Of a stretch of 64,000 nucleotides of DNA, positions 1-64,000 are shown piece by piece (position 1 is the first letter of the stretch; each line of letters begins with the position of its first letter). The position numbers and the translations under genes are program-made. Below the pieces are notes generated by a model. It was not told where the DNA came from. It did no database searches and saw only the letters and a list, made by a program, of their open reading frames with translations. The stretch comes from a virus. The DNA lies in IMG/VR virus record IMGVR_UViG_3300013286_000725, positions 41,824 to 105,823 of that record, one strand, 5' to 3'.

Positions 1-2
1 AC

Positions 3-863
3 GGTGATACTGACTCATGTTATTTTAGTGCTTACAAGACGCTGAAGAAAGAAATTGACAAAGGATCAATTCCTTGGACTAAAGAAACCGTTGTACAACT
101 GTATGATCAAATTGGGGAAGAAGTCAATACCACATTTCCGCAGTTTATGCTAGATGCATTTCATGTGCCAAAGACTCGTGGTGAAGTTATCAAAGCCGGT
201 CGTGAGATTGTGGGATCAAAAAGTCTGTTCATTACCAAAAAACGCTATGCAGTCTTGTACTATGACAAGGAAGGCAAACGCAGTGATGTGGATGGAAAAC
301 CTGGCAAGATCAAAGCCATGGGCTTGGATTTGAAGCGTAGTGATACCCCTGAATTTATTCAAAACTTCTTGAGTGATATATTGGAGAAAGTTCTAACAGG
401 AGCAGACGAACAGGCAGTATTGAACTTTATTACTGACTTCCGTACAGAATTTAAGAGTCGTCCTGGTTGGGAAAAAGGTAGTCCTAAACGAGCTAATAAG
501 ATTACCGAATATCAAGCCAAAGAAGTCAAAGCGGGCAAAGCTAACATGCCCGGTCATGTGAGAGCAAGTATCAATTGGAATACACTCAAACGCATGTTCG
601 GCGACAAATATTCAATGGGTATTACCGACGGTGCCAAAGTAATCGTTTGTAAACTCAAAGAAAATCCATTGGGGTTTACTTCAGTGGCATATCCAGTAGA
701 CGAGTTACGCTTGCCTAAATGGTTTAAAGATCTGCCATTTGATCACGAAGAAATGGAAACCACGATCATTGACAACAAATTAGACAACCTTATCGGTGTA
801 CTTAATTGGGATGTCAGATCAACCGAACAGACAAATACTTTCAATAAATTATTTGACTTCTAA
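3..863 (+). CDS. 43: DNA polymerase, family B (T4 gp43-like), C-terminal part
   Basis: C-terminal fragment of the replicative DNA polymerase; the gene begins upstream of the window. The open frame starts at base 3 with GDTDS, which is polymerase motif C holding two catalytic aspartates. KKRYA follows about 75 residues on, the lysine-rich motif that contacts the primer-template. The protein ends in KLFDF, the type of hydrophobic C-terminal tail that docks T4-like polymerases on the sliding clamp, whose gene comes next. Only palm end and thumb are present. The 238-residue methionine start at 147 is internal and not the real start. Identification is firm. Confidence 0.93.
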   Translation, partial: GDTDSCYFSAYKTLKKEIDKGSIPWTKETVVQLYDQIGEEVNTTFPQFMLDAFHVPKTRGEVIKAGREIVGSKSLFITKKRYAVLYYDKEGKRSDVDGKPGKIKAMGLDLKRSDTPEFIQNFLSDILEKVLTGADEQAVLNFITDFRTEFKSRPGWEKGSPKRANKITEYQAKEVKAGKANMPGHVRASINWNTLKRMFGDKYSMGITDGAKVIVCKLKENPLGFTSVAYPVDELRLPKWFKDLPFDHEEMETTIIDNKLDNLIGVLNWDVRSTEQTNTFNKLFDF

Positions 864-881
864 AGAAAAAATCTATATACT
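853..881 (+). promoter_or_regulatory. sigma70-type promoter for the clamp operon
   Basis: TTGACT (853-858) and TATACT (876-881) are separated by exactly 17 bp. The -35 box lies in the last codons of the polymerase gene. An AAGGA ribosome site at 891-895 and the clamp ATG at 902 follow. This looks like a host-RNA-polymerase promoter for sliding clamp and downstream genes. Confidence 0.7.
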
Positions 882-901
882 ATATTATAAAAGGAAAAAT
901 C

Positions 902-1633
902 ATGCAAGACATTTTAAAAGACCTAGTAGCACATACACACAGTTTGGGTGTTATCCCTGTAATTAAAATCACAGGCAATAGCAAAGAGACTGTTATTGAA
1001 TCAATGGCTGAAGATCGTTCAGTTATTATCAATGCTAAAACACATGCGCCAGTTGCTGAGTTTTGTGGTACATTCGGTATGTCTAACTTAGACAAACTAT
1101 CTTTACACTTGAAGAATCCAGAGTACAAAGAAAATGCAAAAATTCAAGTTGTACATGCTGAACGCAATGGTGAAGAAATCCCAGTCAGTCTACACTTTGA
1201 AAACGAAACAGGTGACTTTGAGAACGATTACAGACTCATGAGTCAAGAAGTTATTGCTGAGAAACTTAAAAAGGTCAACTTCAAAGGTGCTCAATGGTCC
1301 ATTGACTTTGAACCTGCTGTTGCCAGTATTCAAAGACTGCGATTGCAGGCCGCGGCACACTCAGAAGAAAACTGTTTCCAAGTTAAGACAGAAAAAGATA
1401 ATCTTGTGTTCTTCTTTGGGGATGCAAGCACACACGCAGGCTCATTCACATTCCAATCAAATATTGATGGCAAATTGAAACAGGCATGGTCATGGCCCGT
1501 GACACAAGTTATGAGTATTCTTGCTCTTGACGGCAACAAGACCATGCGCATTGCAGATGCAGGTGCTATGCAAATTACTGTTGACAGCGGTCTTGTTGAA
1601 TACAATTATATTTTACCCGCACAAAGCAAGTGA
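902..1633 (+). CDS. 45: sliding clamp (T4 gp45-like)
   Basis: Processivity clamp that would encircle DNA and tether the polymerase encoded just upstream; in T4 the same clamp also activates late transcription with gp55. At 243 residues it is close to T4 gp45 (228). The N-terminal domain has the FGMSNLDKLSLHL segment typical of the family, and the protein ends in a beta-rich stretch around VEYNYILP. The start is supported by AAGGA seven bases upstream. The stop overlaps the next start (TGATG), so translation is probably coupled to the transglycosylase gene. Identified from overall pattern and gene order; confident. Confidence 0.88.
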   Translation: MQDILKDLVAHTHSLGVIPVIKITGNSKETVIESMAEDRSVIINAKTHAPVAEFCGTFGMSNLDKLSLHLKNPEYKENAKIQVVHAERNGEEIPVSLHFENETGDFENDYRLMSQEVIAEKLKKVNFKGAQWSIDFEPAVASIQRLRLQAAAHSEENCFQVKTEKDNLVFFFGDASTHAGSFTFQSNIDGKLKQAWSWPVTQVMSILALDGNKTMRIADAGAMQITVDSGLVEYNYILPAQSK

Positions 1634-3315
1634 TGAATAAAAATCTAACAGCTACACAAAACGACTACGCATATTTTTTGCCGGCAACTAGTGGCTTTTA
1701 CAGCACTTTTATCGGCAAACAACGCTACGGGAATTATGTGGATCCTGCTCGTGTTCCGCCCAGTCTAACTAACAGTGTAGAAAGTCTCAATTATCTAAAT
1801 CCAGATAAAGGTGCATTTTACTTTGATCATTGTTTATATTCGGCAGGACACGCCAACTTAGATTTGACCAAACCAGATGAAACCGAAGACATGTTTCGTA
1901 ATAGAGATCGTAGCACAAGTTGGGTGTTGGGCGACTCGGGTGGATTCCAGATTGGTAAGGGTGTGTGGGAAGGCGAGTGGCGTGATCCTACAGGACCTGA
2001 AGTTGCCGCCAAATGGGCAGAAGTCAATGCATTAGGCATTGAACTGGTACCACAGTTCCATCCTACTGGTCATCCCAAGACTGACAAGAACGGCAATCAA
2101 AAGTTTACCCGAGTAGATCATCCTAAGCTCTATCAGGCTCGTTTAGATGCCGCACAAAAGAAGCGTGAACAAGTGTTAACTTGGATGGATGCACTGATGG
2201 ATTATGGCATGGTACTTGATATTCCAGCTTGGGTTGAGCGTAGTCCTGCAGGTTGTAAGGCAACTGGTATTGAATCATATCAACAGGCAGTTAATGCCAC
2301 TAGGTATAATAACGAGTATTTTATCAAACATCGCGATGGCAACTGCAAGTTCCTTAATGTGTTGCAAGGCGAAACACACGATCAAGCAGAAGATTGGTAT
2401 CATCAAGTCAAAGACTTTTGTGATACTAAGATCTATGGTGACAAAGCATTTAATGGTTGGGGTATGGGTGGACAAAACATGTGTGATATTCACCTTGTAC
2501 TCAAACGCCTAGTGGCTCTACGCTTTGACGGATTGTTAGAGCAGGGTCAACATGACTGGATGCACTTCTTAGGCACATCAAAGTTAGAATGGGCTGTGCT
2601 GTTGACTGATATCCAGCGAGCTGTTCGCAAGTATCATAATCCCAACTTTACTATCAGTTTCGACTGTGCTAGTCCTTTCTTAGCCACTGCTAATGGACAG
2701 ATTTATATCAACACAGAAACCGAAGATCGTACCAAATGGGTTTATCGTATGCAGGCGTCGGCTGATGATAAAAAGTATGCCACTGATAGCCGACTGTTTA
2801 AAGATGCAGTATTGCAAGATAAAATATTTGAGAAGTTTGAATCAAGTCCAATTATTGATCAACTTGAAATGAAAGATATTTGTATCTATGCTCCGGGCGA
2901 TCTAAATAAGAATGGTAAGGAAGGCGCAACCAGTTGGGATTCATTTAGCTATGCGTTAATGATGGGTCATAATGTGTGGATGCATTTGAACGCAGTACAA
3001 GAAGCCAATCGTCAATATGATTTGGGCAAATTGCCTGCCATGCTAGTTGACGAACGCTTTGATAGAGTGTATTATAAAGACATAGTAGAAGCAATATTTG
3101 CCTGTGATAACAGAGACGATGCTAACGCTATTGTCGAACATTACAGTAAATTTTGGATGATGATTATCGGTACACGAGGTGCAACTGGTAAAAAGACAGT
3201 TAATGCACATACAAAGGCAGAAGAATTTGGTATTCCTATGGTGGATTTTTCCGATTTAAAAATAATTAAAAAAGAAGAATCTAAAGAAAATAACTTTGCA
3301 GAACTATTTGAATGA
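1633..3315 (+). CDS. dpdA: TGT/DpdA-like 7-deazaguanine DNA transglycosylase
   Basis: Resembles tRNA-guanine transglycosylases, and in a phage next to 7-deazaguanine genes it is best read as DpdA, which exchanges guanine in DNA for a preQ0-type base. Visible TGT features in order: DSGGFQ near residue 101 (general-base aspartate and base-binding loop), LQGE near 245 (counterpart of VQG), GWGMGG near 280, and FDCASP near 343, matching FDCVLP of TGT and carrying the nucleophile-type aspartate. The usual cysteine-rich TGT zinc site is not obvious. At 560 residues it is longer than bacterial TGT (about 375). ATG 1633 overlaps the clamp stop; GTG 1630 is an alternative. The DNA substrate is inferred, not shown. 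Confidence 0.75.
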   Translation: MNKNLTATQNDYAYFLPATSGFYSTFIGKQRYGNYVDPARVPPSLTNSVESLNYLNPDKGAFYFDHCLYSAGHANLDLTKPDETEDMFRNRDRSTSWVLGDSGGFQIGKGVWEGEWRDPTGPEVAAKWAEVNALGIELVPQFHPTGHPKTDKNGNQKFTRVDHPKLYQARLDAAQKKREQVLTWMDALMDYGMVLDIPAWVERSPAGCKATGIESYQQAVNATRYNNEYFIKHRDGNCKFLNVLQGETHDQAEDWYHQVKDFCDTKIYGDKAFNGWGMGGQNMCDIHLVLKRLVALRFDGLLEQGQHDWMHFLGTSKLEWAVLLTDIQRAVRKYHNPNFTISFDCASPFLATANGQIYINTETEDRTKWVYRMQASADDKKYATDSRLFKDAVLQDKIFEKFESSPIIDQLEMKDICIYAPGDLNKNGKEGATSWDSFSYALMMGHNVWMHLNAVQEANRQYDLGKLPAMLVDERFDRVYYKDIVEAIFACDNRDDANAIVEHYSKFWMMIIGTRGATGKKTVNAHTKAEEFGIPMVDFSDLKIIKKEESKENNFAELFE

Positions 3316-3563
3316 CATTACCAGACGAAAGATATCGAGCAGTAGTACAGACTCAAAAGTTTTTACTTGAGATTTTGTCTACTGCTCGAGTTCCTAAAAA
3401 AATTAAAGATGATGCTAGGTGGTGTTTGCGTCATTATCCCAGCGAATATGATATGCAGATTGCGGCAATAGGTGCTCCCGAAGTGTTTCAAAAACAGATG
3501 GAACCTGTGACTAGATTGTTTAAAGTGTACGAACAAACAAAGGCTGAAAAAAATGAAGCGTGA
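3312..3563 (+). CDS. BPSL0761-like small protein
   Basis: 83 residues opening with a pattern (LPDERYRAVVQTQKFLLEIL, then a conserved LRHYPS) that I recognise from the BPSL0761 family of small proteobacterial proteins. Function is unknown. It overlaps the stop of the transglycosylase gene by four bases (ATGA) and the next gene by eleven, so it is translated within the same chain. Its place between a DpdA-like and a QueD-like gene suggests a link to DNA modification, but that is guilt by association only. Confidence 0.65.
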   Translation: MTLPDERYRAVVQTQKFLLEILSTARVPKKIKDDARWCLRHYPSEYDMQIAAIGAPEVFQKQMEPVTRLFKVYEQTKAEKNEA

Positions 3564-4065
3564 TTATGCCAGTGGTCAATCAGAAACTGCTGTATTCTTC
3601 ACAGGAATTGAAGTAGAGCATACACCTGCGTTTGGCATGCCTACACTGTTTGTCACAGGAGTTCAATCAGTAGATGAAATTGCATCAAATTTAAATGAAT
3701 GTAAGCATATCTTCTTTGGTGCTAATCACAGTTTCAATCCACAGAACAATCTAGATTGGCAACGCTGGGAAACTATGATCACATACTTTTTAGATAAAGA
3801 TTACCTGTGCAGTCTAGACATTCCATTATCAGCAGTTGAAGAATTCAACGACGGCGGTATGAATGACTACAATAATTTTATCCCACAGATAAGAGTGCCA
3901 ATTCCTTATGTAAAACTGTGGAATTATAATACAATGCTTAAAATAGATGACAAAGATTTTAAGGCAACAAATCCAGGCGTGTGGACTCATAGTCTACATG
4001 ATTTAAAAACCCGTGATAAGTTTACCCCTTGGAGTGCTTACACAAATGACACTATTATTAAATGA
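3553..4065 (+). CDS. conserved phage protein of unknown function in the modification cluster
   Basis: 170 residues with no motif I can assign. It contains acidic and aromatic segments (HIFFGANHSFNP, SLDIPLSAVEEF, and a VPIPYVKLWNYN segment near residue 117) that look like a soluble enzyme or binding protein. No membrane span or signal peptide is seen. It overlaps the previous gene by 11 bases and the following QueD-like gene by four, so it is co-translated with both. The position suggests a helper in base modification; this is inference. Confidence 0.7.
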   Translation: MKRDYASGQSETAVFFTGIEVEHTPAFGMPTLFVTGVQSVDEIASNLNECKHIFFGANHSFNPQNNLDWQRWETMITYFLDKDYLCSLDIPLSAVEEFNDGGMNDYNNFIPQIRVPIPYVKLWNYNTMLKIDDKDFKATNPGVWTHSLHDLKTRDKFTPWSAYTNDTIIK

Positions 4066-4451
4066 TTATCAAACAGGACATCAGACCTAATAAAATGATT
4101 TGGACTACCTTTTGCAAAGAAGGCATGCACAAATATCCAGCCGCACTTACAGATCCAGCACTTGCTACAGGTGATGAATATGATGTGAGTTTTCTAGGCT
4201 ATCCGCACCGTCACATCTTCCACTTCAAAGTTTGGATTGGTGTCACACATGACGACCGTGATATTGAGTTTATTCAGTTCAAACGATGGTTGCTAAATCT
4301 CTACAAAGACAGTATACTAGCGTTAGACTACAAGAGTTGCGAAATGATTTCAGGTGATTTATATGAAGTCATTTCACAAAAGTATCCCAATCGTGAGATT
4401 TGGATTGAGGTCTCCGAAGACGGAGAAAATGGTTCATTTATTAAGTACTAA
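4062..4451 (+). CDS. QueD-like T-fold protein (6-carboxytetrahydropterin synthase candidate)
   Basis: 129 residues arranged like a PTPS/QueD T-fold enzyme, which turns dihydroneopterin triphosphate into the pterin precursor of 7-deazaguanine. MHKYP near residue 18 could be the first metal-binding histidine. HRHIFHFKV near 47 takes the place of the HGH zinc motif. IEFIQFKRWL corresponds to the usual DF..LK helix, and the C-terminal SCEMISGDLYEV plus EVSEDGENG resemble the end of QueD. The motifs are divergent and no catalytic Cys/His/Asp triad can be assigned with certainty. It sits in the DpdA chain and would fill the gap between FolE and QueE. Confidence 0.55.
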   Translation: MIIKQDIRPNKMIWTTFCKEGMHKYPAALTDPALATGDEYDVSFLGYPHRHIFHFKVWIGVTHDDRDIEFIQFKRWLLNLYKDSILALDYKSCEMISGDLYEVISQKYPNREIWIEVSEDGENGSFIKY

Positions 4452-4463
4452 GGAAAAGCTATC

Positions 4464-4724
4464 ATGGCTAAAATTAATTACAGAGATTTTTCATATTTTG
4501 ACAACCGTCCGGACATTGTTAAAATCTTTGACGATTTAGAAAAACTACACAACTTCTGCCGTATTGAGATGTTGCCTTTTAATGAGGCAGATTTGTATAA
4601 TCGTAATAGTCAAGTTTGGAACAGCTATTACCATAGCACACGACCACGCAAGCCACGCGGTGAATGGCAACAACGCGGTGAATACAATCGCAGTGGGAAT
4701 AACAATCGTAACTATCAACGATGA
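4464..4724 (+). CDS. small conserved protein with basic Arg/Asn-rich tail
   Basis: 86 residues in two parts: an acidic N-terminal half (YFDNRPDIVKIFDDLEKL) that looks helical, and a tail from about residue 60 rich in arginine, asparagine, glycine and glutamine. Such a tail is probably disordered and could bind nucleic acid. An AAGGA ribosome site precedes the ATG. I do not recognise the family. It is the last gene of the clamp/transglycosylase chain before a new promoter. Confidence 0.65.
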   Translation: MAKINYRDFSYFDNRPDIVKIFDDLEKLHNFCRIEMLPFNEADLYNRNSQVWNSYYHSTRPRKPRGEWQQRGEYNRSGNNNRNYQR

Positions 4725-4768
4725 TTTATATAGTTGACATTGAAGCGGTTGATACTATAATTTTTTGA
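4721..4768 (+). pseudogene. 15-codon ORF resembling a truncated glycosyltransferase N-terminus
   Basis: The ATG overlaps the stop of the preceding gene (ATGA), the coupling style used throughout this region, but the frame stops after 15 codons. The peptide MIYIVDIEAVDT resembles the N-terminus of the glycosyltransferase starting at 4894 (TIWIFSLECLET). A plausible reading is that this was the original start and that insertion of the promoter and leader cut it off. A 15-residue match is weak evidence, and it may be a chance ORF. Confidence 0.35.
4734..4761 (+). promoter_or_regulatory. consensus sigma70 promoter for the glycosyltransferase operon
   Basis: TTGACA (4734-4739) and TATAAT (4756-4761) both match the E. 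coli consensus exactly, with a 16-bp spacer. Transcription would start near 4768 and leave a leader of about 125 nt before the ATG at 4894. Confidence 0.8.
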
Positions 4769-4893
4769 TAATGTATCGTTTCTTAAACGGAGTTGTTTGA
4801 TAACTAGCAGCCCATCTAGCAGACGATACAGAAAAATTATTGTTGATAATCTTTTACCTTACACAGTTTCTTAAACTCACGGAGGCTTATTTA
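4762..4893 (+). ncRNA. structured 5' leader upstream of the glycosyltransferase
   Basis: The leader contains an outer pair TGTATCGT (4772-4779) / ACGATACA (4823-4830) enclosing a direct repeat CTAGCAG (4804-4810 and 4816-4822). The sequence GTTTCTTAAAC occurs twice (4778-4788 and 4866-4876). Each copy is a small hairpin, and the flanking pair differs but stays complementary (C-G at the first, A-T at the second). TTGATAA motifs recur. GGAGG at 4881-4885 is the ribosome site. This may be a regulatory leader or small RNA; no known class is recognised. Confidence 0.45.
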
Positions 4894-6009
4894 ATGAAAC
4901 CCACAATTTGGATTTTCTCCCTTGAGTGTTTGGAGACCCGTTATACAAAACAATGGCACGAACACATTCCAAAATTACTTAAACATAAGTTAGGCAATAA
5001 GTTTAATGTTGTTCAGGTCGACGGCGTTCAAAAGAATAGCCAACTCACTCCCGGTGCTTTCTTGAATTTTTCAGATACCAACTATTGGAAAAGTTCTCAG
5101 TTATGTAATTTTTTAGAGCATCACAATAGGGGCGAGACTTCTACTGACGATCACATCCTTTTTACAGACGCATGGAATCCTACAGTTATTCAACTCAAAT
5201 ATATAAAGGATCTATTAGGCTTTAACTGGACACTCCACGGACTATTTCATAGTGGATCATACGATAACCAAGACTTTTTAGGTCGACTAGTTGGCAATAA
5301 GCCTTGGGTTAGAAACGCTGAAAAAAGCTTCTTTCACGCATTTGATCACAACTACTTTGCTACCAAGTTTCACATTGAATTGTTTCATAGAGAACTGCTC
5401 AACGGTGGATTGCAAACTGAAAACCCATGGTACGAAGACGAGCTTGCAGAAATAATGAATGGCGAATATCCAAGTATTGTTCGTACTGGCTGGCCCATGG
5501 AGTATATGGATTCAACTTTGACCATGTATAAAAACATGCCCAAGCGTGATCTTATCTTGTTTCCGCATCGCATTGCTCCAGAAAAGCAAGTTGATATATT
5601 CCGTGATTTAGCTACACACTTGCCACAATATGAATTTGTAGTTTGTCAGGATCAACAACTGACTAAAAACGAATATCATAATTTGTTGGGAGAAGCTAAA
5701 CTAGTGTTTAGTGCTAACCTTCAAGAAACACTTGGCATTAGTTGTTACGAAGGTGCTGTAGTAGATGCCATTCCAATGGTGCCTGATAGACTTAGCTATA
5801 CAGAAATGTATTATGATACATTTAAGTATCCAAGTGAATGGACAGAAAGTTTTGAAGCGTATGACACTTGTAGACAATCTTTATGTTTCAAAATTATACA
5901 GTATATGGACAATTATACTAGTTTTGTTCCACAAGTAAAAAAACAAGCAAAGGACCTACATGACAACTTCTTCAGTGCCAACGGACTACTCAACAATATT
6001 AAGCAGTGA
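4894..6009 (+). CDS. GT-B fold glycosyltransferase
   Basis: 371 residues. The C-terminal half has the layout of family 4-type glycosyltransferases: FPHRIAPEKQVDIF near residue 223 (nucleotide-sugar binding loop after the interdomain linker), YEFVVCQD, then ETLGISCYEG near 279, the E..G...E-type motif that binds the donor diphosphate-ribose. The N-terminal half carries no clear acceptor signature. Start chosen at ATG 4894, ten bases after a strong GGAGG, rather than the longer frame from 4840. It may glycosylate a virion protein, modified DNA or a host surface molecule; the sequence does not decide. Its end overlaps the next gene by 50 bases. Confidence 0.75.
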   Translation: MKPTIWIFSLECLETRYTKQWHEHIPKLLKHKLGNKFNVVQVDGVQKNSQLTPGAFLNFSDTNYWKSSQLCNFLEHHNRGETSTDDHILFTDAWNPTVIQLKYIKDLLGFNWTLHGLFHSGSYDNQDFLGRLVGNKPWVRNAEKSFFHAFDHNYFATKFHIELFHRELLNGGLQTENPWYEDELAEIMNGEYPSIVRTGWPMEYMDSTLTMYKNMPKRDLILFPHRIAPEKQVDIFRDLATHLPQYEFVVCQDQQLTKNEYHNLLGEAKLVFSANLQETLGISCYEGAVVDAIPMVPDRLSYTEMYYDTFKYPSEWTESFEAYDTCRQSLCFKIIQYMDNYTSFVPQVKKQAKDLHDNFFSANGLLNNIKQ

Positions 6010-6361
6010 CACTATTACTATTACTGGGTACGAACCTAGTAATTTTAGCACTATACAACCACTGACTACTAATCAAATAGTTACTATCGGTTCAAGTAAT
6101 AGTAGTGTGTATTATACTGCACCCAGTATGACAACTATGTCAACTATTAACTCTGGTTCCATTAATACTGTCTCTATTGACACCAACTTGTGGAATACAT
6201 CTTTTAATTTGCCGATTGATTGGGTAGATGCTTTTCCGTCTTGGGATAAAGTTCAAGACATGTGCAAGCAATATCCCAGTTTAGAAATAGCACTTAGAAA
6301 TTTTCAAACCATCTATCAGCTTGTGAAAGACGACTATGATAATCCAGCGCCTAAAAAATAA
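5960..6361 (+). CDS. Ser/Thr-rich conserved phage protein
   Basis: 133 residues in two parts. Residues 1-80 are very rich in Ser, Thr and Ile with short repeated strands, like an extended beta or disordered surface region. Residues 85-133 are a compact helical part (DWVDAFPSWDKVQDMCKQYP) that looks conserved. No enzyme motif. It starts inside the glycosyltransferase gene, with an AAAGGAC site before the ATG, and runs into the cupin gene by 26 bases. The Ser/Thr-rich part could be a substrate for the neighbouring glycosyltransferase, but that is speculation. Confidence 0.65.
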   Translation: MTTSSVPTDYSTILSSDTITITGYEPSNFSTIQPLTTNQIVTIGSSNSSVYYTAPSMTTMSTINSGSINTVSIDTNLWNTSFNLPIDWVDAFPSWDKVQDMCKQYPSLEIALRNFQTIYQLVKDDYDNPAPKK

Positions 6362-6809
6362 GTTTTTTTCTTTTTTAGAAAAGCACGACCGTAAACGAAT
6401 AATCATGGATCGGCAATGCGACGAACCACTGTTGACTCGTTACTACTTGTTTTTGAAAGATCGTAAACAGTTTCCTTTCAATGTGTTCTTACACAAGTTT
6501 CACAAAGGCGATCCTGGAGATGTGCATGATCATCCTTGGCCATACGCTACATTGATACTGGCAGGCGGCTACTACGAATACACTCCTAATTTTGAATACG
6601 GCCAAATGGTCAGTGAAACCAAACACTGGCGTGGCCCTGGGCATTTTAGATTTTGCAGTGCCAACAGCTATCACCGCATAGAATTAAAAGAAGGCGTTAC
6701 TCCTTGGACACTGTTTATGCCTGGTCCACAACGACAAGAATGGGGATTCTGGGTAAACAACAAATGGATTCATAATGACAACTACCTCGAAGACCGTAAA
6801 AACAGTTAA
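6336..6809 (+). CDS. cupin-fold protein
   Basis: 157 residues with a single cupin barrel. The metal-binding motif is seen as VHDHPWPYATLILAGGYYEY (residues about 63-82), with the His-x-His pair, and a later histidine in YHRIEL near residue 113. Cupins bind a metal and act as dioxygenases, epimerases or small-molecule sensors; nothing here picks one. It overlaps genes on both sides by 26 and 35 bases and so belongs to the glycosyltransferase chain, where a sugar-modifying role would fit. Confidence 0.7.
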   Translation: MIIQRLKNKFFSFLEKHDRKRIIMDRQCDEPLLTRYYLFLKDRKQFPFNVFLHKFHKGDPGDVHDHPWPYATLILAGGYYEYTPNFEYGQMVSETKHWRGPGHFRFCSANSYHRIELKEGVTPWTLFMPGPQRQEWGFWVNNKWIHNDNYLEDRKNS

Positions 6810-7203
6810 TACTGTTACAACTACACATGGCACAAGCCACCCATTATACGGTGCGGTACCGCCCGCAAGTCCGTTCCCTATTGGAAAAGTTTATACAACT
6901 AATAATACAGGATCGGCTGGACAGTTTTTAACAAGTGGGTCTAACGGAACTAATTGGACTAATTCAACTGACAATGTATTGGTTGTCAAACAAGATCCTG
7001 CTATTTTAGAGGTTAAAGGTCGGATGATACTTAACGGACAAGACTTAGAAGAACGGTTAAACACAATAGAAAAAGTCTTGCGTATTCCCGAGCGAGATGT
7101 TATACTTGAGAAGAAGCATCCAAAGCTAAAAAAACTGTATGATGAATACATTCAAGCATTGGGTAAGTACAGAACATTTGAAGCAATTAAAGGAGATGAA
7201 TAA
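6775..7203 (+). CDS. Thr-rich conserved phage protein with helical C-terminus
   Basis: 142 residues. The first 20 are almost all Thr, Val, Lys and Ser; then comes a Gly/Asn/Ser-rich stretch, and from about residue 75 a charged helical part with LEERLNTIEKVLRIPERD, likely a short coiled coil. The pattern recalls small structural proteins of T4-like phages, but I cannot assign a function. Its Ser/Thr-rich head and helical tail repeat the design of the protein two genes upstream. Long overlaps on both sides indicate translational coupling. Confidence 0.65.
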   Translation: MTTTSKTVKTVNTVTTTHGTSHPLYGAVPPASPFPIGKVYTTNNTGSAGQFLTSGSNGTNWTNSTDNVLVVKQDPAILEVKGRMILNGQDLEERLNTIEKVLRIPERDVILEKKHPKLKKLYDEYIQALGKYRTFEAIKGDE

Positions 7204-7436
7204 TGAAACTACATGAATCAGTTGCGCAATCGCGCTACAAAATGACAATCAAAGAGTCAGAAGGTTTTAGATTGCGGTTGGAAAAACACGAAGTGCTTAG
7301 TCCTAAAGGACTGTATAGTGTTGATCTTATCAACGAAATGTTAAAGGCAGACGGTACAATACAAGACTCTAGCACATATAACTTCTTTATGACTCGAGAA
7401 GAATTACAAACATTGGCTTACGGTTTAACAGCATGA
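7203..7436 (+). CDS. small conserved hypothetical protein
   Basis: 77 residues, mixed charge, no signal or membrane segment and no motif I recognise. Internal pattern is a strand-rich N-terminal half (FRLRLEKHEV) and a helix near the end (MTREELQTLAYG). The start overlaps the previous stop (TAATG) and the end overlaps the next start by four bases, supporting a real coupled gene. Confidence 0.6.
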   Translation: MKLHESVAQSRYKMTIKESEGFRLRLEKHEVLSPKGLYSVDLINEMLKADGTIQDSSTYNFFMTREELQTLAYGLTA

Positions 7437-7933
7437 AACAGATCTACTACTCTTGGTCACAAGTAGAAGGTGCCTGTTTAGATATTGCTAGACAAATGTC
7501 AATGCACAACTGGCAACCGGACTACATTGTAGGTATTGGGCGTGGTGGGCTAATACCAGCTAATTTATTGAGTCAGTACACTGGCATCAAGATGAACAGT
7601 TTGGATGTCAGTCTTAGAGACGGAGGCGACACAGTTAGCAATTGCGGTATGGCTGAAGATGCATTTGAAGGTAAACGGATTCTTGTTGTAGATGACATCA
7701 ACGATCAAGGATCCACAGTTAACTGGATCAAGAATGATTGGCAATCCCTTGCATTTTCCAATGACTCTAAATGGGAAACAATTTGGGGAGATAGTGTTAG
7801 GTTTGCAGTACTAACACACAATCAATCGAGTGAGTTTAAAGACCCAGACTACTATGCGTGGACTGTGAACAAAGCTGAACAAGATTGTTGGCTAGTTTAT
7901 CCTTGGGAAGAGTTTTGGAAAAATGACAACTGA
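7433..7933 (+). CDS. phosphoribosyltransferase-like protein
   Basis: 166 residues with the type I phosphoribosyltransferase fold. GIGRGGLIPANLL near residue 34 matches the pyrophosphate-binding loop, and ILVVDDINDQGST near 81 is the PRPP-binding motif with its paired aspartates. Closest in pattern to hypoxanthine/xanthine-guanine phosphoribosyltransferases. The likely role is salvage of a purine base to its nucleotide using PRPP, either for nucleotide supply or for a modified base. Placed between small phage genes and a HIT protein in one overlapping chain. Confidence 0.8.
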   Translation: MKQIYYSWSQVEGACLDIARQMSMHNWQPDYIVGIGRGGLIPANLLSQYTGIKMNSLDVSLRDGGDTVSNCGMAEDAFEGKRILVVDDINDQGSTVNWIKNDWQSLAFSNDSKWETIWGDSVRFAVLTHNQSSEFKDPDYYAWTVNKAEQDCWLVYPWEEFWKNDN

Positions 7934-8294
7934 TTTAGAAAAGGCATTAGATGAAAAACAAGCACCTTGGACAGAAATTGAATACCGAACAAAAGAATTC
8001 TGGATCTTCAGAGATGCATATCCAGTTACCCAAGGGCATCTGTTATTTGTGCCTACCAATCTGCAAAGTAACAATCTCTGGGAGTGCTATAAAGCAGCCT
8101 ACAAGTTTGGCTACGAAGGCGTTGCATCGGAAAAGTGGGATGCTTTTAACATCGGACAAAATGTTGGCGAGGCTGCTGGACAAACAGTGATATACCCCCA
8201 TGTGCATATGATACCTCGAAGAAACGGTGATATGACCGATCCCAGCGGTGGTGTTAGACATGTTATTCCAGAGAAAGGAAACTACAAAAAATGA
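7923..8294 (+). CDS. HIT-family nucleotide hydrolase/transferase-like protein
   Basis: 123 residues of the histidine triad family, which act on nucleoside phosphoramidates or dinucleotides. FRDAYPVTQGHLLFVP near residue 30 is the usual HIT core, followed by NVGEAAGQTV and then YPHVHMIPR near 90. The family motif is HxHxH-like; here the first histidine is replaced by tyrosine while the catalytic pair HVH is kept, so activity is possible but may be altered. It overlaps the phosphoribosyltransferase gene by 11 bases and the DUF465 gene by four. Confidence 0.8.
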   Translation: MTTDLEKALDEKQAPWTEIEYRTKEFWIFRDAYPVTQGHLLFVPTNLQSNNLWECYKAAYKFGYEGVASEKWDAFNIGQNVGEAAGQTVIYPHVHMIPRRNGDMTDPSGGVRHVIPEKGNYKK

Positions 8295-8467
8295 CATACG
8301 AAAATAGAGTTAAACATCTTGAAGAAGCTCATCATAGTCTTGATAAAAAGATCCGCGGAATAGAATCTACCGGAGTATTTGATGACGAACAACTACACGA
8401 ATTGAAAAAACAAAAATTGATACTTAAAGATCAAATTGAAGAATTGAAAAAGAAGCAACACGAATAA
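8291..8467 (+). CDS. DUF465 (YdcH-like) small coiled-coil protein
   Basis: A 58-residue gene. It fits DUF465: VKHLEEAHHSLDKKI, then a DDEQLHELKKQK segment and LILKDQIEELKKK, that is, two charged helices joined by a short acidic turn and likely forming a hairpin. The family's molecular role is unknown. The ATG overlaps the HIT stop (ATGA). It is the last gene before a new sigma70 promoter. Confidence 0.75.
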   Translation: MTYENRVKHLEEAHHSLDKKIRGIESTGVFDDEQLHELKKQKLILKDQIEELKKKQHE

Positions 8468-8482
8468 AATATTCAATTGTGG

Positions 8483-8511
8483 TTGCAAAAATCTAAATAA
8501 TACTGTATAAT
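8483..8511 (+). promoter_or_regulatory. sigma70-type promoter for folE
   Basis: TTGCAA (8483-8488) and TATAAT (8506-8511) with a 17-bp spacer. The -10 box matches consensus and the -35 box matches four of six bases. The spacer also contains CTAAATAATA, which resembles this phage's late element, so mixed control is possible. Confidence 0.65.
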
Positions 8512-8551
8512 AACAAAAAGTCATCCACGACACTAACTCGGAGAACAACAA

Positions 8552-9376
8552 TTGACAAGAGAATTTACACCAGATCCAGTGTTCCATTCAGATACTGACA
8601 ATAAATTTGTAGCAGACGAATACACGCCGTTAGGCAAAGAAGTCTATATTAAAGCAGGCGAAGATATGGGTGACAAAGGCTATCAAGAAGGGTATATGGG
8701 CGATAACATTCGCTTCAAGATGAAACGCGAAGGCAAGCGTTTTTGGGCTGGAGACAATATCAGCGAATATCTTAGCGGATTCGATAAAGAAATACTAATC
8801 AATGAAGCTGCACTGGCATTCGAAACAGTGTTAGATAGATTGCTGATTGACCGCGAAACAGATCCCAACAGCAAAGGTACAGCTCGCCGATTAGCCAAAA
8901 TGTATTTCAACGAAGTAATGGCAGGAAGATATGAACCGGCACCAGATGCAACAGCGTTCCCAAATGATTCGGCAGACCGATATGAAGGTATGCTGGTGGT
9001 TAGAAGCGAGCTACGAAGTATGTGCAGTCATCATCACCAACCTGTCACTGGTGTGGCTTATATTGGTATTATTGCTGCCGATAAACTTATTGGTTTATCT
9101 AAGTATACCCGTATCGCACAGTGGTGTGCAAGAAGAGGTACTCTCCAGGAGGAACTTTGTAATGACATTGCTAGGGAAATCCAAAAAGCAACTGGAGCAG
9201 AAAACTTAGGCGTATACATTCAAGCCACACATGGATGTTGTGAGAATCGTGGCATTATGGCACACTCTAGTTTGACACAAACTACAGTGTTAAAAGGTGC
9301 GTTTAAAGACGACATGGGCACTAAGAAAGAGTTTATGGATAATATTAAAATGCAACAGGAGTTTGCCCCACGATGA
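8552..9376 (+). CDS. folE: GTP cyclohydrolase I
   Basis: Converts GTP to dihydroneopterin triphosphate, the first step towards 7-deazaguanine (and folate). The catalytic half is clear: SMCSHHHQPVTG near residue 153 holds the zinc Cys and His, GLSKYTRIAQW follows, and ATHGCCENRG near 226 has the second zinc cysteine and RG motif. TTG at 8552 is the only reasonable start: a CGGAG ribosome site lies about eight bases upstream and the first in-frame ATG is about 38 codons in. At 274 residues it is longer than E. coli FolE (222), mainly at the N-terminus. It has its own promoter. Confidence 0.9.
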   Translation: MTREFTPDPVFHSDTDNKFVADEYTPLGKEVYIKAGEDMGDKGYQEGYMGDNIRFKMKREGKRFWAGDNISEYLSGFDKEILINEAALAFETVLDRLLIDRETDPNSKGTARRLAKMYFNEVMAGRYEPAPDATAFPNDSADRYEGMLVVRSELRSMCSHHHQPVTGVAYIGIIAADKLIGLSKYTRIAQWCARRGTLQEELCNDIAREIQKATGAENLGVYIQATHGCCENRGIMAHSSLTQTTVLKGAFKDDMGTKKEFMDNIKMQQEFAPR

Positions 9377-9486
9377 GATATATTACTAACAAATTTGACA
9401 GTATTCGTTTGCCGGTTGAGTCCGGTTTATTAGAATGGTTGCAGGCGCAATATCCTGCATCAAAATATTATATTAAGGAGAACTAA
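9373..9486 (+). CDS. 37-residue ORF between folE and the Bax-inhibitor gene
   Basis: ATG overlaps the folE stop (ATGA) and the frame closes one base before the next gene. The peptide (MRYITNKFDSIRLPVESG...) has no motif I recognise. Coupling to folE suggests it is translated. It also holds the AAGGAG ribosome site for the following gene (9475-9480), so it may instead be mere linker. Confidence 0.45.
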   Translation: MRYITNKFDSIRLPVESGLLEWLQAQYPASKYYIKEN

Positions 9487-9487
9487 A

Positions 9488-10183
9488 ATGTTTGGCGCAA
9501 ATTATATGAATAGCGGTATTTTAAGTTACCGTAGTGCTAGTGAGATTAATGAAGCAATGGGCCGTGTCTACGGTCACATGAGCCTAGCAGTTATTGTATC
9601 AATGTTAGTGAGTTATTTTGTGGGCACAAGTCCAGAGCTACTACAGTTCTTTTTTACAGGCGTTTTAAAGTGGATTGTGATTTTTGCTCCACTTGCGGCA
9701 ATTTTTGGCATCAGCTATGTGCTAGGCAACGATCCGAGTAAACCAGTGGCCCGGTTATGCCTGCATGGTTTTGCGGCCTTGATGGGTTTGAGCTTTGCCA
9801 CAATCTTTGCCATATTCACCATGGGGTCAATTGTGTCAGCATTTATGGGTGCGGCTATCTTGTTTGCGGTAATGAGTGGCTATGGCTACTTTACCAAACA
9901 GAGTCTTGACAGCCTTGGCAAGTTTATGTTTGTTGGTTTAATTGCAATTGTTATTGCCAGTATCGCTAATATTTTTATCGGCTCAACTGTAATGCAAATG
10001 GTTATCAGTGCATTAGCGATTATCATCTTCCTAGGTCTAACGGCATACGATACACAAAAGATCCGCGAAGAACTTAGCGTAGGAACAAGCCCTGCGGTAG
10101 AAGTTCGGGGTGCATTAACTCTATATATGGACTTTATCAACTTGTTTATCAACTTATTACAACTGTTCGGAGATAGAAAATAA
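9488..10183 (+). CDS. Bax inhibitor-1/YccA-family membrane protein
   Basis: 231 residues with about seven hydrophobic spans and the family signature GLTAYDTQKI near residue 182, followed by the terminal LYMDFINLFINLLQLFG. Bacterial members (YccA, YbhL) sit in the inner membrane; some modulate the FtsH protease or act as calcium leak channels. Strong AAGGAG ribosome site. In this phage it might protect phage proteins from FtsH or alter host membrane physiology; both are inference. It lies between folE and queE but has no obvious link to base modification. Confidence 0.88.
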   Translation: MFGANYMNSGILSYRSASEINEAMGRVYGHMSLAVIVSMLVSYFVGTSPELLQFFFTGVLKWIVIFAPLAAIFGISYVLGNDPSKPVARLCLHGFAALMGLSFATIFAIFTMGSIVSAFMGAAILFAVMSGYGYFTKQSLDSLGKFMFVGLIAIVIASIANIFIGSTVMQMVISALAIIIFLGLTAYDTQKIREELSVGTSPAVEVRGALTLYMDFINLFINLLQLFGDRK

Positions 10184-10185
10184 TC

Positions 10186-10404
10186 ATGACCACTGCCAAA
10201 GAGATGACTGATAATTTGATTTACCGTGCAAAGAACATACAAGAGTTTGTGGTCAACCGATCGATGCCAGATATCCCAACAGGGCTAGTCAAATTCAGTT
10301 TTCAACACACAGCTGGTGAAAAGTATGCTCGTATTTTTGTTCCAGCATTGACTCAAGAAGAGGCGGAATCAATGGTTGACCAATGGTTCCGGGAGAATGT
10401 ATAA
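10186..10404 (+). CDS. small conserved hypothetical protein
   Basis: 72 residues, soluble, with a beta-rich middle (GLVKFSFQHTAGEKYARIFV) and a short C-terminal helix rich in Glu. I do not recognise it. It begins two bases after the membrane protein gene and is followed directly by the next small gene. Confidence 0.6.
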   Translation: MTTAKEMTDNLIYRAKNIQEFVVNRSMPDIPTGLVKFSFQHTAGEKYARIFVPALTQEEAESMVDQWFRENV

Positions 10405-10405
10405 T

Positions 10406-10696
10406 ATGAAATGGTTTAAAAAACTAGTTGCCGGTTGGGCAAGAGAAGGTAGAAATTATGAAGAAGATTGCGTACAGTCTAACAGATTGATCAGTACTGC
10501 TGAATGTGCCTCAATCAATGATGACCCTGTACTAAACTTTAAAGTCTACTCAGCAGTGGGTGGCAAGGTTGTAGAGTTTAAACGCTATGATCGCAAAAGT
10601 GATCGAAGCGATTCGACTACCTACATTATTACTAATGATCAAGACTTCGGTGATCGAATTGCTAAGATTGCAACAATGGAACAAATTAAATTATGA
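10406..10696 (+). CDS. small conserved hypothetical protein
   Basis: 96 residues. Start taken at ATG 10406, eleven bases after GGGAG, rather than the longer frame from 10376 that would overlap the previous gene. A basic N-terminus (MKWFKKLVAGW) is followed by an acidic, mixed segment and YIITNDQDFGDRIAKIATM near the end. No motif assigned. Overlaps queE by four bases. Confidence 0.6.
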   Translation: MKWFKKLVAGWAREGRNYEEDCVQSNRLISTAECASINDDPVLNFKVYSAVGGKVVEFKRYDRKSDRSDSTTYIITNDQDFGDRIAKIATMEQIKL

Positions 10697-11559
10697 GTAA
10701 GATTAAGATAGCAGAATTATTTTATAGTATACAAGGCGAAGGACGCTACATGGGAGTGCCCAGTGTGTTCCTTAGAACTTTCGGCTGTAATTTCCGCTGT
10801 GCAGGTTTCGGCATGAGTCGAGGCATGTTTAGCGAGGAAGCTGATGAGATTGCCAGTGTTGCTCATATGTTTGAAAAATACGAAAACTTGCCACTAGTCA
10901 GCACAGGCTGTGACAGCTATGCCAGCTGGCATCCCAGTTTTAAAGAACTAAGTCCAATGCTCACTAGTGACGCTATTGCAGATCGTATCTGCGAAATTAT
11001 TCCACACAACGAATGGCGTGATGAACATCTTGTTATTACAGGTGGCGAACCCTTGTTGGGTTGGCAACGGGCATATCCAGACTTGTTGAGTCATCCTAAA
11101 ATGCAAGGTCTTAAAGAAATTACATTTGAAACTAACGGTACTCAAAAACTAACTTCAGAGTTTAAAACATATCTGGCAAATTGGATTGACGGAGATGCTA
11201 ATGGGCATTTACGAAATGGCAACAGTCTCACATTCAGTGTAAGTGCCAAACTTCCAGCAAGTGGAGAAAAGTGGGAGGATGCTATTTGTCCGGAAATTGT
11301 TTGTGAATATGAACAAGTTGGTACAGCATATTTAAAGTTTGTTGTAGCAACAGAGCAGGACATTGCTGATGCCGAATGTGCAGCAGGCGCTTATCGTGCG
11401 GCAGGATTTACTGGACACATTTATCTAATGCCAGTAGGCGGTGTGGAAAGTGTTTATACCTTAAATGCAAAGAATGTAGCTCTAGCGGCAATGAAGCGTG
11501 GCTGGAGATATAGTGATAGACTACAAGTGCCACTATTTAAAAATGAGTGGGGTACTTGA
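10693..11559 (+). CDS. queE: 7-carboxy-7-deazaguanine synthase-like radical SAM enzyme
   Basis: QueE makes CDG, the first compound with the 7-deazaguanine ring, from 6-carboxytetrahydropterin. The N-terminus IAELFYSIQGEGRYMG is diagnostic. The cluster cysteines are C32 and C36 (GCNFRC) and, after a 36-residue insertion, C73 (GCDSYASW), replacing the usual compact motif. TGGEPLL near residue 117 is the SAM-binding GGE motif. 288 residues against about 220 in bacteria. The insertion looks like a phage subfamily trait. It overlaps both neighbours and works with FolE, the QueD-like protein and DpdA. Confidence 0.85.
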   Translation: MSKIKIAELFYSIQGEGRYMGVPSVFLRTFGCNFRCAGFGMSRGMFSEEADEIASVAHMFEKYENLPLVSTGCDSYASWHPSFKELSPMLTSDAIADRICEIIPHNEWRDEHLVITGGEPLLGWQRAYPDLLSHPKMQGLKEITFETNGTQKLTSEFKTYLANWIDGDANGHLRNGNSLTFSVSAKLPASGEKWEDAICPEIVCEYEQVGTAYLKFVVATEQDIADAECAAGAYRAAGFTGHIYLMPVGGVESVYTLNAKNVALAAMKRGWRYSDRLQVPLFKNEWGT

Positions 11560-11969
11560 TGAAACAAATAATTAAAAAACTATTTGGCATTGACAAAATT
11601 GAAAAAGAAAAAGAACAAGTCATTGCCAGATTAGAAGAAGCCAAACAGGCAGAAACAACTGCCAAAATGACTCCAAAGGAACTGGCCACCGCCAAAGGTG
11701 AGCCGTGGGTAGCAGTTCTTGATACGCATGTTAACAAAGAGAATGTTAGAAATGGCTTTTTTGAACTTGACTGGAATGACCTATTTGTAGTACAATTGAA
11801 GCAAGCAGGATATGGATTTGATGGTGATCCAGACGAAGAGATTGTGGATCGTTGGTTCAGAGACCTCGCCCGTAATATGCTTACCGAAGAAGGGCTTGAT
11901 CCTACTAGACGAGGAGCAGGTTTTATTAATGTAATTCCAATTGACAAAAACAAAAGCGAAGTTTCATGA
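11559..11969 (+). CDS. conserved phage hypothetical protein
   Basis: 136 residues. ATG 11559 overlaps the queE stop (TGATG) and is preferred over GTG 11547. Residues 8-35 are a charged helix rich in Lys and Glu; then comes a conserved-looking block (EPWVAVLDTHVNKENVRNG, FELDWNDLFV) and an acidic DPDEEIVDRWFRDLARNM helix. No catalytic motif. The style is typical of small T4-like phage proteins of unknown role. Confidence 0.65.
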   Translation: MKQIIKKLFGIDKIEKEKEQVIARLEEAKQAETTAKMTPKELATAKGEPWVAVLDTHVNKENVRNGFFELDWNDLFVVQLKQAGYGFDGDPDEEIVDRWFRDLARNMLTEEGLDPTRRGAGFINVIPIDKNKSEVS

Positions 11970-12952
11970 CATATATTTTAGTTGATACTGCTAATACATT
12001 TTTTCGTGCTCGACATGTTATTCGCGGTGACGCGGATATTAAATTAGGCATGGCCTTGCATATTACCTTTAACAGTATCAAGAAAGCATGGCAAGACTTT
12101 GATGGTCGCCATGTGGTGTTTTGTCTCGAGGGGCGTAGCTGGCGTAAGGATTTCTATGCTCCGTACAAACGCAATCGACAAGAAACTCGTGCGGCTATGA
12201 GTGCCAAAGAACAAGAAGAAGACAAATTGTTTTGGGAAACATTTGATAAATTTAAAGAGTTTATCTCTGATAAATCTAACTGCACAGTACTACAAAATCC
12301 TCGACTAGAAGCAGATGATTTGATTGCTGGCTTTGTTCAAAGTCATCCCGATGACGATCATGTGATTATTTCGACAGACGGAGATTTTGCACAATTGATT
12401 GCTCCAAATGTTCGACAGTACAACGGTGTAGCAGATACTACACTTACACACGAAGGCTTGTTTGACAAGAAAGGCAAAAGTGTAATTGACAAGAAAACTA
12501 AAGAGCCAGTTAAAGCACAAGACCCAGAATGGATGCTGTTCGAAAAATGTATGCGTGGCGATACCAGTGACAATGTGTTCTCGGCCTATCCAGGTGTGCG
12601 TACCAAAGGTACAAAAAACAAAGTTGGTCTTACCGAAGCGTTTGAGGATCGTAAGAGCAAAGGCTATGCGTGGAACAATCTCATGCTGCAGAGATGGGTT
12701 GATCACAATAAAGTAGAACACCGCGTTATGGACGACTATGCTCGAAATATCACACTGTGTGATTTGACTGCACAACCTGCTGATATTAGAGAAATAATTA
12801 ACACTACTATTGCTACAGAATTAGCAAAAGAAAAGAATGTCACTCAAGTTGGCATTAGACTGTTGAAATTTTGTCAACTTTACGATATGAAAAAGATCAT
12901 GGATACTATCCAATTGTATGCAGAACCATTCCAAGCGAGATACCATAAATGA
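11966..12952 (+). CDS. rnh: RNase H / 5'-3' exonuclease (T4 rnh-like)
   Basis: 328 residues, close to T4 RNase H (305). A FEN-type nuclease that removes RNA primers from lagging-strand fragments. Metal-binding acidic residues are visible in ILVDTANTFFRAR (N-terminus), LEADDLIAG near 113, ISTDGDFAQL near 132 and GDTSDNV near 196, where helix-hairpin-helix DNA binding begins. Overlaps both neighbours by four bases. Works with the polymerase and clamp upstream. Confidence 0.88.
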   Translation: MTYILVDTANTFFRARHVIRGDADIKLGMALHITFNSIKKAWQDFDGRHVVFCLEGRSWRKDFYAPYKRNRQETRAAMSAKEQEEDKLFWETFDKFKEFISDKSNCTVLQNPRLEADDLIAGFVQSHPDDDHVIISTDGDFAQLIAPNVRQYNGVADTTLTHEGLFDKKGKSVIDKKTKEPVKAQDPEWMLFEKCMRGDTSDNVFSAYPGVRTKGTKNKVGLTEAFEDRKSKGYAWNNLMLQRWVDHNKVEHRVMDDYARNITLCDLTAQPADIREIINTTIATELAKEKNVTQVGIRLLKFCQLYDMKKIMDTIQLYAEPFQARYHK

Positions 12953-13425
12953 ATTTAAAAGCTAAACCCATTGTCGACGGCAAATTCTGGATCGTTGAAA
13001 ACGACGGAGAAAGAGTTGCCACGCTACATAAAAAAGAAAACAACAAGTTTATGTTAAGCAGTAAAGAAGGCGAAGCATATTTTAACAAAAAAGATGACTT
13101 GGTTAAACAATTTGGTATTGACTTTTTCCAAGTCAGTTCAAAAACCAAAGTATCAGATATTGAAGATCGTGATGTCTACGGCTTCCCTACCAGTTGTAAA
13201 CCCTACAATCCCTTGTACAATGTACAGAGAAAACTTCCCCTGTTTACCAAAAGCAATGCCAGTAAAAGTCTCTATTGCGCTGGATACTATACTGTTAAAT
13301 TTGACAAGGGTTGGGTCAAAAGTTTCTGTCCTAAACTGATCACTGTTGAGAGATATCCATATAAAGGCCCTTTTAAAAGCGACCTAGAAATGAAACAGGT
13401 GTTGTCTAATGCAAAATCCAATTAA
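12949..13425 (+). CDS. conserved phage hypothetical protein
   Basis: 158 residues beginning with a beta-rich domain (KPIVDGKFWIVENDGERVAT) followed by a region with three cysteines (TSCKPYN, YCAGYYT, SFCPKL) that might bind metal, though spacing does not match a standard zinc finger. No enzyme motif recognised. Coupled to rnh by ATGA overlap and overlapping the next gene by 17 bases. Confidence 0.65.
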   Translation: MNLKAKPIVDGKFWIVENDGERVATLHKKENNKFMLSSKEGEAYFNKKDDLVKQFGIDFFQVSSKTKVSDIEDRDVYGFPTSCKPYNPLYNVQRKLPLFTKSNASKSLYCAGYYTVKFDKGWVKSFCPKLITVERYPYKGPFKSDLEMKQVLSNAKSN

Positions 13426-13651
13426 TACTGTACCCATTCAGCAGTTTATACAGCAGGTAAAGGCCGCTGATCTAAGTCAACAACGAGAAATTAAACTGGA
13501 CATTAAAACTGCCAAACTGCTGGCACTTACTCTAGGCGAAATTTCAGCAAAACTGTTGGAAGATTACGATATCATACTGCGCAAATTAGAACAAAATGCA
13601 GGCGGAACTGTGTCTGTGCAAATGGACGGTGGTGGGTTTTTGAACAATTAA
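13409..13651 (+). CDS. small conserved hypothetical protein
   Basis: 80 residues, mostly helical (PIQQFIQQVKAADLSQQREI, LLALTLGEISAKLLEDYDII), ending in a glycine-rich tail. No recognised motif. Ends just before a late-promoter/hairpin element. Confidence 0.6.
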   Translation: MQNPINTVPIQQFIQQVKAADLSQQREIKLDIKTAKLLALTLGEISAKLLEDYDIILRKLEQNAGGTVSVQMDGGGFLNN

Positions 13652-13653
13652 GT

Positions 13654-13686
13654 GATAAATATATGCGTAGTTAACAGGACGCATAT
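13654..13686 (+). promoter_or_regulatory. late-type promoter embedded in a start-site hairpin
   Basis: GATAAATA (13654-13661) resembles the T4 late element. ATATGCGT (13661-13668) and ACGCATAT (13679-13686) form a perfect 8-bp stem with a 10-nt loop that holds the AGGA ribosome site, and ATG 13688 follows directly. A transcript started from the promoter would lose most of the left arm, whereas read-through RNA would fold and hide the start. Confidence 0.5.
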
Positions 13687-13687
13687 C

Positions 13688-13972
13688 ATGTCAAGACCAA
13701 AACCAAAAGTTTTATTAGAGCATATTAATAAAAAAACCTATAAGAGCGAGCAGATACTCGAGGCTGAAGCTATTTGGGCAGTGTTCTATAAAAATTTGCC
13801 TTTCAACTTGAAAAGTGCAAACAGTCTTACCAGCTACCCGGGTCCTAAATACAAGAAAACTAGTTTTTCAAATCCAGGACATGCGATCAACCTAGCTAAA
13901 AAGTTAAACACAATGTTCAATTGTGCAGACTTCCAGGTGGTCACATTGACTTCCGGTGCAGTATTGAAATGA
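13688..13972 (+). CDS. small basic conserved phage protein
   Basis: 94 residues from ATG 13688; GTG 13652 would add 12 residues but lies before the promoter/hairpin element. Basic N-terminus (MSRPKPKVLLEHINKKTYKS), aromatic WAVFYKNLPFNLKS near residue 32, then a helical end. No recognised motif. The stop overlaps the next start (ATGA). Confidence 0.6.
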   Translation: MSRPKPKVLLEHINKKTYKSEQILEAEAIWAVFYKNLPFNLKSANSLTSYPGPKYKKTSFSNPGHAINLAKKLNTMFNCADFQVVTLTSGAVLK

Positions 13973-14367
13973 TTTCAAAAGAAACATACACTAAAATATT
14001 TCTTGAACAAAAACAAAGAAGTACAGACAGTGCCAATGTAAAATTACATCTATTCAAATGGTGGCAAAGCCACAGATCAAAGGACAGTGGTGGTCTACGC
14101 CTTAGTGACGAAGGCTACACTTATTTGGTAAATGATTTGGAACTTAAAGAATACGAAATCCCATTTACCGAGCCAATTGATCTAAGTCCTCAAACAATCA
14201 TCTTTTTTGATCGCACAATGGACAGTCCATATTATTTGACTAACCAAAGTATTACCGTATTTTCGGAGAAAAAGCATTTTGAGCTTTGCTTGTTTTCGGA
14301 CGATATCCGTAGATACGGACTGGTCAAAGCAATAAACAAACAAAACAACGAAGCTCAAACGGACTAA
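13969..14367 (+). CDS. conserved phage hypothetical protein
   Basis: 132 residues from ATG 13969, which overlaps the previous stop. Pattern: a helical, basic N-terminal part (YTKIFLEQKQR, FKWWQSHRSKDSGG) then alternating strands ending in an acidic tail. It resembles small conserved proteins of T4-like phages, but I cannot name its function. The previous gene's upstream late-type element probably covers both genes. Confidence 0.6.
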   Translation: MISKETYTKIFLEQKQRSTDSANVKLHLFKWWQSHRSKDSGGLRLSDEGYTYLVNDLELKEYEIPFTEPIDLSPQTIIFFDRTMDSPYYLTNQSITVFSEKKHFELCLFSDDIRRYGLVKAINKQNNEAQTD

Positions 14368-14383
14368 AAAAGTTAAAAACCTG

Positions 14384-14412
14384 TTGACGAGGTAGCTGTT
14401 AGGCAGTATAAT
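14384..14412 (+). promoter_or_regulatory. sigma70-type promoter for the MoxR ATPase gene
   Basis: TTGACG (14384-14389) and TATAAT (14407-14412) with a 17-bp spacer; 11 of 12 box positions match consensus. AGGAG at 14450-14454 and ATG 14460 follow after a leader of about 40 nt. Confidence 0.75.
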
Positions 14413-14459
14413 AGAACATAGACAGTTAATTCTTAACGCTTTTTTAACCAGGAGTAAAT

Positions 14460-15551
14460 ATGAGCGAGATCGTAAGTCGTACAGTAGGTCCCAAAAGTGC
14501 CAAAAAATCACTTCGCCGGGCGTTTAAAGCTAATCGTCCAGTGTTCCTTTGGGGCCCTCCTGGAATTGGCAAGTCTGATATTGTTAAGCAAATGGGTGTA
14601 GAGCTTGATGCTCATGTGATTGATATCCGTTTGAGCTTGTGGGAGCCCACCGATATCAAAGGTATTCCCTACTTTGACAGCAATGTCAAAGCAATGGTTT
14701 GGGCTCCTCCTATTGAGTTGCCAGATGCTGCATTGGCCGCTAAACACAAAAAAATCATCCTGTTTATGGATGAAATGAACAGTGCGGCTCCTAGTGTGCA
14801 GGCCGCGGCTTATCAGTTGGTCTTGAATCGTCGTGTTGGTACTTACAAGTTGCCGGACAATGTGCTGATTGTTGCCGCAGGTAACCGTGAAACTGACAAG
14901 GGTGTAACTTATCGTATGCCTGCTCCGTTGGCAAACCGCTTTGTTCACTTGGAAATGACAGTTGATTGGGAAGACTACTTTGGTTGGGCTACTGACAACA
15001 AGATCCACAAGGATGTTGTAGGCTTTTTGACCTTCAGTAAAAAGGACTTATACGACTTTGATCCTAAGAGCTCAAGCCGTGCGTTTGCTACTCCACGCTC
15101 TTGGACCTTTGTTAGCGAACTCCTGTTTGATGACGATGAGGATACTGATACATTGACCGATTTGGTGTCGGGTGCGGTAGGTGAAGGTCTTGCTGTTAAG
15201 TTCATGGCACACCGTAAGATTGCCAGCAAGTTGCCGGATCCTACAGACATTTTGAATGGCAAAGTTAAGAAAATGGACACTAAAGAAATCAGTGCCATGT
15301 ACTCGCTGACTGTGTCATTGTGCTACGAATTGAAGGACTCCTCTGAAAAGAAGGCTAAAAATTGGAATGATCAAGTTAACAACTTCTTCCAATTCATGAT
15401 GGACAATTTTGATACAGAATTGGTTGTTATGGGCACTAAACTTGCTCTTACCCAATATCAATTGCCATTGGATCCAGACGAAATCAAATGTTTTGATGAC
15501 TTCCATGCCAAATATGGTAAGTATATTGCGGCGGCAACAGAAAAGCGTTAA
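14460..15551 (+). CDS. MoxR-type AAA+ ATPase
   Basis: 363 residues. Walker A GPPGIGKS near residue 31, Walker B FMDEMN near 101, an AAGNRE sensor-1-like segment near 139 and RMPAPLANRF (arginine finger/sensor region) near 152. MoxR ATPases act as chaperones that load metals or remodel partners, nearly always beside a von Willebrand A protein, and here one follows 70 bp downstream. The CobS subunit of cobaltochelatase is a relative, so annotation as CobS would be tempting, but no cobalamin pathway is seen. The substrate is unknown. Confidence 0.85.
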   Translation: MSEIVSRTVGPKSAKKSLRRAFKANRPVFLWGPPGIGKSDIVKQMGVELDAHVIDIRLSLWEPTDIKGIPYFDSNVKAMVWAPPIELPDAALAAKHKKIILFMDEMNSAAPSVQAAAYQLVLNRRVGTYKLPDNVLIVAAGNRETDKGVTYRMPAPLANRFVHLEMTVDWEDYFGWATDNKIHKDVVGFLTFSKKDLYDFDPKSSSRAFATPRSWTFVSELLFDDDEDTDTLTDLVSGAVGEGLAVKFMAHRKIASKLPDPTDILNGKVKKMDTKEISAMYSLTVSLCYELKDSSEKKAKNWNDQVNNFFQFMMDNFDTELVVMGTKLALTQYQLPLDPDEIKCFDDFHAKYGKYIAAATEKR

Positions 15552-15566
15552 GCTAACCAAAACCAA

Positions 15567-15595
15567 TTGACACCTCCTTCGGGAGGTGTTATAAT
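15567..15595 (+). promoter_or_regulatory. consensus sigma70 promoter whose spacer is a terminator-like hairpin
   Basis: TTGACA (15567-15572) and TATAAT (15590-15595) are exact consensus with a 17-bp spacer. ACACCTCC (15570-15577), loop TTCG, and GGAGGTGT (15582-15589) form a perfect 8-bp stem with a stable CUUCGG-type loop occupying the whole spacer. As RNA from the upstream gene it would be a strong hairpin followed by UUAUAAUAU, so it may attenuate MoxR transcripts while starting VWA transcripts. AAGGAG (15611-15616) serves the next ATG. Confidence 0.8.
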
Positions 15596-15621
15596 ATATA
15601 CTATAGCAAAAAGGAGCAATC

Positions 15622-16791
15622 ATGTCACATTTAGATCCCGTAATTGATAAAATTATTATAGCTCGTGTGGGCCTGCTACTGCGCCATCCATTCTTTGGTA
15701 ATATGGCAACCCGTCTTAAAATTGTAGACGGTTCTGATTGGCTTACTACTGCGGCAACTGATGGTCGACATTTGTTTTACAGCCGTCCTTTCTTTGAAAA
15801 ACTCACAGTCAAACAGGTAGAGTTTGTTGTTGCACACGAAATTCTGCATAATGTGTTTGAGCATATGCTTCGTGTGGAAGGCCGTGATCGTGCAATTTGG
15901 AATGCCGCGGCAGACTACAGTGTCAACGGCACATTGGTTCGTGACCGTATTGGTGAAGTGCCGCCAGATATCAAAATCTATCACGATACCAAACACTACG
16001 GCAAAAGTACAGAACAAGTGTACGACGAGATCTACGAGGACGAGGACGAGAAATCGTTGCAAGCTCTGGGTCAATTGCTGGACGATCACATTGATTGGGA
16101 GAAGGACGGTAAAGACGGACAGCCTAAGTACAGCAAAGAAGAGCTCAAACAAATTCGTGATGAGATCAAAGAAGCTACCATTGCGGCGGCACAGGCAGCT
16201 GGAGCAGGTAATACACCTGCAGAAATCCAACGCATGATCAAAGATCTTACTGAGCCTAAAATGAATTGGCGCGAGATCCTGCGTCAGCAAATTCAAAGTA
16301 CAATTAAGAATGACTATACATTTATGCGTCCTAACCGTAAGGGCTGGCACATGAACGCTATTCTTCCAGGTACTAACTATGACGAGACCATTGATATTTG
16401 TGTAGCCATTGACATGTCAGGATCAATTAGCGATAGTCAAGCTAAAGACTTTATCAGTGAGATTAAAGGCATTATGGACGAGTACAAAGAGTACAAGATC
16501 AAAGTATGGTGCTTTGATACTAAAGTCTACAATGAACAAGACTATGACAGCTACGGCGAAGATATTTCAGACTACGAAGTTATGGGTGGTGGTGGCACTG
16601 AATTTGATGCCAACTGGGATTACATGAAGAAACATGATATTCAACCTAAGAAGTTTATCATGTTTACAGACGGTTATCCCTGGGGCTCATGGGGTGATGA
16701 AAACTACTGTGATACAGTGTTCATTATCCATGGCAACGACAAAATTGTTCCACCGTTTGGTACTCATGCCTATTACGAAGAAGCCAAGTAA
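15622..16791 (+). CDS. VWA domain protein with metallopeptidase-like N-terminus
   Basis: 389 residues. The N-terminal part has AHEILHNVFEH near residue 72, an HExxH zinc-site motif as in putative metallopeptidases of the DUF2201 type. The C-terminal part is a von Willebrand A domain with the metal-ion site DMSGSIS near 263, a GGGGTEF segment near 316 and FTDG near 347. The middle (about 140-210) is highly charged and helical. This pairs with the MoxR ATPase upstream, as in bacterial MoxR-VWA modules where the VWA protein selects the target. Its own promoter lies in the intergenic hairpin. The function in the phage is unknown. Confidence 0.82.
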   Translation: MSHLDPVIDKIIIARVGLLLRHPFFGNMATRLKIVDGSDWLTTAATDGRHLFYSRPFFEKLTVKQVEFVVAHEILHNVFEHMLRVEGRDRAIWNAAADYSVNGTLVRDRIGEVPPDIKIYHDTKHYGKSTEQVYDEIYEDEDEKSLQALGQLLDDHIDWEKDGKDGQPKYSKEELKQIRDEIKEATIAAAQAAGAGNTPAEIQRMIKDLTEPKMNWREILRQQIQSTIKNDYTFMRPNRKGWHMNAILPGTNYDETIDICVAIDMSGSISDSQAKDFISEIKGIMDEYKEYKIKVWCFDTKVYNEQDYDSYGEDISDYEVMGGGGTEFDANWDYMKKHDIQPKKFIMFTDGYPWGSWGDENYCDTVFIIHGNDKIVPPFGTHAYYEEAK

Positions 16792-17069
16792 TGGCTCTTA
16801 AGAACGGTAAGGTAAACGCTCTTAATGCGCTGGATTTGAGAAAGGTTTCTTTTCCAGCGCATCATTTTCACTATGCACTATTAGACAAGTATAGTCCTTC
16901 ATACTTAAAACAGATAGATACATGGATTTACCATAATCTTAATAGTCGCTACTACGCAGGACAAGCTATTGATCTAATAGACAATACTATTGTTTTTGTA
17001 ACAAAAATTGGATTTGAACAAGAAAAAGAACTTAGTTTCTTCAAACTTGCGTGTCCACATTTAACATAA
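16791..17069 (+). CDS. small conserved hypothetical protein
   Basis: 92 residues. Start overlaps the VWA stop by one base (TAATG). Contains an aromatic, His-rich segment (FPAHHFHYALLDKYSPSYL) near residue 20 and ends FKLACPHLT. No motif assigned. Coupling suggests it belongs with the MoxR-VWA unit. Confidence 0.55.
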   Translation: MALKNGKVNALNALDLRKVSFPAHHFHYALLDKYSPSYLKQIDTWIYHNLNSRYYAGQAIDLIDNTIVFVTKIGFEQEKELSFFKLACPHLT

Positions 17070-17111
17070 CAGATAATTAATATACATATATAATTTTTTA
17101 AGGAGACTTAT

Positions 17112-17354
17112 ATGGCCGATGAAAATCAACAAACAGCAGAAAACGCACCCGCACAAGACAACGGTGATTTGACAATTAATGATCTTAACGCAATGAAACA
17201 AATCATTGATGTTGCCAGCTCACGCGGAGCCTTTAAACCAGGTGAAATGGTAGCAGTGGGACAGACCTATAACAAATTAGCCACATTTTTAGAAAATGTA
17301 GCAAAACAATCACAACAAACCGCACCCGCTACAGCGCCTGCTCAAGGAGCATAA
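17112..17354 (+). CDS. small acidic conserved phage protein
   Basis: 80 residues with disordered Ala/Gln/Pro-rich ends and a central helical segment (LTINDLNAMKQIIDVASSRG, FKPGEMVAVGQTYNKLATFL). AAGGAGA lies upstream. An AT-rich stretch with TATAAT at 17089-17094 could be a -10 box, but no good -35 box is at the right distance. Function unknown; it looks like a small conserved T4-like phage protein. Confidence 0.65.
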   Translation: MADENQQTAENAPAQDNGDLTINDLNAMKQIIDVASSRGAFKPGEMVAVGQTYNKLATFLENVAKQSQQTAPATAPAQGA

Positions 17355-17355
17355 T

Positions 17356-18027
17356 ATGTCCGAACTAAAACATGTAGGCAGGATGAAAAATACAGGGCGT
17401 AAATGTCTTGTTGTTTTTCGTACCCTGCCAGGCGATGCATTTAGTTGTTTAATTATTCCAACAGAATCATTGCCCGATAGCTATCATGATTCACTTATCA
17501 GTCTAGTAGAATCTAATGCCGCTCAATCGACTAACGAATTTAGTGAAGTCTTGGCCCGTGCTGTATTTTCAGACGGATCCACTATGTTGCCAACTTTGCA
17601 TGTCAAAGGTTATTTGAGTAAAGTAGCCACTGACGAAGTAGAGATGACACCTAATAATCAAGCAAGTGTATTGTTAAGTGATCTTAATCAACTGATTGCA
17701 GAACAACAAGGTGTTAGTGTTCAAGATTTGGCTATTAAATCTTCGCAACCTGATCCTAATGTTGAGATTAAAGAAGTTGCCAGTGCTAAGGATATCAGTC
17801 CCAAAACTGGTAATACTGATCCATTAATAGATCAAGTGGAAGACTTTGGTCGCACAACCAGTGCAAGTGTTAATCAAGAAACGCCAGTTACTAAATTTGA
17901 TACTCCCGAAGCTGAAGCCAAATACTATCGTAGTCAGGCAGATCGATTGGCCAAGCAGGCAGCAGAAATGCGCCGCAAAGCCGAAGAAGTCTTTCCTACT
18001 AAAAAGAAAACTACTAGCGTATTGTGA
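17356..18027 (+). CDS. conserved phage protein with helical Lys/Arg-rich tail
   Basis: 223 residues in two parts: residues 1-115 form a compact domain (GRKCLVVFRTLPGDAFSCLI, EFSEVLARAVFSDGS), and 115-223 is a linker rich in Ser, Asp and Val followed by a long charged helix (AEAKYYRSQADRLAKQAAEM) likely to be a coiled coil. No catalytic motif. Overlaps the next gene by four bases. A role as a structural or replication-associated protein is possible; not assigned. Confidence 0.65.
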   Translation: MSELKHVGRMKNTGRKCLVVFRTLPGDAFSCLIIPTESLPDSYHDSLISLVESNAAQSTNEFSEVLARAVFSDGSTMLPTLHVKGYLSKVATDEVEMTPNNQASVLLSDLNQLIAEQQGVSVQDLAIKSSQPDPNVEIKEVASAKDISPKTGNTDPLIDQVEDFGRTTSASVNQETPVTKFDTPEAEAKYYRSQADRLAKQAAEMRRKAEEVFPTKKKTTSVL

Positions 18028-18344
18028 CCCCGGGGAGAGTTTTCCCTAAAGATGTAGTTGAACACTGGCCCGAGGTATTTGGGGAAATCACACTCAATGT
18101 GATCCCCCTCAAATATCTTGATTCAATTACTGTAACTTTTAAAAATAAAAAGATTTGGGAAATCAAAGTTAGCGACCAGCAAGCTCAAGAAAATTGGGAA
18201 TCATTTGAAATGAATCTCAAAGAGATGCTGAGTTCTTACGAAAGTGAGATCGACAATGTTGACTTTAAATTAGATACAGAGCGTGTCAAAAAAGACATGA
18301 TTAAAAATACCAATAATTTTTTACGAAAGAAAAAATTAAAATGA
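18024..18344 (+). CDS. conserved phage protein (MTPGRVFPKDVVEHWPEVF type)
   Basis: 106 residues from a GTG start that overlaps the previous stop. The N-terminal TPGRVFPKDVVEHWPEVFGE block is a pattern I associate with a conserved protein of T4-like aquatic phages of unknown role. A beta-rich middle (NVIPLKYLDSITVTFKNKK) and a basic C-terminus follow. Overlaps thyX by four bases. Confidence 0.65.
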   Translation: MTPGRVFPKDVVEHWPEVFGEITLNVIPLKYLDSITVTFKNKKIWEIKVSDQQAQENWESFEMNLKEMLSSYESEIDNVDFKLDTERVKKDMIKNTNNFLRKKKLK

Positions 18345-19003
18345 ATGTTAAATTGTTATCCTATTCACAACCAACAGCTGAATTTGCATCCTTGGGCATT
18401 GCAGATGCACAAGAACTCATTGCGTATTGCGCCCGTGTCAGCAATCCCAGCAATCAGCTCAATACAGAAACAAGCGAAAAACTCATACGATACCTCATCA
18501 AACACCAACACTGGAGCCCTCTTGAAATGGTTTCGGCTTGTATTGAAATTACTACTACTAGAGATATTGCTAGACAGATACTTCGACATCGTAGTTTCAG
18601 CTTTCAAGAGTTCAGTCAACGCTATGCTGATCCAACAAAGGATCTAGACTTTGTTACCCGAGAAGCTAGACTGCAAGACACAAAGAATCGACAAAACAGC
18701 GTAGAAACATCTGATGCAGAGTTAACTGCTTGGTGGGATGCACAACAAAAGTTTGTGATTGAGAATGTACAAAGAATCTATACAGAAGCAATTGAACGAG
18801 GCATAGCCAAAGAGCAGGCTCGTGCAGTATTACCGGAAGGACTTATTGAAAGTCGGTTATACATGAACGGTACACTGCGTAGCTGGATACACTATATTGA
18901 CTTGCGGTCAGCTAACGGAACACAACTAGAGCATCAAGAAATTGCCCTAGCCTGTGCCAAAGTTATTGCAGAGATATTTCCTCTAGCTGACCTTCTAGAA
19001 TAA
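18341..19003 (+). CDS. thyX: flavin-dependent thymidylate synthase
   Basis: Makes dTMP from dUMP using methylene-tetrahydrofolate, FAD and NADPH. The ThyX signature RHRxxSxxxxSxR is intact as RHRSFSFQEFSQR near residue 82. The C-terminal RSWIHYIDLRSANGTQLEHQ block matches the dUMP-binding end of the family. 220 residues is normal. Last gene of the rightward nucleotide-metabolism region, followed by a strong terminator. Confidence 0.95.
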   Translation: MNVKLLSYSQPTAEFASLGIADAQELIAYCARVSNPSNQLNTETSEKLIRYLIKHQHWSPLEMVSACIEITTTRDIARQILRHRSFSFQEFSQRYADPTKDLDFVTREARLQDTKNRQNSVETSDAELTAWWDAQQKFVIENVQRIYTEAIERGIAKEQARAVLPEGLIESRLYMNGTLRSWIHYIDLRSANGTQLEHQEIALACAKVIAEIFPLADLLE

Positions 19004-19022
19004 TCAAATTTATATATGGAAT

Positions 19023-19049
19023 AAAAATAGGCCTCTAAGGCCTATTTTT
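19023..19049. terminator. bidirectional intrinsic terminator
   Basis: AAAAATAGGCCT (19023-19034), loop CTA, AGGCCTATTTTT (19038-19049): a perfect 12-bp stem with A and T tracts on either side, so it works on both strands. It separates thyX from the convergent tail operon and overlaps the stop codon of the adhesin gene (19049-19051). Confidence 0.9.
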
Positions 19050-22000
19050 TAATAGCCGTTGCCGGTGGCTTGGTCTTGTCGCACATTAAGATATAATGGT
19101 TTATCACCAATGGCCATTGTAAAGTTACCGTATCCCAGCTGCAGGTTAGTTCTAGCTTGTATAGTATGTGTACCGTTTTGTAATGATGATAACTGTCGAC
19201 CATCAACACCGGCAATGGTTCCGCCAGGTGAGGCAAAATCTAATCCAGGGCCATGGCCGTATTTAGCACCATAGTCTAATGTAACACCGCTAGGATAACC
19301 ACTTATGGTTACAGTAAATTCTACTACATATGAATAGGCTGTATCTATAGTTTGATATTGATCAAATGTAATTGTTGGTATATCAGCTGTTACTACCATA
19401 AGAGCGCTGGTTTCTTTGCCAGTTGACGGCCATTTTATCCATAGATAATAAGTGCCAGCGGTTGCGCCTTGAAATGCGTTGGGTTTTTCCCAGGTAGTGT
19501 ATCCGCTTTGTGGTGGAGGGCCAACAAAACCAGTACCGTCAATATTAAGTGTATACGCTGGCTGGTAGACTGGAACAGTGTAAGGGGCAGCAATTGCAAA
19601 TATAAATGTTTCTCCTGGGATTCCGCTGACTCTGATCAATGTTCCAGTACTAGCAGAAAAAGTACTAGGACTTACATATACTGTTTGAGGGTAATTGCTA
19701 GTAACAACCGTAGACTCTGCATTACCTGGAAGATTAAACTCAAAAACACTTGAACCGCCACTACCACTTGCTGTCACTTGAATTTTGATATGATTACCCA
19801 AGGCAGCCGGTAACAATGTTCCATAGACTGCTTGATATCCAGGTCCAAATGTGCCATCGAGACTCACAGTATTGGCCGGAATTACTACAGTTGTTGCATT
19901 AATTGAAGCGTTGGTAATATTGAGATAAAGTACAAAATTATCGCCAACATTGCTATAATTTCCGCCAATACTGTATTGACTAAAGGTCGGTTTAGGTAGT
20001 ACAGGTGCTGCTGGCAGGCTAAAATAGAAATATCCAGTTCCAGTCTGACCGTAACTATCAGTCACCGTGATTGTGCCGGTATACTGCTGGCCGTAGGGCA
20101 TACTGCCGTCTGTAGTCATTAAGAAATAATGATTGTTATCAGGTATTCCTGTTTTGGGTCTGCCAAGGTAGGTATTTTGTATTGAGTATTGTGAGAACAG
20201 TACATCTGGATATCCGTTCAACACGGCACTGATACTGGTAAGAGCAGTCACTCCGGGTTGTGTTCCGTTAGTAGCGACTTTTATTGTGCTTGTATGGAAT
20301 GTGATTGCATTGGTTGCATTAGGAGTAAGTTGGCTGCTGAAACTGTTAGGTTTTCCTGAGAATGGTGCTTTAAAAATCTGAGTGTTGTCTTGTAGACCCA
20401 CACTGTCTATAGTCAATGCCGGAATAGCCACAGTATAACTCAATGTCAACACTTTGCCATTGGTAAAAGTAGCAGTGTATTGGTAAAATCCGTCTGCCGA
20501 ACAAACACCTAAATAGCCGCCAGTTTGGGATCCTATTAGATCAAAACTGATTGCTGAGCCGGCATAAATGCCGGTGGTTTGAGTACTTAAAGATATAGTC
20601 TTTCCACTGCCATATCTGGTATCTTGAGGACTACTAATAACCACATTGGTATTAGGGGCACCTTTAATAGAGAAATTTATAGGCTGTGCTCGATAAAAGG
20701 GACCGCCGTTGGCTGTGCCAACAAAACTACCTAGAGGCAGAACATCTATACCCGGTCCGTCAGTACCCCATGGGTTGCTGGTAAAAAACTGATAGTCAAT
20801 GTTTTGAACAGTTACATTAACTGTGTTAGATGTAATTGTTCCTTCGTAGGGGCGATCATACCATAACGATGCTGTTGCACTAAATGATAATCCGTTGGTA
20901 TCTCCTGAAGCGGTTGTATATGTAGTGGTGTAAGTTCCAGAACCTGTCATGTCAAGGCCGTTTTGACCATACCCAGTACTGCCCAACCCTCTATTGACGC
21001 CACCGCTGATTCTGTCTATGCTAAGTGTTAGAGCGTCGGTTACTCCAGTCACAGTAATTGTTAAAACATCCCCTACTCCAACAGTGCCGCTAGGACTTAC
21101 TGATATTGTTCCGGGATTGGCTTTAAAGAAAGCCTTTGCCGATATATCCGCCGGAATGGCTGTAACACTATATCCCGCTACCGATGAAATACTGTTGATG
21201 TGGCCGCTCCAAGTAATTCGACGACCAGCTTGGCCGCCAGTGAAAAAGGTAGCACTAGATCCGCCAACAATTTGACCGTTTGCATTTGCAGTAAATGAAA
21301 AAGATGTTGAACCATTACTTACACCCAATGTATCACCGCTGAAAGTACCAGTTCCCGATACTATTGCACCAGGGGGTAGATTTGCTATTGTAGTTCCAAC
21401 TTCGTATCCCCATTTTGTTGTTATACTATTTCCTGCTACTGCTGTGGCGCTAGGGCCAAGAGTCCAAACCCATGTTGGGGTTTTTGCAACTATAGTGTTA
21501 GCAGGTACTGTCACTGCACTGCTGTTAAATGATGTATAACCAGTTCTACTGACACTTAATGACACTGTGGTAGCAGGGTTACCACTAAGCACTTTACCTG
21601 TAAAAGTGCCGCTGTTGGCGCCGAAGAAATCAACCCTTGCTTGACTGCCGCTGGTAATGGTGCCGGTGTTGCTAGGTACGCTCAACCCTTGTGAGTACGG
21701 TGCGGTGCCGAAGGTCCAGCTGATCAAGCTGTTATATGTGTCGCCTAAAATTATAAATCCTTGATAAACTCCTGTTCCGGCTGTGTTAATAGTAAATGAA
21801 ACCAAATTGTCAGCACCCACTGTTGGGCCAGTTACTGATATAGTGGGCTTTCCTACGACATTGGTGTAGGTTATTTTTTGATTTAATGTCAGAGGTGGGC
21901 TAGATGCGTCTGTTACATATATACCGTATGACACCGTACCTGTCTGTGTTGGCGTATACGAAAATTGATTAGAGCCACCAGAAGAAAGTGGACCTGTTAC

Positions 22001-24976
22001 ACCAACAGGTGTTATAGTTTGAGAAGGTGAGTAAGAATATGGCGGTGTACCCCCACTGGCAGTGAAGATTTCCAAGTACGGTGTATCAACGGTGATGGTG
22101 GCGGTGATGTTTGTAGGACTTAGTGTCAGGGGCGCCAGAGCCGTTGATACAGTATAAGCCATTGAAGGACTTGTAGCAGAAACACCATATGGGTTAATAA
22201 TAGTTATTGTAAACGATCCACTACCAACAGTTGTTGGGGTGAATGAAAAGGTGCCGGTAATACTGCCGCCGGTACCAGTACCAGTTAATGGCGTAGCACC
22301 TGGAGCAGTAGTTGTTATACTTCTAGTAGTTCCTGGATAATTGGCCTCCCAGTAAACTGAAATAGATTTGCCACTAGTAACCGTTCCTGATGCCGGTGTG
22401 AGCGTTGGGCTTGACACCGATGGCGGAAAAATATTCATCGCTGTGACGGCCGGTGGACTTTCTCCACTACCGTCTGTTAGATATCCTCTCAAAGCTACAG
22501 TGGTAGAGGTGCCGCTTGTAGGTGCTGTGATAGTATAACCTGTACCGGTAGCGTTTTGTGCAGGCCATTGGGTAGCTGATTGCACTCCATTTACTGATAC
22601 TTTTACATAGCTGGCATTGGTGCTGGTCCAATTTACAGCAATATTAGTTTCACCGGCAAAGGCGCCGTTGTTACCTAGGACAGTAGTAATGCTAATACTA
22701 TCAACAGTAACGGCCGCTTGGGATGCCATGGTGTAGGTACCCAGTCCAGGACTCACTGATACCGTAGGTACTTGAGTGCTGGTAGGAGTTCCGATGACAA
22801 TTGTACCTTGCGTAGTTCCTCTTGCGCCGGCTGTGCTAATAGCTGCCGATGATTGAGTTTGTGTTGCACCTGTGGTTGGAAAAGTCAATGTTATTGGGCT
22901 ACCAGTAACGCTGGCTAAACTGCCTGTACCAGTATAGGGTACTGAAACTGTGATTGCTCCACTGACTGCGCTGGCAGGTACATCTAGTGTCCCTTGTACA
23001 ATTGCCTTGGTACTGTCTTTATAGGCACCACTGGTGTTGGGACTAAAGCTGATTGTGGCAGTTGTTGGCACTCTAGTAATCGTCATTGCAGTGGTTTGTG
23101 GACTGCTAGGACTTGTTGCTCCACTGAATGACACTGTGATATTTCCAGATGCTGAGTTGCCGCTAGCAAGATTAATTGAAACTGATAAATCTGTTAATCC
23201 GCTTACTTGAAAACTGGGAACTGTAGCAGCGGTTATAAGATTGCCGGTGCCCAAAGCGTAACCATTGACAATTACACCTGTTGGAAATACTATCGAGCTG
23301 ACTGTAACTGCGCCACCAGTACTGTTAAAGGTCCAGGTAACAACCGAACCGTTAGTACCTTTTTGTGTCATTGTGGTAGCTGTAACCCGTGCATTGTTAT
23401 CTGCAGGAAGTAGGTATGCAATAGGTGCATATCCACTCAGCGTAATACTTGCGGCGGAACTCATGTCAAATGTCAACGGACTGGTCGCTGTGGTTAATCC
23501 CGAACTAGTTCCCGGAGTGATAGTTATTCTACCTGCGCCTGTAGCACTGGCACCGCTCTGAGTAGCAATCTGTGTGGCCACGCCTTGAGCAAATGTAAAT
23601 GTATAGTTTCCTGCTGATATTCCGTTAATGGTACTGGTAAACGGCACTGTGACAGTTGTACTGGTAACTGCAGGATTGTTCAATACAGCAGTGACCGTAA
23701 ATCCGCTCTGATATGCGCCACTTGGAGTACTGATAGTTACCGTGTAGGTTGTTGGAGCAGATAAGCTGGTATCGTTAACTGTGATCTGACTGCTGGTTGC
23801 CAACAGTGTTCCGCTAGCCGAGACTGAGTGTATTTCAACACTGAAACTACTAGAGCCGTCAGTGGTGGCATTGGCAAATACTGTTCTTGTCAATGTTCCT
23901 GTGTTATTGTTGATGGTAACAGTGCCACTGTTTTGACTATCGCTAAACCGCTGGGCTGTCTTTGGAAATGTTGAACTTGGTGACAAGATCCAATATAGAA
24001 TTGTGCCGTTTGGAATGTTGGTACCTGTAACTGTAAAGGTCACAGTGTCACCTTCGTTCATCGAAGTCTTATCAGGTGTAATTGAGTAGTTACTTGACAC
24101 CACAGCGCCGCCGGCAAATCCTGATTGTGTTGCACTTGGTGCTGACAAACTGAATGCACCTGTTGGAGTAGATGCTTTGATTGTACTAGTAACTGTTGCG
24201 TCAACATTATCGTCTGGCGGGCCAACTGCATCATCTGCAAAGTTGACGGTCAGTGTTAACACACTGGGTGTTGTTGCGTTATCCACACGAGCTGATAATT
24301 TATAATAATTGTTGGCGTATGCACCGGTACTGTAGGTCTTGACTATTTGTGTGTCGACGGTACCTAAACTATAAAAAGTTGAATAGTCAATAGCAACTTC
24401 GCCTAGACCGGATAATAAGATAGTCCAGCTGGTATCCTTAGCAGTGGCAGTGCCGCCACTGGTACTAGCACTTGCACGGATTTTTCCGCCTGCGTTAAAG
24501 AAATATCTTGCGGCACTATTTGACCCAAATGTAACTGTTACAGTCTGTGTTAATATGTTATTCCAAGGCTGACTTGAGGTGCCAGATACCAAAGTACTGT
24601 CTGCCAGTTGATTAGCGCCAACTGAGAATTTATTTGTGGTGATGCTGTCGGCCATATAGTTAAATTGGCCTCGGATTGATTCGCTTATTGTGGTAACACC
24701 GCTTACTACATTTATCAAATTTGATCCGCTGTAGGAACTGGTTTCAAGACTAGTGCCCAGAGTGCCGCCTGTTTGATGTGTATAGGCTTTGGCAATATCA
24801 GCTCGTAAAGCAATGTATTCTGCTGCCGATATCGTATTACCGGTGACTACAGACGGGCTAGTAATCGTTTGGCCGTAGCCGCTCTGGCCGCTACCTGCGC
24901 CAAGTACTAGATCAACTTTTTGTTTTATAGTTGAATAGTCACCAGATTCTATTTTTTGACCAACACCTGCTGCCAT
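19049..24976 (-). CDS. giant Ig-like-domain tail adhesin
   Basis: 1975 residues, the last gene of the tail operon. The first 200 or so residues (VGQKIESGDYSTIKQKVDLV, GYGQTITSPSV) resemble the virion-attachment domain of T4-like marine phage structural proteins. The rest is a series of beta-sandwich modules rich in Ser, Thr, Gly and Val, with recurring phrases such as SMNEGDTVTFTVTG, GAYQSGFTVTAV and SVGAGDVLTITV-type strands, typical of bacterial and phage Ig-like repeats. No enzymatic domain, signal peptide or coiled coil stands out. Expected to extend from the baseplate or tail and bind the host or environmental polysaccharide. Confidence 0.78.
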   Translation of the reverse strand: MAAGVGQKIESGDYSTIKQKVDLVLGAGSGQSGYGQTITSPSVVTGNTISAAEYIALRADIAKAYTHQTGGTLGTSLETSSYSGSNLINVVSGVTTISESIRGQFNYMADSITTNKFSVGANQLADSTLVSGTSSQPWNNILTQTVTVTFGSNSAARYFFNAGGKIRASASTSGGTATAKDTSWTILLSGLGEVAIDYSTFYSLGTVDTQIVKTYSTGAYANNYYKLSARVDNATTPSVLTLTVNFADDAVGPPDDNVDATVTSTIKASTPTGAFSLSAPSATQSGFAGGAVVSSNYSITPDKTSMNEGDTVTFTVTGTNIPNGTILYWILSPSSTFPKTAQRFSDSQNSGTVTINNNTGTLTRTVFANATTDGSSSFSVEIHSVSASGTLLATSSQITVNDTSLSAPTTYTVTISTPSGAYQSGFTVTAVLNNPAVTSTTVTVPFTSTINGISAGNYTFTFAQGVATQIATQSGASATGAGRITITPGTSSGLTTATSPLTFDMSSAASITLSGYAPIAYLLPADNNARVTATTMTQKGTNGSVVTWTFNSTGGAVTVSSIVFPTGVIVNGYALGTGNLITAATVPSFQVSGLTDLSVSINLASGNSASGNITVSFSGATSPSSPQTTAMTITRVPTTATISFSPNTSGAYKDSTKAIVQGTLDVPASAVSGAITVSVPYTGTGSLASVTGSPITLTFPTTGATQTQSSAAISTAGARGTTQGTIVIGTPTSTQVPTVSVSPGLGTYTMASQAAVTVDSISITTVLGNNGAFAGETNIAVNWTSTNASYVKVSVNGVQSATQWPAQNATGTGYTITAPTSGTSTTVALRGYLTDGSGESPPAVTAMNIFPPSVSSPTLTPASGTVTSGKSISVYWEANYPGTTRSITTTAPGATPLTGTGTGGSITGTFSFTPTTVGSGSFTITIINPYGVSATSPSMAYTVSTALAPLTLSPTNITATITVDTPYLEIFTASGGTPPYSYSPSQTITPVGVTGPLSSGGSNQFSYTPTQTGTVSYGIYVTDASSPPLTLNQKITYTNVVGKPTISVTGPTVGADNLVSFTINTAGTGVYQGFIILGDTYNSLISWTFGTAPYSQGLSVPSNTGTITSGSQARVDFFGANSGTFTGKVLSGNPATTVSLSVSRTGYTSFNSSAVTVPANTIVAKTPTWVWTLGPSATAVAGNSITTKWGYEVGTTIANLPPGAIVSGTGTFSGDTLGVSNGSTSFSFTANANGQIVGGSSATFFTGGQAGRRITWSGHINSISSVAGYSVTAIPADISAKAFFKANPGTISVSPSGTVGVGDVLTITVTGVTDALTLSIDRISGGVNRGLGSTGYGQNGLDMTGSGTYTTTYTTASGDTNGLSFSATASLWYDRPYEGTITSNTVNVTVQNIDYQFFTSNPWGTDGPGIDVLPLGSFVGTANGGPFYRAQPINFSIKGAPNTNVVISSPQDTRYGSGKTISLSTQTTGIYAGSAISFDLIGSQTGGYLGVCSADGFYQYTATFTNGKVLTLSYTVAIPALTIDSVGLQDNTQIFKAPFSGKPNSFSSQLTPNATNAITFHTSTIKVATNGTQPGVTALTSISAVLNGYPDVLFSQYSIQNTYLGRPKTGIPDNNHYFLMTTDGSMPYGQQYTGTITVTDSYGQTGTGYFYFSLPAAPVLPKPTFSQYSIGGNYSNVGDNFVLYLNITNASINATTVVIPANTVSLDGTFGPGYQAVYGTLLPAALGNHIKIQVTASGSGGSSVFEFNLPGNAESTVVTSNYPQTVYVSPSTFSASTGTLIRVSGIPGETFIFAIAAPYTVPVYQPAYTLNIDGTGFVGPPPQSGYTTWEKPNAFQGATAGTYYLWIKWPSTGKETSALMVVTADIPTITFDQYQTIDTAYSYVVEFTVTISGYPSGVTLDYGAKYGHGPGLDFASPGGTIAGVDGRQLSSLQNGTHTIQARTNLQLGYGNFTMAIGDKPLYLNVRQDQATGNGY

Positions 24977-24986
24977 TTTATGTCCT

Positions 24987-26486
24987 TTACAGTATTACTG
25001 CTTCAACTAATCTTTCTTCAACACTGTCATTATCTTCTAGTGCGATTGCAAATACCAAATGATCATACGACACATCTTCATTATCTAAATCGATAACACC
25101 ACTGATGCTGTTTTCACAACTGATTGCAGTTCCTCTGTTGAATGCTATTAGTCTGTCACCTTTGGCCACTGCATATTTGATTCTTACTGGCACACGCCCT
25201 TTTAGAGCAATATATGTTCCGCCTACTAGATCTTTATTCATCATAAACGCAGGTTTAGCACTGACCACGCCAAGTGCTCGGAAACCGGCTGCGCTTTCTG
25301 TAACCTCTGCTGATCCGCCTACAATCACCACAGTTCCAACCGGGTAATCTGCATCTGCTAGATATTTTTCTGCCAAGTCAGCATACTTTGCACTGGTTGC
25401 TGTGCCGGTAAATGTCACGGCTGCTAGGGCGCCACTGTTATCTCTAGCGGCAATAGTGTTGGCAGTGTTGGCAGTACTGGCAAATCTGTAGCTGCCAGTG
25501 TCAACTTGCAGTGCTTGAGCCTGTGTAGCAATACCATTAAAATTAGCGGCATAGACATTGGCATATCTGTAACTGACTGAACCAATATTAGTTGTGTTGT
25601 CAGTTCCAGGAATAATAGTGTTGCCAATCAACTGTAAAGGGGTTTGGAAACTGCCTGTATAAGTTTGAAATACAATAGTACTGCCTACTGCATTTTGAAT
25701 GTATGGGGTTCCGCTTTGGATAAAAACTTTAAGGTCGTTAGCACTGGTTCCTACAGTAAATCCACTGTCTGGAAAATTGCTTAATGCTGTGCTCAATACA
25801 AAATCACTGGGTAAATGGCCGCCCAATCTGTCAGCGTTGCTGGCTGTTCCATAAAATCTATCTGTGGTTGAAGTAATACCGTTGGTACTGGCCACAGTGT
25901 TTCTTAGGGTCATACCTGCTCTGATACGATCAAATCCTGTAATTGGATTAGCAGTACCTAAGGTAAATTCGTCTGAAGAAATAATATAAACAACATTGCC
26001 GTTGACTTTGGCTTGTATAATAGCGTGTGTTTGCGGGCTTACTGCATTGTCTTGTACACTGATACTTTGCATCTGTGTTTGACCAAAACCGGTAACACCC
26101 TGGGGACCAATCAGCTGAAAATTTGTTCCATCTATACTAGCATACAGTTGATTTGTGCTGGTTTGAAACCATAGGTCTCCGGTGGTCAATCCTGTTGGTT
26201 GCGTGGCACTGACCGCGGCACCGCCTGTGGTACGCCAAGAATTATTTTTATCATAGAATTTTAACTTGTTTGTCCCACTGTCGTACCAAACTTGTCCGCT
26301 AATAGCATTTGGCGGAGCAATTGTGCCTGAAAAATTTTCTAGTAACCAGACATAATTATCATTCTGGATCTCACCGTAGCCGGCATAATTTTTACCCACT
26401 AATCTGAGATCTGTTGTATTATCTAGTGTACCGTCTTGCACTACGGAAATAGTACTTCCGTTGTATCTGCGAATGCTGTATGGCAT
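24987..26486 (-). CDS. tail fibre-like protein with C-terminal YADLAEKY domain
   Basis: 499 residues. The N-terminal 130 residues carry the module shared with the next two upstream genes: LVGKNYAGYGEIQNDNYVWL, then SGQVWYDSGTNKLKFYD, and a second WF-type copy (TTGDLWFQTSTNQLYA). The C-terminal 120 residues (YADLAEKYLADADYPVGTVV, ALGVVSAKPAF, ALKGRVPVRI) match a domain common at the end of T4-like tail fibre proteins and related to phage self-cleaving or trimerising ends. Likely a trimeric fibre or adhesin part. A late-type element precedes it. Confidence 0.7.
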   Translation of the reverse strand: MPYSIRRYNGSTISVVQDGTLDNTTDLRLVGKNYAGYGEIQNDNYVWLLENFSGTIAPPNAISGQVWYDSGTNKLKFYDKNNSWRTTGGAAVSATQPTGLTTGDLWFQTSTNQLYASIDGTNFQLIGPQGVTGFGQTQMQSISVQDNAVSPQTHAIIQAKVNGNVVYIISSDEFTLGTANPITGFDRIRAGMTLRNTVASTNGITSTTDRFYGTASNADRLGGHLPSDFVLSTALSNFPDSGFTVGTSANDLKVFIQSGTPYIQNAVGSTIVFQTYTGSFQTPLQLIGNTIIPGTDNTTNIGSVSYRYANVYAANFNGIATQAQALQVDTGSYRFASTANTANTIAARDNSGALAAVTFTGTATSAKYADLAEKYLADADYPVGTVVIVGGSAEVTESAAGFRALGVVSAKPAFMMNKDLVGGTYIALKGRVPVRIKYAVAKGDRLIAFNRGTAISCENSISGVIDLDNEDVSYDHLVFAIALEDNDSVEERLVEAVIL

Positions 26487-26509
26487 TTGTTCTACCCCTT
26501 AACTTTATG

Positions 26510-26516
26510 TATTTAG
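26510..26516 (-). promoter_or_regulatory. late-type promoter element
   Basis: CTAAATA on the minus strand, 24 bases upstream of the 499-residue fibre gene start and in the gap after the 361-residue paralog. It matches the elements before the gp48/54-like and gp6 genes and is similar to T4 late TATAAATA. Confidence 0.5.
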
Positions 26517-26524
26517 TGTAACCA

Positions 26525-27610
26525 TTACCATAAGTCATTCCAGGTACCGTTGTAAACCTGGGCTTTGTTAGTGGTTGTGTTGTAAATTATCTCACCGTAA
26601 TTAGCGGCCGATAAAGACCTATTATCCCTTGCAGTACTGGTATACTTGGGCAACATCAAACTTTGACTTGCTCTAAAACTACCTGCTACATCTAGCGTAT
26701 AAGCAGGACTGCTATTAAAAATGCCTACTTGCTGGTTGATACTTCTAACTGTGACTGCATCTACTGTGCCGGAAGAATTTTTTACTTTGATTAGGTAATC
26801 TTGTCCACTGGTATTACTAATCTGTTGAATAGCACTGCTAGACACATGAATTTCTGTATTCTGGCTTGATCCTAGAATCAACGGAACACTATTTTGTATA
26901 GTAACTGTGCCTACTGTACGAGTACTAGTATCAGTTGCCATAAAACTTTGGGCGGATTTTAAATTTCCACCTTGATCAACTAGTGCATTTGCTTTGCTGG
27001 CAGTAACATTAAATGTCAGTCCTGATAAAGTCCCTGCATTAAAACCAGGTTTAATTTCTCCTGAGAATCCAGCAATATTTGCTTTAGGAGTAAAGGGAGT
27101 AACTTCTTTGCTAAAGATTCCTAATAGAGTATTTGCAACACTTAATTTTACAACAAGTCGTCCTGTACCATTTGAATCTAATACAGTATCTACTGTTAGT
27201 CCACTAACACCGTCAGTGTACTTGTAGATAGGGCCTGCGAGCGTTTGACTAGTTCCGTCACTGAACCAAAGTTGTTTATTAGAACTGTCAATCCAAAAAT
27301 CACCTTGTACTAGATTTAAAGGTGGTGTTGCCTGTACTACTGGACCACTACTAGTTTTGAAGCTGACACCGTCGTAAACTTTAAGTCTATTTTGACTAGT
27401 ATCATACCAAAGTTGACCTGTGATAGCATGTGGCGGTTCACTGTCATTGGCAAAATTTTCTAATAGATGCACAAAGTTTGTATCTATAAATTGTCCGTAT
27501 CCGCTGGTATTTTTACCTATTAAGGTAAGGTCGGTGGCAAAATTGTCAGTTTTGGTATCAAGAATCTCTACTAGTAGAGTACCGTTAGTTTTATTAATTT
27601 GATAAGTCAT
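26525..27610 (-). CDS. tail fibre-like paralog, short form
   Basis: 361 residues with the shared N-terminal module (LIGKNTSGYGQFIDTNFVHL, ITGQLWYDTSQNRLKVYDG, a second LVQGDFWIDSSNKQLWFSDG). The C-terminus (ANYGEIIYNTTTNKAQVYNG) is a short beta motif common in phage fibres and resembles the same repeated idea. It lacks both the collar domain of the upstream paralog and the YADLAEKY domain of the downstream one. Starts at the stop of the upstream gene. Likely a virion surface protein. Confidence 0.65.
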   Translation of the reverse strand: MTYQINKTNGTLLVEILDTKTDNFATDLTLIGKNTSGYGQFIDTNFVHLLENFANDSEPPHAITGQLWYDTSQNRLKVYDGVSFKTSSGPVVQATPPLNLVQGDFWIDSSNKQLWFSDGTSQTLAGPIYKYTDGVSGLTVDTVLDSNGTGRLVVKLSVANTLLGIFSKEVTPFTPKANIAGFSGEIKPGFNAGTLSGLTFNVTASKANALVDQGGNLKSAQSFMATDTSTRTVGTVTIQNSVPLILGSSQNTEIHVSSSAIQQISNTSGQDYLIKVKNSSGTVDAVTVRSINQQVGIFNSSPAYTLDVAGSFRASQSLMLPKYTSTARDNRSLSAANYGEIIYNTTTNKAQVYNGTWNDLW

Positions 27611-29733
27611 TATACGATTGCACCAGTAAAAATTATGTAGTTAATAGTTTGATAAGGATTCATTGTATTAACTGGAACACTTAGATTGCCGCCATTTGCA
27701 TCAACTCCGCCACTATTGGGCAAGTACTGAGCAGTGTCAGCTTCTGTTGGACCAAGATTTAAATTTGACACAGTTTCTATGTCTGCAACATCCGATACTG
27801 CACTAGGACGAATAGCATAATACTGATTGCCTTTTAAGTTAGTGTCAGGATTGGTTCCTTTTAAATCATGTTTATGATCAGGAAGGTTTTGTGTTGATAA
27901 TGTAACTTGCTCATGGCCAGCGCTTGAACCAACTTGATCTGCACTTACATCTGTTACTCGATTGGCCATTGCGGCAATTGTAGTAATGTTTGTACCGTCA
28001 ATTACACTTTTAACTGTGGTCCCATTATTCATACTGTCAGGGCCTAGGGGGAATCGACCTCTTAGATCCGGAAGTGCAAATGTTGATTGTCCTTTTAATA
28101 ATCCCAATGCTTTATATGTATATTTTATAACTGCAAACAATTGTGGATAATTTGTAACTAGCTGCTCACTGCCATCGCAAAGCAAGTATCCGGACGGTAA
28201 AGTAACAGTGGGGTCTGTCAGATCGCCTGCCCATGGAAATATTGATCCTACGGGAACTGTGGCAATGTTTGACAAGAAACTTTGCTTGGTTGTTTTTAGC
28301 AGACCTACTCCAGGGCGGCTGACTACCAATAAATCAGTTGCATAAGAATCTGTTGCCAATGTTTTAGTGTTGATAAAAGTTGAGTCAAGGGTAGTAGTGA
28401 ATTCTGCTGTGCCACCTGTGCCATTAAAGCTAACGGTGTTGCTGGTAATATCGCCAACTAATCTAAAATTTGTTGGGCTGGTTAAACTGTTAGCACTTCC
28501 TGAAATTGATCCTTGAATTGTACTGTTAGAAGACAAATTACCGTTAAATGTGCCGTAAAAATTATTGGCATAAATTTTATTAAACTTAGCACCAGTTGAT
28601 CCAATATCAAACACACTATCTGTACTAGGTAACACAGCAGGTCCAGGTTTAGGATTACCTGCACCGTCGATCCAATTTAAATAAAGTTGTCCGTTAATTG
28701 TGGTATCATCGCCTAATGTACTGGTACTGGCCACTGTTAATGTAGTGCCAACTGATAATGTAGTTCCTGCGGTGATGCTAGTAGATGAGGCAATATCACC
28801 TGTTACATCAAGGGCTGCGGTAGGAGAAGTTTTATTAATACCAACAGTTGATCCTACTATACTCAACGGATTTAAACCATCCCCGTTTGGTGCTCTAACT
28901 CTAAGAAAAATCTTATTGTTAGTACTATCGTTATTGGATAGAACTACACCGGCATCTTGTTTTAATTCAACAGTGCTTGATCCAACTCCGATAGTTAATC
29001 CACGAGCATTTTGAATTGTTAATTTATTACTAGTAACACTATCAGCATCGCTTCTTAAAAAATTTGATGCTGCTACTGTTGTACCATTAACAACTAGGGC
29101 ACTTGCTTTTTCTGATAGCCCCCAAGAGGCATAGTTAGGACTAACATTAAAACCAACTTTTAAACTGGCATTTTCAAAGCCTCGAATAGTAATTTTAGGA
29201 GTAAATGCTTCGGTGGCAATAATAGCCACACTAATTCCGTTGACTAGAAAATTAATTATTGAATGATTAGTGTTGTTCGAATCTGCAATGATCTGTACTA
29301 GCGGCCCGCTTTCAGCGCCTGAACTATATTGAGGACCTACCAATATCCATGCACTACCCGACCATAGATATAGCTGTTGCTTAATAGTGTCAACCCATAA
29401 ATCTCCAACTACCGCAGTAGTTGGTTTGATCTGATTTTTCTTTACATTACCAGATGCAACCCATCCAATACCGTCCCATATTTTTAACTGGGGTTGTGGG
29501 GTAGGGCTGTTGGTATTAGTATCATACCATAGCTGTCCAAGTGTTGGGTGGCTAGGAGCAGACGGACTGGCGAAATTTTCTAATAGGTGAAGGAAATTTT
29601 CACCTAATTTTTGACTGTAGCCTGTATAGTTTTTTCCAATAAAAGTTAAACTTGTACTAGTATTGTTTACACCGCCATCTGGTACTACTATGGCTTGGTA
29701 TGACGGATCACTATGATTGATGTTGTATGACAT
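27610..29733 (-). CDS. tail fibre-like protein with tail-collar domain
   Basis: 707 residues. The shared N-terminal module is present (FIGKNYTGYSQKLGENFLHL, TLGQLWYDTNTNS, VVGDLWVDTIKQQLYLWSG). After a long beta-rich centre, residues about 490-600 form a phage tail-collar domain: VPVGSIFPWAG, PSGYLLCDG and FALPDLRGRFPLG are the hallmark strings. It ends in NYIIFTGAIV, like many short tail fibres. Probably a trimeric receptor-binding fibre. Overlaps neighbours by one base on each side. Confidence 0.82.
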   Translation of the reverse strand: MSYNINHSDPSYQAIVVPDGGVNNTSTSLTFIGKNYTGYSQKLGENFLHLLENFASPSAPSHPTLGQLWYDTNTNSPTPQPQLKIWDGIGWVASGNVKKNQIKPTTAVVGDLWVDTIKQQLYLWSGSAWILVGPQYSSGAESGPLVQIIADSNNTNHSIINFLVNGISVAIIATEAFTPKITIRGFENASLKVGFNVSPNYASWGLSEKASALVVNGTTVAASNFLRSDADSVTSNKLTIQNARGLTIGVGSSTVELKQDAGVVLSNNDSTNNKIFLRVRAPNGDGLNPLSIVGSTVGINKTSPTAALDVTGDIASSTSITAGTTLSVGTTLTVASTSTLGDDTTINGQLYLNWIDGAGNPKPGPAVLPSTDSVFDIGSTGAKFNKIYANNFYGTFNGNLSSNSTIQGSISGSANSLTSPTNFRLVGDITSNTVSFNGTGGTAEFTTTLDSTFINTKTLATDSYATDLLVVSRPGVGLLKTTKQSFLSNIATVPVGSIFPWAGDLTDPTVTLPSGYLLCDGSEQLVTNYPQLFAVIKYTYKALGLLKGQSTFALPDLRGRFPLGPDSMNNGTTVKSVIDGTNITTIAAMANRVTDVSADQVGSSAGHEQVTLSTQNLPDHKHDLKGTNPDTNLKGNQYYAIRPSAVSDVADIETVSNLNLGPTEADTAQYLPNSGGVDANGGNLSVPVNTMNPYQTINYIIFTGAIV

Positions 29734-30332
29734 TAGGCTACCTCACTAAGACCGGTCAAACTCTGTATACGAACCGTATAATCAATTTGTATGAGTCTGT
29801 TCAGACTTTTTTGTACAGGATGAAAAATAACATGAGTTAGTAACTGCCCGTCTAATGTTTTTAATCCCAGTTCATCAAATACAAAGTCACTTTTGTTATT
29901 TGTGGTATTGTCAAATGCACTTTGGCCGCTGGGCTCGCCGTAGTCTAGAAAACAGGTAACAAATACATCAGTATAATTGGTTCCGGTTACATGTCGAGTT
30001 TCAAGGTAGTTCCTTGTGGGGTCTAAGTTGGTAACTGAATTATTATCCACAACTTTTTGATATTTTTGATTGTATAAACTTGCATTTGTGCCTGTAGAGT
30101 TAGGAGTAAGATATGTAATAATACCCGTTGGATTAATGCTTGTGCCGCCATTACCGAATGCCATACCGTAGATAAATCCCTTCCTTGTATTAGCAATGCT
30201 CTGTGCAAGAGCCACACTCATGTTTTCGTAATGAATAGCATTACGCTTGTTTATATAGATTTCTTGTGTTTCGGGGTCATAAATTTTAATATGCCCTTCG
30301 ATATGTATTCCGGATAAGTCTTTACTCTGCAT
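29733..30332 (-). CDS. virion structural protein, probably baseplate/fibre linker
   Basis: 199 residues, beta-rich, no enzyme motif. N-terminal GIHIEGHIKIYDPETQEIYI looks like a beta domain that docks onto another tail protein, and the C-terminus (NRLIQIDYTVRIQSLTGLSE) is similar in style. Located between the giant tail protein and the fibre genes, so a linker that attaches fibres to the baseplate is plausible. I do not recognise a named T4 homolog. It has its own late-type element. Confidence 0.6.
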   Translation of the reverse strand: MQSKDLSGIHIEGHIKIYDPETQEIYINKRNAIHYENMSVALAQSIANTRKGFIYGMAFGNGGTSINPTGIITYLTPNSTGTNASLYNQKYQKVVDNNSVTNLDPTRNYLETRHVTGTNYTDVFVTCFLDYGEPSGQSAFDNTTNNKSDFVFDELGLKTLDGQLLTHVIFHPVQKSLNRLIQIDYTVRIQSLTGLSEVA

Positions 30333-30352
30333 GTTGATCTCTCATAGTTTAT

Positions 30353-30360
30353 TATTTATC
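30353..30360 (-). promoter_or_regulatory. late-type promoter element
   Basis: GATAAATA on the minus strand, 21 bases upstream of the 199-residue gene and overlapping the stop region of the giant gene. It matches the T4 late element in seven of eight positions. Confidence 0.5.
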
Positions 30361-33300
30361 GTGGCCAGATAGTAGTACTTTTCTTCACGAAATTAGCAAC
30401 AATACTATTGGAATTTCTTAAAGATTGGTCCATCTCTCCCCACAACTGTCCTTGTTTTTTTACTAAAATGATTTTAGTGTTAGCAGCTGGTGGTGTTCTC
30501 AAACTGACAATACTGTTATTGACTGTAAATTCAGGCGGTAGTATTATGTCGCCGGCAGGGCTATACGGATATCCTAAAGTTTCAGAATACACTGTATATG
30601 CTGATTTTTTCAAACGATAGCCGCCAACAAATACTTCAATTTCATTAATATTATCAATATTAAAAGTAGGAGTTACAGTTGTACCAGTACCATCTGCTAT
30701 GAATGTTTCTACTAACTCGCTATCAGTATAAGGAACAGTTTCTCCTGAACTAACATCTTGCACTAGAGAATTAACTGCATGTATTGTGGGAACTCCGGTT
30801 CCCAAAGTTCCTCGTCTTAGTTGACTAATAACATTGCCTAGTTTGTAAAAATATTCAATTCGTTCTCCGTTGATAAACACCACACCTGGAAGATTCAGTG
30901 TTGGATTTGGCGTGGTTAATACTGATCCGTCAACAACTGCAATATCAGCAGAAGTTTGTTTCACTGCTTCTCTTAATGTAGTTGAAGATGCTGCATTTAA
31001 TCTCTTGTAGTGTGTTCGATTTAAAATATCTTTAAATTGCATAAATCCGAAACTATTTTCTTTAATAGGTATTCCATTAAATGCAATGACTTGTATAACA
31101 TCAGTGATTACTAGGGTAGATGTCAGCTGAATTGTTTTATAGTCAGACAAAATAATATAATCTACATTTAAAGTTAATAATTGATTATTTTTAATAACCC
31201 ATACTCTATCTTCAGCAACAACTTTGTCTGCTAATTTAAATTTTCCGCCAGTTTTGGCAGTAAATTCAAAATACTCACTAGTATCTGGAACTAAGGTTGT
31301 TGCTGGTATCATCGTATCAGTTGTTCGTTTAATATCCAAAATAGAATGATTGTAGAAAGTGGTAACATCTATAGCAGTGTCTTGAGCATGTAGATTTTTA
31401 AATGTTATTGTGCCATTGTCGTTAATTCTGTAATCGTCATTGGCATCAACAACGATTGTCAATTTGGCATTATTAATATACGACGACGGTACTAACACAA
31501 CTGAGATTGTGTCGCTGTTTACTGTGAAGTCAGCGCCAAAATTTAATTTTATTCCGTTGACAAATACCCTAATATCAGTTACGGCAAGATTGTATGGTGC
31601 GAATTGATAGGTAGGAATAGTATATTCTAATTGATTGTCGGCCAGTATATGATAAAATGCAGTTGGCGGTTTAAGCACTGTTGATCCTGCACGAACCAAC
31701 ACATTGGTTTCGTAGGGTAGTAATCCAGGAGTAGACAACACAGACGATGTCAAATTATCTAAACTGTAGGTATAATCAGTTCCGTTAGTTATTATTGATT
31801 GACTTTTTACAATACTGCTAGTACTGTCATTGACATTGATAATATATGTAACAATGCTACCGTTGGTCGGAATAGTTCCAAATCTAATTGCGGTTCTGTT
31901 GTTGCTGGCGTAAGTGTTATCTGTTTTAAACAGTACATAGTTTACTATCACGCCGTCAACTAACACAGTGGCATTCAAATTATCTTCTAACCACGGTGCC
32001 CGTGTAACAAACTCGTTAGTAGTACCGTCACTGACAAAATAATCTATATCTAATAGATTAGTACTACTAGGTCCAAAACTGATTATGCTGACTACTGAAT
32101 TCGCTGTAGGCACATTGACCAATGTGACCAAATTAGTGTTCATATCAATTTGATAGTCACCGGCTTCAATAATAGTTGTTCCAACTTTGACTATTATTGA
32201 ATGATTTAATAAAAGTTTTTGAGCTATTGAATAAGTTGCTCCAACGCCGTCGGCTAGATAATTTTTAAAGAAAATAGTTGAATTGCCGCTGCTCGGTCTA
32301 GTATAAACTTTTATGGCCAAACTATCTAATATTTGTCCAGGTACAACTTCTTCGGGTGCGTGACTTGTCATGGGTGTAACAAACCCATCACCGTCAACAT
32401 TGATATCATCAGGATTGACACCTATTGCTGTGCTTAATACTGTGCCTATAAATCGTCCGCCGTCCAGACTAGTGTCGTAAGAATCAGCATCAGGTGTTAT
32501 ACTGCTATCGCTTGCACGATTGTTTGTGTAGGAATCCCATTGATCAGATGCCCATCCTGCATCATTGTCCCAACCGCCTGCAATATGGAAATCTAATCCG
32601 CTTATATTAACTCCTGCATAATCAACACCGGTCATCAACTGAGAAAGATCTTTGGCGATTTCACCGGCTGCTGGGTTGTAATAAAAATTAATTCTATCAG
32701 TTGCAGACAAGTGATTAAAATCTTTTTCATAGTCAACAACAATCTTGGCACCTTTAGCAGGAGCAGAATCTAATTTTAAAATGCCAAAATATTTTGTAGT
32801 TCCATTTGCAGTAGTAGAAGTATTAGATAAAGAATATTCGTTTTTTAATACCTCAATTCCGTCTACAGTAACTCGTTGATAGATTGTAATTTCTGTTTTT
32901 GGGCTCCAAGTCAGCGAAAATTGTAGTCTTGATCCCGTACCAGTGAAAATATCAGTATGTAACAGAGTCGACGAATAGTAGGATTTTGAGATTCTATCAA
33001 ATTTAATTGCCAATTTGCTAGTTCTAACAACTTCACTTTCTATTATAGCAACAGCTCTTGCAGCCACACCTCGAATTCCTAGGCCGCCGGCTAATACAAT
33101 TTGTGGAGCTTTTAGGTAACCCGTTCCTTGATTTACTAGATCAATTCTATTGACTTTCCCGCCGGCTATGTATGCCTTTGCTACTGCATTTTGTCCGTAG
33201 CCGTCCAAGATCTTAACCACAGGTTCTGAAATATATCCAGAGCCGCCATCAACAATCTTTATCGAGTTTATTTTAAATCCAACATTTTCTAACCACATTT

Positions 33301-36300
33301 TCCAAGGATAAGTGTTGATAACCGCCGAGTCGTATTCTACAATTCCTTGATCAGATACCGATACTGCAATAGGATGTATCTGCTGAGTTGAATCTATTAC
33401 TGGCAATAGATCAAAATCTGATACAGCATGTTTTGCGTAATCTATAGAATCATACGCACTGACATATTCTCTAATTTTTGTTCTATAAGGTTTGACTTCG
33501 TTAACATAATCCTCAAAGTTTTTAAGATTATCGTTGTTATAAGTTACTTTTTGTTTGAGCATGCCGACATTGTGTCGTGCTTTGACAAAGCTAGTTTTGA
33601 ATGCCCAGTCAACAAAACTTTGTTCATACATAACATATCGCAAACTTGCGAAGAACAATTTTAAATATTCTAATCGCAATTCGTTGATTAATAACTTGTG
33701 CTTTATAGTGTCTAAAATTATGTTCAATTCTATGCTGGCAAAGTCGTCATATGTTGCGCCGTCATACAATTGATCATCAAAACCCAATACAGTATTTGCA
33801 TAATCATATAGACTACTTGAAAATTCAATTGTGCCGTTATATCTGCCAACAACTGTGTAATTTTGTGTATAATCAATTGTAACAGTATTACTGTATTTTT
33901 GTAGTAATATCCAGCCTCCGGTTCCAATATTTTTTACTTTGACAACATCTCCAATATTTGAAGTTAATGATGATAAGAAATAGGTATTGTCCACAATGTA
34001 ATCAATTTTTGTAAACTGATTATACCCGGTAGCATACCAGTCAATATATTTCCAAAATTTTGTAACATCATAGGACTGTGATTTTACTCGAGCCCAAGAT
34101 TTAGTTCCAGCATTCCACTGCAATATTGCCCATTTATCAAACACAAACGCATCGCTAGTGACTAAAACAGAGTATGGTCGTATACTTAAACTAGTGGTAA
34201 GGGTGTTGTAGCCTTCGCCGCCGTCGAGGATAGTGTAACCGTTTATTCTACCAAGATTATCTAAAGTTGTTTTAATTACAGCACCATTGCCCGTTCCAGT
34301 TACAGTGACAAATGGAGCATTAATATATCCAAATCCTTTGTTAGTAAAACTAACTTCAGTAATTACTCCTTTCACCACGGTAGCAGTGGCAGACGCTTGA
34401 GAAAGATTTGAAGTTCCAATATATTGTAATTCTGCCCCCAACGAGATTGTGATATCCCATTTGCCTGTTATATAACTAGGGGCAGATTCATACTTTGATA
34501 AACTGGTAATATCGTGTGAGTCAGAAATTAAAACTTTTGCTAACACTGTGTTAGTTCTAGTTATGAATTGCTTTAATGCTTCTAACCTATTGATAAACAT
34601 ACCTTGTCTTGGTCTAAATTGGACTCCGTAACGCTGTTTAACAGGTAACGATAAATTAGGAACTGTTTCATCATTGGCGTCGCGACCAGAAAGACTGTGA
34701 AACCATTTAGTTTCAATTTGTGCCGGTAATTCAGTGTCAATGTCTTCGCTGATTATTTTCCATTCGGTATGAAGATTTAATTCTTGATTATCAACAGTCC
34801 AATACTCTACATGTAAAGCAATGTCTGTAGATTTTAAATATTTTTTGCAATTGACTAGGTTAAAACTGTTGGTCCCTGTAAGTGCAAGACAGCTATAGCC
34901 ATAGGCAGTTGGATCCGTAATCAGCGAAGATACTTCGGCTGCCGATAATGATCTGCCTAGTGCATTAGGTACAATCTGTTTGTTTCTAACCCAGAAATAG
35001 TAGGTAGTGATCAATACTTCACTAACAGAATCATAGCGTTGGCTTGTACTATATACTGCATCACCATACAAACTCTTGCCGCTTATATTGACAGCAAGCC
35101 CTGCTTCAGTATCTGCCCTGGCATCCCATTGACTTGGTTTTAGTCTTGACGATACCCATTCGTAAACATCAATACTAGCACTATTATACAATTTGTTCCA
35201 ATTAGTACTTCTGTAAACAATGTCGCCGTCTACATTTTCTATGAACTTGGCTCTTGTAAGATCCCACCACAGCACCCCAACTTTGTCAGCTAACCAATTT
35301 GCACCGTTATCTATGTTAGCGCCTGAAACTGTTTTATCAGTGTAGGAGTATACTGCTGGATCATAGTATGTTTTATATCTAATTTCTTGATCAGCTACTC
35401 CGGGAATGTGTCCTTGGATAGGCTCAACAATATCAAGATAAGTCACAATCTGATTTGACTTTTTATTATACAAGAATACTTTTTTAATTTTGTCAAGATT
35501 TATTCTATCAATCTGTTTGTGGTAAACTGACCAGGTCTTACTTCCAGCATTTTTTGTATAACTATAAACTAGTCCAGAATTAACAACAACCTTATCTTCT
35601 TCTTGTGGTGCCCCTACAATCACAGTATTATTTCCTACTGCAACGGACATACCGTATCTAGTAGATATTGGAAGTGCATCGTTTGACACAATTCCCGAGA
35701 AACTTTCTGCATAGATAAACTTAGTGTTATACCTATCAAAAATATCAACTCTTCCAGATTGTATTAATCTATCAATAAATTTTAAAGACTTACTGTCAAA
35801 AGTTGTCATACCAGTGTCAAACATTGTGTCATTGCTGATATTTCCGTTAGCTGACAACACTACTAGAGAATTTGAAGAATCTATAAAACTAACAAATGCA
35901 CCATAATGTTCATTTTCTTCATCTTTAGGACTTGATATTGTCTGTAAAAGATCATAGGTAAAATTAGAATCAATAAGTTTATTAAAAATATTTACTTTGC
36001 CATCTGACACGCTGGTTAACGATGACAACGGTGAGCCAACTGCTAGGTAGGCGCCGGTGGTTGATAAAGAAACACTTTCTCCAAATCTATCCCCGTCATC
36101 AATTGTTGGCACTTGTTGTCCACCAATGGTTGACATTAGACTGTAGGATGCTCCGTCGTATTGATATAAAAATATTCTACCGGTATTGGGATAATTTTGA
36201 TTAGATAACAGAGTCCAGTTGGCATTAGGCGGTGCATCTGTTGTTGTGTGTAGTGCTTTAAAATAATTACCTGCATTGACTACCACTTGATTTGCAGTAT

Positions 36301-39300
36301 AGAGTGTACCAAACTGATATTCTCCTTGTAATCCAGCAAAACTATTTTGGTCTGATCCCGGAGCACCAACAACTAGGATATCACCCGTTTTAGTTGCGCT
36401 TACAGAATATCCAAATTGATCACCGGCAAATGTTACAGCAGACAATGTCTGCGTATGTGTCCAGGTAGTATTGGAAGAAGTGTATATGTCAACTTGTCCT
36501 TGTGACGAATTATAACCAACACTAGACACTGCTAGCATGTAGGTTGTTGCAGCACCAACAGAGTATTGACTAAAGGCCAATTTAGAACCAAATTGATCAT
36601 TGGCTAAGATATTATTAGGCGGCGTTAGCACAGTGGTAATATTAAAACTTACCGACCCAATTGATATTATAGTTACTGTATTTGTTGTAGGATTACTATA
36701 GGCCAATATATTGCTGTCTGGACTAAATGCAATATCACCTGTTGCAATAGTTGTTATAATATTTGTGTAATTGTCCCAGGTGCCGTCGATGTTCTTACTA
36801 GATAGACTTATTTTATTATTATCGGCAACAGCAATAGTATTACCATTTAATGATACTGCAATTTTTTTACCGTAATTTAATCCTGTACTAGGAGATAGAT
36901 TTGTAACTAAATTTTCATTATAAACGGGGTTGTTTTTATAAACCGTCCATTGACCAAGACCGTTGTTATCTGCCCATAGTAGCTCATTAAGTTTGATAGA
37001 CTTTGGCAATACTGTATTTGCATTGTCAATACTGTCAACCCTGCTCTTAATAAACTTGTATGAAGTAATTTGAGAAAGATCTTTAACTAAAAATTCAGTG
37101 TGTGTAAATCCTTCAACCGTTGCGTTGATATTAATTGTGGCATTTGTTATGGAATCTATTCGATAAAATCTATTCAATGCTTTGGTGTTTTTGATACCAA
37201 TTATGTCGCCTTGACTAACATTAGGTATTCTATTACAGACAATACTTAACACTTCGTTAGAGTAGGTTACATCAAGAATTTTAAAATCATTTCTTGTGAA
37301 TCTATAAACATTCCAATTAGCAGATTCAAATGCACACCATACATAATCTCCATCATTAAAAGCTGTTATATTTTGAGAAAATATATTGTTTTTAAGGCCG
37401 GTTAACGAATCAATACTATAATTGACATCATCGTATCTTACATACCCTGGGGTCCTTAAATACCCATCTTTATTTGATACCGGCCATGGATTATTATTAT
37501 AACCTACAGGTTTAATGTATACATCAGTAGGTATTTGTCTATAGACAAAGTCTAATAATGCAGGATCAACACGATTAACTAACTCAAAAGGCTGAGGATT
37601 TATTTTAAATTCAGTTTCGTCTAAAATAAATTCTATTTCGTCAAATGTATCAACTGCTCCGTACTCTCCAACACGAACTGCCCATTCTTCATTAAAAGTC
37701 AAACTTTCCATGTGATCTGTACTAAGCACATCAAATAACTTGTTTAATACATTCTGAGTACCTTTTTCAATTATCATTCCCTGATAAAATTTGTACTGGC
37801 TTACATCGTCCTGTATGATGTTGGCAAGATACTGCCTCGGTTGGTATCCAATTAAATGTTGAGCAAACTTTTGTTGCTGTACATCAAAATTTCCGCTGTT
37901 TAGATTATAGAAATCTGTAAATTGCTCAACTTTGTAATCCCAATTTGGTAATAATTGAGGTGTTGGTTGTTTAGTTAATTTTACCCATTGTTTGTCATTA
38001 AATTTATTTGCGCCGGGTAATGACACTGTTGCACTGTAGTAGAATGATTTATATTTTACAATGTCGCCTAGATGATAATCGGTGTAAGGGGCCCAGTCAC
38101 TTATTTTAGCTTGGTCAAAAATGAATCCAGGAATATTAAATGAACCGTTCCAATTTTTTGTTATGTATCCAAGCACTTTGACTTTTTCTTGTCTATAACC
38201 TGGTTCAAGGTTATAAATTACATCATTAAACATTGTACGATTATCTAACAACAATACATGTTCTTTTTGTACTAAAAATATTACTGCACCATATATTCCG
38301 TGCTGAGTATTGGATGATGCTAATACAAATCCACTGTCGTTTCGATAGATATTAGTTAGATGTAAATCTAACATTTGTCCATCAACTCTAAAAATATGAT
38401 ATCCGTAAAATGCATCGTTGATATCGTTTACTGTGGTAAATTCAGTAATTAGTGTTAGTTGAGATGCGGCAGGACTTAGGCTCAGCACAGTGCCGCCGGC
38501 CCATCCTTGAGTTGTCCAGAATACGAATTCATTAGCAGCATTAGTCCAATTATTAACTGTGGTTAAATTATTATTAAAATTATCAAATGTAAACCCTTGA
38601 TCTTTTAAATATTCACCGTAACCTAATAAAAAATCTACTACAGACTGAATTGAAGATAACTGAGCACCGTAGCTTAAAACATTCTCGGTGGTCTTATCCC
38701 ATGTATCTCTAATATAAAAATCTACGCCGCCAGTATTTGGCAGTCCTGATAACTTTGCAAACAGGCCGGTATTAAATGCAGTTAAACTAGTGTGTGTAGA
38801 TGTTACTCGATAATATGCACTGCCGTATCGTACTACAGTGCCAACAAGGTAATATTGATTTTCACTCCAAGTAACATAGCTTTCACTAAGGCCGGCAATG
38901 TTGGTTAATTGACCTTCTAGTTGGTAAGAATAATATTTAAAATAGGGATGCTCGTTTGTATAACCTGAAATTTCAAATGATGTTCCGTCTGCACCTTTTG
39001 TGATAATTACACCGCTGTAGATTAGTTTTTGTACAGGACTGCTAGTGTTTAAAAATATATTATAATTTTCTTGCGGGACAAAAACTCCGCCGGTGCTAGC
39101 AGGATTTTTACTGTCTAAAAGTAAATTAAATTTGGGCTTGCTGGTAAAGCCTCCAAGTTTTGATCCTAATTGATTTGTTAAAGATTGTAAATCTGCCATA
39201 TACTGATCTACAAGCGTGGTGGTTTCGCCTGACATATAATCAACAATATAATTGACCAGTCCTGCTGTAAATACTCTGCTAGTACTTAACACAGTGCTAG

Positions 39301-42300
39301 GCAGTTCAATGTCGGCCAATCTAATTCTTAAACCTGTTTTACTGTAAACAAATTGTCCTGCTAGATTTTTTACAATTCTACTACGATCAAAACAAGTGCC
39401 TAGTACTTTGTTTGGTTTTAATAAAAGAGCAGTTTGCATCAGTGCAAATGGATAATATGACGATTTACGCCATGCCGATTCAACTGGGCTGTAATCCCCA
39501 AATACATAATTGCTAGAAATTGCAGTGCTAAAATAACCATCAATAAAATTTGTATCTAATGGATTTAACAGATTGCCTTGTTCGTCAACAGGGAGACCGT
39601 TGTTTAAAATAGTTCGTATGAATCTTGCATCCTGGCGGACTACTTTATTTGGTTCTCTAATAATACCGTTTTGTATGTCTTCCCATAATAATAGGTTGCC
39701 GCTTGTATAAGGTGCCGGCCCATATACTTTAGTCCACCACTTAGGTTCTTCGCTAAACCCTAGCGTTTCCCAAGGAGTAACATTTGGCCTATCAGTATCT
39801 AGAAACCATTTATAAATACCTCTCCAATAAGCAGGAATATTAGTGCCACGAGGACTATAGCTGCTAGCATAATTAAAAGTAAACGGGTCACTTCCGTTAT
39901 AATCAGTTTGCTTAGTATAATCTTGTGCTATTAGTTGTGTCCACTGATAAAAAAAGATGGCTAGGACTTGTTCAAATTCTTTCTTTGAGTAATTTGTAGT
40001 TCTATCATATCCAGGAATAAATTCATAGATATCAAAAATATCAGAGTCGTAGTTGACTTTGATATTATTGTAAATTCTTTTTTCTAATTCTAATAATAGG
40101 TCATCTCTGAAATCGTTAAATGCAATAGTGATACTACCGTCGTGCCCTTGTATAACTTTCCGTGGAGTCCTATAGGTATTGTCAACATAAATCTTAGGCT
40201 CAAATTTAGGATATAATCCTAATTTAGTTGGTGTTGCGGGACAAAAACTGCCATCTGTCGAATGATATTCGTAGGCTTCAATTATTCCGCCTTCGGTCAA
40301 CTCAATATGTAATTCAAAGAAAACATCTGAACCAAAGGTATAATCTTTGCCGTGTAATAACTGCATACCGTTATAATATATATTGACTGTTTGATTGCTC
40401 AACTTAGTGAGATCAAATGTTTCAGTTAACGGATATTTTTTAATTCGTGCATCTAGTACTATATATTCTGATCGGACAGACCCGCTGTATGCAAACATGT
40501 CAGACAGGTAGTAAGATTGAGTTTTAGGAATGTTCGCAGTGACTATTGACAATACATGATCAACATGCTGTTTAACTTCTGTGTCAATACCCGATTCGTT
40601 TGCGGCAATTAAGAACGCTCGTTTAAACTTAGCATAATCATCTTTTGCAGTACTTAATGCTTTAAATACATTTGCTTGTTGATTGCCTAAGTGGTATAGA
40701 CTTAGATTAACTGATCCGCTGTGTTGAACAAACTTTGTTCCGTATGGGGTTAAATCTCCTAAGTCTCTTAGATTACTGTTTCCAGGGTAAGCGCCGACGA
40801 ATCCAGTAATGTTATCAATGATTGAATCAACATGATTAATAACTTCACCTAAGGTAAAATTAATTAAATTATCATTCAAAGGATTGTTTTGTAAATTAAT
40901 TGGAATTTCATAATAACCGTTTTGATTTTTAGAACTAGCACTAAAACATTTTAAAGTGACAACATCTGTTAAAGTAACATCGGTGTTTAGACGAATTAAT
41001 TTTATCGATGCTGTTGTAACAATTGAAAACTTGTTTTGGTCTAGACGATGCCCATTAACATACACACGAATTACTAGATCCGTTAGGGTGTTTACATTAT
41101 TATAAACATCAACAGGAAAATTGTTTATTAAATTACTTTGTTTAAAAATTCTTACCACAGGCTGTATACGATCAACCAGTGATTTTTTCCAACCATTTAC
41201 ATAGTTAAAAGTTATAAGATTTGTGATTAATTTTAAAAATCCAGTATTTGTATTTTTAATACTAACCTGTGTGTTGGTTTTGTATTCAAAACTGTCATTT
41301 AACAAATCAAAAGTAAACGAAATGTCTCCAACATTATTAATATTCTGATACGACAGCGCAAATCCCAGTTCAGTATCAATCAAAGAAGATAAACTAGGTT
41401 TATAAGAAAATAATTTGGTTCCTACAAATTTTGATCCAGGGTATACCGTAGTGTCACCATAGCTGATACCATTAGTGTCTACCACATCAAATAGAGGAAA
41501 TTGATTAACTTTGAGTTTAACAGGCCCTAATTTCCAGGCTGTGCCGTCAAACCAATACATATTTCCTTGGTTTGTAGTACCTTGTCTAACTAATACAGTC
41601 TCATTTAGTTTTGGTGTTGCGTCAGCTTCTTCAACCAAGTTGATTTGTCTTAGTTGACCCGTTTGATCTGAGAGTTGATGAGTCCCTGCTCCTATTTTTA
41701 ACAAATCAACTGGTGCAGTTAATGACTTGTTAAGATATAATTTGATTGCAGTGTTGCTGATAACATATACATAGTAACTCTTACGGTTCAGTAATCCAGA
41801 AATATCACTATTGGCATTATTTAAATAGATAACTTGTGTTCCTGTTACAAATCCGTGCGGTGAGCCGACTGAAAAATTAATTATATTTTTATCTATATCA
41901 ATTTGGCTTGCATCAAATTCAGAAATTTTTGCAGGATCTTGTATGGTTAAAAAATTGACCTTGTAAATTTTATTTTTAACTCTACCGTCAGTGTCTGCAG
42001 AAAATAACACACGCATGCCGTTAGTCAAAGGAACACCGTCAACAAGGTAGCCTAAACTTCCTTCAACACCGCTAAAGGCATCAGTAGTAACAGTATCAAT
42101 TACATCAATGTCTGTCTTACACTGATGCCCAAAATTAAATAATTTTAATCCTGCTTGGAATTCAATAATAGGTCTTTTTGCCCTTGCTGCCTGATCAAAT
42201 TCAGGAACTTGCCCTGTTGCAGATGCAATTGCAGTGATTACAGACTGATGGAACCATCGATTATATCGACTCCACGGATTCTTATCTGGACTGCCTCTAG

Positions 42301-43438
42301 CAATGGTGATATAATCTTTAGTATTGGCTGCGCTAGCAGATGAACTGAACGGTTCCTGATCAAAAGGGGTACTATCAAACAGTGTAGAAGTTTCAGAACT
42401 ATAAGCAGAAACAATCTCTGTATCTGCTTCAGAAATTAATCTTATAGATGACCCAACACCTTCTACATACCAATAACCGTTAGAATATTTTTCAGGTGTT
42501 ACTTTTCCAATGAAATCTAATTTCATTCCATTAGTTAAAGGAGTGCCGTTACCTAATGTATATTTTTGTTTGTTTAAAATATCAGTTTCAACATTTAAAT
42601 AACTGTTGTTGTCAATATCTAGTATATGGAACGCTCCCCCAGTGTCGGCATCTGTTTCACTTACATAAAATAACACACTAGGAGCAGTATGTGGGACTGT
42701 AAAAATAATCTGTCCTTGAGAAATACTATTGTTTATCAGTCCGTCGTTGACAAATCTATTAAGAGTGTCTGCCGACCTGATGGTCTTAATGCTGAACGGA
42801 TTGTTAGGACTTGTTATATTAAATCTATAAGTTTGTCCTCTATACAATGTTATTGTTGGGTTAGGTGTTAGGCCATCATTACTAAAAGTATATGCATAAT
42901 TGCCGCCTTGATCTACTAGATTAACAGTATAGGTACTGTCAATAGCAATCTGTTGCCCTGCAACTATTATAGGGGTTGGGCCAAATGGTAACCAATAGTA
43001 CTGTTGAAAGTTAACAAACTTATCCCAATCAATATGCGGATCCCAACTATAGAACTCTTGCTTATTTAGGCGTTCATGATTAGATACATTGCCGCCAAAG
43101 GTGTCAATGTTGTTAATATGATCAATATAGTCTTTATAGAAAGTAACATTTCCGATATAATCTTTTATAACAGCCGCAGGTTCTAATTGATAATTTTGTC
43201 TCGTTTGATCGCTAGCTGCTAAGAAGACATCGTTGCCATTTGTAGATTTGGCATTTTGTCTACCAATAAATCCGTCAATTTTTTTAACAGTTCCAGGCTG
43301 TGTTAGTTGATTTAATGTTGCCTGTAAAAACTTTTTATTACTGTCAGTTCTATAATATGTAGGAAGTAAGCTGGCAGAAAATCTAGCATTGTTGCCCGGA
43401 ATAGGAAGACCGTATTCGCCTTGGTTGTCAGTTGTCAT
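30356..43438 (-). CDS. giant (4360-residue) baseplate/tail structural protein with FG-GAP propeller
   Basis: At 13 kb this is the largest gene here. The N-terminus (NNARFSASLLPTYYRTDSNK, then YIDHINNIDTFGG, WDKFVNFQQYYWLPFGP) matches giant structural proteins of T4-like aquatic phages. Residues about 2250-2620 hold repeats such as GDQFGYSVSATKTGD, GDRFGESVSLS and TRYGMSVAVGNN ending in VGAP, typical of FG-GAP beta-propellers. Around 1600-1850 are W-Y modules (WAPYTDYHLGDIVKYKSFYY) like carbohydrate-binding repeats. Beyond 3300, units with EVFVGGYRL or RVFVNGIKL recur. Following gp6, it may replace T4 gp7/gp10-type wedge functions. Function inferred from place and composition. Confidence 0.75.
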   Translation of the reverse strand: MTTDNQGEYGLPIPGNNARFSASLLPTYYRTDSNKKFLQATLNQLTQPGTVKKIDGFIGRQNAKSTNGNDVFLAASDQTRQNYQLEPAAVIKDYIGNVTFYKDYIDHINNIDTFGGNVSNHERLNKQEFYSWDPHIDWDKFVNFQQYYWLPFGPTPIIVAGQQIAIDSTYTVNLVDQGGNYAYTFSNDGLTPNPTITLYRGQTYRFNITSPNNPFSIKTIRSADTLNRFVNDGLINNSISQGQIIFTVPHTAPSVLFYVSETDADTGGAFHILDIDNNSYLNVETDILNKQKYTLGNGTPLTNGMKLDFIGKVTPEKYSNGYWYVEGVGSSIRLISEADTEIVSAYSSETSTLFDSTPFDQEPFSSSASAANTKDYITIARGSPDKNPWSRYNRWFHQSVITAIASATGQVPEFDQAARAKRPIIEFQAGLKLFNFGHQCKTDIDVIDTVTTDAFSGVEGSLGYLVDGVPLTNGMRVLFSADTDGRVKNKIYKVNFLTIQDPAKISEFDASQIDIDKNIINFSVGSPHGFVTGTQVIYLNNANSDISGLLNRKSYYVYVISNTAIKLYLNKSLTAPVDLLKIGAGTHQLSDQTGQLRQINLVEEADATPKLNETVLVRQGTTNQGNMYWFDGTAWKLGPVKLKVNQFPLFDVVDTNGISYGDTTVYPGSKFVGTKLFSYKPSLSSLIDTELGFALSYQNINNVGDISFTFDLLNDSFEYKTNTQVSIKNTNTGFLKLITNLITFNYVNGWKKSLVDRIQPVVRIFKQSNLINNFPVDVYNNVNTLTDLVIRVYVNGHRLDQNKFSIVTTASIKLIRLNTDVTLTDVVTLKCFSASSKNQNGYYEIPINLQNNPLNDNLINFTLGEVINHVDSIIDNITGFVGAYPGNSNLRDLGDLTPYGTKFVQHSGSVNLSLYHLGNQQANVFKALSTAKDDYAKFKRAFLIAANESGIDTEVKQHVDHVLSIVTANIPKTQSYYLSDMFAYSGSVRSEYIVLDARIKKYPLTETFDLTKLSNQTVNIYYNGMQLLHGKDYTFGSDVFFELHIELTEGGIIEAYEYHSTDGSFCPATPTKLGLYPKFEPKIYVDNTYRTPRKVIQGHDGSITIAFNDFRDDLLLELEKRIYNNIKVNYDSDIFDIYEFIPGYDRTTNYSKKEFEQVLAIFFYQWTQLIAQDYTKQTDYNGSDPFTFNYASSYSPRGTNIPAYWRGIYKWFLDTDRPNVTPWETLGFSEEPKWWTKVYGPAPYTSGNLLLWEDIQNGIIREPNKVVRQDARFIRTILNNGLPVDEQGNLLNPLDTNFIDGYFSTAISSNYVFGDYSPVESAWRKSSYYPFALMQTALLLKPNKVLGTCFDRSRIVKNLAGQFVYSKTGLRIRLADIELPSTVLSTSRVFTAGLVNYIVDYMSGETTTLVDQYMADLQSLTNQLGSKLGGFTSKPKFNLLLDSKNPASTGGVFVPQENYNIFLNTSSPVQKLIYSGVIITKGADGTSFEISGYTNEHPYFKYYSYQLEGQLTNIAGLSESYVTWSENQYYLVGTVVRYGSAYYRVTSTHTSLTAFNTGLFAKLSGLPNTGGVDFYIRDTWDKTTENVLSYGAQLSSIQSVVDFLLGYGEYLKDQGFTFDNFNNNLTTVNNWTNAANEFVFWTTQGWAGGTVLSLSPAASQLTLITEFTTVNDINDAFYGYHIFRVDGQMLDLHLTNIYRNDSGFVLASSNTQHGIYGAVIFLVQKEHVLLLDNRTMFNDVIYNLEPGYRQEKVKVLGYITKNWNGSFNIPGFIFDQAKISDWAPYTDYHLGDIVKYKSFYYSATVSLPGANKFNDKQWVKLTKQPTPQLLPNWDYKVEQFTDFYNLNSGNFDVQQQKFAQHLIGYQPRQYLANIIQDDVSQYKFYQGMIIEKGTQNVLNKLFDVLSTDHMESLTFNEEWAVRVGEYGAVDTFDEIEFILDETEFKINPQPFELVNRVDPALLDFVYRQIPTDVYIKPVGYNNNPWPVSNKDGYLRTPGYVRYDDVNYSIDSLTGLKNNIFSQNITAFNDGDYVWCAFESANWNVYRFTRNDFKILDVTYSNEVLSIVCNRIPNVSQGDIIGIKNTKALNRFYRIDSITNATININATVEGFTHTEFLVKDLSQITSYKFIKSRVDSIDNANTVLPKSIKLNELLWADNNGLGQWTVYKNNPVYNENLVTNLSPSTGLNYGKKIAVSLNGNTIAVADNNKISLSSKNIDGTWDNYTNIITTIATGDIAFSPDSNILAYSNPTTNTVTIISIGSVSFNITTVLTPPNNILANDQFGSKLAFSQYSVGAATTYMLAVSSVGYNSSQGQVDIYTSSNTTWTHTQTLSAVTFAGDQFGYSVSATKTGDILVVGAPGSDQNSFAGLQGEYQFGTLYTANQVVVNAGNYFKALHTTTDAPPNANWTLLSNQNYPNTGRIFLYQYDGASYSLMSTIGGQQVPTIDDGDRFGESVSLSTTGAYLAVGSPLSSLTSVSDGKVNIFNKLIDSNFTYDLLQTISSPKDEENEHYGAFVSFIDSSNSLVVLSANGNISNDTMFDTGMTTFDSKSLKFIDRLIQSGRVDIFDRYNTKFIYAESFSGIVSNDALPISTRYGMSVAVGNNTVIVGAPQEEDKVVVNSGLVYSYTKNAGSKTWSVYHKQIDRINLDKIKKVFLYNKKSNQIVTYLDIVEPIQGHIPGVADQEIRYKTYYDPAVYSYTDKTVSGANIDNGANWLADKVGVLWWDLTRAKFIENVDGDIVYRSTNWNKLYNSASIDVYEWVSSRLKPSQWDARADTEAGLAVNISGKSLYGDAVYSTSQRYDSVSEVLITTYYFWVRNKQIVPNALGRSLSAAEVSSLITDPTAYGYSCLALTGTNSFNLVNCKKYLKSTDIALHVEYWTVDNQELNLHTEWKIISEDIDTELPAQIETKWFHSLSGRDANDETVPNLSLPVKQRYGVQFRPRQGMFINRLEALKQFITRTNTVLAKVLISDSHDITSLSKYESAPSYITGKWDITISLGAELQYIGTSNLSQASATATVVKGVITEVSFTNKGFGYINAPFVTVTGTGNGAVIKTTLDNLGRINGYTILDGGEGYNTLTTSLSIRPYSVLVTSDAFVFDKWAILQWNAGTKSWARVKSQSYDVTKFWKYIDWYATGYNQFTKIDYIVDNTYFLSSLTSNIGDVVKVKNIGTGGWILLQKYSNTVTIDYTQNYTVVGRYNGTIEFSSSLYDYANTVLGFDDQLYDGATYDDFASIELNIILDTIKHKLLINELRLEYLKLFFASLRYVMYEQSFVDWAFKTSFVKARHNVGMLKQKVTYNNDNLKNFEDYVNEVKPYRTKIREYVSAYDSIDYAKHAVSDFDLLPVIDSTQQIHPIAVSVSDQGIVEYDSAVINTYPWKMWLENVGFKINSIKIVDGGSGYISEPVVKILDGYGQNAVAKAYIAGGKVNRIDLVNQGTGYLKAPQIVLAGGLGIRGVAARAVAIIESEVVRTSKLAIKFDRISKSYYSSTLLHTDIFTGTGSRLQFSLTWSPKTEITIYQRVTVDGIEVLKNEYSLSNTSTTANGTTKYFGILKLDSAPAKGAKIVVDYEKDFNHLSATDRINFYYNPAAGEIAKDLSQLMTGVDYAGVNISGLDFHIAGGWDNDAGWASDQWDSYTNNRASDSSITPDADSYDTSLDGGRFIGTVLSTAIGVNPDDINVDGDGFVTPMTSHAPEEVVPGQILDSLAIKVYTRPSSGNSTIFFKNYLADGVGATYSIAQKLLLNHSIIVKVGTTIIEAGDYQIDMNTNLVTLVNVPTANSVVSIISFGPSSTNLLDIDYFVSDGTTNEFVTRAPWLEDNLNATVLVDGVIVNYVLFKTDNTYASNNRTAIRFGTIPTNGSIVTYIINVNDSTSSIVKSQSIITNGTDYTYSLDNLTSSVLSTPGLLPYETNVLVRAGSTVLKPPTAFYHILADNQLEYTIPTYQFAPYNLAVTDIRVFVNGIKLNFGADFTVNSDTISVVLVPSSYINNAKLTIVVDANDDYRINDNGTITFKNLHAQDTAIDVTTFYNHSILDIKRTTDTMIPATTLVPDTSEYFEFTAKTGGKFKLADKVVAEDRVWVIKNNQLLTLNVDYIILSDYKTIQLTSTLVITDVIQVIAFNGIPIKENSFGFMQFKDILNRTHYKRLNAASSTTLREAVKQTSADIAVVDGSVLTTPNPTLNLPGVVFINGERIEYFYKLGNVISQLRRGTLGTGVPTIHAVNSLVQDVSSGETVPYTDSELVETFIADGTGTTVTPTFNIDNINEIEVFVGGYRLKKSAYTVYSETLGYPYSPAGDIILPPEFTVNNSIVSLRTPPAANTKIILVKKQGQLWGEMDQSLRNSNSIVANFVKKSTTIWPR

Positions 43439-46400
43439 TAGTAATTCCCGCTAGTGATGCTTTGACTATTAATAGTAGTCGATGTTGCTGATATTGCGCC
43501 CGTACTTTGTAGTTGGCTAGCTGTCACGGCTGTGATTATTTCTATATCGTTTATAGTTGCACCATTAATAAAAATTTGATCGCTTTCGCACGGTATTTCA
43601 AATAAACTTCCAAAAGACAAATTACCTTCTTTAGGAACAATTAAGAAGTTTACAATATTAGGTGTTAGAGAATTCATCACATAAGTTAGTAATTCACTAA
43701 AATAAAAACTATCACCAAAGTCAAAATTATCTAATGCAAAAAATTGATTCAATGCGGATAGTACTCTAGTTTTAATATCATTATCGCTCACAACAACATT
43801 TGAATTTTTTACTATTTTAAAAGTTGCCTGTACATCGCCAGATGCGAGATTTCCAAATAATATTTTATATTTGACGGGGTGGTATACTATTTCATCGCTT
43901 ATAGATTTGATTAAATTCAAACTAGGACTTAATAAACTATACAAGTAGTCAGTACTCGGAGCCAACGGTTGATTAGGTATGGATCCTAGTAGCCATTGGC
44001 GATAATTTATGTCATATTGTTTGGTTAGTACAAAAATGTCCATGATGTTTGTTTTGCTAGGATCAATTCTTGACTCATAACTTGCATTATGTATGTATTG
44101 AAATTTGATATCCCTTCGGCCAACATATACTTTGTAATCTTGAGATACTTGATAACCAGAAGTAGTATATATTTGAACTGTTCCACTGTCAATAAAATAA
44201 TAGTAGTTTCCTATTGTCGGAGTGATGCTGTCTTGGTTTAAAATAGTCACGGTTCTTTGACTATTATCAAATAATTTATAATCATCTTTACCAGTATCTA
44301 TAGAATACTTTGCCAAAACTACAAACTTGGTCAACGGATTGACCGTCGGTGCAACCAGCTGGTCAAAAATTGTAGGATCGTCAACAATACCGTCGTCGTT
44401 GCTGTCGCTGAATGTAATTTCAATTTTCTTAGTGTCAACATATCCGTCAACACCCTTATAAGTATCAGTTATTTCCCATTTGTAATCATAGGTCAATGGT
44501 GATGTTGAGTCAGGCTGTGTGTTGATGCTGAGTACTTTGATATTATCTTTTGCCACCGTGTTGCTTGTAATGTCATAAATTTTATGACTGGGATCAAAAT
44601 AAAACCTAATCTGTTTGTCACTTTCAAAAACATAACGAGCCAATCTACTTTTTACAGTATAAAATTCAGAGTCAGTAGTAAACAATACCAGCCAGCTAGA
44701 ATCTCTTTGTGTGTTAGTATTATCGCCGGAAGTATTTAAATCAAACGCTGAGCGAATATTCAAGTTTACTTCAGATATGATTTTCCAAACAGTATTTTGA
44801 CTATCGTATCTTAAACCAAATTGTTTATTTGAATAGATTAAATCTACCATAGTGGACACAGTGTTAGTAGTTAGGTTGGTTACCCAGGCAGGTATAATAC
44901 CCGATAAAATTGCACCGGTTGGTACTGTGTTGTTTATTAGAATAGGAGTGGTTACACTAGAGCTAGGTATACCATTTCCATTAATTGATACAACCTGCGC
45001 CCACAAAACAGAACTTGTGTTAGCTGTAGGAGAATTAACTAGGGCATTTTTATTTGATTTATCAAAATATTGTTGTACACGATCAATAATTGGGGCCTTA
45101 AACTGTAGTAGACTATTTGGTGTTATCAAAGTTAAGTCACCGGACCCGGTATTTGATCCAACTGTTTGGGCTTGTATCCCGTTGAGGATATAGCCAACTG
45201 ATTGATTTGTATCTTTTGATATTTGATTCCATAGATTATCAGTGGTAAGATTTGTTTTATTAAATTTGGTATAATAAAAATCTCTTAATTGCTTAGAAGA
45301 TAATGCACTGATAACTTGATTGTATATTACACTTTGAATGTCTGTCTTTGTTTTATAACTAAATCTAAAAGTATCTGTATATTCTTGTTTGTATAGTGCG
45401 CCATCATCAGCAAATAGATTTGTTTTACTATATTTTCCAGTAGGATCTACTAGATCAAAGTAACGACTTATTCCGCTTGAACTACGATTAACTGATTTAA
45501 TCTTGACAATTTCTTGATTAACCGATAGTGGTGCCACATTATAATCTTCGCCTGTTATCATACGATTTTGTGTATAATAATTAGACGGAGCGTTATTTTT
45601 AATATGTGTATTTGTTTCTGTTGAGGCACTGTTAGCCACAGAGGACATTAAATTAAGACCAATAGTTAGTGTTTCAATCTGTCCCACATTGGATGCATAT
45701 GGTATTTGTACCGTTACATTGCGGATATCGGCAGGATTGATAGTATAACTAATACCGTTACTAGTTCTATAGTAGACTCTAAAGTTACCTAATGGTAAGT
45801 TGCCAAATGTACCGTCGCTGAAGCCAAGACTAATCCTATCGTTTGATCGTGTAATCACTTCGTAAATATTTTTAATACTTTTGTTTAAGCTATTATAGAT
45901 AATGTTATTGCCCTTAGTGCTAGGAACCTGTGCCCAGTACTCATTTTCAATACCGTTTTGATCTAGTCTATACAACCAAACATCGGTATTATTAACATTT
46001 ATAGCTTCTAAATCAATTATTTCATTAGTTGCAGGTTGACTAACTGTAAATGTTCCTTGATTTAAAATTCCCTGACGAAAATGTACAAAGAATCCTTTGT
46101 TGGCGCTGCTGTTGCCGCGGCCGTCGTCACGATATAAGAATGATAACCTGTTGCCGATTAGCGGAGGTTCTTCATAAATGTCTGTAGAATTAATAATCGT
46201 TGACACAATTTCAAAATTCATATTACGACCATCGATGGCTTTGCTAAATTCATATACTGGAATGCCTGTATTAGATGCCTGGAATCTATATTGTTCTGTT
46301 TTAATGCCGTCGATGGTACTGCTAGCATCTGGATTTCCAAACTGTCTTGTGGCGGGGATAGCAGCATTGATAATTTTAATAAACTGATCGTACCAATTAG

Positions 46401-46848
46401 AGTTAGCAGTATCGTTCCAACCAATAACTTGATTTGCCAGGTTGCGATTGTTACTATCATAGATTGTTTGTGTGGTTTGGATTGAAGAAAATTTCAATAA
46501 ACCTGATGATGTTATATTTCTTTTAGGCTTATAGCTTAGTAAATTTGCAAAACGGAGCACACTTTCTCTACGCTCTGCTAGCTCCAAAAAGTTATCCCTG
46601 GCATTAAGATCTGCGCGAAATGCAATACTTTGTCCCAAAAACGCAATAACATCGATCAGCGCAAGATATTCGCTAGATTCAATGTAATCATTAAAGTCTT
46701 CGGGGTAATTTTCTCTAATATATTGAATCATTACTCTGCGTAAATTTTCAAAATCATAGCTTTGAAAATCAGCATTAGTGAATGTTTGATATATTCTTTT
46801 CCAGTCTTGTGAGACTAATAATCTATTTTGTCTATCTGTAGATGACAT
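43438..46848 (-). CDS. 6: baseplate wedge protein gp6-like
   Basis: 1136 residues (T4 gp6 is 660). gp6 forms the inner ring of the contractile-tail baseplate. The N-terminus is diagnostic: DWKRIYQTFTNADFQSYDF, then YIRENYPEDFNDYIESSEYL and ALIDVIAFLGQSIAFRADLN. The C-terminal part contains a baseplate J-like region (VKYKILFGNLASGDVQATF, LNQFFALDNFDFGDSFYFSE). The extra length is beta-rich insertion in the middle. Follows gp25 as in related phages. The stop overlaps the giant gene start. Confidence 0.9.
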   Translation of the reverse strand: MSSTDRQNRLLVSQDWKRIYQTFTNADFQSYDFENLRRVMIQYIRENYPEDFNDYIESSEYLALIDVIAFLGQSIAFRADLNARDNFLELAERRESVLRFANLLSYKPKRNITSSGLLKFSSIQTTQTIYDSNNRNLANQVIGWNDTANSNWYDQFIKIINAAIPATRQFGNPDASSTIDGIKTEQYRFQASNTGIPVYEFSKAIDGRNMNFEIVSTIINSTDIYEEPPLIGNRLSFLYRDDGRGNSSANKGFFVHFRQGILNQGTFTVSQPATNEIIDLEAINVNNTDVWLYRLDQNGIENEYWAQVPSTKGNNIIYNSLNKSIKNIYEVITRSNDRISLGFSDGTFGNLPLGNFRVYYRTSNGISYTINPADIRNVTVQIPYASNVGQIETLTIGLNLMSSVANSASTETNTHIKNNAPSNYYTQNRMITGEDYNVAPLSVNQEIVKIKSVNRSSSGISRYFDLVDPTGKYSKTNLFADDGALYKQEYTDTFRFSYKTKTDIQSVIYNQVISALSSKQLRDFYYTKFNKTNLTTDNLWNQISKDTNQSVGYILNGIQAQTVGSNTGSGDLTLITPNSLLQFKAPIIDRVQQYFDKSNKNALVNSPTANTSSVLWAQVVSINGNGIPSSSVTTPILINNTVPTGAILSGIIPAWVTNLTTNTVSTMVDLIYSNKQFGLRYDSQNTVWKIISEVNLNIRSAFDLNTSGDNTNTQRDSSWLVLFTTDSEFYTVKSRLARYVFESDKQIRFYFDPSHKIYDITSNTVAKDNIKVLSINTQPDSTSPLTYDYKWEITDTYKGVDGYVDTKKIEITFSDSNDDGIVDDPTIFDQLVAPTVNPLTKFVVLAKYSIDTGKDDYKLFDNSQRTVTILNQDSITPTIGNYYYFIDSGTVQIYTTSGYQVSQDYKVYVGRRDIKFQYIHNASYESRIDPSKTNIMDIFVLTKQYDINYRQWLLGSIPNQPLAPSTDYLYSLLSPSLNLIKSISDEIVYHPVKYKILFGNLASGDVQATFKIVKNSNVVVSDNDIKTRVLSALNQFFALDNFDFGDSFYFSELLTYVMNSLTPNIVNFLIVPKEGNLSFGSLFEIPCESDQIFINGATINDIEIITAVTASQLQSTGAISATSTTINSQSITSGNY

Positions 46849-46879
46849 ACGCTATTCCCATTTATATGATATTTAGCGT
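46849..46879 (-). promoter_or_regulatory. late-type promoter embedded in hairpin before gp6
   Basis: On the minus strand ACGCTA (46879-46874) pairs with TAGCGT (46854-46849), which directly abuts the gp6 ATG. The late-type CTAAATA (46876-46870) overlaps the left arm, so RNA started from it would lack that arm. The loop contains a GGGAA ribosome-site-like sequence. Confidence 0.45.
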
Positions 46880-46897
46880 AGTTTATTAAGTGAGTGT

Positions 46898-47341
46898 TTA
46901 ATTTGTTAGACCGTTTTGCTGATCAAATCGTAGCTGTATGGCTTCTTGTATATAGTAGGGAAGGTAAGTCAAAGTGCATTCTATTTGCAGCCCGCTTTCA
47001 TATTGAGTTATAATCACTTGCTTTGCAGTCACACGGGGATCATAGTTGATAATTTCTTCAACATTTTGTTTTATTAGTATTTTAAGCTGTTCAGTAAGTG
47101 GCTCGTAGAGCATATCCCATATAATAGTTCCAAATGTAGGGTTCATTAATCGCTCACCCTGACGAATATTAAAATGATTTAGGATATCCTGTTTGATTAA
47201 AGCATAATCATAAAGAGCAAACTTTTGCGTGTCAGGACTTATAGTACTAAAACCTTTGTAAGTCTTAGAGCCAGGGGCATCCTGGTGGGTGGCCCTACTA
47301 GGAATAGTGATATTATCATATAATTTTGGTATAGTATTCAT
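46898..47341 (-). CDS. 25: baseplate wedge protein gp25-like
   Basis: 147 residues, close to T4 gp25 (132). gp25 belongs to the sheath-initiator/lysozyme-like family and nucleates the tail sheath on the baseplate. Visible markers: LIKQDILNHFNIRQGERLMN, then PTFGTIIWDMLYEPLT, the core of the family, and IINYDPRVTAKQVIITQYE. Located between gp5 and gp6. Confidence 0.9.
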   Translation of the reverse strand: MNTIPKLYDNITIPSRATHQDAPGSKTYKGFSTISPDTQKFALYDYALIKQDILNHFNIRQGERLMNPTFGTIIWDMLYEPLTEQLKILIKQNVEEIINYDPRVTAKQVIITQYESGLQIECTLTYLPYYIQEAIQLRFDQQNGLTN

Positions 47342-47349
47342 AATATTAT

Positions 47350-49080
47350 TTAAGTCTCCGAATCAGCTGCGGGCGGGGGTGTTCGTTTAAATGTATCAAT
47401 TGATGTAGAGTATTCTTTGTAATATTTTGAAAGTGTTAGATCGCCGGAAACTTCCCTGTCAAGTTTGCTAATTTTTAAATTAACCGGGTCAAGGTTCTCG
47501 TGATATGGAAAAGGTTCGTGAGTGGTTAATCGTTTCATTATACTAGTTATCGGAGTATCTGTAAATTTATATTCAAAAACTTTGGCGGCAGAATCTTTTA
47601 CAGTGATATCTTTAACATTAAATGTTTTTAATGCTTTAGGAATATCTGCTTTAGCAGCAGTGGCTGCGGCAGGACCATTCATATCAATCCTATCAGCAGT
47701 TTCAATATGGTTTCCACCGCTTTTAATATTAGTAGCACCTCCTGCTGTAAAATTATTATGCCCTGTAGAATTTAAATCTAAATCAGCTTTAGTAGTAAAC
47801 TTGGTATTTTTTCCAATAGTAACATCGAGGTTGCCGTCTTTGGCTAAACCTGTTTGTATTTTTCCGTCGGATCCAACAATTAAATTGTATTTGAAGGCTG
47901 ATTCTATTTGTATTCTTCCACTATCATAACCGTTTTTATCTGTATCTTTTGCCGAACTATAATCCGCAGTAGCTTTCATATTGATATTACGGCCTGCTTC
48001 AAAATTAATATCTCGGTCTGCACGAATATTTAGATCAGCTTTGGTACGCATGGTAATACTGTCTTCTGAGTAGATGTCAATTTTTCCATCGCTGGATAGT
48101 TCTACCCATGCAGTCCCCCTGCTGTTGGTAATATAAATCAAATCTTCACTGTTGTGCAATACAATTTGGTGGCCTGTTCTAGTTTTTATTCTAACCAATT
48201 CGTTATGCGGGCGAGTTTGATCGCCTGTAGGAGTTGACCCTTTGGGCAATTGCTCAAGTGCTTCGTACTCTGGCGGTCCGGCGGTTGGTGCTTTCATTCT
48301 TATAAACTTATCATCGCCATCATCCATAACAAATGAACTGCCGCCGAGGTGGCTGGTCTTCTTATCAACCTTGCCTTTATCAGTACCAACTGGATTAACC
48401 GGAGCACCATTTTGTTTGTCAAACGGGCCTGGCGTTGAAATGCCAAATACCATGCTAGGAATTTCTCGGCGAGCACTGCTAGTGGTTATTCCTCGAATGT
48501 CATCGTAGATTAATCCTTGATTATTAATTAGTACTTCTTGCGGAGTTGCAGGTTTGGTTACTGCTGATGCATCTAATGTACTGCCTCCTGCTTCTTTGTT
48601 TAATTCTGCAACCGGAACACGCTCTGCTGTGGTTTTTTTTGTTTCGTCAACATTATAATAAGTAGAAGGATATCCCGGCAGCATGAAATTCATTTTTTCA
48701 TCTAGTACACAGCCTATCCAATACAATTCTCGTTGATTGCCTTGAGCATAGACTACCATTACTTTTGTGCCCACATCTGGCGGGATCATCCACATACCAT
48801 ATGACTTTTGTGTATTGTCATAGGTGTCGGTGCTAGGGTCATCAGGGTTGCCGGTGACAAATTTGGCGCTGGTAACTCCGTAAAACGGACTACAATAAGA
48901 TGCTAGGTGTACTTGGCCGTCGGCATTTTCGGCTCCGCCTGATTCTCTTAATAGTTGCACTTGAAGTTTACCCATGTAACTTTTATCAAGATGCCCAACA
49001 ACTTTAGCTATGAACGGGCCATCATTAGGTTTTTGGCCTGCTGGCGCGGAGTTTCTTGAATCTTCGTTTTGATCACTCAT
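47350..49080 (-). CDS. 5: baseplate hub spike protein gp5-like, without lysozyme domain
   Basis: 576 residues. The N-terminal OB-fold is recognisable (IAKVVGHLDKSYMGKLQVQL, GMWMIPPDVGTKVMVVYAQG, ELYWIGCVLDEKMNFMLPGY), matching gp5/VgrG-type spikes. Residues about 300-470 repeat short strands such as DLNIRADRDINFEAGRNINM, as expected for the triple beta-helix needle. T4 gp5 carries a lysozyme between these parts; no such catalytic domain is seen here. Forms the membrane-piercing tip. Confidence 0.82.
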   Translation of the reverse strand: MSDQNEDSRNSAPAGQKPNDGPFIAKVVGHLDKSYMGKLQVQLLRESGGAENADGQVHLASYCSPFYGVTSAKFVTGNPDDPSTDTYDNTQKSYGMWMIPPDVGTKVMVVYAQGNQRELYWIGCVLDEKMNFMLPGYPSTYYNVDETKKTTAERVPVAELNKEAGGSTLDASAVTKPATPQEVLINNQGLIYDDIRGITTSSARREIPSMVFGISTPGPFDKQNGAPVNPVGTDKGKVDKKTSHLGGSSFVMDDGDDKFIRMKAPTAGPPEYEALEQLPKGSTPTGDQTRPHNELVRIKTRTGHQIVLHNSEDLIYITNSRGTAWVELSSDGKIDIYSEDSITMRTKADLNIRADRDINFEAGRNINMKATADYSSAKDTDKNGYDSGRIQIESAFKYNLIVGSDGKIQTGLAKDGNLDVTIGKNTKFTTKADLDLNSTGHNNFTAGGATNIKSGGNHIETADRIDMNGPAAATAAKADIPKALKTFNVKDITVKDSAAKVFEYKFTDTPITSIMKRLTTHEPFPYHENLDPVNLKISKLDREVSGDLTLSKYYKEYSTSIDTFKRTPPPAADSET

Positions 49081-49088
49081 AATTTACC

Positions 49089-51569
49089 TTAATCTGTTAC
49101 GGGGGTTGACGACACTACATTTCCATCGTTATCATAAGTGATACTACTACCATCATCAAATTTTTGCGTGTGTGATTGCGCTGCAGCGTCAGCTGGAGTA
49201 TTAGCTTGCGGAATAACTTTGTCAGCAGCAGTGACCATAGGGACCGGTTTACCAGTTGCTTTAGTTGGGTCAACTGTTTGTCCTGGCAATCTAATCATTT
49301 TTAATATTTGAGTAAATTTGCCTCTACTAAAATTGCTGTCTACTTGATTAACTTTAAACAATCCACTAAATTCATTAACTAATTCCGTTGGTCCAAAAGT
49401 ATATGCACTTTTGCTAACATCAATATCTATAGGAGTTCGAAAATTAACTATAATCATAACTTCGCCTGACTGATAATTTATTGCGCCGTCATTGTTCAGT
49501 TGTTCGTATTGAGTTGCCTTGGCTGTATAGTTACCCATACCACTATCACCAAGATAGTAAGGATCACCTAAAATAGTCATAGTGGTGTTGACCATATCAA
49601 CTGCATTATTAACTACATTTTTTTGAAACTGTCTAGCTGCCATAGTATCAGGAGTGTCGCGACTACCTCCGCCTACTCCTGTATCAGTTTTTGTAGAATC
49701 GGATCTAACTTCTGTTGGCAAGTTGCCTGTTGAAGCAGTAGCTGCTCCAGCAGTAGGGGGCTCTGATCTTTCAACTGTAGCAGGAATAGCCGAGCCATCG
49801 TCTTTGGCTGTTACAGTGCCTTGGTTATTCTTTGCGGCATCTTGAGCTAAGGAAGTATAGAAAGTATTTTTAAAATTAATATCAAAACTTAATATATCTA
49901 GATTTTTTGATGTATAGATATAATTATATTCTTTAATAACTTGCGCCTTAGCTTTTTCAGTTTTTGGGTTAGTAGTATTTGGTGGCATAAATCTACTAGC
50001 ATCAATAAAATAAGGGACTACTCTATAGACAATTAACTTAGGTAGTGTTCCTGTTTTGGCTAAATTATCTTCGGAAGGAATAGTGTAAACCTGTGCTTCA
50101 ACTCTCCACCAAGGTATTCTTCCTGTTTCGGTTTGTTGTACTTCAGTTAATGCTTGACGACCGTAGTCGCTCATTAAAATAGTTTGGTTAATTGCATTAA
50201 TAATATCAGTGCCTTGGGTGAATTTCATTACCCCTTTTGTTGGGTCAATGCTAATATTTCCCCTAGTGTAAGTGTTTGTTTCTTTATTATAAACTGCATT
50301 GTCTGCGGCAAAAGGAGGATCGCCCGGGCGGTACAGATCAAATCCCATGCTAGCTCGACCAATAGCATTAACAGTAGTATCAGAAACTTCTTGTACTAGT
50401 ACTTGATTTGCTCCGACACTAACACCTAATTTACTATATAATCCGTTTGCTCCCGAACTAGCACTACCGGCACTTGGGTCTTTGGTTGCTCCTGCATCAT
50501 CATTATTGGTTGCACTACCTGCACTACTGGCTATGTCGGCTGGGAATAGTATTAGCATTTGATCAGGTACTTTGACTATTCCGTCGTTTTTTTGTTTTTG
50601 GAGTCGTTTATTCAACTCAACTTCTAGACTGTTTTCTCCAGTTTGTAACATTTCAACTACAGTTTTACCTGAAATTGAAATATCTGTTTTTAAATCTAAG
50701 TAACTACTAGAAAACCCTTTTTCGTTCCAAGGGAACGCTTCACAATCATATTCGGCACCTCGCCCGGTAACGCTCATGTTTAGTGTTCGTAACTTTAACG
50801 GAAAATGTTTGGTTGTTTTTTCAGGAGTGATCGATCCGGCATCAATTCCTTGTACAATTGAACTCAGGTGTCCTTTAAATTCTAAAGTTAGCAATAACGG
50901 TACATCAAGATAATTTTTATAGCCTGCATTTTTTGCGGCAATCTGTAATGCCTGGAAGAACAGACCCATACTATAAGGTTCTATAATTTTAAATTTGAAT
51001 CCGGCGGCATTGGTGTTGCCGGTACTCTTATCAAAACCAATAACACTGTTGATGCTGACATTGTCAATAAAAAATTCAAACTTACCGTAAGCAGTTTGTA
51101 CACGATTATCCGGATCGCCGCTGCCATCTTTTAAAATAATTTGTCCAAGGTCGCCTTTCTTGTAAGTGTCGTCGGGGAAATTAATTGATGCAGGGTCAAG
51201 AACACTTAATGTCCAAATATAATTATAGCTGGCAAAGTTGTGCAAGACATTGGGTATCCTAGTACTTGGTTCACCGGTTACTGGATCATACCCCGGGATA
51301 GGAATATTTACTGCACCACTAGCTTTACCTATTGATGATGCAATGTTTCCTAAGTTAATTATACTTTGAGCGGCCTGTGTGGCTGCTGATAGTCCCGGAA
51401 CTTTACTTAATAAATTTGAGCCAATGTTACTTAGACCGGCACCTGCTAGATTTTGAATATTTTTTGCCGCAGCTGTAATATTGTTTAAGTTACTGGCTAA
51501 TCCAGTGTTTCTAACAACCGTATTGACTGCTCCGGTTAATGCAGTTGTCGCTTGGTCTAGCAGGCCCAT
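49089..51569 (-). CDS. baseplate hub-associated structural protein (gp27-like candidate)
   Basis: 826 residues. Starts with an Ala/Asn-rich helical segment (GLLDQATTALTGAVNTVVRN) similar in style to the gp48/54-like protein upstream. The central beta-rich region has FKIIEPYSMGLFFQALQIAA and LTLEFKGHL, and residues about 210-260 are typical of hub or tube-initiator proteins. The C-terminus is disordered (Ala, Thr, Asp). Placed between gp53 and gp5, so a hub protein holding the spike, analogous to gp27, is likely. Not proven by motif. Confidence 0.6.
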   Translation of the reverse strand: MGLLDQATTALTGAVNTVVRNTGLASNLNNITAAAKNIQNLAGAGLSNIGSNLLSKVPGLSAATQAAQSIINLGNIASSIGKASGAVNIPIPGYDPVTGEPSTRIPNVLHNFASYNYIWTLSVLDPASINFPDDTYKKGDLGQIILKDGSGDPDNRVQTAYGKFEFFIDNVSINSVIGFDKSTGNTNAAGFKFKIIEPYSMGLFFQALQIAAKNAGYKNYLDVPLLLTLEFKGHLSSIVQGIDAGSITPEKTTKHFPLKLRTLNMSVTGRGAEYDCEAFPWNEKGFSSSYLDLKTDISISGKTVVEMLQTGENSLEVELNKRLQKQKNDGIVKVPDQMLILFPADIASSAGSATNNDDAGATKDPSAGSASSGANGLYSKLGVSVGANQVLVQEVSDTTVNAIGRASMGFDLYRPGDPPFAADNAVYNKETNTYTRGNISIDPTKGVMKFTQGTDIINAINQTILMSDYGRQALTEVQQTETGRIPWWRVEAQVYTIPSEDNLAKTGTLPKLIVYRVVPYFIDASRFMPPNTTNPKTEKAKAQVIKEYNYIYTSKNLDILSFDINFKNTFYTSLAQDAAKNNQGTVTAKDDGSAIPATVERSEPPTAGAATASTGNLPTEVRSDSTKTDTGVGGGSRDTPDTMAARQFQKNVVNNAVDMVNTTMTILGDPYYLGDSGMGNYTAKATQYEQLNNDGAINYQSGEVMIIVNFRTPIDIDVSKSAYTFGPTELVNEFSGLFKVNQVDSNFSRGKFTQILKMIRLPGQTVDPTKATGKPVPMVTAADKVIPQANTPADAAAQSHTQKFDDGSSITYDNDGNVVSSTPVTD

Positions 51570-51571
51570 AA

Positions 51572-51871
51572 TTATAATCCTAAAACTTTAAGCAATCCTG
51601 CTTTTTGTGAAAGATAAATTTGTGTTCCGGCAACAAAATCAAATACAGGATCTTGCAGTACATCCATATTTCGTTGTATGAAAACCCACCATAACTGATG
51701 ATGTCCGTATAAGTCGTAGGCCAACAAGTCTGGACGATAAGTGTACTGAGGTTCTATAGTATAGATAGCATCGTCTGATTGCGCACTAACTGGTCTAATT
51801 TTTAAAATGTTTAAATAATTCTGTGTTATAGGAGTGCTGGCCCAAGGACTGGTATTATTGTATGCTGCCAT
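51572..51871 (-). CDS. 53: baseplate wedge protein gp53-like
   Basis: 99 residues, shorter than T4 gp53 (196). Contains the family core: DAIYTIEPQYTYRPDLLAYD, LYGHHQLWWVFIQRNM, DPVFDFVAGTQIYL. gp53 joins neighbouring wedges around the hub; the C-terminal GTQIYL part is LysM-like. The stop lies two bases before the next gene. The start overlaps the previous stop and has a GGAGG-containing upstream region. Confidence 0.85.
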   Translation of the reverse strand: MAAYNNTSPWASTPITQNYLNILKIRPVSAQSDDAIYTIEPQYTYRPDLLAYDLYGHHQLWWVFIQRNMDVLQDPVFDFVAGTQIYLSQKAGLLKVLGL

Positions 51872-52908
51872 TATACATATCCTCCAGAACCGTTCATATA
51901 ATCTCCGTTGACAAATTTTTGTAAACTAAACTGTCTCACAGATTCTCTGCTATAAATTGGTTGTAGCGTTACTGACACTGTGCTCTTAGTTGGCACATGA
52001 GTACTTGCACTGGTAGATCCTGCACCACTTAATCCGTTGATAAAGTTGGTAACATTGTTAACTGCACTACTCACATTGGCGGCCGCTCCTAATATTTTGG
52101 CAGCACCGCTGGCTCCAACTGCACCGGCTACACCTGCTAGTGTAGTTAATGCACCACCAGTACCTCCGCCGCCTACAGGATTTCCTGACCCGCTAAATCC
52201 TTTTTGTCCAACTGTGGTACCAATATAGTTTGTATCGCTAGGCAACTCTACTGAGAAACTTTTTATTACCACCGGCACATTTTTAAAAACAAAATCCCCG
52301 TAGCCGTTTAGCGTTAGGATAGGAGGTGGGCTTCCGCTGAATTCACCGCTGTCACCTGTGTACATTTTTGTAGCTGATCTTAAAAAGTGTACTACTGCAA
52401 TCCAATACTGCGCTTGATCTGCAGTCTCACAATAAAATGTTCCGCTAATTGAAAATTCGCTTACTCTTGAATTTTGATAAGCAAGGAATTGATAATTTTG
52501 ATGTGTTAGTACAACATCGTCATAGCTTGCGCTGTTACTGATGCTGATTGTAGGAGTATATGGAAACACCAAACCGTTAGATGCCATTAGTGGGGCTAGT
52601 ACTGGACTACTGGAGAAGAAATTATTAGGAATTCCTAATCGTACACGCCAATCGTCTGTGTTTCCTGGTCCAGCAAAGGCCACTCGAGTGGCGGCAAAGG
52701 CCGCGCCACCCCCGCCGGGCAAGTTCATGCTTCGAATTGAGCTAATCAGCGCAGCAGGGTTAGATAAATTATTTAACGCAATGCCCAACTTGCTTGCGGC
52801 TCCGCCAATATTGCCAGTTGAAATATCGTTTACCAGTCCGGTAGCTGCCGACTGAATATTGTTTACCGCTTGTGTTGCACCGCTAGCTAATGTATCAAAA
52901 ATGCCCAT
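51871..52908 (-). CDS. baseplate tail-tube cap/initiator (gp48/gp54-like)
   Basis: 345 residues, first gene of the leftward tail operon. N-terminus rich in Ala, Asn and Gly (GIFDTLASGATQAVNNIQSA), then DDWRVRLGIPNNFF and LVFPYTPTISISNSASYDDV, followed by SEFSISGTFYCETADQAQYW and KSFSVELPSDTNYI near 210-220, which look like the beta-barrel of a tube initiator. The C-terminus ends VSVTLQPIYSRESV. T4 gp48 (364 residues) and gp54 (320) have this position and size; which one is unclear. Strong AAGGAG ribosome site. Confidence 0.65.
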   Translation of the reverse strand: MGIFDTLASGATQAVNNIQSAATGLVNDISTGNIGGAASKLGIALNNLSNPAALISSIRSMNLPGGGGAAFAATRVAFAGPGNTDDWRVRLGIPNNFFSSSPVLAPLMASNGLVFPYTPTISISNSASYDDVVLTHQNYQFLAYQNSRVSEFSISGTFYCETADQAQYWIAVVHFLRSATKMYTGDSGEFSGSPPPILTLNGYGDFVFKNVPVVIKSFSVELPSDTNYIGTTVGQKGFSGSGNPVGGGGTGGALTTLAGVAGAVGASGAAKILGAAANVSSAVNNVTNFINGLSGAGSTSASTHVPTKSTVSVTLQPIYSRESVRQFSLQKFVNGDYMNGSGGYV

Positions 52909-52927
52909 ATGGACTCCTTAGTCTGTA

Positions 52928-52934
52928 TATTTAG
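52928..52934 (-). promoter_or_regulatory. late-type promoter for the tail operon
   Basis: CTAAATA on the minus strand, 20 bases upstream of the gp48/54-like start. AAGGAG follows before the ATG. It directly abuts the -35 box of the gp55 promoter on the other strand. Confidence 0.6.
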
Positions 52935-52963
52935 TTGACAAAATAAACTGCATAGTTTATAAT
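52935..52963 (+). promoter_or_regulatory. consensus sigma70 promoter for gp55
   Basis: TTGACA (52935-52940) and TATAAT (52958-52963) are exact consensus with a 17-bp spacer. Transcription would start about 15 bases before ATG 52984. Host RNA polymerase would make the late sigma factor directly. Confidence 0.85.
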
Positions 52964-52983
52964 AGTATGAAAATAGGACCGTT

Positions 52984-53808
52984 ATGACCAAAGTTAATTA
53001 CTTAAACAACAAAGATTTATTGGAAGAAATCCACAAAAGCAAGAATACATTTTGCAGTTATGTGCAACCCGAATATCACAGATATGATTTAATCTTGCCC
53101 AGCGTGGACAAAATCAATATTCGAACTATAGCAGAGGCCAAACGAGCACAGGCCAAACGACTAGGTCAAAAAGACTATGAAGCTAGGAAACTGGCAGGGG
53201 AAAAAGTCAAACAGGCAGATTGCGAAGTTGATTACAAAAAGATCAACAAGAAAGATTTAATTTTTAGGGTTATGACTTTTGATCATATTCCGTTAAACAA
53301 TACTCGAAAAAAGAATCCTAAGAGCATTGCAGATCACAGAGATAAAGTTAACTTTCCACCGTTCCAACATTGGAAATTCAATGACGAAGACATTTTAGTA
53401 TGCGTGGGCAAGAGTCATTGGAAAGGGTCTGTTGAAAAGGGCAAGTTTAACAAAGATCATGGGCAGATTACCAATACCCTGGCTCGCATGTATATCAAGC
53501 TGTGTGAACGATATGCTACTCGAGGCAATGTGCGTGGATATACCTACAACGACGAAATGAAAGGTCAAGCTATTCTGCAACTTACACAGATCGGTTTGCA
53601 GTTTGACGAATCAAAAAGTGATAATCCGTTTGCATATTTTACTGCCGCAGTTACAAACAGTTTTGTTCGTATCATTAATATCGAAAAACGCAATCAGGTT
53701 ATCCGTGATGACCTGTTAGAAATGAACGGAATGAACCCTTCGTACACTAGGATCGGAGAAGGCGAGCATCAAGCTGCCTTGAAACGCAATGAGGAAAATG
53801 TTGAATGA
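52984..53808 (+). CDS. 55: late transcription sigma factor gp55-like
   Basis: Directs host RNA polymerase to TATAAATA-type late promoters, in T4 together with gp33 and the clamp gp45. The conserved core is residues about 165-255: RGYTYNDEMKGQAILQLTQI, then GLQFDESKSDNPFAYFTAAV and EKRNQVIRDDLLEMNGMNPS. 274 residues against 185 in T4; the extra 90 or so N-terminal residues are basic and charged (AEAKRAQAKRLGQKDYEARK). Preceded by a consensus sigma70 promoter and divergent from the tail operon it probably activates. Confidence 0.92.
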   Translation: MTKVNYLNNKDLLEEIHKSKNTFCSYVQPEYHRYDLILPSVDKINIRTIAEAKRAQAKRLGQKDYEARKLAGEKVKQADCEVDYKKINKKDLIFRVMTFDHIPLNNTRKKNPKSIADHRDKVNFPPFQHWKFNDEDILVCVGKSHWKGSVEKGKFNKDHGQITNTLARMYIKLCERYATRGNVRGYTYNDEMKGQAILQLTQIGLQFDESKSDNPFAYFTAAVTNSFVRIINIEKRNQVIRDDLLEMNGMNPSYTRIGEGEHQAALKRNEENVE

Positions 53809-53817
53809 TTTAACCCT

Positions 53818-53845
53818 AAAGTGTATAAATAAAACTATACACTTT
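53818..53845 (+). promoter_or_regulatory. late promoter TATAAATA inside a perfect 10-bp hairpin
   Basis: AAAGTGTATA (53818-53827) and TATACACTTT (53836-53845) form a perfect 10-bp stem with an 8-nt loop. TATAAATA, an exact T4 late element, covers 53824-53831 across arm and loop. A transcript starting near 53838 would lack the left arm; read-through from gp55 would fold the hairpin beside the GGAT ribosome-site-like sequence before ATG 53856. Confidence 0.55.
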
Positions 53846-53855
53846 GGATTAAAAT

Positions 53856-54617
53856 ATGTTTATCTATAAAATTATCGTTAATAATAATGTTTATATAGGA
53901 CTTGATACTAAACCGTCCTATAAGTTATCACGATGGAAAAAGCATTGTGATGAGGCAACTACAAGATGTAAAACAAAATTACATAAGGCTATGAATATGT
54001 ATGGCATAAAGAATTGTGTAGTTGAAATATTAAAAGATAACTTTAAGTCTATTGGAGAACTTGCGTTATCGGAAATTGATTACATTAAGCAATACGATTC
54101 TTATAAAAACGGACTTAACTCTACTCCAGGTGGAGACGGTTTAGGAAAATACGATTTAACTTTATTATCGCTTGCAGATATAGACAAAATCAAATCTGCA
54201 TTAGGTGAGCATTTTAGTAATTATAATAAAAATATCAAATGGGCAGGAACTACTGAAGTTGATAGAAAATTATTAACTAAACATTTACATACTGACGAAA
54301 TTTATCAAAAGAAATCGGATACTCTTAAGAAATTTTACAAAGCAAATCCAGATATTGCCAAAACAAAAGCAGTAGGGATTAGAAAATGGCAGTTGCAAAA
54401 TCCAGAAGAAATGAAGAAACGCAATCAGATTAATTCGATCAAAGGTGCCGCGGCTGTTTCGAAGAAACTAAAGGTTGAACTGGAAGACGGTAATGTGTTA
54501 TACTATTCAAGTAAAAGTGAATTCCATAGATTAACAAATCAATGGGCAAACACCATTATTAAAAAAACACAAGAAGGTGTTTTCTACAATGGTTATAAAA
54601 TATGGGAAGAAAAATGA
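53856..54617 (+). CDS. GIY-YIG free-standing homing endonuclease
   Basis: 253 residues. The N-terminal GIY-YIG domain reads IYKIIVNNNVYIGLD, then KLHKAMNMYGIKNCVVEIL and ELALSEIDYIKQYDSYKNGL, containing the expected catalytic arginine and glutamate region, and STPGGDGLGKYDL. The second half has KKSDTLKKFYKANPD and NQINSIKGAAAVSKK, like NUMOD3 modules that bind DNA, and a SEFHRLTNQW helix-turn-helix-like end. Seg-type enzymes of T4 look like this. Sits between gp55 and gp47, carrying its own late promoter/hairpin, suggesting a mobile insertion. Confidence 0.85.
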   Translation: MFIYKIIVNNNVYIGLDTKPSYKLSRWKKHCDEATTRCKTKLHKAMNMYGIKNCVVEILKDNFKSIGELALSEIDYIKQYDSYKNGLNSTPGGDGLGKYDLTLLSLADIDKIKSALGEHFSNYNKNIKWAGTTEVDRKLLTKHLHTDEIYQKKSDTLKKFYKANPDIAKTKAVGIRKWQLQNPEEMKKRNQINSIKGAAAVSKKLKVELEDGNVLYYSSKSEFHRLTNQWANTIIKKTQEGVFYNGYKIWEEK

Positions 54618-54856
54618 ACAACTACAATATGTCTATTCACACAAATCCCGATGCAAGAGCCTGGGCTAAATTCTTTACTGAAAAGTATAAAGTATGGTCG
54701 GAAGATGGTGTAGAGTCTGACTCTGAGGCCTTAATGACTGCGTGGTTTGCCAATGCTATGATGGCGATGCATGATCATTTAGTATTGAAAGGTAATCCAA
54801 TCAATGGAGATCATGCCCAATACCTTATAGATAAAGAAAACGGAGTTAAACAATAA
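54614..54856 (+). CDS. small conserved phage protein
   Basis: 80 residues from ATG 54614, which overlaps the endonuclease stop; ATG 54629 (MSIHTNPDARAWAKFF) is another possible start and might be the ancestral one. The sequence is helical with an acidic middle (WSEDGVESDSEALMTAWFAN). No motif assigned. One-base overlap with gp47. Confidence 0.6.
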   Translation: MNNYNMSIHTNPDARAWAKFFTEKYKVWSEDGVESDSEALMTAWFANAMMAMHDHLVLKGNPINGDHAQYLIDKENGVKQ

Positions 54857-55869
54857 TGGCAAACTTATTTAAAAAAGTTGCGTGCATGACCGATATTCAT
54901 TTCGGTCTCAAGAGCAATTCATCAGTACACAACCAGGACTGTGAGGATTTTGTAGACTGGTACATTGCCAAAGCCAAGGAGGAAGGCTGTGATACAGGTA
55001 TCTTTCAAGGAGATTGGCATCATAATCGCAATAGTCTTAATATCACTACTATGGACTATAGCCTTAGGGCCTTGGAAAAGCTCGGAGCGGCGTTTGATCA
55101 ATTTTATTTCTTTCCTGGCAATCATGATTTATATTACAAAGACAAACGGGATATTCACTCTGTAGAATTTGGCAAGTACATCCCAGGAATTACTGTTGTT
55201 CATGAGCCTACTACCATTGGCGATGTTACGCTGTGCCCGTGGTTAGTAGGGGAAGAATGGCGGGCTGTGGGTAAGAAGGGCGGCAAGTATATTTTTGGTC
55301 ACTTTGAATTGCCCAGCTTCTTTATGAACGCCATGGTGCAGATGCCAGACCACGGTGAGATCACTCTTAATAGTTTCAAAAACTATGAGTTAGGATTCAG
55401 CGGGCACTTCCACAAACGCCAGCAACAAAAGAACATGATCTATATTGGCAATGCTTTCCCGCACAACTATGCAGACACATGGGACGACGAACGAGGCATG
55501 ATGGTATTAGAGTGGGGCGGGCAACCAGAATACCATACTTGGCCTAATCAACCTACTTTTAGAACACTCAAACTCAGTAGACTTATAGACGAAGCTGATA
55601 GTATAATTAAACCTAATCAGTATCTACGAGTTAACTTGGACATTGATATCAGTTATGAAGAAGCAACTTTTATCAAAGAAAAGTTTATGAAAGACTATCC
55701 AATTAGAGAACTAACCCTAATCCCTGAAAAGAAAGAAATTGATATCAATACCAATATTGATATTCAAAGTTTTGAAAGTGTAGATCAAATTGTCAGCAAT
55801 CAATTGGTCAGTATTGAAAGCGAGCAATTTGACAAGACTGTGCTGTTGAGCATTTATAATAACCTATGA
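54856..55869 (+). CDS. 47: recombination endonuclease subunit gp47 (Mre11-like)
   Basis: 337 residues (T4 gp47 is 339). Metallophosphoesterase that, with gp46, resects DNA ends for recombination-dependent replication and host DNA degradation. Phosphoesterase motifs in order: TDIHFG near residue 12, GDWHHNR near 52, GNHD near 91, GHFELP near 150 and GHFHKR near 178. Overlaps gp46 by four bases. Confidence 0.95.
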   Translation: MANLFKKVACMTDIHFGLKSNSSVHNQDCEDFVDWYIAKAKEEGCDTGIFQGDWHHNRNSLNITTMDYSLRALEKLGAAFDQFYFFPGNHDLYYKDKRDIHSVEFGKYIPGITVVHEPTTIGDVTLCPWLVGEEWRAVGKKGGKYIFGHFELPSFFMNAMVQMPDHGEITLNSFKNYELGFSGHFHKRQQQKNMIYIGNAFPHNYADTWDDERGMMVLEWGGQPEYHTWPNQPTFRTLKLSRLIDEADSIIKPNQYLRVNLDIDISYEEATFIKEKFMKDYPIRELTLIPEKKEIDINTNIDIQSFESVDQIVSNQLVSIESEQFDKTVLLSIYNNL

Positions 55870-57644
55870 TAAAAATTAAAGATCTGTCAGTTAAGAATTT
55901 TATGAGTGTGGGTAACCAGACTCAAGCAGTTGATTTTGACAAAGAACAGTTGACTCTTGTGCTGGGCGAGAACTTAGATCAGGGCGGTGACGACAGTGGC
56001 TCAAGAAACGGTACTGGCAAAACTACCATTGTGAATGCACTTAGTTTTGCACTGTACGGAACTGCGCTTACCAACATTAAAAAAGACAATTTGATCAACA
56101 AAACTAACGGTAAGAACATGTTGATCACATTGAGTTTTGAGAAAGACGGTGTTAGTTATCGTGTTGAGCGAGGCCGTAAACCTAATATTCTCAAGTTCTA
56201 CATCAATGATCAGGAACAGGAAACCGCAGAGTCCGACGATGCGCAAGGTGACATGCGTGAAACACAAAAGGACATTGATGACTTGTTGGGCATGAGTCAC
56301 GACATGTTCAAGCACATTGTTGCGCTTAACACTTATACTGAACCGTTTTTGAGTCTTAAGGCTAATGAGCAAAGAGAAATCATTGAACAGTTGTTGGGTA
56401 TAACTCTGCTGAGTGAGAAGGCAGATTTACTTAAAGAACAAGTTAGAGTTAGCAAAGAAAAGATTTTGCAAGAAACTGCTGACATCGAAGCGGCAAAAAA
56501 GTCTAACGAGCGCATTGAGCAAAGTATTACCAATTTAGAAACTAAACTCAAAGCCTGGAATACTCAACAAGAAACAGACGGAGTTAAAATTGCCAAAAGC
56601 ATTGCTGAACTTCAAAGTGTTGATATTGAAAAAGAAATTGCACAGCATGCACTGGTCAAAGAGTATGATGAATTTGCGGCCACTATCAAGAGTCTTAATA
56701 AAGAAAAAGCCACGCTGGAAACCGCAGTGGGTCAAGCAGATAAAAGTGTAACCAAGTATACCAAAGAAGTAGAGCAGTTAAAAAATAAGACTTGTCCGGC
56801 ATGTGAACAAGAGTTACACAGTCACAAGCATGAAGACATGACAGCTACCGCTGAAAAAAATCTAGAAGACGCAGTGGCCTATATAGAAACTGTCAGCAAC
56901 AACTATGCAGGTGTGTTGCAAGAGTTAGAAATAATTGGTGACATAAATGGTAGGCCTAGAACTTACTACGACACAGTAGAAGAAGCACTCAAGCATCAAA
57001 ACAATCTAGCAACATTAGAACAGGCATTGATTAATAGGCAAGAAGAATCTAATCCTTATCAAGAGCAAATTGATGAGCTACGCAATAGTGCTATACAAGA
57101 AATTTCGTGGGATAATGTTAATATATTATCCAGCTTGAGAGACCATCAAGAGTTCTTGCTTAAATTGTTGACCAGTAAAGATAGTTTTATTCGAAAGAAG
57201 ATCATAGATCAAAACCTTGCCTATCTTAACAATCGTCTAACATTTTATCTTGACAAGATGGGATTGCCGCACAGCGTTAATTTTCAAAATGATTTGACTG
57301 TTGAGATCACACAGCTGGGTCAGGACTTGGACTTTGATAACTTGAGTCGCGGTGAGCGCAATCGTTTGATTCTAGGATTGAGCTGGGCATTCCGTGATGT
57401 GTGGGAAAGTTTATATCAACAGATTAACTTGTTGTTTATTGACGAGCTGATCGACAACGGTCTTGATGCCGCAGGAGTCGAGAACGCATTAGGTGTTCTC
57501 AAGAAAATGGGCCGTGAACGCAATAAAAATATCTATTTGATCAGTCACAAAGACGAATTGATCGGTCGTGTTAACAATGTTCTTAAGGTTATCAAAGAAA
57601 ACGGTTATACCAGCTATGCCAATGATTTGGAGATTGCAGACTAA
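55866..57644 (+). CDS. 46: recombination endonuclease subunit gp46 (Rad50-like)
   Basis: 592 residues (T4 gp46 is 560). SMC-type ATPase partner of gp47. Walker A NGTGKTT near residue 47, long coiled coil from about 170 to 450 broken by a zinc hook CPAC near 310, ABC signature LSRGERNRLILG near 494 and Walker B LLFIDELIDNGLD near 520. All key motifs intact. Confidence 0.95.
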   Translation: MIKIKDLSVKNFMSVGNQTQAVDFDKEQLTLVLGENLDQGGDDSGSRNGTGKTTIVNALSFALYGTALTNIKKDNLINKTNGKNMLITLSFEKDGVSYRVERGRKPNILKFYINDQEQETAESDDAQGDMRETQKDIDDLLGMSHDMFKHIVALNTYTEPFLSLKANEQREIIEQLLGITLLSEKADLLKEQVRVSKEKILQETADIEAAKKSNERIEQSITNLETKLKAWNTQQETDGVKIAKSIAELQSVDIEKEIAQHALVKEYDEFAATIKSLNKEKATLETAVGQADKSVTKYTKEVEQLKNKTCPACEQELHSHKHEDMTATAEKNLEDAVAYIETVSNNYAGVLQELEIIGDINGRPRTYYDTVEEALKHQNNLATLEQALINRQEESNPYQEQIDELRNSAIQEISWDNVNILSSLRDHQEFLLKLLTSKDSFIRKKIIDQNLAYLNNRLTFYLDKMGLPHSVNFQNDLTVEITQLGQDLDFDNLSRGERNRLILGLSWAFRDVWESLYQQINLLFIDELIDNGLDAAGVENALGVLKKMGRERNKNIYLISHKDELIGRVNNVLKVIKENGYTSYANDLEIAD

Positions 57645-57898
57645 TGAGCGGACATGATGGTTTAATGTCAGCTTTCCAGGTTTACTTTAAGGCAAACCAA
57701 CGATGGGAAAGCACACAAACACATGTCTCGGCCATTGCTCTTAGACGAGCACTTAGAGATTTGAGAGATCGCGCAAGCGAATACAGAGTAGAGATACAGA
57801 CAGTACGAGAAAAAAAACCAAAAGTTAAATCACCAAAATGGCGAGAAGAACAGGCAAGTCAGAACGAAAAGGCTCAAGGCAACGATGATGCTAACTAA
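57644..57898 (+). CDS. small basic conserved protein
   Basis: 84 residues. Helical N-terminal part (SAFQVYFKANQRWE, IALRRALRDLRDRASEYRVE) with many arginines, then a Lys/Gln/Asn-rich tail (REKKPKVKSPKWREEQASQN) that is probably disordered. Overlaps the gp46 stop by one base. May act with the nuclease or bind DNA; not recognised. Confidence 0.65.
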   Translation: MSGHDGLMSAFQVYFKANQRWESTQTHVSAIALRRALRDLRDRASEYRVEIQTVREKKPKVKSPKWREEQASQNEKAQGNDDAN

Positions 57899-57901
57899 AG
57901 C

Positions 57902-58327
57902 ATGTCATGGACTTATCAGGATACAATTATTGAAACATTACCCGAAGAATGTGTCGGGTTTGTATATCTGATAACCAATGTCATCTCTGGCAGAAAATAT
58001 ATAGGCAAGAAATTAGCAAAATTCTCAAAGACGACCTACAAGACTGTAAAGTTGAAGAACGGCACAAAGAAAAAAAAGAAAATTCGAAGCAAAATAGACA
58101 GCGATTGGCGTGAGTACTACGGAAGTAGTCCTAACTTGACCGCAGATATAGATGCACTAGGCAAAGAAAATTTCACAAGAGAAATATTATATTACTGCAA
58201 CTCAAAATCAGAATGTTCATACATCGAGGCCAGAGAACAATTCACCCGCAAAGTTCTAGAATCAAAAGACTATTACAACGGCCAGATATCTGTCCGTGTA
58301 CATGGTTCCCACATATTAAAATCTTAG
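57902..58327 (+). CDS. GIY-YIG nuclease-like protein
   Basis: 141 residues, essentially a single GIY-YIG domain: FVYLITN and GRKYIGKKL near residues 19-36, a lysine-rich insert (LKNGTKKKKKIRSK), SDWREYYGSS near 71 and REILYYCNSKSECSYIEARE near 95, where the catalytic glutamate is expected. It lacks the DNA-binding tail of homing endonucleases and resembles a small conserved endonuclease of T4-like phages. Located beside gp46/gp47; a DNA-processing role is likely. Followed by the structured noncoding region. Confidence 0.8.
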   Translation: MSWTYQDTIIETLPEECVGFVYLITNVISGRKYIGKKLAKFSKTTYKTVKLKNGTKKKKKIRSKIDSDWREYYGSSPNLTADIDALGKENFTREILYYCNSKSECSYIEAREQFTRKVLESKDYYNGQISVRVHGSHILKS

Positions 58328-58812
58328 GCTAATCATACAGTTAGGGCTCGCACCGGCTAAAATCGGGTGCCGAACAGTTGAAACCTGGACTCATAGTCGC
58401 AGGGATCCGAAGTCTTGCCGCTGTAAGCAAGCACTCAATCAGTATCCTTAACAGGACCACGATCGCTTAAAACCTGCGATTTGATTGTTTGAACAGAATA
58501 CATAATAGGTAAAAAGAAGGGAGAAAAACCCTGGATTAATATATGCGACTGCGTGTGTATATTAATTGCCGTTGAATCTAAGACGGAGCTCGTGGTACTG
58601 GTCAACCGCCACTGTAACTGCTCTAACGCTAGTGTGACATTGTGCAACTCAGATAATGTTATATTTTTTAGCCCGGAAACGGGCTAAGTGTGACTGAACA
58701 ATCTAGATAATACTTAAATGCTTCGCATTAATTGTGTTCTAAGAAACAGAAAACATGTTCGAGCGCGAGCGAAGAACTGAAGAACGCAAGTTCTTCTTTA
58801 ATAAATACACAT
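58328..58812 (+). ncRNA. 485-bp structured noncoding region, possible RNA gene or leader
   Basis: No convincing gene fits here. Many stems are visible: CCTGGACT/AGTC-G-CAGG (58384-58403), CTTGC/GCAAG (58414-58431), ATCGC/GCGAT (58462-58480), TTAATATA/TATATTAA (58536-58565, extended by wobble pairs), and TTAGCCCG-GAAA-CGGGCTAA (58668-58687). Two stretches, around 58375-58431 and 58569-58622, share a layout of stem with TTGAA loop, then a variable part, then CCGC and CTGTAA. This faintly recalls the cobalamin riboswitch core, but the complete consensus is absent. Class unknown. Confidence 0.5.
58668..58796 (+). repeat. cluster of tetraloop/triloop hairpins
   Basis: Three perfect short hairpins in about 130 bp: TTAGCCCG/CGGGCTAA with loop GAAA (58668-58687), AATGC/GCATT with loop TTC (58717-58729), and GAAGAAC/GTTCTTC with loop GCAA (58779-58796). 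TTCG/CGAA pairing also surrounds 58758-58773. The last hairpin is followed by TTTAATAAATA, so it could terminate weakly and/or precede a late-type element (AATAAATA, 58800-58807). Confidence 0.55.
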
Positions 58813-60057
58813 ATGAAAGTTTATGATATCATCTCTGAAGAAAAACAACAACTAAATGAATTCGTACCTCTTTTGATTGGCGGCCTTACGATTGGCGGTA
58901 TATTGACCGCCATAAACTTAGGTATAAGTGCTTGGGGTGCTTATGATATCTATCAGTTTGTAAAAAAGTATAATGACGATCCTGACAAAATTACAGACGA
59001 TGAGTGGGGCGATCTTTGGATAGATGCCGCACTATTATTTGCACCTGCAATAGGTAAATTTGGTAGAGCTGCATTTGTCAAAGTGCTTCCTAAATCTTGG
59101 ATTATCAAAGGTGGCGCTTGGTTCAAACGATCAGTATTAAAAATATATGCCAAGTCAGCTACCAAAGGGCTTGCTGGCGCAGATCGAATCAAAGCATTAA
59201 AGGCTATTGCTAAAGAAAGTAGATCAGTTGCATCTGCGCAAAAATCTATCAATGCATTAGGCACTGCATGGAAAATAATACAAACTTTAGGTATTAGTGT
59301 AGTTGGATACAACTACTGGACTGAACTATCTGCGCTGGATGAAGAATTTAGAAAATTCAAAGGTGGAGATAAGACCACTAAGATATTTGGTAATTCTACA
59401 GACAGTGATGCGTATGAGGTCTATCTTGACCTACATGCAAAGATACTTGGAGAGTTGACTATTGCTGTTGGTGGCTTTGTAGGCGGAATGGCTGTGGGCA
59501 AGACTATTGGCTTCCTGGGTAACTTTATAGGGAAGACACCTGTAGTTGGTTGGGCTGTCAAAATACCTTTTGATATAGCTTCCGGACTAGCTAAAATGAT
59601 GGGCAACACTAGTGTTTATATTCCCCTGTTCATGGCCACTGATGCTGGCAAAAAGTTCATGGAAAGCGGAATTATAACTTTGATCACCAAAGGTATCGGA
59701 CATATGGAACAAGGTGCTATAGAATTGCTATCTAAAGCATTAGAAGAAATAGGTGTGTCAAAGGGTGTAACTGATAAAATACCTGGAAAAACAGAAGAGC
59801 CGCCTGCTAGTGTGCAGGCTAACGATGCCGAATCTGACAAATATATCAAAACTGGTCAAGGTAATCCTGCACTTAGAAAACGCACTGTTGGCAAGCAAAT
59901 CTATATTGGCAATGTACTAGTAACCGACGACGATGGCTATCTATTACCCAGCGTTGGAAGTCGAATTCAAGATATACAAGACAAGGCAAAGATAGTAGGA
60001 GAGCCGGATCCTACAGCGGGTATACCTAAGAAGCCCGGTGTTGATTACACCAACTGA
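58813..60057 (+). CDS. hydrophobic glycine-rich phage protein of unknown function
   Basis: 414 residues from ATG 58813 (MKVYDIISEEKQQLNEF); the longer frame from 58732 would read through the hairpin cluster. The N-terminal 17 residues resemble short leader peptides of phage virion proteins. Hydrophobic segments: VPLLIGGLTIGGILTAINLG near 19-38, WIDAALLFAPAIGKFG near 73, and LTIAVGGFVGGMAVGKTIGF near 220, so membrane contact is likely. The acidic C-terminus (residues 330-414) is soluble. Candidate for an injected or membrane-acting virion protein. Convergent with the gp26-like unit, two bases apart, with no terminator visible. Confidence 0.6.
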   Translation: MKVYDIISEEKQQLNEFVPLLIGGLTIGGILTAINLGISAWGAYDIYQFVKKYNDDPDKITDDEWGDLWIDAALLFAPAIGKFGRAAFVKVLPKSWIIKGGAWFKRSVLKIYAKSATKGLAGADRIKALKAIAKESRSVASAQKSINALGTAWKIIQTLGISVVGYNYWTELSALDEEFRKFKGGDKTTKIFGNSTDSDAYEVYLDLHAKILGELTIAVGGFVGGMAVGKTIGFLGNFIGKTPVVGWAVKIPFDIASGLAKMMGNTSVYIPLFMATDAGKKFMESGIITLITKGIGHMEQGAIELLSKALEEIGVSKGVTDKIPGKTEEPPASVQANDAESDKYIKTGQGNPALRKRTVGKQIYIGNVLVTDDDGYLLPSVGSRIQDIQDKAKIVGEPDPTAGIPKKPGVDYTN

Positions 60058-60059
60058 TT

Positions 60060-60292
60060 TTAAATCCAGGGCAACTTAGTTGCTTTGGTTGTTTCAATAT
60101 TTTCCGTAATAATATCATTCATGATTTTACGATCTTCAAAAGAGTAAACATGAAATAGGTCATGGCTACTAACACCACCTCGCATATACCAACTGATTCT
60201 AAAAATTTCGTCTTTTAGAGCTTTGGTATGTGTTTCATACCCTTCAATAAACTTTTCTATCTCAGAGTTCGGCAGTGTTTGTAGCCTTATTC
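60060..60292 (-). CDS. -1 frame extension ORF (probable frameshift product tail)
   Basis: An open frame of about 77 codons with coding character: SEIEKFIEGYETHTKALKDE, then IFRISWYMRGGVSSHDLFHV and ENIETTKATKLPWI at the end. This looks like a conserved tail-assembly chaperone-like segment next to gp26 in T4-like phages. The frame has no ATG, GTG or TTG; only CTG, ATA or ATC could start it. It lies exactly in the -1 frame of the gp26-like gene and is entered at a slippery sequence just before that gene's stop, so translation as a fusion is more likely. Confidence 0.6.
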
Positions 60293-61099
60293 GAAAAAAT
60301 TTGATTGATCCATCGTGATAGTAGTTTTATCTTGATGATGGCAATCGGAGCATTCTACTTGTAGATCAGGCATGGCCCAGACATCTTTATTTGCCTCAAG
60401 AAAGTCTTTGATCTGTTTATATTGATCTCTGCTCATGTGACTTAACCATTCAAGTATATGTTCTTTTTCAGAAACTTTTCCATCTGGCATGTCTACAGAT
60501 TCAATACTGGCCAATAATACTTTTAATTGTATATCAGCTAATTTAGCATAGATTTCGTCTATGTATCCCTGTTTAGTTTCTTCAGTAACATTGGCCAATT
60601 GTGCTAGCATACGCTGTAGAGTAAAATTTTCTACATTAAATCCAGTAACTTCGTTGTAGTTTAATGGTCTAATATTGATGGTTAAATCGCCTAACGGTAG
60701 TCTACTGTTAAACACTTTGTCTTTGTAATTTTCAATTACAGCACCTAAATCCACATCAAAATTGTCTTCGTGCCCGCAATTAACACAGGTGTTGACAATG
60801 GTCATTTTTTCACCAAAAGTAGCCATTCTGATAGCAACTAGCAAGGTATCAGTATCTAAACTAGGAACAACTGTGGCGTCTTTAATATACGGGCAACAGG
60901 ATTCAATTAACTTGATTGATGCTTCGCCGTTAAACAGGGCGTCAGGCGTTTTCATAATGACCTCGTCCATACCAGTCATGGCAAAAATAGGCACATTACT
61001 GCTGTCGCCCTGTAAGGTTCCTTCGGGATAGAACAATCCCTTGCTGGGAAGACTGATATAAATTTTAGGTTGTCTAAAATATTTTTGTAATGGATTCAT
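60287..61099 (-). CDS. 26: baseplate hub protein gp26-like
   Basis: 270 residues (T4 gp26 is 208). Matches the T4-type baseplate family: KIYISLPSKGLFYPEGT at the N-terminus, then MTGMDEVIMKTPDALFNGEA and SCCPYIKD. Two metal-binding-like pairs, CVNCGH near residue 106 and CSDCHHQ near 253, are visible. Functions in assembling the hub. Upstream lies a late-type element shared divergently with the tape measure gene. It ends FFE-stop over a slippery run. Confidence 0.8.
   Translation of the reverse strand: MNPLQKYFRQPKIYISLPSKGLFYPEGTLQGDSSNVPIFAMTGMDEVIMKTPDALFNGEASIKLIESCCPYIKDATVVPSLDTDTLLVAIRMATFGEKMTIVNTCVNCGHEDNFDVDLGAVIENYKDKVFNSRLPLGDLTINIRPLNYNEVTGFNVENFTLQRMLAQLANVTEETKQGYIDEIYAKLADIQLKVLLASIESVDMPDGKVSEKEHILEWLSHMSRDQYKQIKDFLEANKDVWAMPDLQVECSDCHHQDKTTITMDQSNFFE
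60293..60302 (-). other. candidate -1 ribosomal frameshift site
   Basis: On the minus strand AAATTTT (60302-60296) and TTTTTTC (60299-60293) overlap. Both fit X-XXY-YYZ in the gp26 reading frame (AAT TTT TTC), four to six bases before the TAA. A -1 slip opens the downstream 77-codon frame. No clear downstream pseudoknot was seen. Confidence 0.5.
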
Positions 61100-61114
61100 G
61101 GTATTTTGGCTCTC

Positions 61115-61143
61115 GATAAATATAATTGCACAATATATTTATA
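61115..61143. promoter_or_regulatory. divergent late-type promoter pair in a palindrome
   Basis: GATAAATA on the plus strand (61115-61122) faces the tape measure gene; TATAAATA on the minus strand (61143-61136) faces gp26. Together they form a near-palindrome around ATTGCACA. Both genes are structural, as expected for late control. Confidence 0.6.
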
Positions 61144-61168
61144 TACGCACATTTCTGGAAGAAAATAA

Positions 61169-64000
61169 ATGGCAAAGTTAGACAATGACGACTACACAGC
61201 GATAGGTAACGCTATTGCTAACGCTTTGGGTAAAAGCAACAGCTTTCAGGGTGGCGGACAACAAACAACAGCGGCACCCAGTGCGTCTGCGTTAGACACT
61301 AGCAGTGCTGAAAAGTTTGGCCAAAGTTTAAAGAAAGCAACTAGTGACGGAGTTGACGGGTTTGGTAATGCTGTTAAAAATTCAACTGGAACACTTGGCG
61401 AATTAAGCAAGCGTGGCCAAAACTTCAGTAATGATCTTGTAGGAATGAACACCGCGGCTGCTCATAGCCGTGTAGGATTAAATGATTTTGCAGGAGTAGT
61501 TGCTGAAAACGGCAAAGGTCTAGCAGGGCTCGGCGGGTCTGTTACCCGTGGTGCAGAAGCTTTTGGTAAGTTAAGTAAAGGATTCTTTGACAGTAGGATG
61601 GCTGATGAGCTCCAGCAGATGGGCTACAGTGCAAAAGATCTTAATCAAGTTCTAGCTATACAAGCAAGTACGCAACGATCAACACTGGGTAATGATGCTA
61701 CTAGTAGAAAAGCCAGTTACGAATCTGCCGCCAGTTTGGCCAAAGAAATGGATCTTATCAGCAAGCTAACTGGTAAGAATCGTGAAGAGCAGATGGAAGA
61801 AGCCAAGAAACGGGCTGCAGACGGACAAGTAGAAGCCAAGTTACGACTTATTGGTATTGAGCAAGGTGCTGACGCAGAGAAAGCAGCCAGAGCTAACTTT
61901 CAAGAACAATTTGCCAAAGCCGAAGCTCGCGGACAAGGACAAATGGCCAAAGAGCTGTTTGCCACAGGCACAGTGACCAGTCAAGAAGCCGCAACACAGT
62001 TTGCGTTAACGGGAGAGGCTGCTCAAAAATTAGCACAGCAAATGGATCATCTTGGCAAAGGTAATATTGAAGCCGCCAATGCCGCAAGCAAAGAAGCTGA
62101 TGCCGCCAATGCTAAAAATCAAAGAGATCCTACACTGCTAAGATTAGCCACATTAGGTTCTGCCGCAGGCGATGCCGGCATGATCATGAAGAAGAATGTT
62201 GAAGACAACATGGCACTTCATGACTCAGTAGTTGCATATGCCAAAGCAAATGGTATAGCATTAAACTCAGTAAAAGATTTTGGCAAAGCACTTGACGGTG
62301 TTAGGACTGATCTAAAGGCAAGCCAACTAGGCCAACGACAAGTGGGTAACGATGTTGCTAAAGCTGACGGTAAGTACACCGATGTTAGTGGACTCAACAG
62401 GGGAGTAGTAGCTACTAGAGTAGCTGGACAGGAAGTTGGTTCAGGTGTTGCTCAAGCAGTTGAAGCCAAAGACCAAAACGGCCGAAGTATTGCTGGGAAT
62501 TTGAATCAAGGCGGCCGAGCAGTCGAGTCTGCTATAGGTAGTTTATCTCCTAATCAAAGCCTAGGACGAACAATTGGAGAAGCAGCCGAGAAAGGTGCTG
62601 CTACAGGCGGCAAAGAAGGTGGAGCAATAGGCGGAGCAACTGCATTAACTGTTGGAGTTTTTAATAAATCAACTGACACATTTGACAGTGCTGTTAAAAC
62701 TTTTGCTATAGGGATAAAAAGTTTTGCATTTGGCGCACCAAAAACAACTCCTCCAGCGCCTGCAGTCGCACCAGCTAATGGACAAGTCCCACAACTAGCA
62801 GACGGCGGAGTTGTTACACCAAAATTAGGCGGAACAATAGTTAATGTAGGAGAAGGCGGCAAATCTGAAGCAGTTATTCCGTTAGATAAACTGCCTGGAA
62901 TGATTGGTGCCAAGACCAGTATCAGTTCATCAACACCTGCACCTGGTTACGGTATTCAAGGACAGATGGGACAAATGTCTGTGAGCATGGACCGTTCTGC
63001 ACTGAGAACAGACGACCAGAAGAAAGTGTTTGATGAGATAATGACTCTCAACACTAAATCTTCTCAAGAGAAATTAGCATCATTAAAAGCAGAGCAAGCG
63101 GCAGCTCATGCGGCAAACAAAGCATCAACTGATGCAATTGATGCAATGGAAGAGAAATTAGAAGCTGAAGGAAAAGGCTTTAAAGATCTTGCAGGCGCAC
63201 AAAAAGCTGAATATGAAGCTCTTAGAACACAACAGCGAGAATCTTATGATGCATCTGACAAAGGCAGAGAAGCAATCAAAGCTGCCGAACGAGCAGTTCA
63301 AGCTAAACAGAATTTAGAAAAATTAGGTTACGAACAAACTTTTGCCAACGAAGAACAAAAAGCAAAAATTGTTGAAGAGTCTAGCCAAAAGATCAAAGCT
63401 GATATCGCTGAAGCATTGCCAGTAAAAACCATTGAAGACAGTGCTGAAAAAACCAAAACAGTACTGACAGCACATCAAGAAACTACCTTAAAGTATGCTT
63501 ACCAAGATACCGAAGGCAAGAAGATGCAGTTGGATAATCAGAAAAATCTGATCAAAGGTGAAATCAATTCAATTGCTGAGAAGAATCAACAGATTGCAGA
63601 TATACAGAAAGAAGCAGATGGCAGAGAACTGTCTGAGAGAGAAAAGAATCGTATTGAAAGAATACAAAAAGAAATTGAAGCTGGTAAAGAAACTCTCAAA
63701 ATAAGAGAAGAAGATCTCGAAGTATATCAAAATCTTGACAAGCTGTCTGCAGAGCGTGGACTAAAAGAACAACAGGAAACTGCCAAGAAAGAAGCTGAGA
63801 TTAAAGATCAACAGATGCTGGACAAGATCAAAGCAGATGTTGCAGCCGGCGGCTCTCAAGAATTAACAGTTAACGGTAAAGCAGTGGATCCTGGTAGTGA
63901 AGAAGGTAAAACAGCCGCAGCTCAAATGAATACTGCATTAGCCGATATGGCCAAAAATATGCCCAATCCTGCTGATTTGATGTCAGGCGGCGGCACTTTG
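61169..64000 (+). CDS. tail tape measure protein (partial, runs off the window)
   Basis: At least 944 residues with no stop before the window end. It sets tail length inside the tube. Long helical, Ala/Lys/Glu-rich stretches (residues about 60-130, 170-320 and 615-900) are typical, and the segment LADGGVVTPKLGG then GEGGKSEAVIPLDKL near 550-570 is the characteristic G-E-x-G-x-EAVIPL motif of tape measure proteins. The start at 61169 follows GGAAG. Divergent from the gp26-like gene. Confidence 0.85.
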   Translation, partial: MAKLDNDDYTAIGNAIANALGKSNSFQGGGQQTTAAPSASALDTSSAEKFGQSLKKATSDGVDGFGNAVKNSTGTLGELSKRGQNFSNDLVGMNTAAAHSRVGLNDFAGVVAENGKGLAGLGGSVTRGAEAFGKLSKGFFDSRMADELQQMGYSAKDLNQVLAIQASTQRSTLGNDATSRKASYESAASLAKEMDLISKLTGKNREEQMEEAKKRAADGQVEAKLRLIGIEQGADAEKAARANFQEQFAKAEARGQGQMAKELFATGTVTSQEAATQFALTGEAAQKLAQQMDHLGKGNIEAANAASKEADAANAKNQRDPTLLRLATLGSAAGDAGMIMKKNVEDNMALHDSVVAYAKANGIALNSVKDFGKALDGVRTDLKASQLGQRQVGNDVAKADGKYTDVSGLNRGVVATRVAGQEVGSGVAQAVEAKDQNGRSIAGNLNQGGRAVESAIGSLSPNQSLGRTIGEAAEKGAATGGKEGGAIGGATALTVGVFNKSTDTFDSAVKTFAIGIKSFAFGAPKTTPPAPAVAPANGQVPQLADGGVVTPKLGGTIVNVGEGGKSEAVIPLDKLPGMIGAKTSISSSTPAPGYGIQGQMGQMSVSMDRSALRTDDQKKVFDEIMTLNTKSSQEKLASLKAEQAAAHAANKASTDAIDAMEEKLEAEGKGFKDLAGAQKAEYEALRTQQRESYDASDKGREAIKAAERAVQAKQNLEKLGYEQTFANEEQKAKIVEESSQKIKADIAEALPVKTIEDSAEKTKTVLTAHQETTLKYAYQDTEGKKMQLDNQKNLIKGEINSIAEKNQQIADIQKEADGRELSEREKNRIERIQKEIEAGKETLKIREEDLEVYQNLDKLSAERGLKEQQETAKKEAEIKDQQMLDKIKADVAAGGSQELTVNGKAVDPGSEEGKTAAAQMNTALADMAKNMPNPADLMSGGGTL

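Follow-up and report, generated by a model that had tools for sequence, protein, structure and literature searches.

A probable -1 programmed frameshift at the end of the gp26-like gene of a T4-superfamily phage, and its conservation among relatives

Introduction

The gp26-like gene considered here stops one codon after a run of thymines, and across its stop codon runs a second open reading frame in the -1 register; the question raised by this locus is by what route, if any, ribosomes come to translate that second frame, and hence whether the gene has one product or two. The sequence analysed (the window) is a 64,000-nucleotide stretch, lying at the end of a virus contig of 105,823 bases whose source is a T4-superfamily myophage. 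The features that are needed in what follows are these:

60287..61099, minus strand: gp26-like gene with short product TAC-N (270 aa), from matches to PF12322 and phrog_150 and an AlphaFold2 model
60293..60299, minus strand: slippery heptamer T_TTT_TTC, at which a -1 shift is expected, kept as TTTTTTC or TTTTTTT in 105 junctions
60296..60302, minus strand: overlapping heptamer A_AAT_TTT, present but unconserved, from the sequence and the codons of relatives
60060..60299, minus strand: -1 extension of 79 codons plus stop, the predicted C-terminal domain of TAC-NC, open in 105 of 105 junctions, with support from dN/dS and a structural model
60239..60286, minus strand: possible fold after the slip, a weak GGC/GCC hairpin plus an imperfect helix, from folding z and minimum free energy (MFE)
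61169..64000, plus strand: ORF running off the end of the contig (944+ aa), probably encoding a tape measure protein, from its position, a motif and the RaK2 annotation

Several groups of T4-like phages have reportedly kept frameshifting, the T4 group having genes 26 and 51 instead as two separate genes. Poly-T -1 frameshift signals have been described in the TAC-N genes of T4-like phages (Vladimirov, Gautam and Davidson 2022, Virology 566:9-15, as cited in PMC12846349), and some T4-like phages are described as having a short gene together with a separate, fused long gene (Vladimirov et al. 2022, as cited in PMC10885494).

The gp26-like gene and the relatives surveyed

The gp26 ORF runs from 61099 to 60290 on the minus strand and is closed by a TAA codon at 60289-60287, the slip site and the -1 ORF lying on the same strand. 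Its product matches PF12322 (T4_baseplate) with an E-value of 3.7e-19 and 69.7 bits, well above the curated cut-off of 24.5, and phrog_150 (baseplate hub) with an E-value of 9.4e-22; it contains the cysteine pairs CVNC and CSDC. No second phrog_150 match was found in the 105.8-kb contig (which may be incomplete), gp26 being the only one. Read in the mRNA sense, the gene ends TCA AAT TTT TTC GAA TAA, and the minus-strand sequence thus bears out the gene end (AAT TTT TTC GAA TAA) given in the initial annotation. That annotation had, however, appealed to a siphophage setting, while the phage is instead T4-like, as its gp26 and baseplate genes indicate, and its chaperones would be of the T4 gp26/gp51 type.

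Relatives were gathered by scanning IMG/VR with gp26 as the query (the best 80 of 141 relatives) and with the -1 peptide as the query (the best 80 of at least 582 relatives). Together with other scans and four annotated phages these gave 105 unique junctions, which form 69 clusters at 75% gp26 identity. Contigs of bacterial and archaeal genomes were searched as well and yielded two MAG contigs only, both likely to be stray phage. In one relative (L089, 3703) there is a premature stop in gp26 while the slip and the -1 domain are intact, reflecting either a sequencing error or a broken gene.

The slippery heptamer

Two overlapping heptamers, AAATTTT (60302-60296) and TTTTTTC (60299-60293), were originally proposed as slippery sequences, and both are indeed present in the X_XXY_YYZ phase of the gp26 frame, T_TTT_TTC lying one codon ahead of the TAA. 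It is only the latter that is conserved: TTTTTTC is found in 102 of the 105 unique junctions and TTTTTTT in the other 3. AAATTTT was rejected as the main slip because across the same 105 junctions the preceding codon varies, whereas the T run does not.

The codon ahead of the two Phe codons may be AAT, AGT, CAT, ACT, GAT, TAT, GGT or GCT (Asn, Ser, His, Thr, Asp, Tyr, Gly or Ala), yet it ends in T in every one of the 105 junctions; elsewhere in gp26, T makes up 62-75% of the T/C third bases for those preceding-codon pairs. Among 34 conserved gp26 columns the Phe-Phe columns are the most conserved at the codon level (TTT in 69/69 and TTC in 66/69 cluster representatives), although TTC accounts for just 21% of the other Phe codons in gp26, and Phe-Phe elsewhere is written TTTTTC in 48 of 225 cases. 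Judged by this codon usage, the slip site is conserved, across divergent relatives, beyond what coding for the protein would need.

In-phase X_XXY_YYZ heptamers are in themselves common, 125 being counted (as a measure of the chance background) in the 46 non-overlapping window ORFs of at least 100 aa. A -1 frame that runs at least 20 codons past the stop from such a heptamer was seen only at the gp26 locus and at two other loci in the window, and at the gp26 locus chance is removed as an explanation because the pattern is conserved in relatives. One of those two is the ORF 18024-18344, which has an in-phase TTTTTTA at 18317 (plus strand) close to its end; the -1 frame continues open from there into thyX, but this is probably an ordinary overlap, thyX having its own ATG at 18341.

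The -1 frame extension

In the window the open stretch of the -1 frame begins after a stop roughly ten codons upstream of the slip and extends to a TAG at 60062-60060, giving 79 sense codons counted from the first slipped TTT, 75 of them past the gp26 stop. The statement in the initial annotation that this frame lacks ATG, GTG and TTG proved to be not entirely correct, there being ATG at codons 39 and 60 and TTG at codon 76. No standard start precedes codon 39 (60185-60183), which encodes the M of WYMRGG and sits within the conserved folded domain.

The C domain lies in the -1 frame of gp26 in all 105 unique junctions, and in 102 of them it extends for 78 or 79 codons beyond the start of the slip (73, 73 and 77 in the remaining three). 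Pairwise comparison of the -1 ORFs gives a median dN/dS of 0.28, as for a sequence under purifying selection. The first codon after the slip (-1 codon 3) specifies Arg in 102/105 junctions, with all four CGN codons in use, whereas the gp26 residue that overlaps it may be V, A, G, E or D; retention of the Arg while the overlapping residue varies implies selection on the -1 reading directly after the slip. Ten junctions (L006, L019, L064, L067, L073, L076, L077, L152, L153 and L178) carry a -1 stop immediately ahead of the slip, implying that in these relatives translation must enter there by slippage, and placing the slip on TTTTTTC itself. Moreover, 47 of the 105 lack any ATG, GTG or TTG as far as -1 codon 30, counting from the -1 stop upstream. 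Taken together, the open frame, the conserved Arg, the closed frames, the missing starts and the dN/dS make a -1 slip at or within the T run the one simple way into the C domain.

The proposal of a -1 programmed frameshift is thus supported, in these 105 junctions, by phase, by conservation of the slip and by coding selection in the -1 frame. Loss of the slippery run in relatives that keep the ORF open had been named beforehand as an outcome that would speak against it; the 105 junctions were checked for this and yielded no such case.

The downstream stem

When folding z was averaged across clusters for positions from -300 to +180 relative to the slip, a clear dip was seen only at +7 to +15 (means -1.63 and -1.31), values at other positions lying between -0.7 and +0.3. 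A search was made for perfect helices with a 5' arm starting 2-16 nt after the heptamer, using a score threshold of at least 9 and eight control windows. Helices reaching this score were found in 26/69 clusters, against 0-6/69 in the control windows; the best have 10-14 pairs, and their 5' arm is typically at +5 to +7, placing the stem about 6 nt downstream of the slip. In 19 loci that share the same register there is a 14-pair stem for which 84.6% of cells are paired (a percentage inflated by selection, as these loci were chosen for having the stem), and 8 of the 14 pairs have changed on both sides, which is the stronger sign. The covariation score of this 19-locus stem was reached by 0 of 500 shuffles, and controls with a slid partner pair at 20-48%. 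RNAalifold, applied to 55 ungapped representatives, found no common pairs, because the register of the 3' arm differs among lineages; it is for this reason that the per-sequence search and the register-matched subset were used.

The window copy gives a folding z of -2.48 for the 55 nt starting at +7 and an MFE of -12.0 kcal/mol for 62 nt. The helix search did not find in it the long stem at +6 that many relatives have, inspection by eye revealed no convincing pseudoknot, and no Rfam family was matched at the slip site. No description of a covarying stem was found in the literature searched, in which Vladimirov et al. 2022 is represented by papers that cite it; the stem's conservation and the wide extent of the clade may go beyond what has been published.

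Predicted products

The predicted TAC-NC fusion would be 346 aa long, consisting of gp26 residues 1-269 followed by 77 further residues. AlphaFold2 models both parts with good confidence. The gp26 model (pLDDT 90.9) matches T4-like baseplate hub assembly proteins in BFVD with an E-value of 8.5e-23, while a fold search of the PDB with the same model found nothing; the -1 domain (pLDDT 90.5) is modelled as a short first helix, a long one, a short one and then a third long helix. There is a helix on either side of the junction, at 265-269 where the gp26 model finishes and at 2-8 where that of the -1 domain starts, so that a single helix could run across it.

Taken alone, the C domain of the window copy has no match above the cut-off in PHROGs or Pfam, and a fold search with it gave no match below an E-value of 0.001; nor does the phrog_150 match of the fusion sequence reach into it. 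The extent of phrog_150 coverage (residues 14-235 of T4 gp26, 13-280 of T4 gp51 and 4-233 of the window gp26) gives T4 gp51 the appearance of a gp26 domain joined to a C domain. Against a profile of seven gp51 proteins the C domain scores an E-value of 8e-4 with a probability of 25%, which does no more than suggest a link to the T4 gp51 C-terminus. Compared with the C-terminus of a natural in-frame gp26-C fusion in L180, it gives a profile probability of 84%. In the L180 phage (L219, G001:C1 54818-56782) a short gp26-like gene stands in tandem with an overlapping, in-frame C-domain fusion, an arrangement that is, on its gene layout, a T4-type solution without a frameshift.

Proposed mechanism and alternative explanations

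We hold with high confidence that the gp26 mRNA, by means of a -1 slip on U_UUU_UUC, yields short (270-aa) and long (346-aa) tail assembly chaperones. Most ribosomes translating gp26 would stop at the TAA at 60289-60287 and release the short chaperone of 270 aa, while a fraction would slip back by one base on U_UUU_UUC, the P-site tRNA-Phe re-pairing from UUU to UUU and the A-site tRNA-Phe from UUC to UUU. The slipped ribosomes would then continue through ...DQSNFF-RIRLQTLPNSEIEKF...WYMRGG...PWI to give the long form of 346 aa. If lambda G/GT and T4 gp26/gp51 are taken as a guide, the two forms would be tail assembly chaperones, keeping hold of the tape measure protein ahead of tail tube formation; the rate of slipping would presumably set their ratio.

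Alternatively, the C domain might be a separate protein, produced by coupled or internal initiation from a non-AUG codon (ATA 60290 or CTG 60275) or from the ATG at 60185. The -1 ORF does overlap the gp26 stop, T4 gene 26 is annotated with a second, internally started product 26', and in part of the clade (e.g. Phosso, Atu_ph07 and 121Q) there is an ATG just after the slip, at which the annotators of Phosso and 121Q begin a separate gene, implying that in such phages independent initiation may coexist. However, selection on the -1 reading begins at codon 3, ahead of any usable start, and a start at codon 39 would remove a long helix of the predicted fold; separate initiation also sits badly with the ten junctions whose -1 frame is closed up to the slip and the 47/105 that have no standard start before codon 30, and leaves both the invariant T6 run and the stem unexplained. 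We regard it as quite improbable.

A relic of a T4-type arrangement, in which a complete gene for the long form would lie elsewhere, has precedents in the separate gp26 and gp51 genes of T4 and in the tandem short and fused genes of the L180 phage, but it is very improbable in view of the single phrog_150 match in the (possibly incomplete) contig and of the purifying selection acting on the -1 ORF. As for a sequencing or assembly error within the T6 run, which would make the true gene a single in-frame fusion, homopolymer runs are certainly error-prone, and in-frame fusions do occur naturally in some phages (L180); this is nonetheless hardly credible and is refuted by conservation, the same one-base offset being present in 105 unique junctions and in the isolates Atu_ph07, Phosso, 121Q, RaK2, GAP32, Munch and P-SSM7.

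Beyond frameshifting at the gp26 locus itself, it may be that the frameshift is the ancestral means of making the two chaperone forms across a very large section of the T4 superfamily, most of it uncultivated, that it is driven by an RNA element not described before, and that T4 and the L180 lineage replaced the frameshift by gene splitting or duplication; on this broader proposal we are evenly balanced. The RNA element would have its 5' arm fixed about 6 nt after a near-invariant U_UUU_UUC, with the 3' arm and the sequence free to change.

Spread among T4-like phages

The layout of TTTTTTC followed by the -1 domain occurs in the jumbo phages 121Q, Vibrio 2.275, Atu_ph07, Phosso, RaK2, GAP32, Munch and PA5oct, and in the cyanophages P-SSM7, S-SSM6a and S-8S56 (L205, L216 and L218), while Rhizobium RHph_I34 has TTTTTTG at the equivalent site. 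In the public records of 121Q, Atu_ph07, Phosso, Vibrio 2.275, RaK2, GAP32, Munch, PA5oct and P-SSM7 the parts are annotated separately, or the C domain is started late or omitted. For P-SSM7, gp51 is annotated as a 31-aa ORF, and the -1 frame from the TTTTTTC that ends gp26 gives a longer domain, FFRIALL.... A possible different frameshift was noticed in the Thornevirus phages LIS04 and SP-15 (L201 2480-3208 and L202 2429-3169), where gp26 is followed, in the +1 (or -2) frame around a T run, by a peptide resembling the C domain (SYYIPG) and then immediately by the tape measure gene.

The neighbouring ORF and its surroundings

The unit was originally said to sit beside the tape measure gene. 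It does adjoin the 944+ aa ORF, which starts 70 bases from gp26, but the two are divergently transcribed, and the identity of the neighbour comes from a motif and from position, the ORF being unmatched in Pfam and PHROGs. It carries a C-terminal GGVV...EAVIPL motif, of a type characteristic of tape measure proteins; in RaK2 the protein at the equivalent position is annotated as similar to tape measure protein, and the divergent neighbour is conserved, lying on the opposite strand to gp26 in all 60 of the best relatives listed. The C-terminal motif and the conserved position make it probable that this ORF encodes the tape measure protein. In SP-15 and LIS04, gp26 lies between the tail tube gene and the annotated tape measure gene, which is the classical position for a chaperone.

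On the other side, at 58345-58490 (plus strand), there is a strong match to the Polynucleobacter-1 RNA (RF01718) of 87.5 bits, against a gathering threshold of 37. The same RNA is found near gp26 in the relatives L006, L056 and L194, and from these positions it looks to be phage-borne and linked to the gp26 neighbourhood; a literature phrase search for it found no paper.

Comparison with known systems and significance

The slip that separates lambda gpG from gpGT takes place on G_GGA_AAG. As is proposed for the present locus, it yields a short protein and a -1 frameshifted long one close to the gene for the tape measure protein (Xu, Hendrix and Duda 2004); unlike in lambda, the window gp26 is divergent from the tape-measure-like ORF, and its slip is T_TTT_TTC. 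T4 gp26 belongs to the same family as the window gp26 (PF12322, phrog_150), but in T4 the two forms come from separate genes on opposite strands, whereas the window phage has one gene and a frameshift, which would yield from that single gene the T4 gp51-like layout of gp26 domain plus C domain. The TAC-N/TAC-NC genes of T4-like phages, as the work of Vladimirov et al. 2022 is described in papers citing it, resemble the window locus in having a gp26-family short form with a C-terminal extension. In the TAC locus of Pseudomonas phage Adele and the Vandenendeviridae a conserved -1 frameshift likewise occurs at a T run ending TAC-N, and the C domain is routinely annotated as a hypothetical gene; these differ from the window phage in belonging to another phage family and in their slip motif, GTTTTT (PMC12846349).

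Slips that give two chaperone products have thus already been described in phages, and the gp26 locus is a well-supported further example. Its wider meaning would be that many uncultivated and jumbo T4-like phages have a two-product chaperone gene where the annotation gives simply a baseplate hub subunit, and that the small ORF beside it is unannotated or given the wrong start. Correct annotation would offer a clear test of how the ratio of the two forms controls the assembly of contractile tails, and of how T4 came to dispense with the frameshift.
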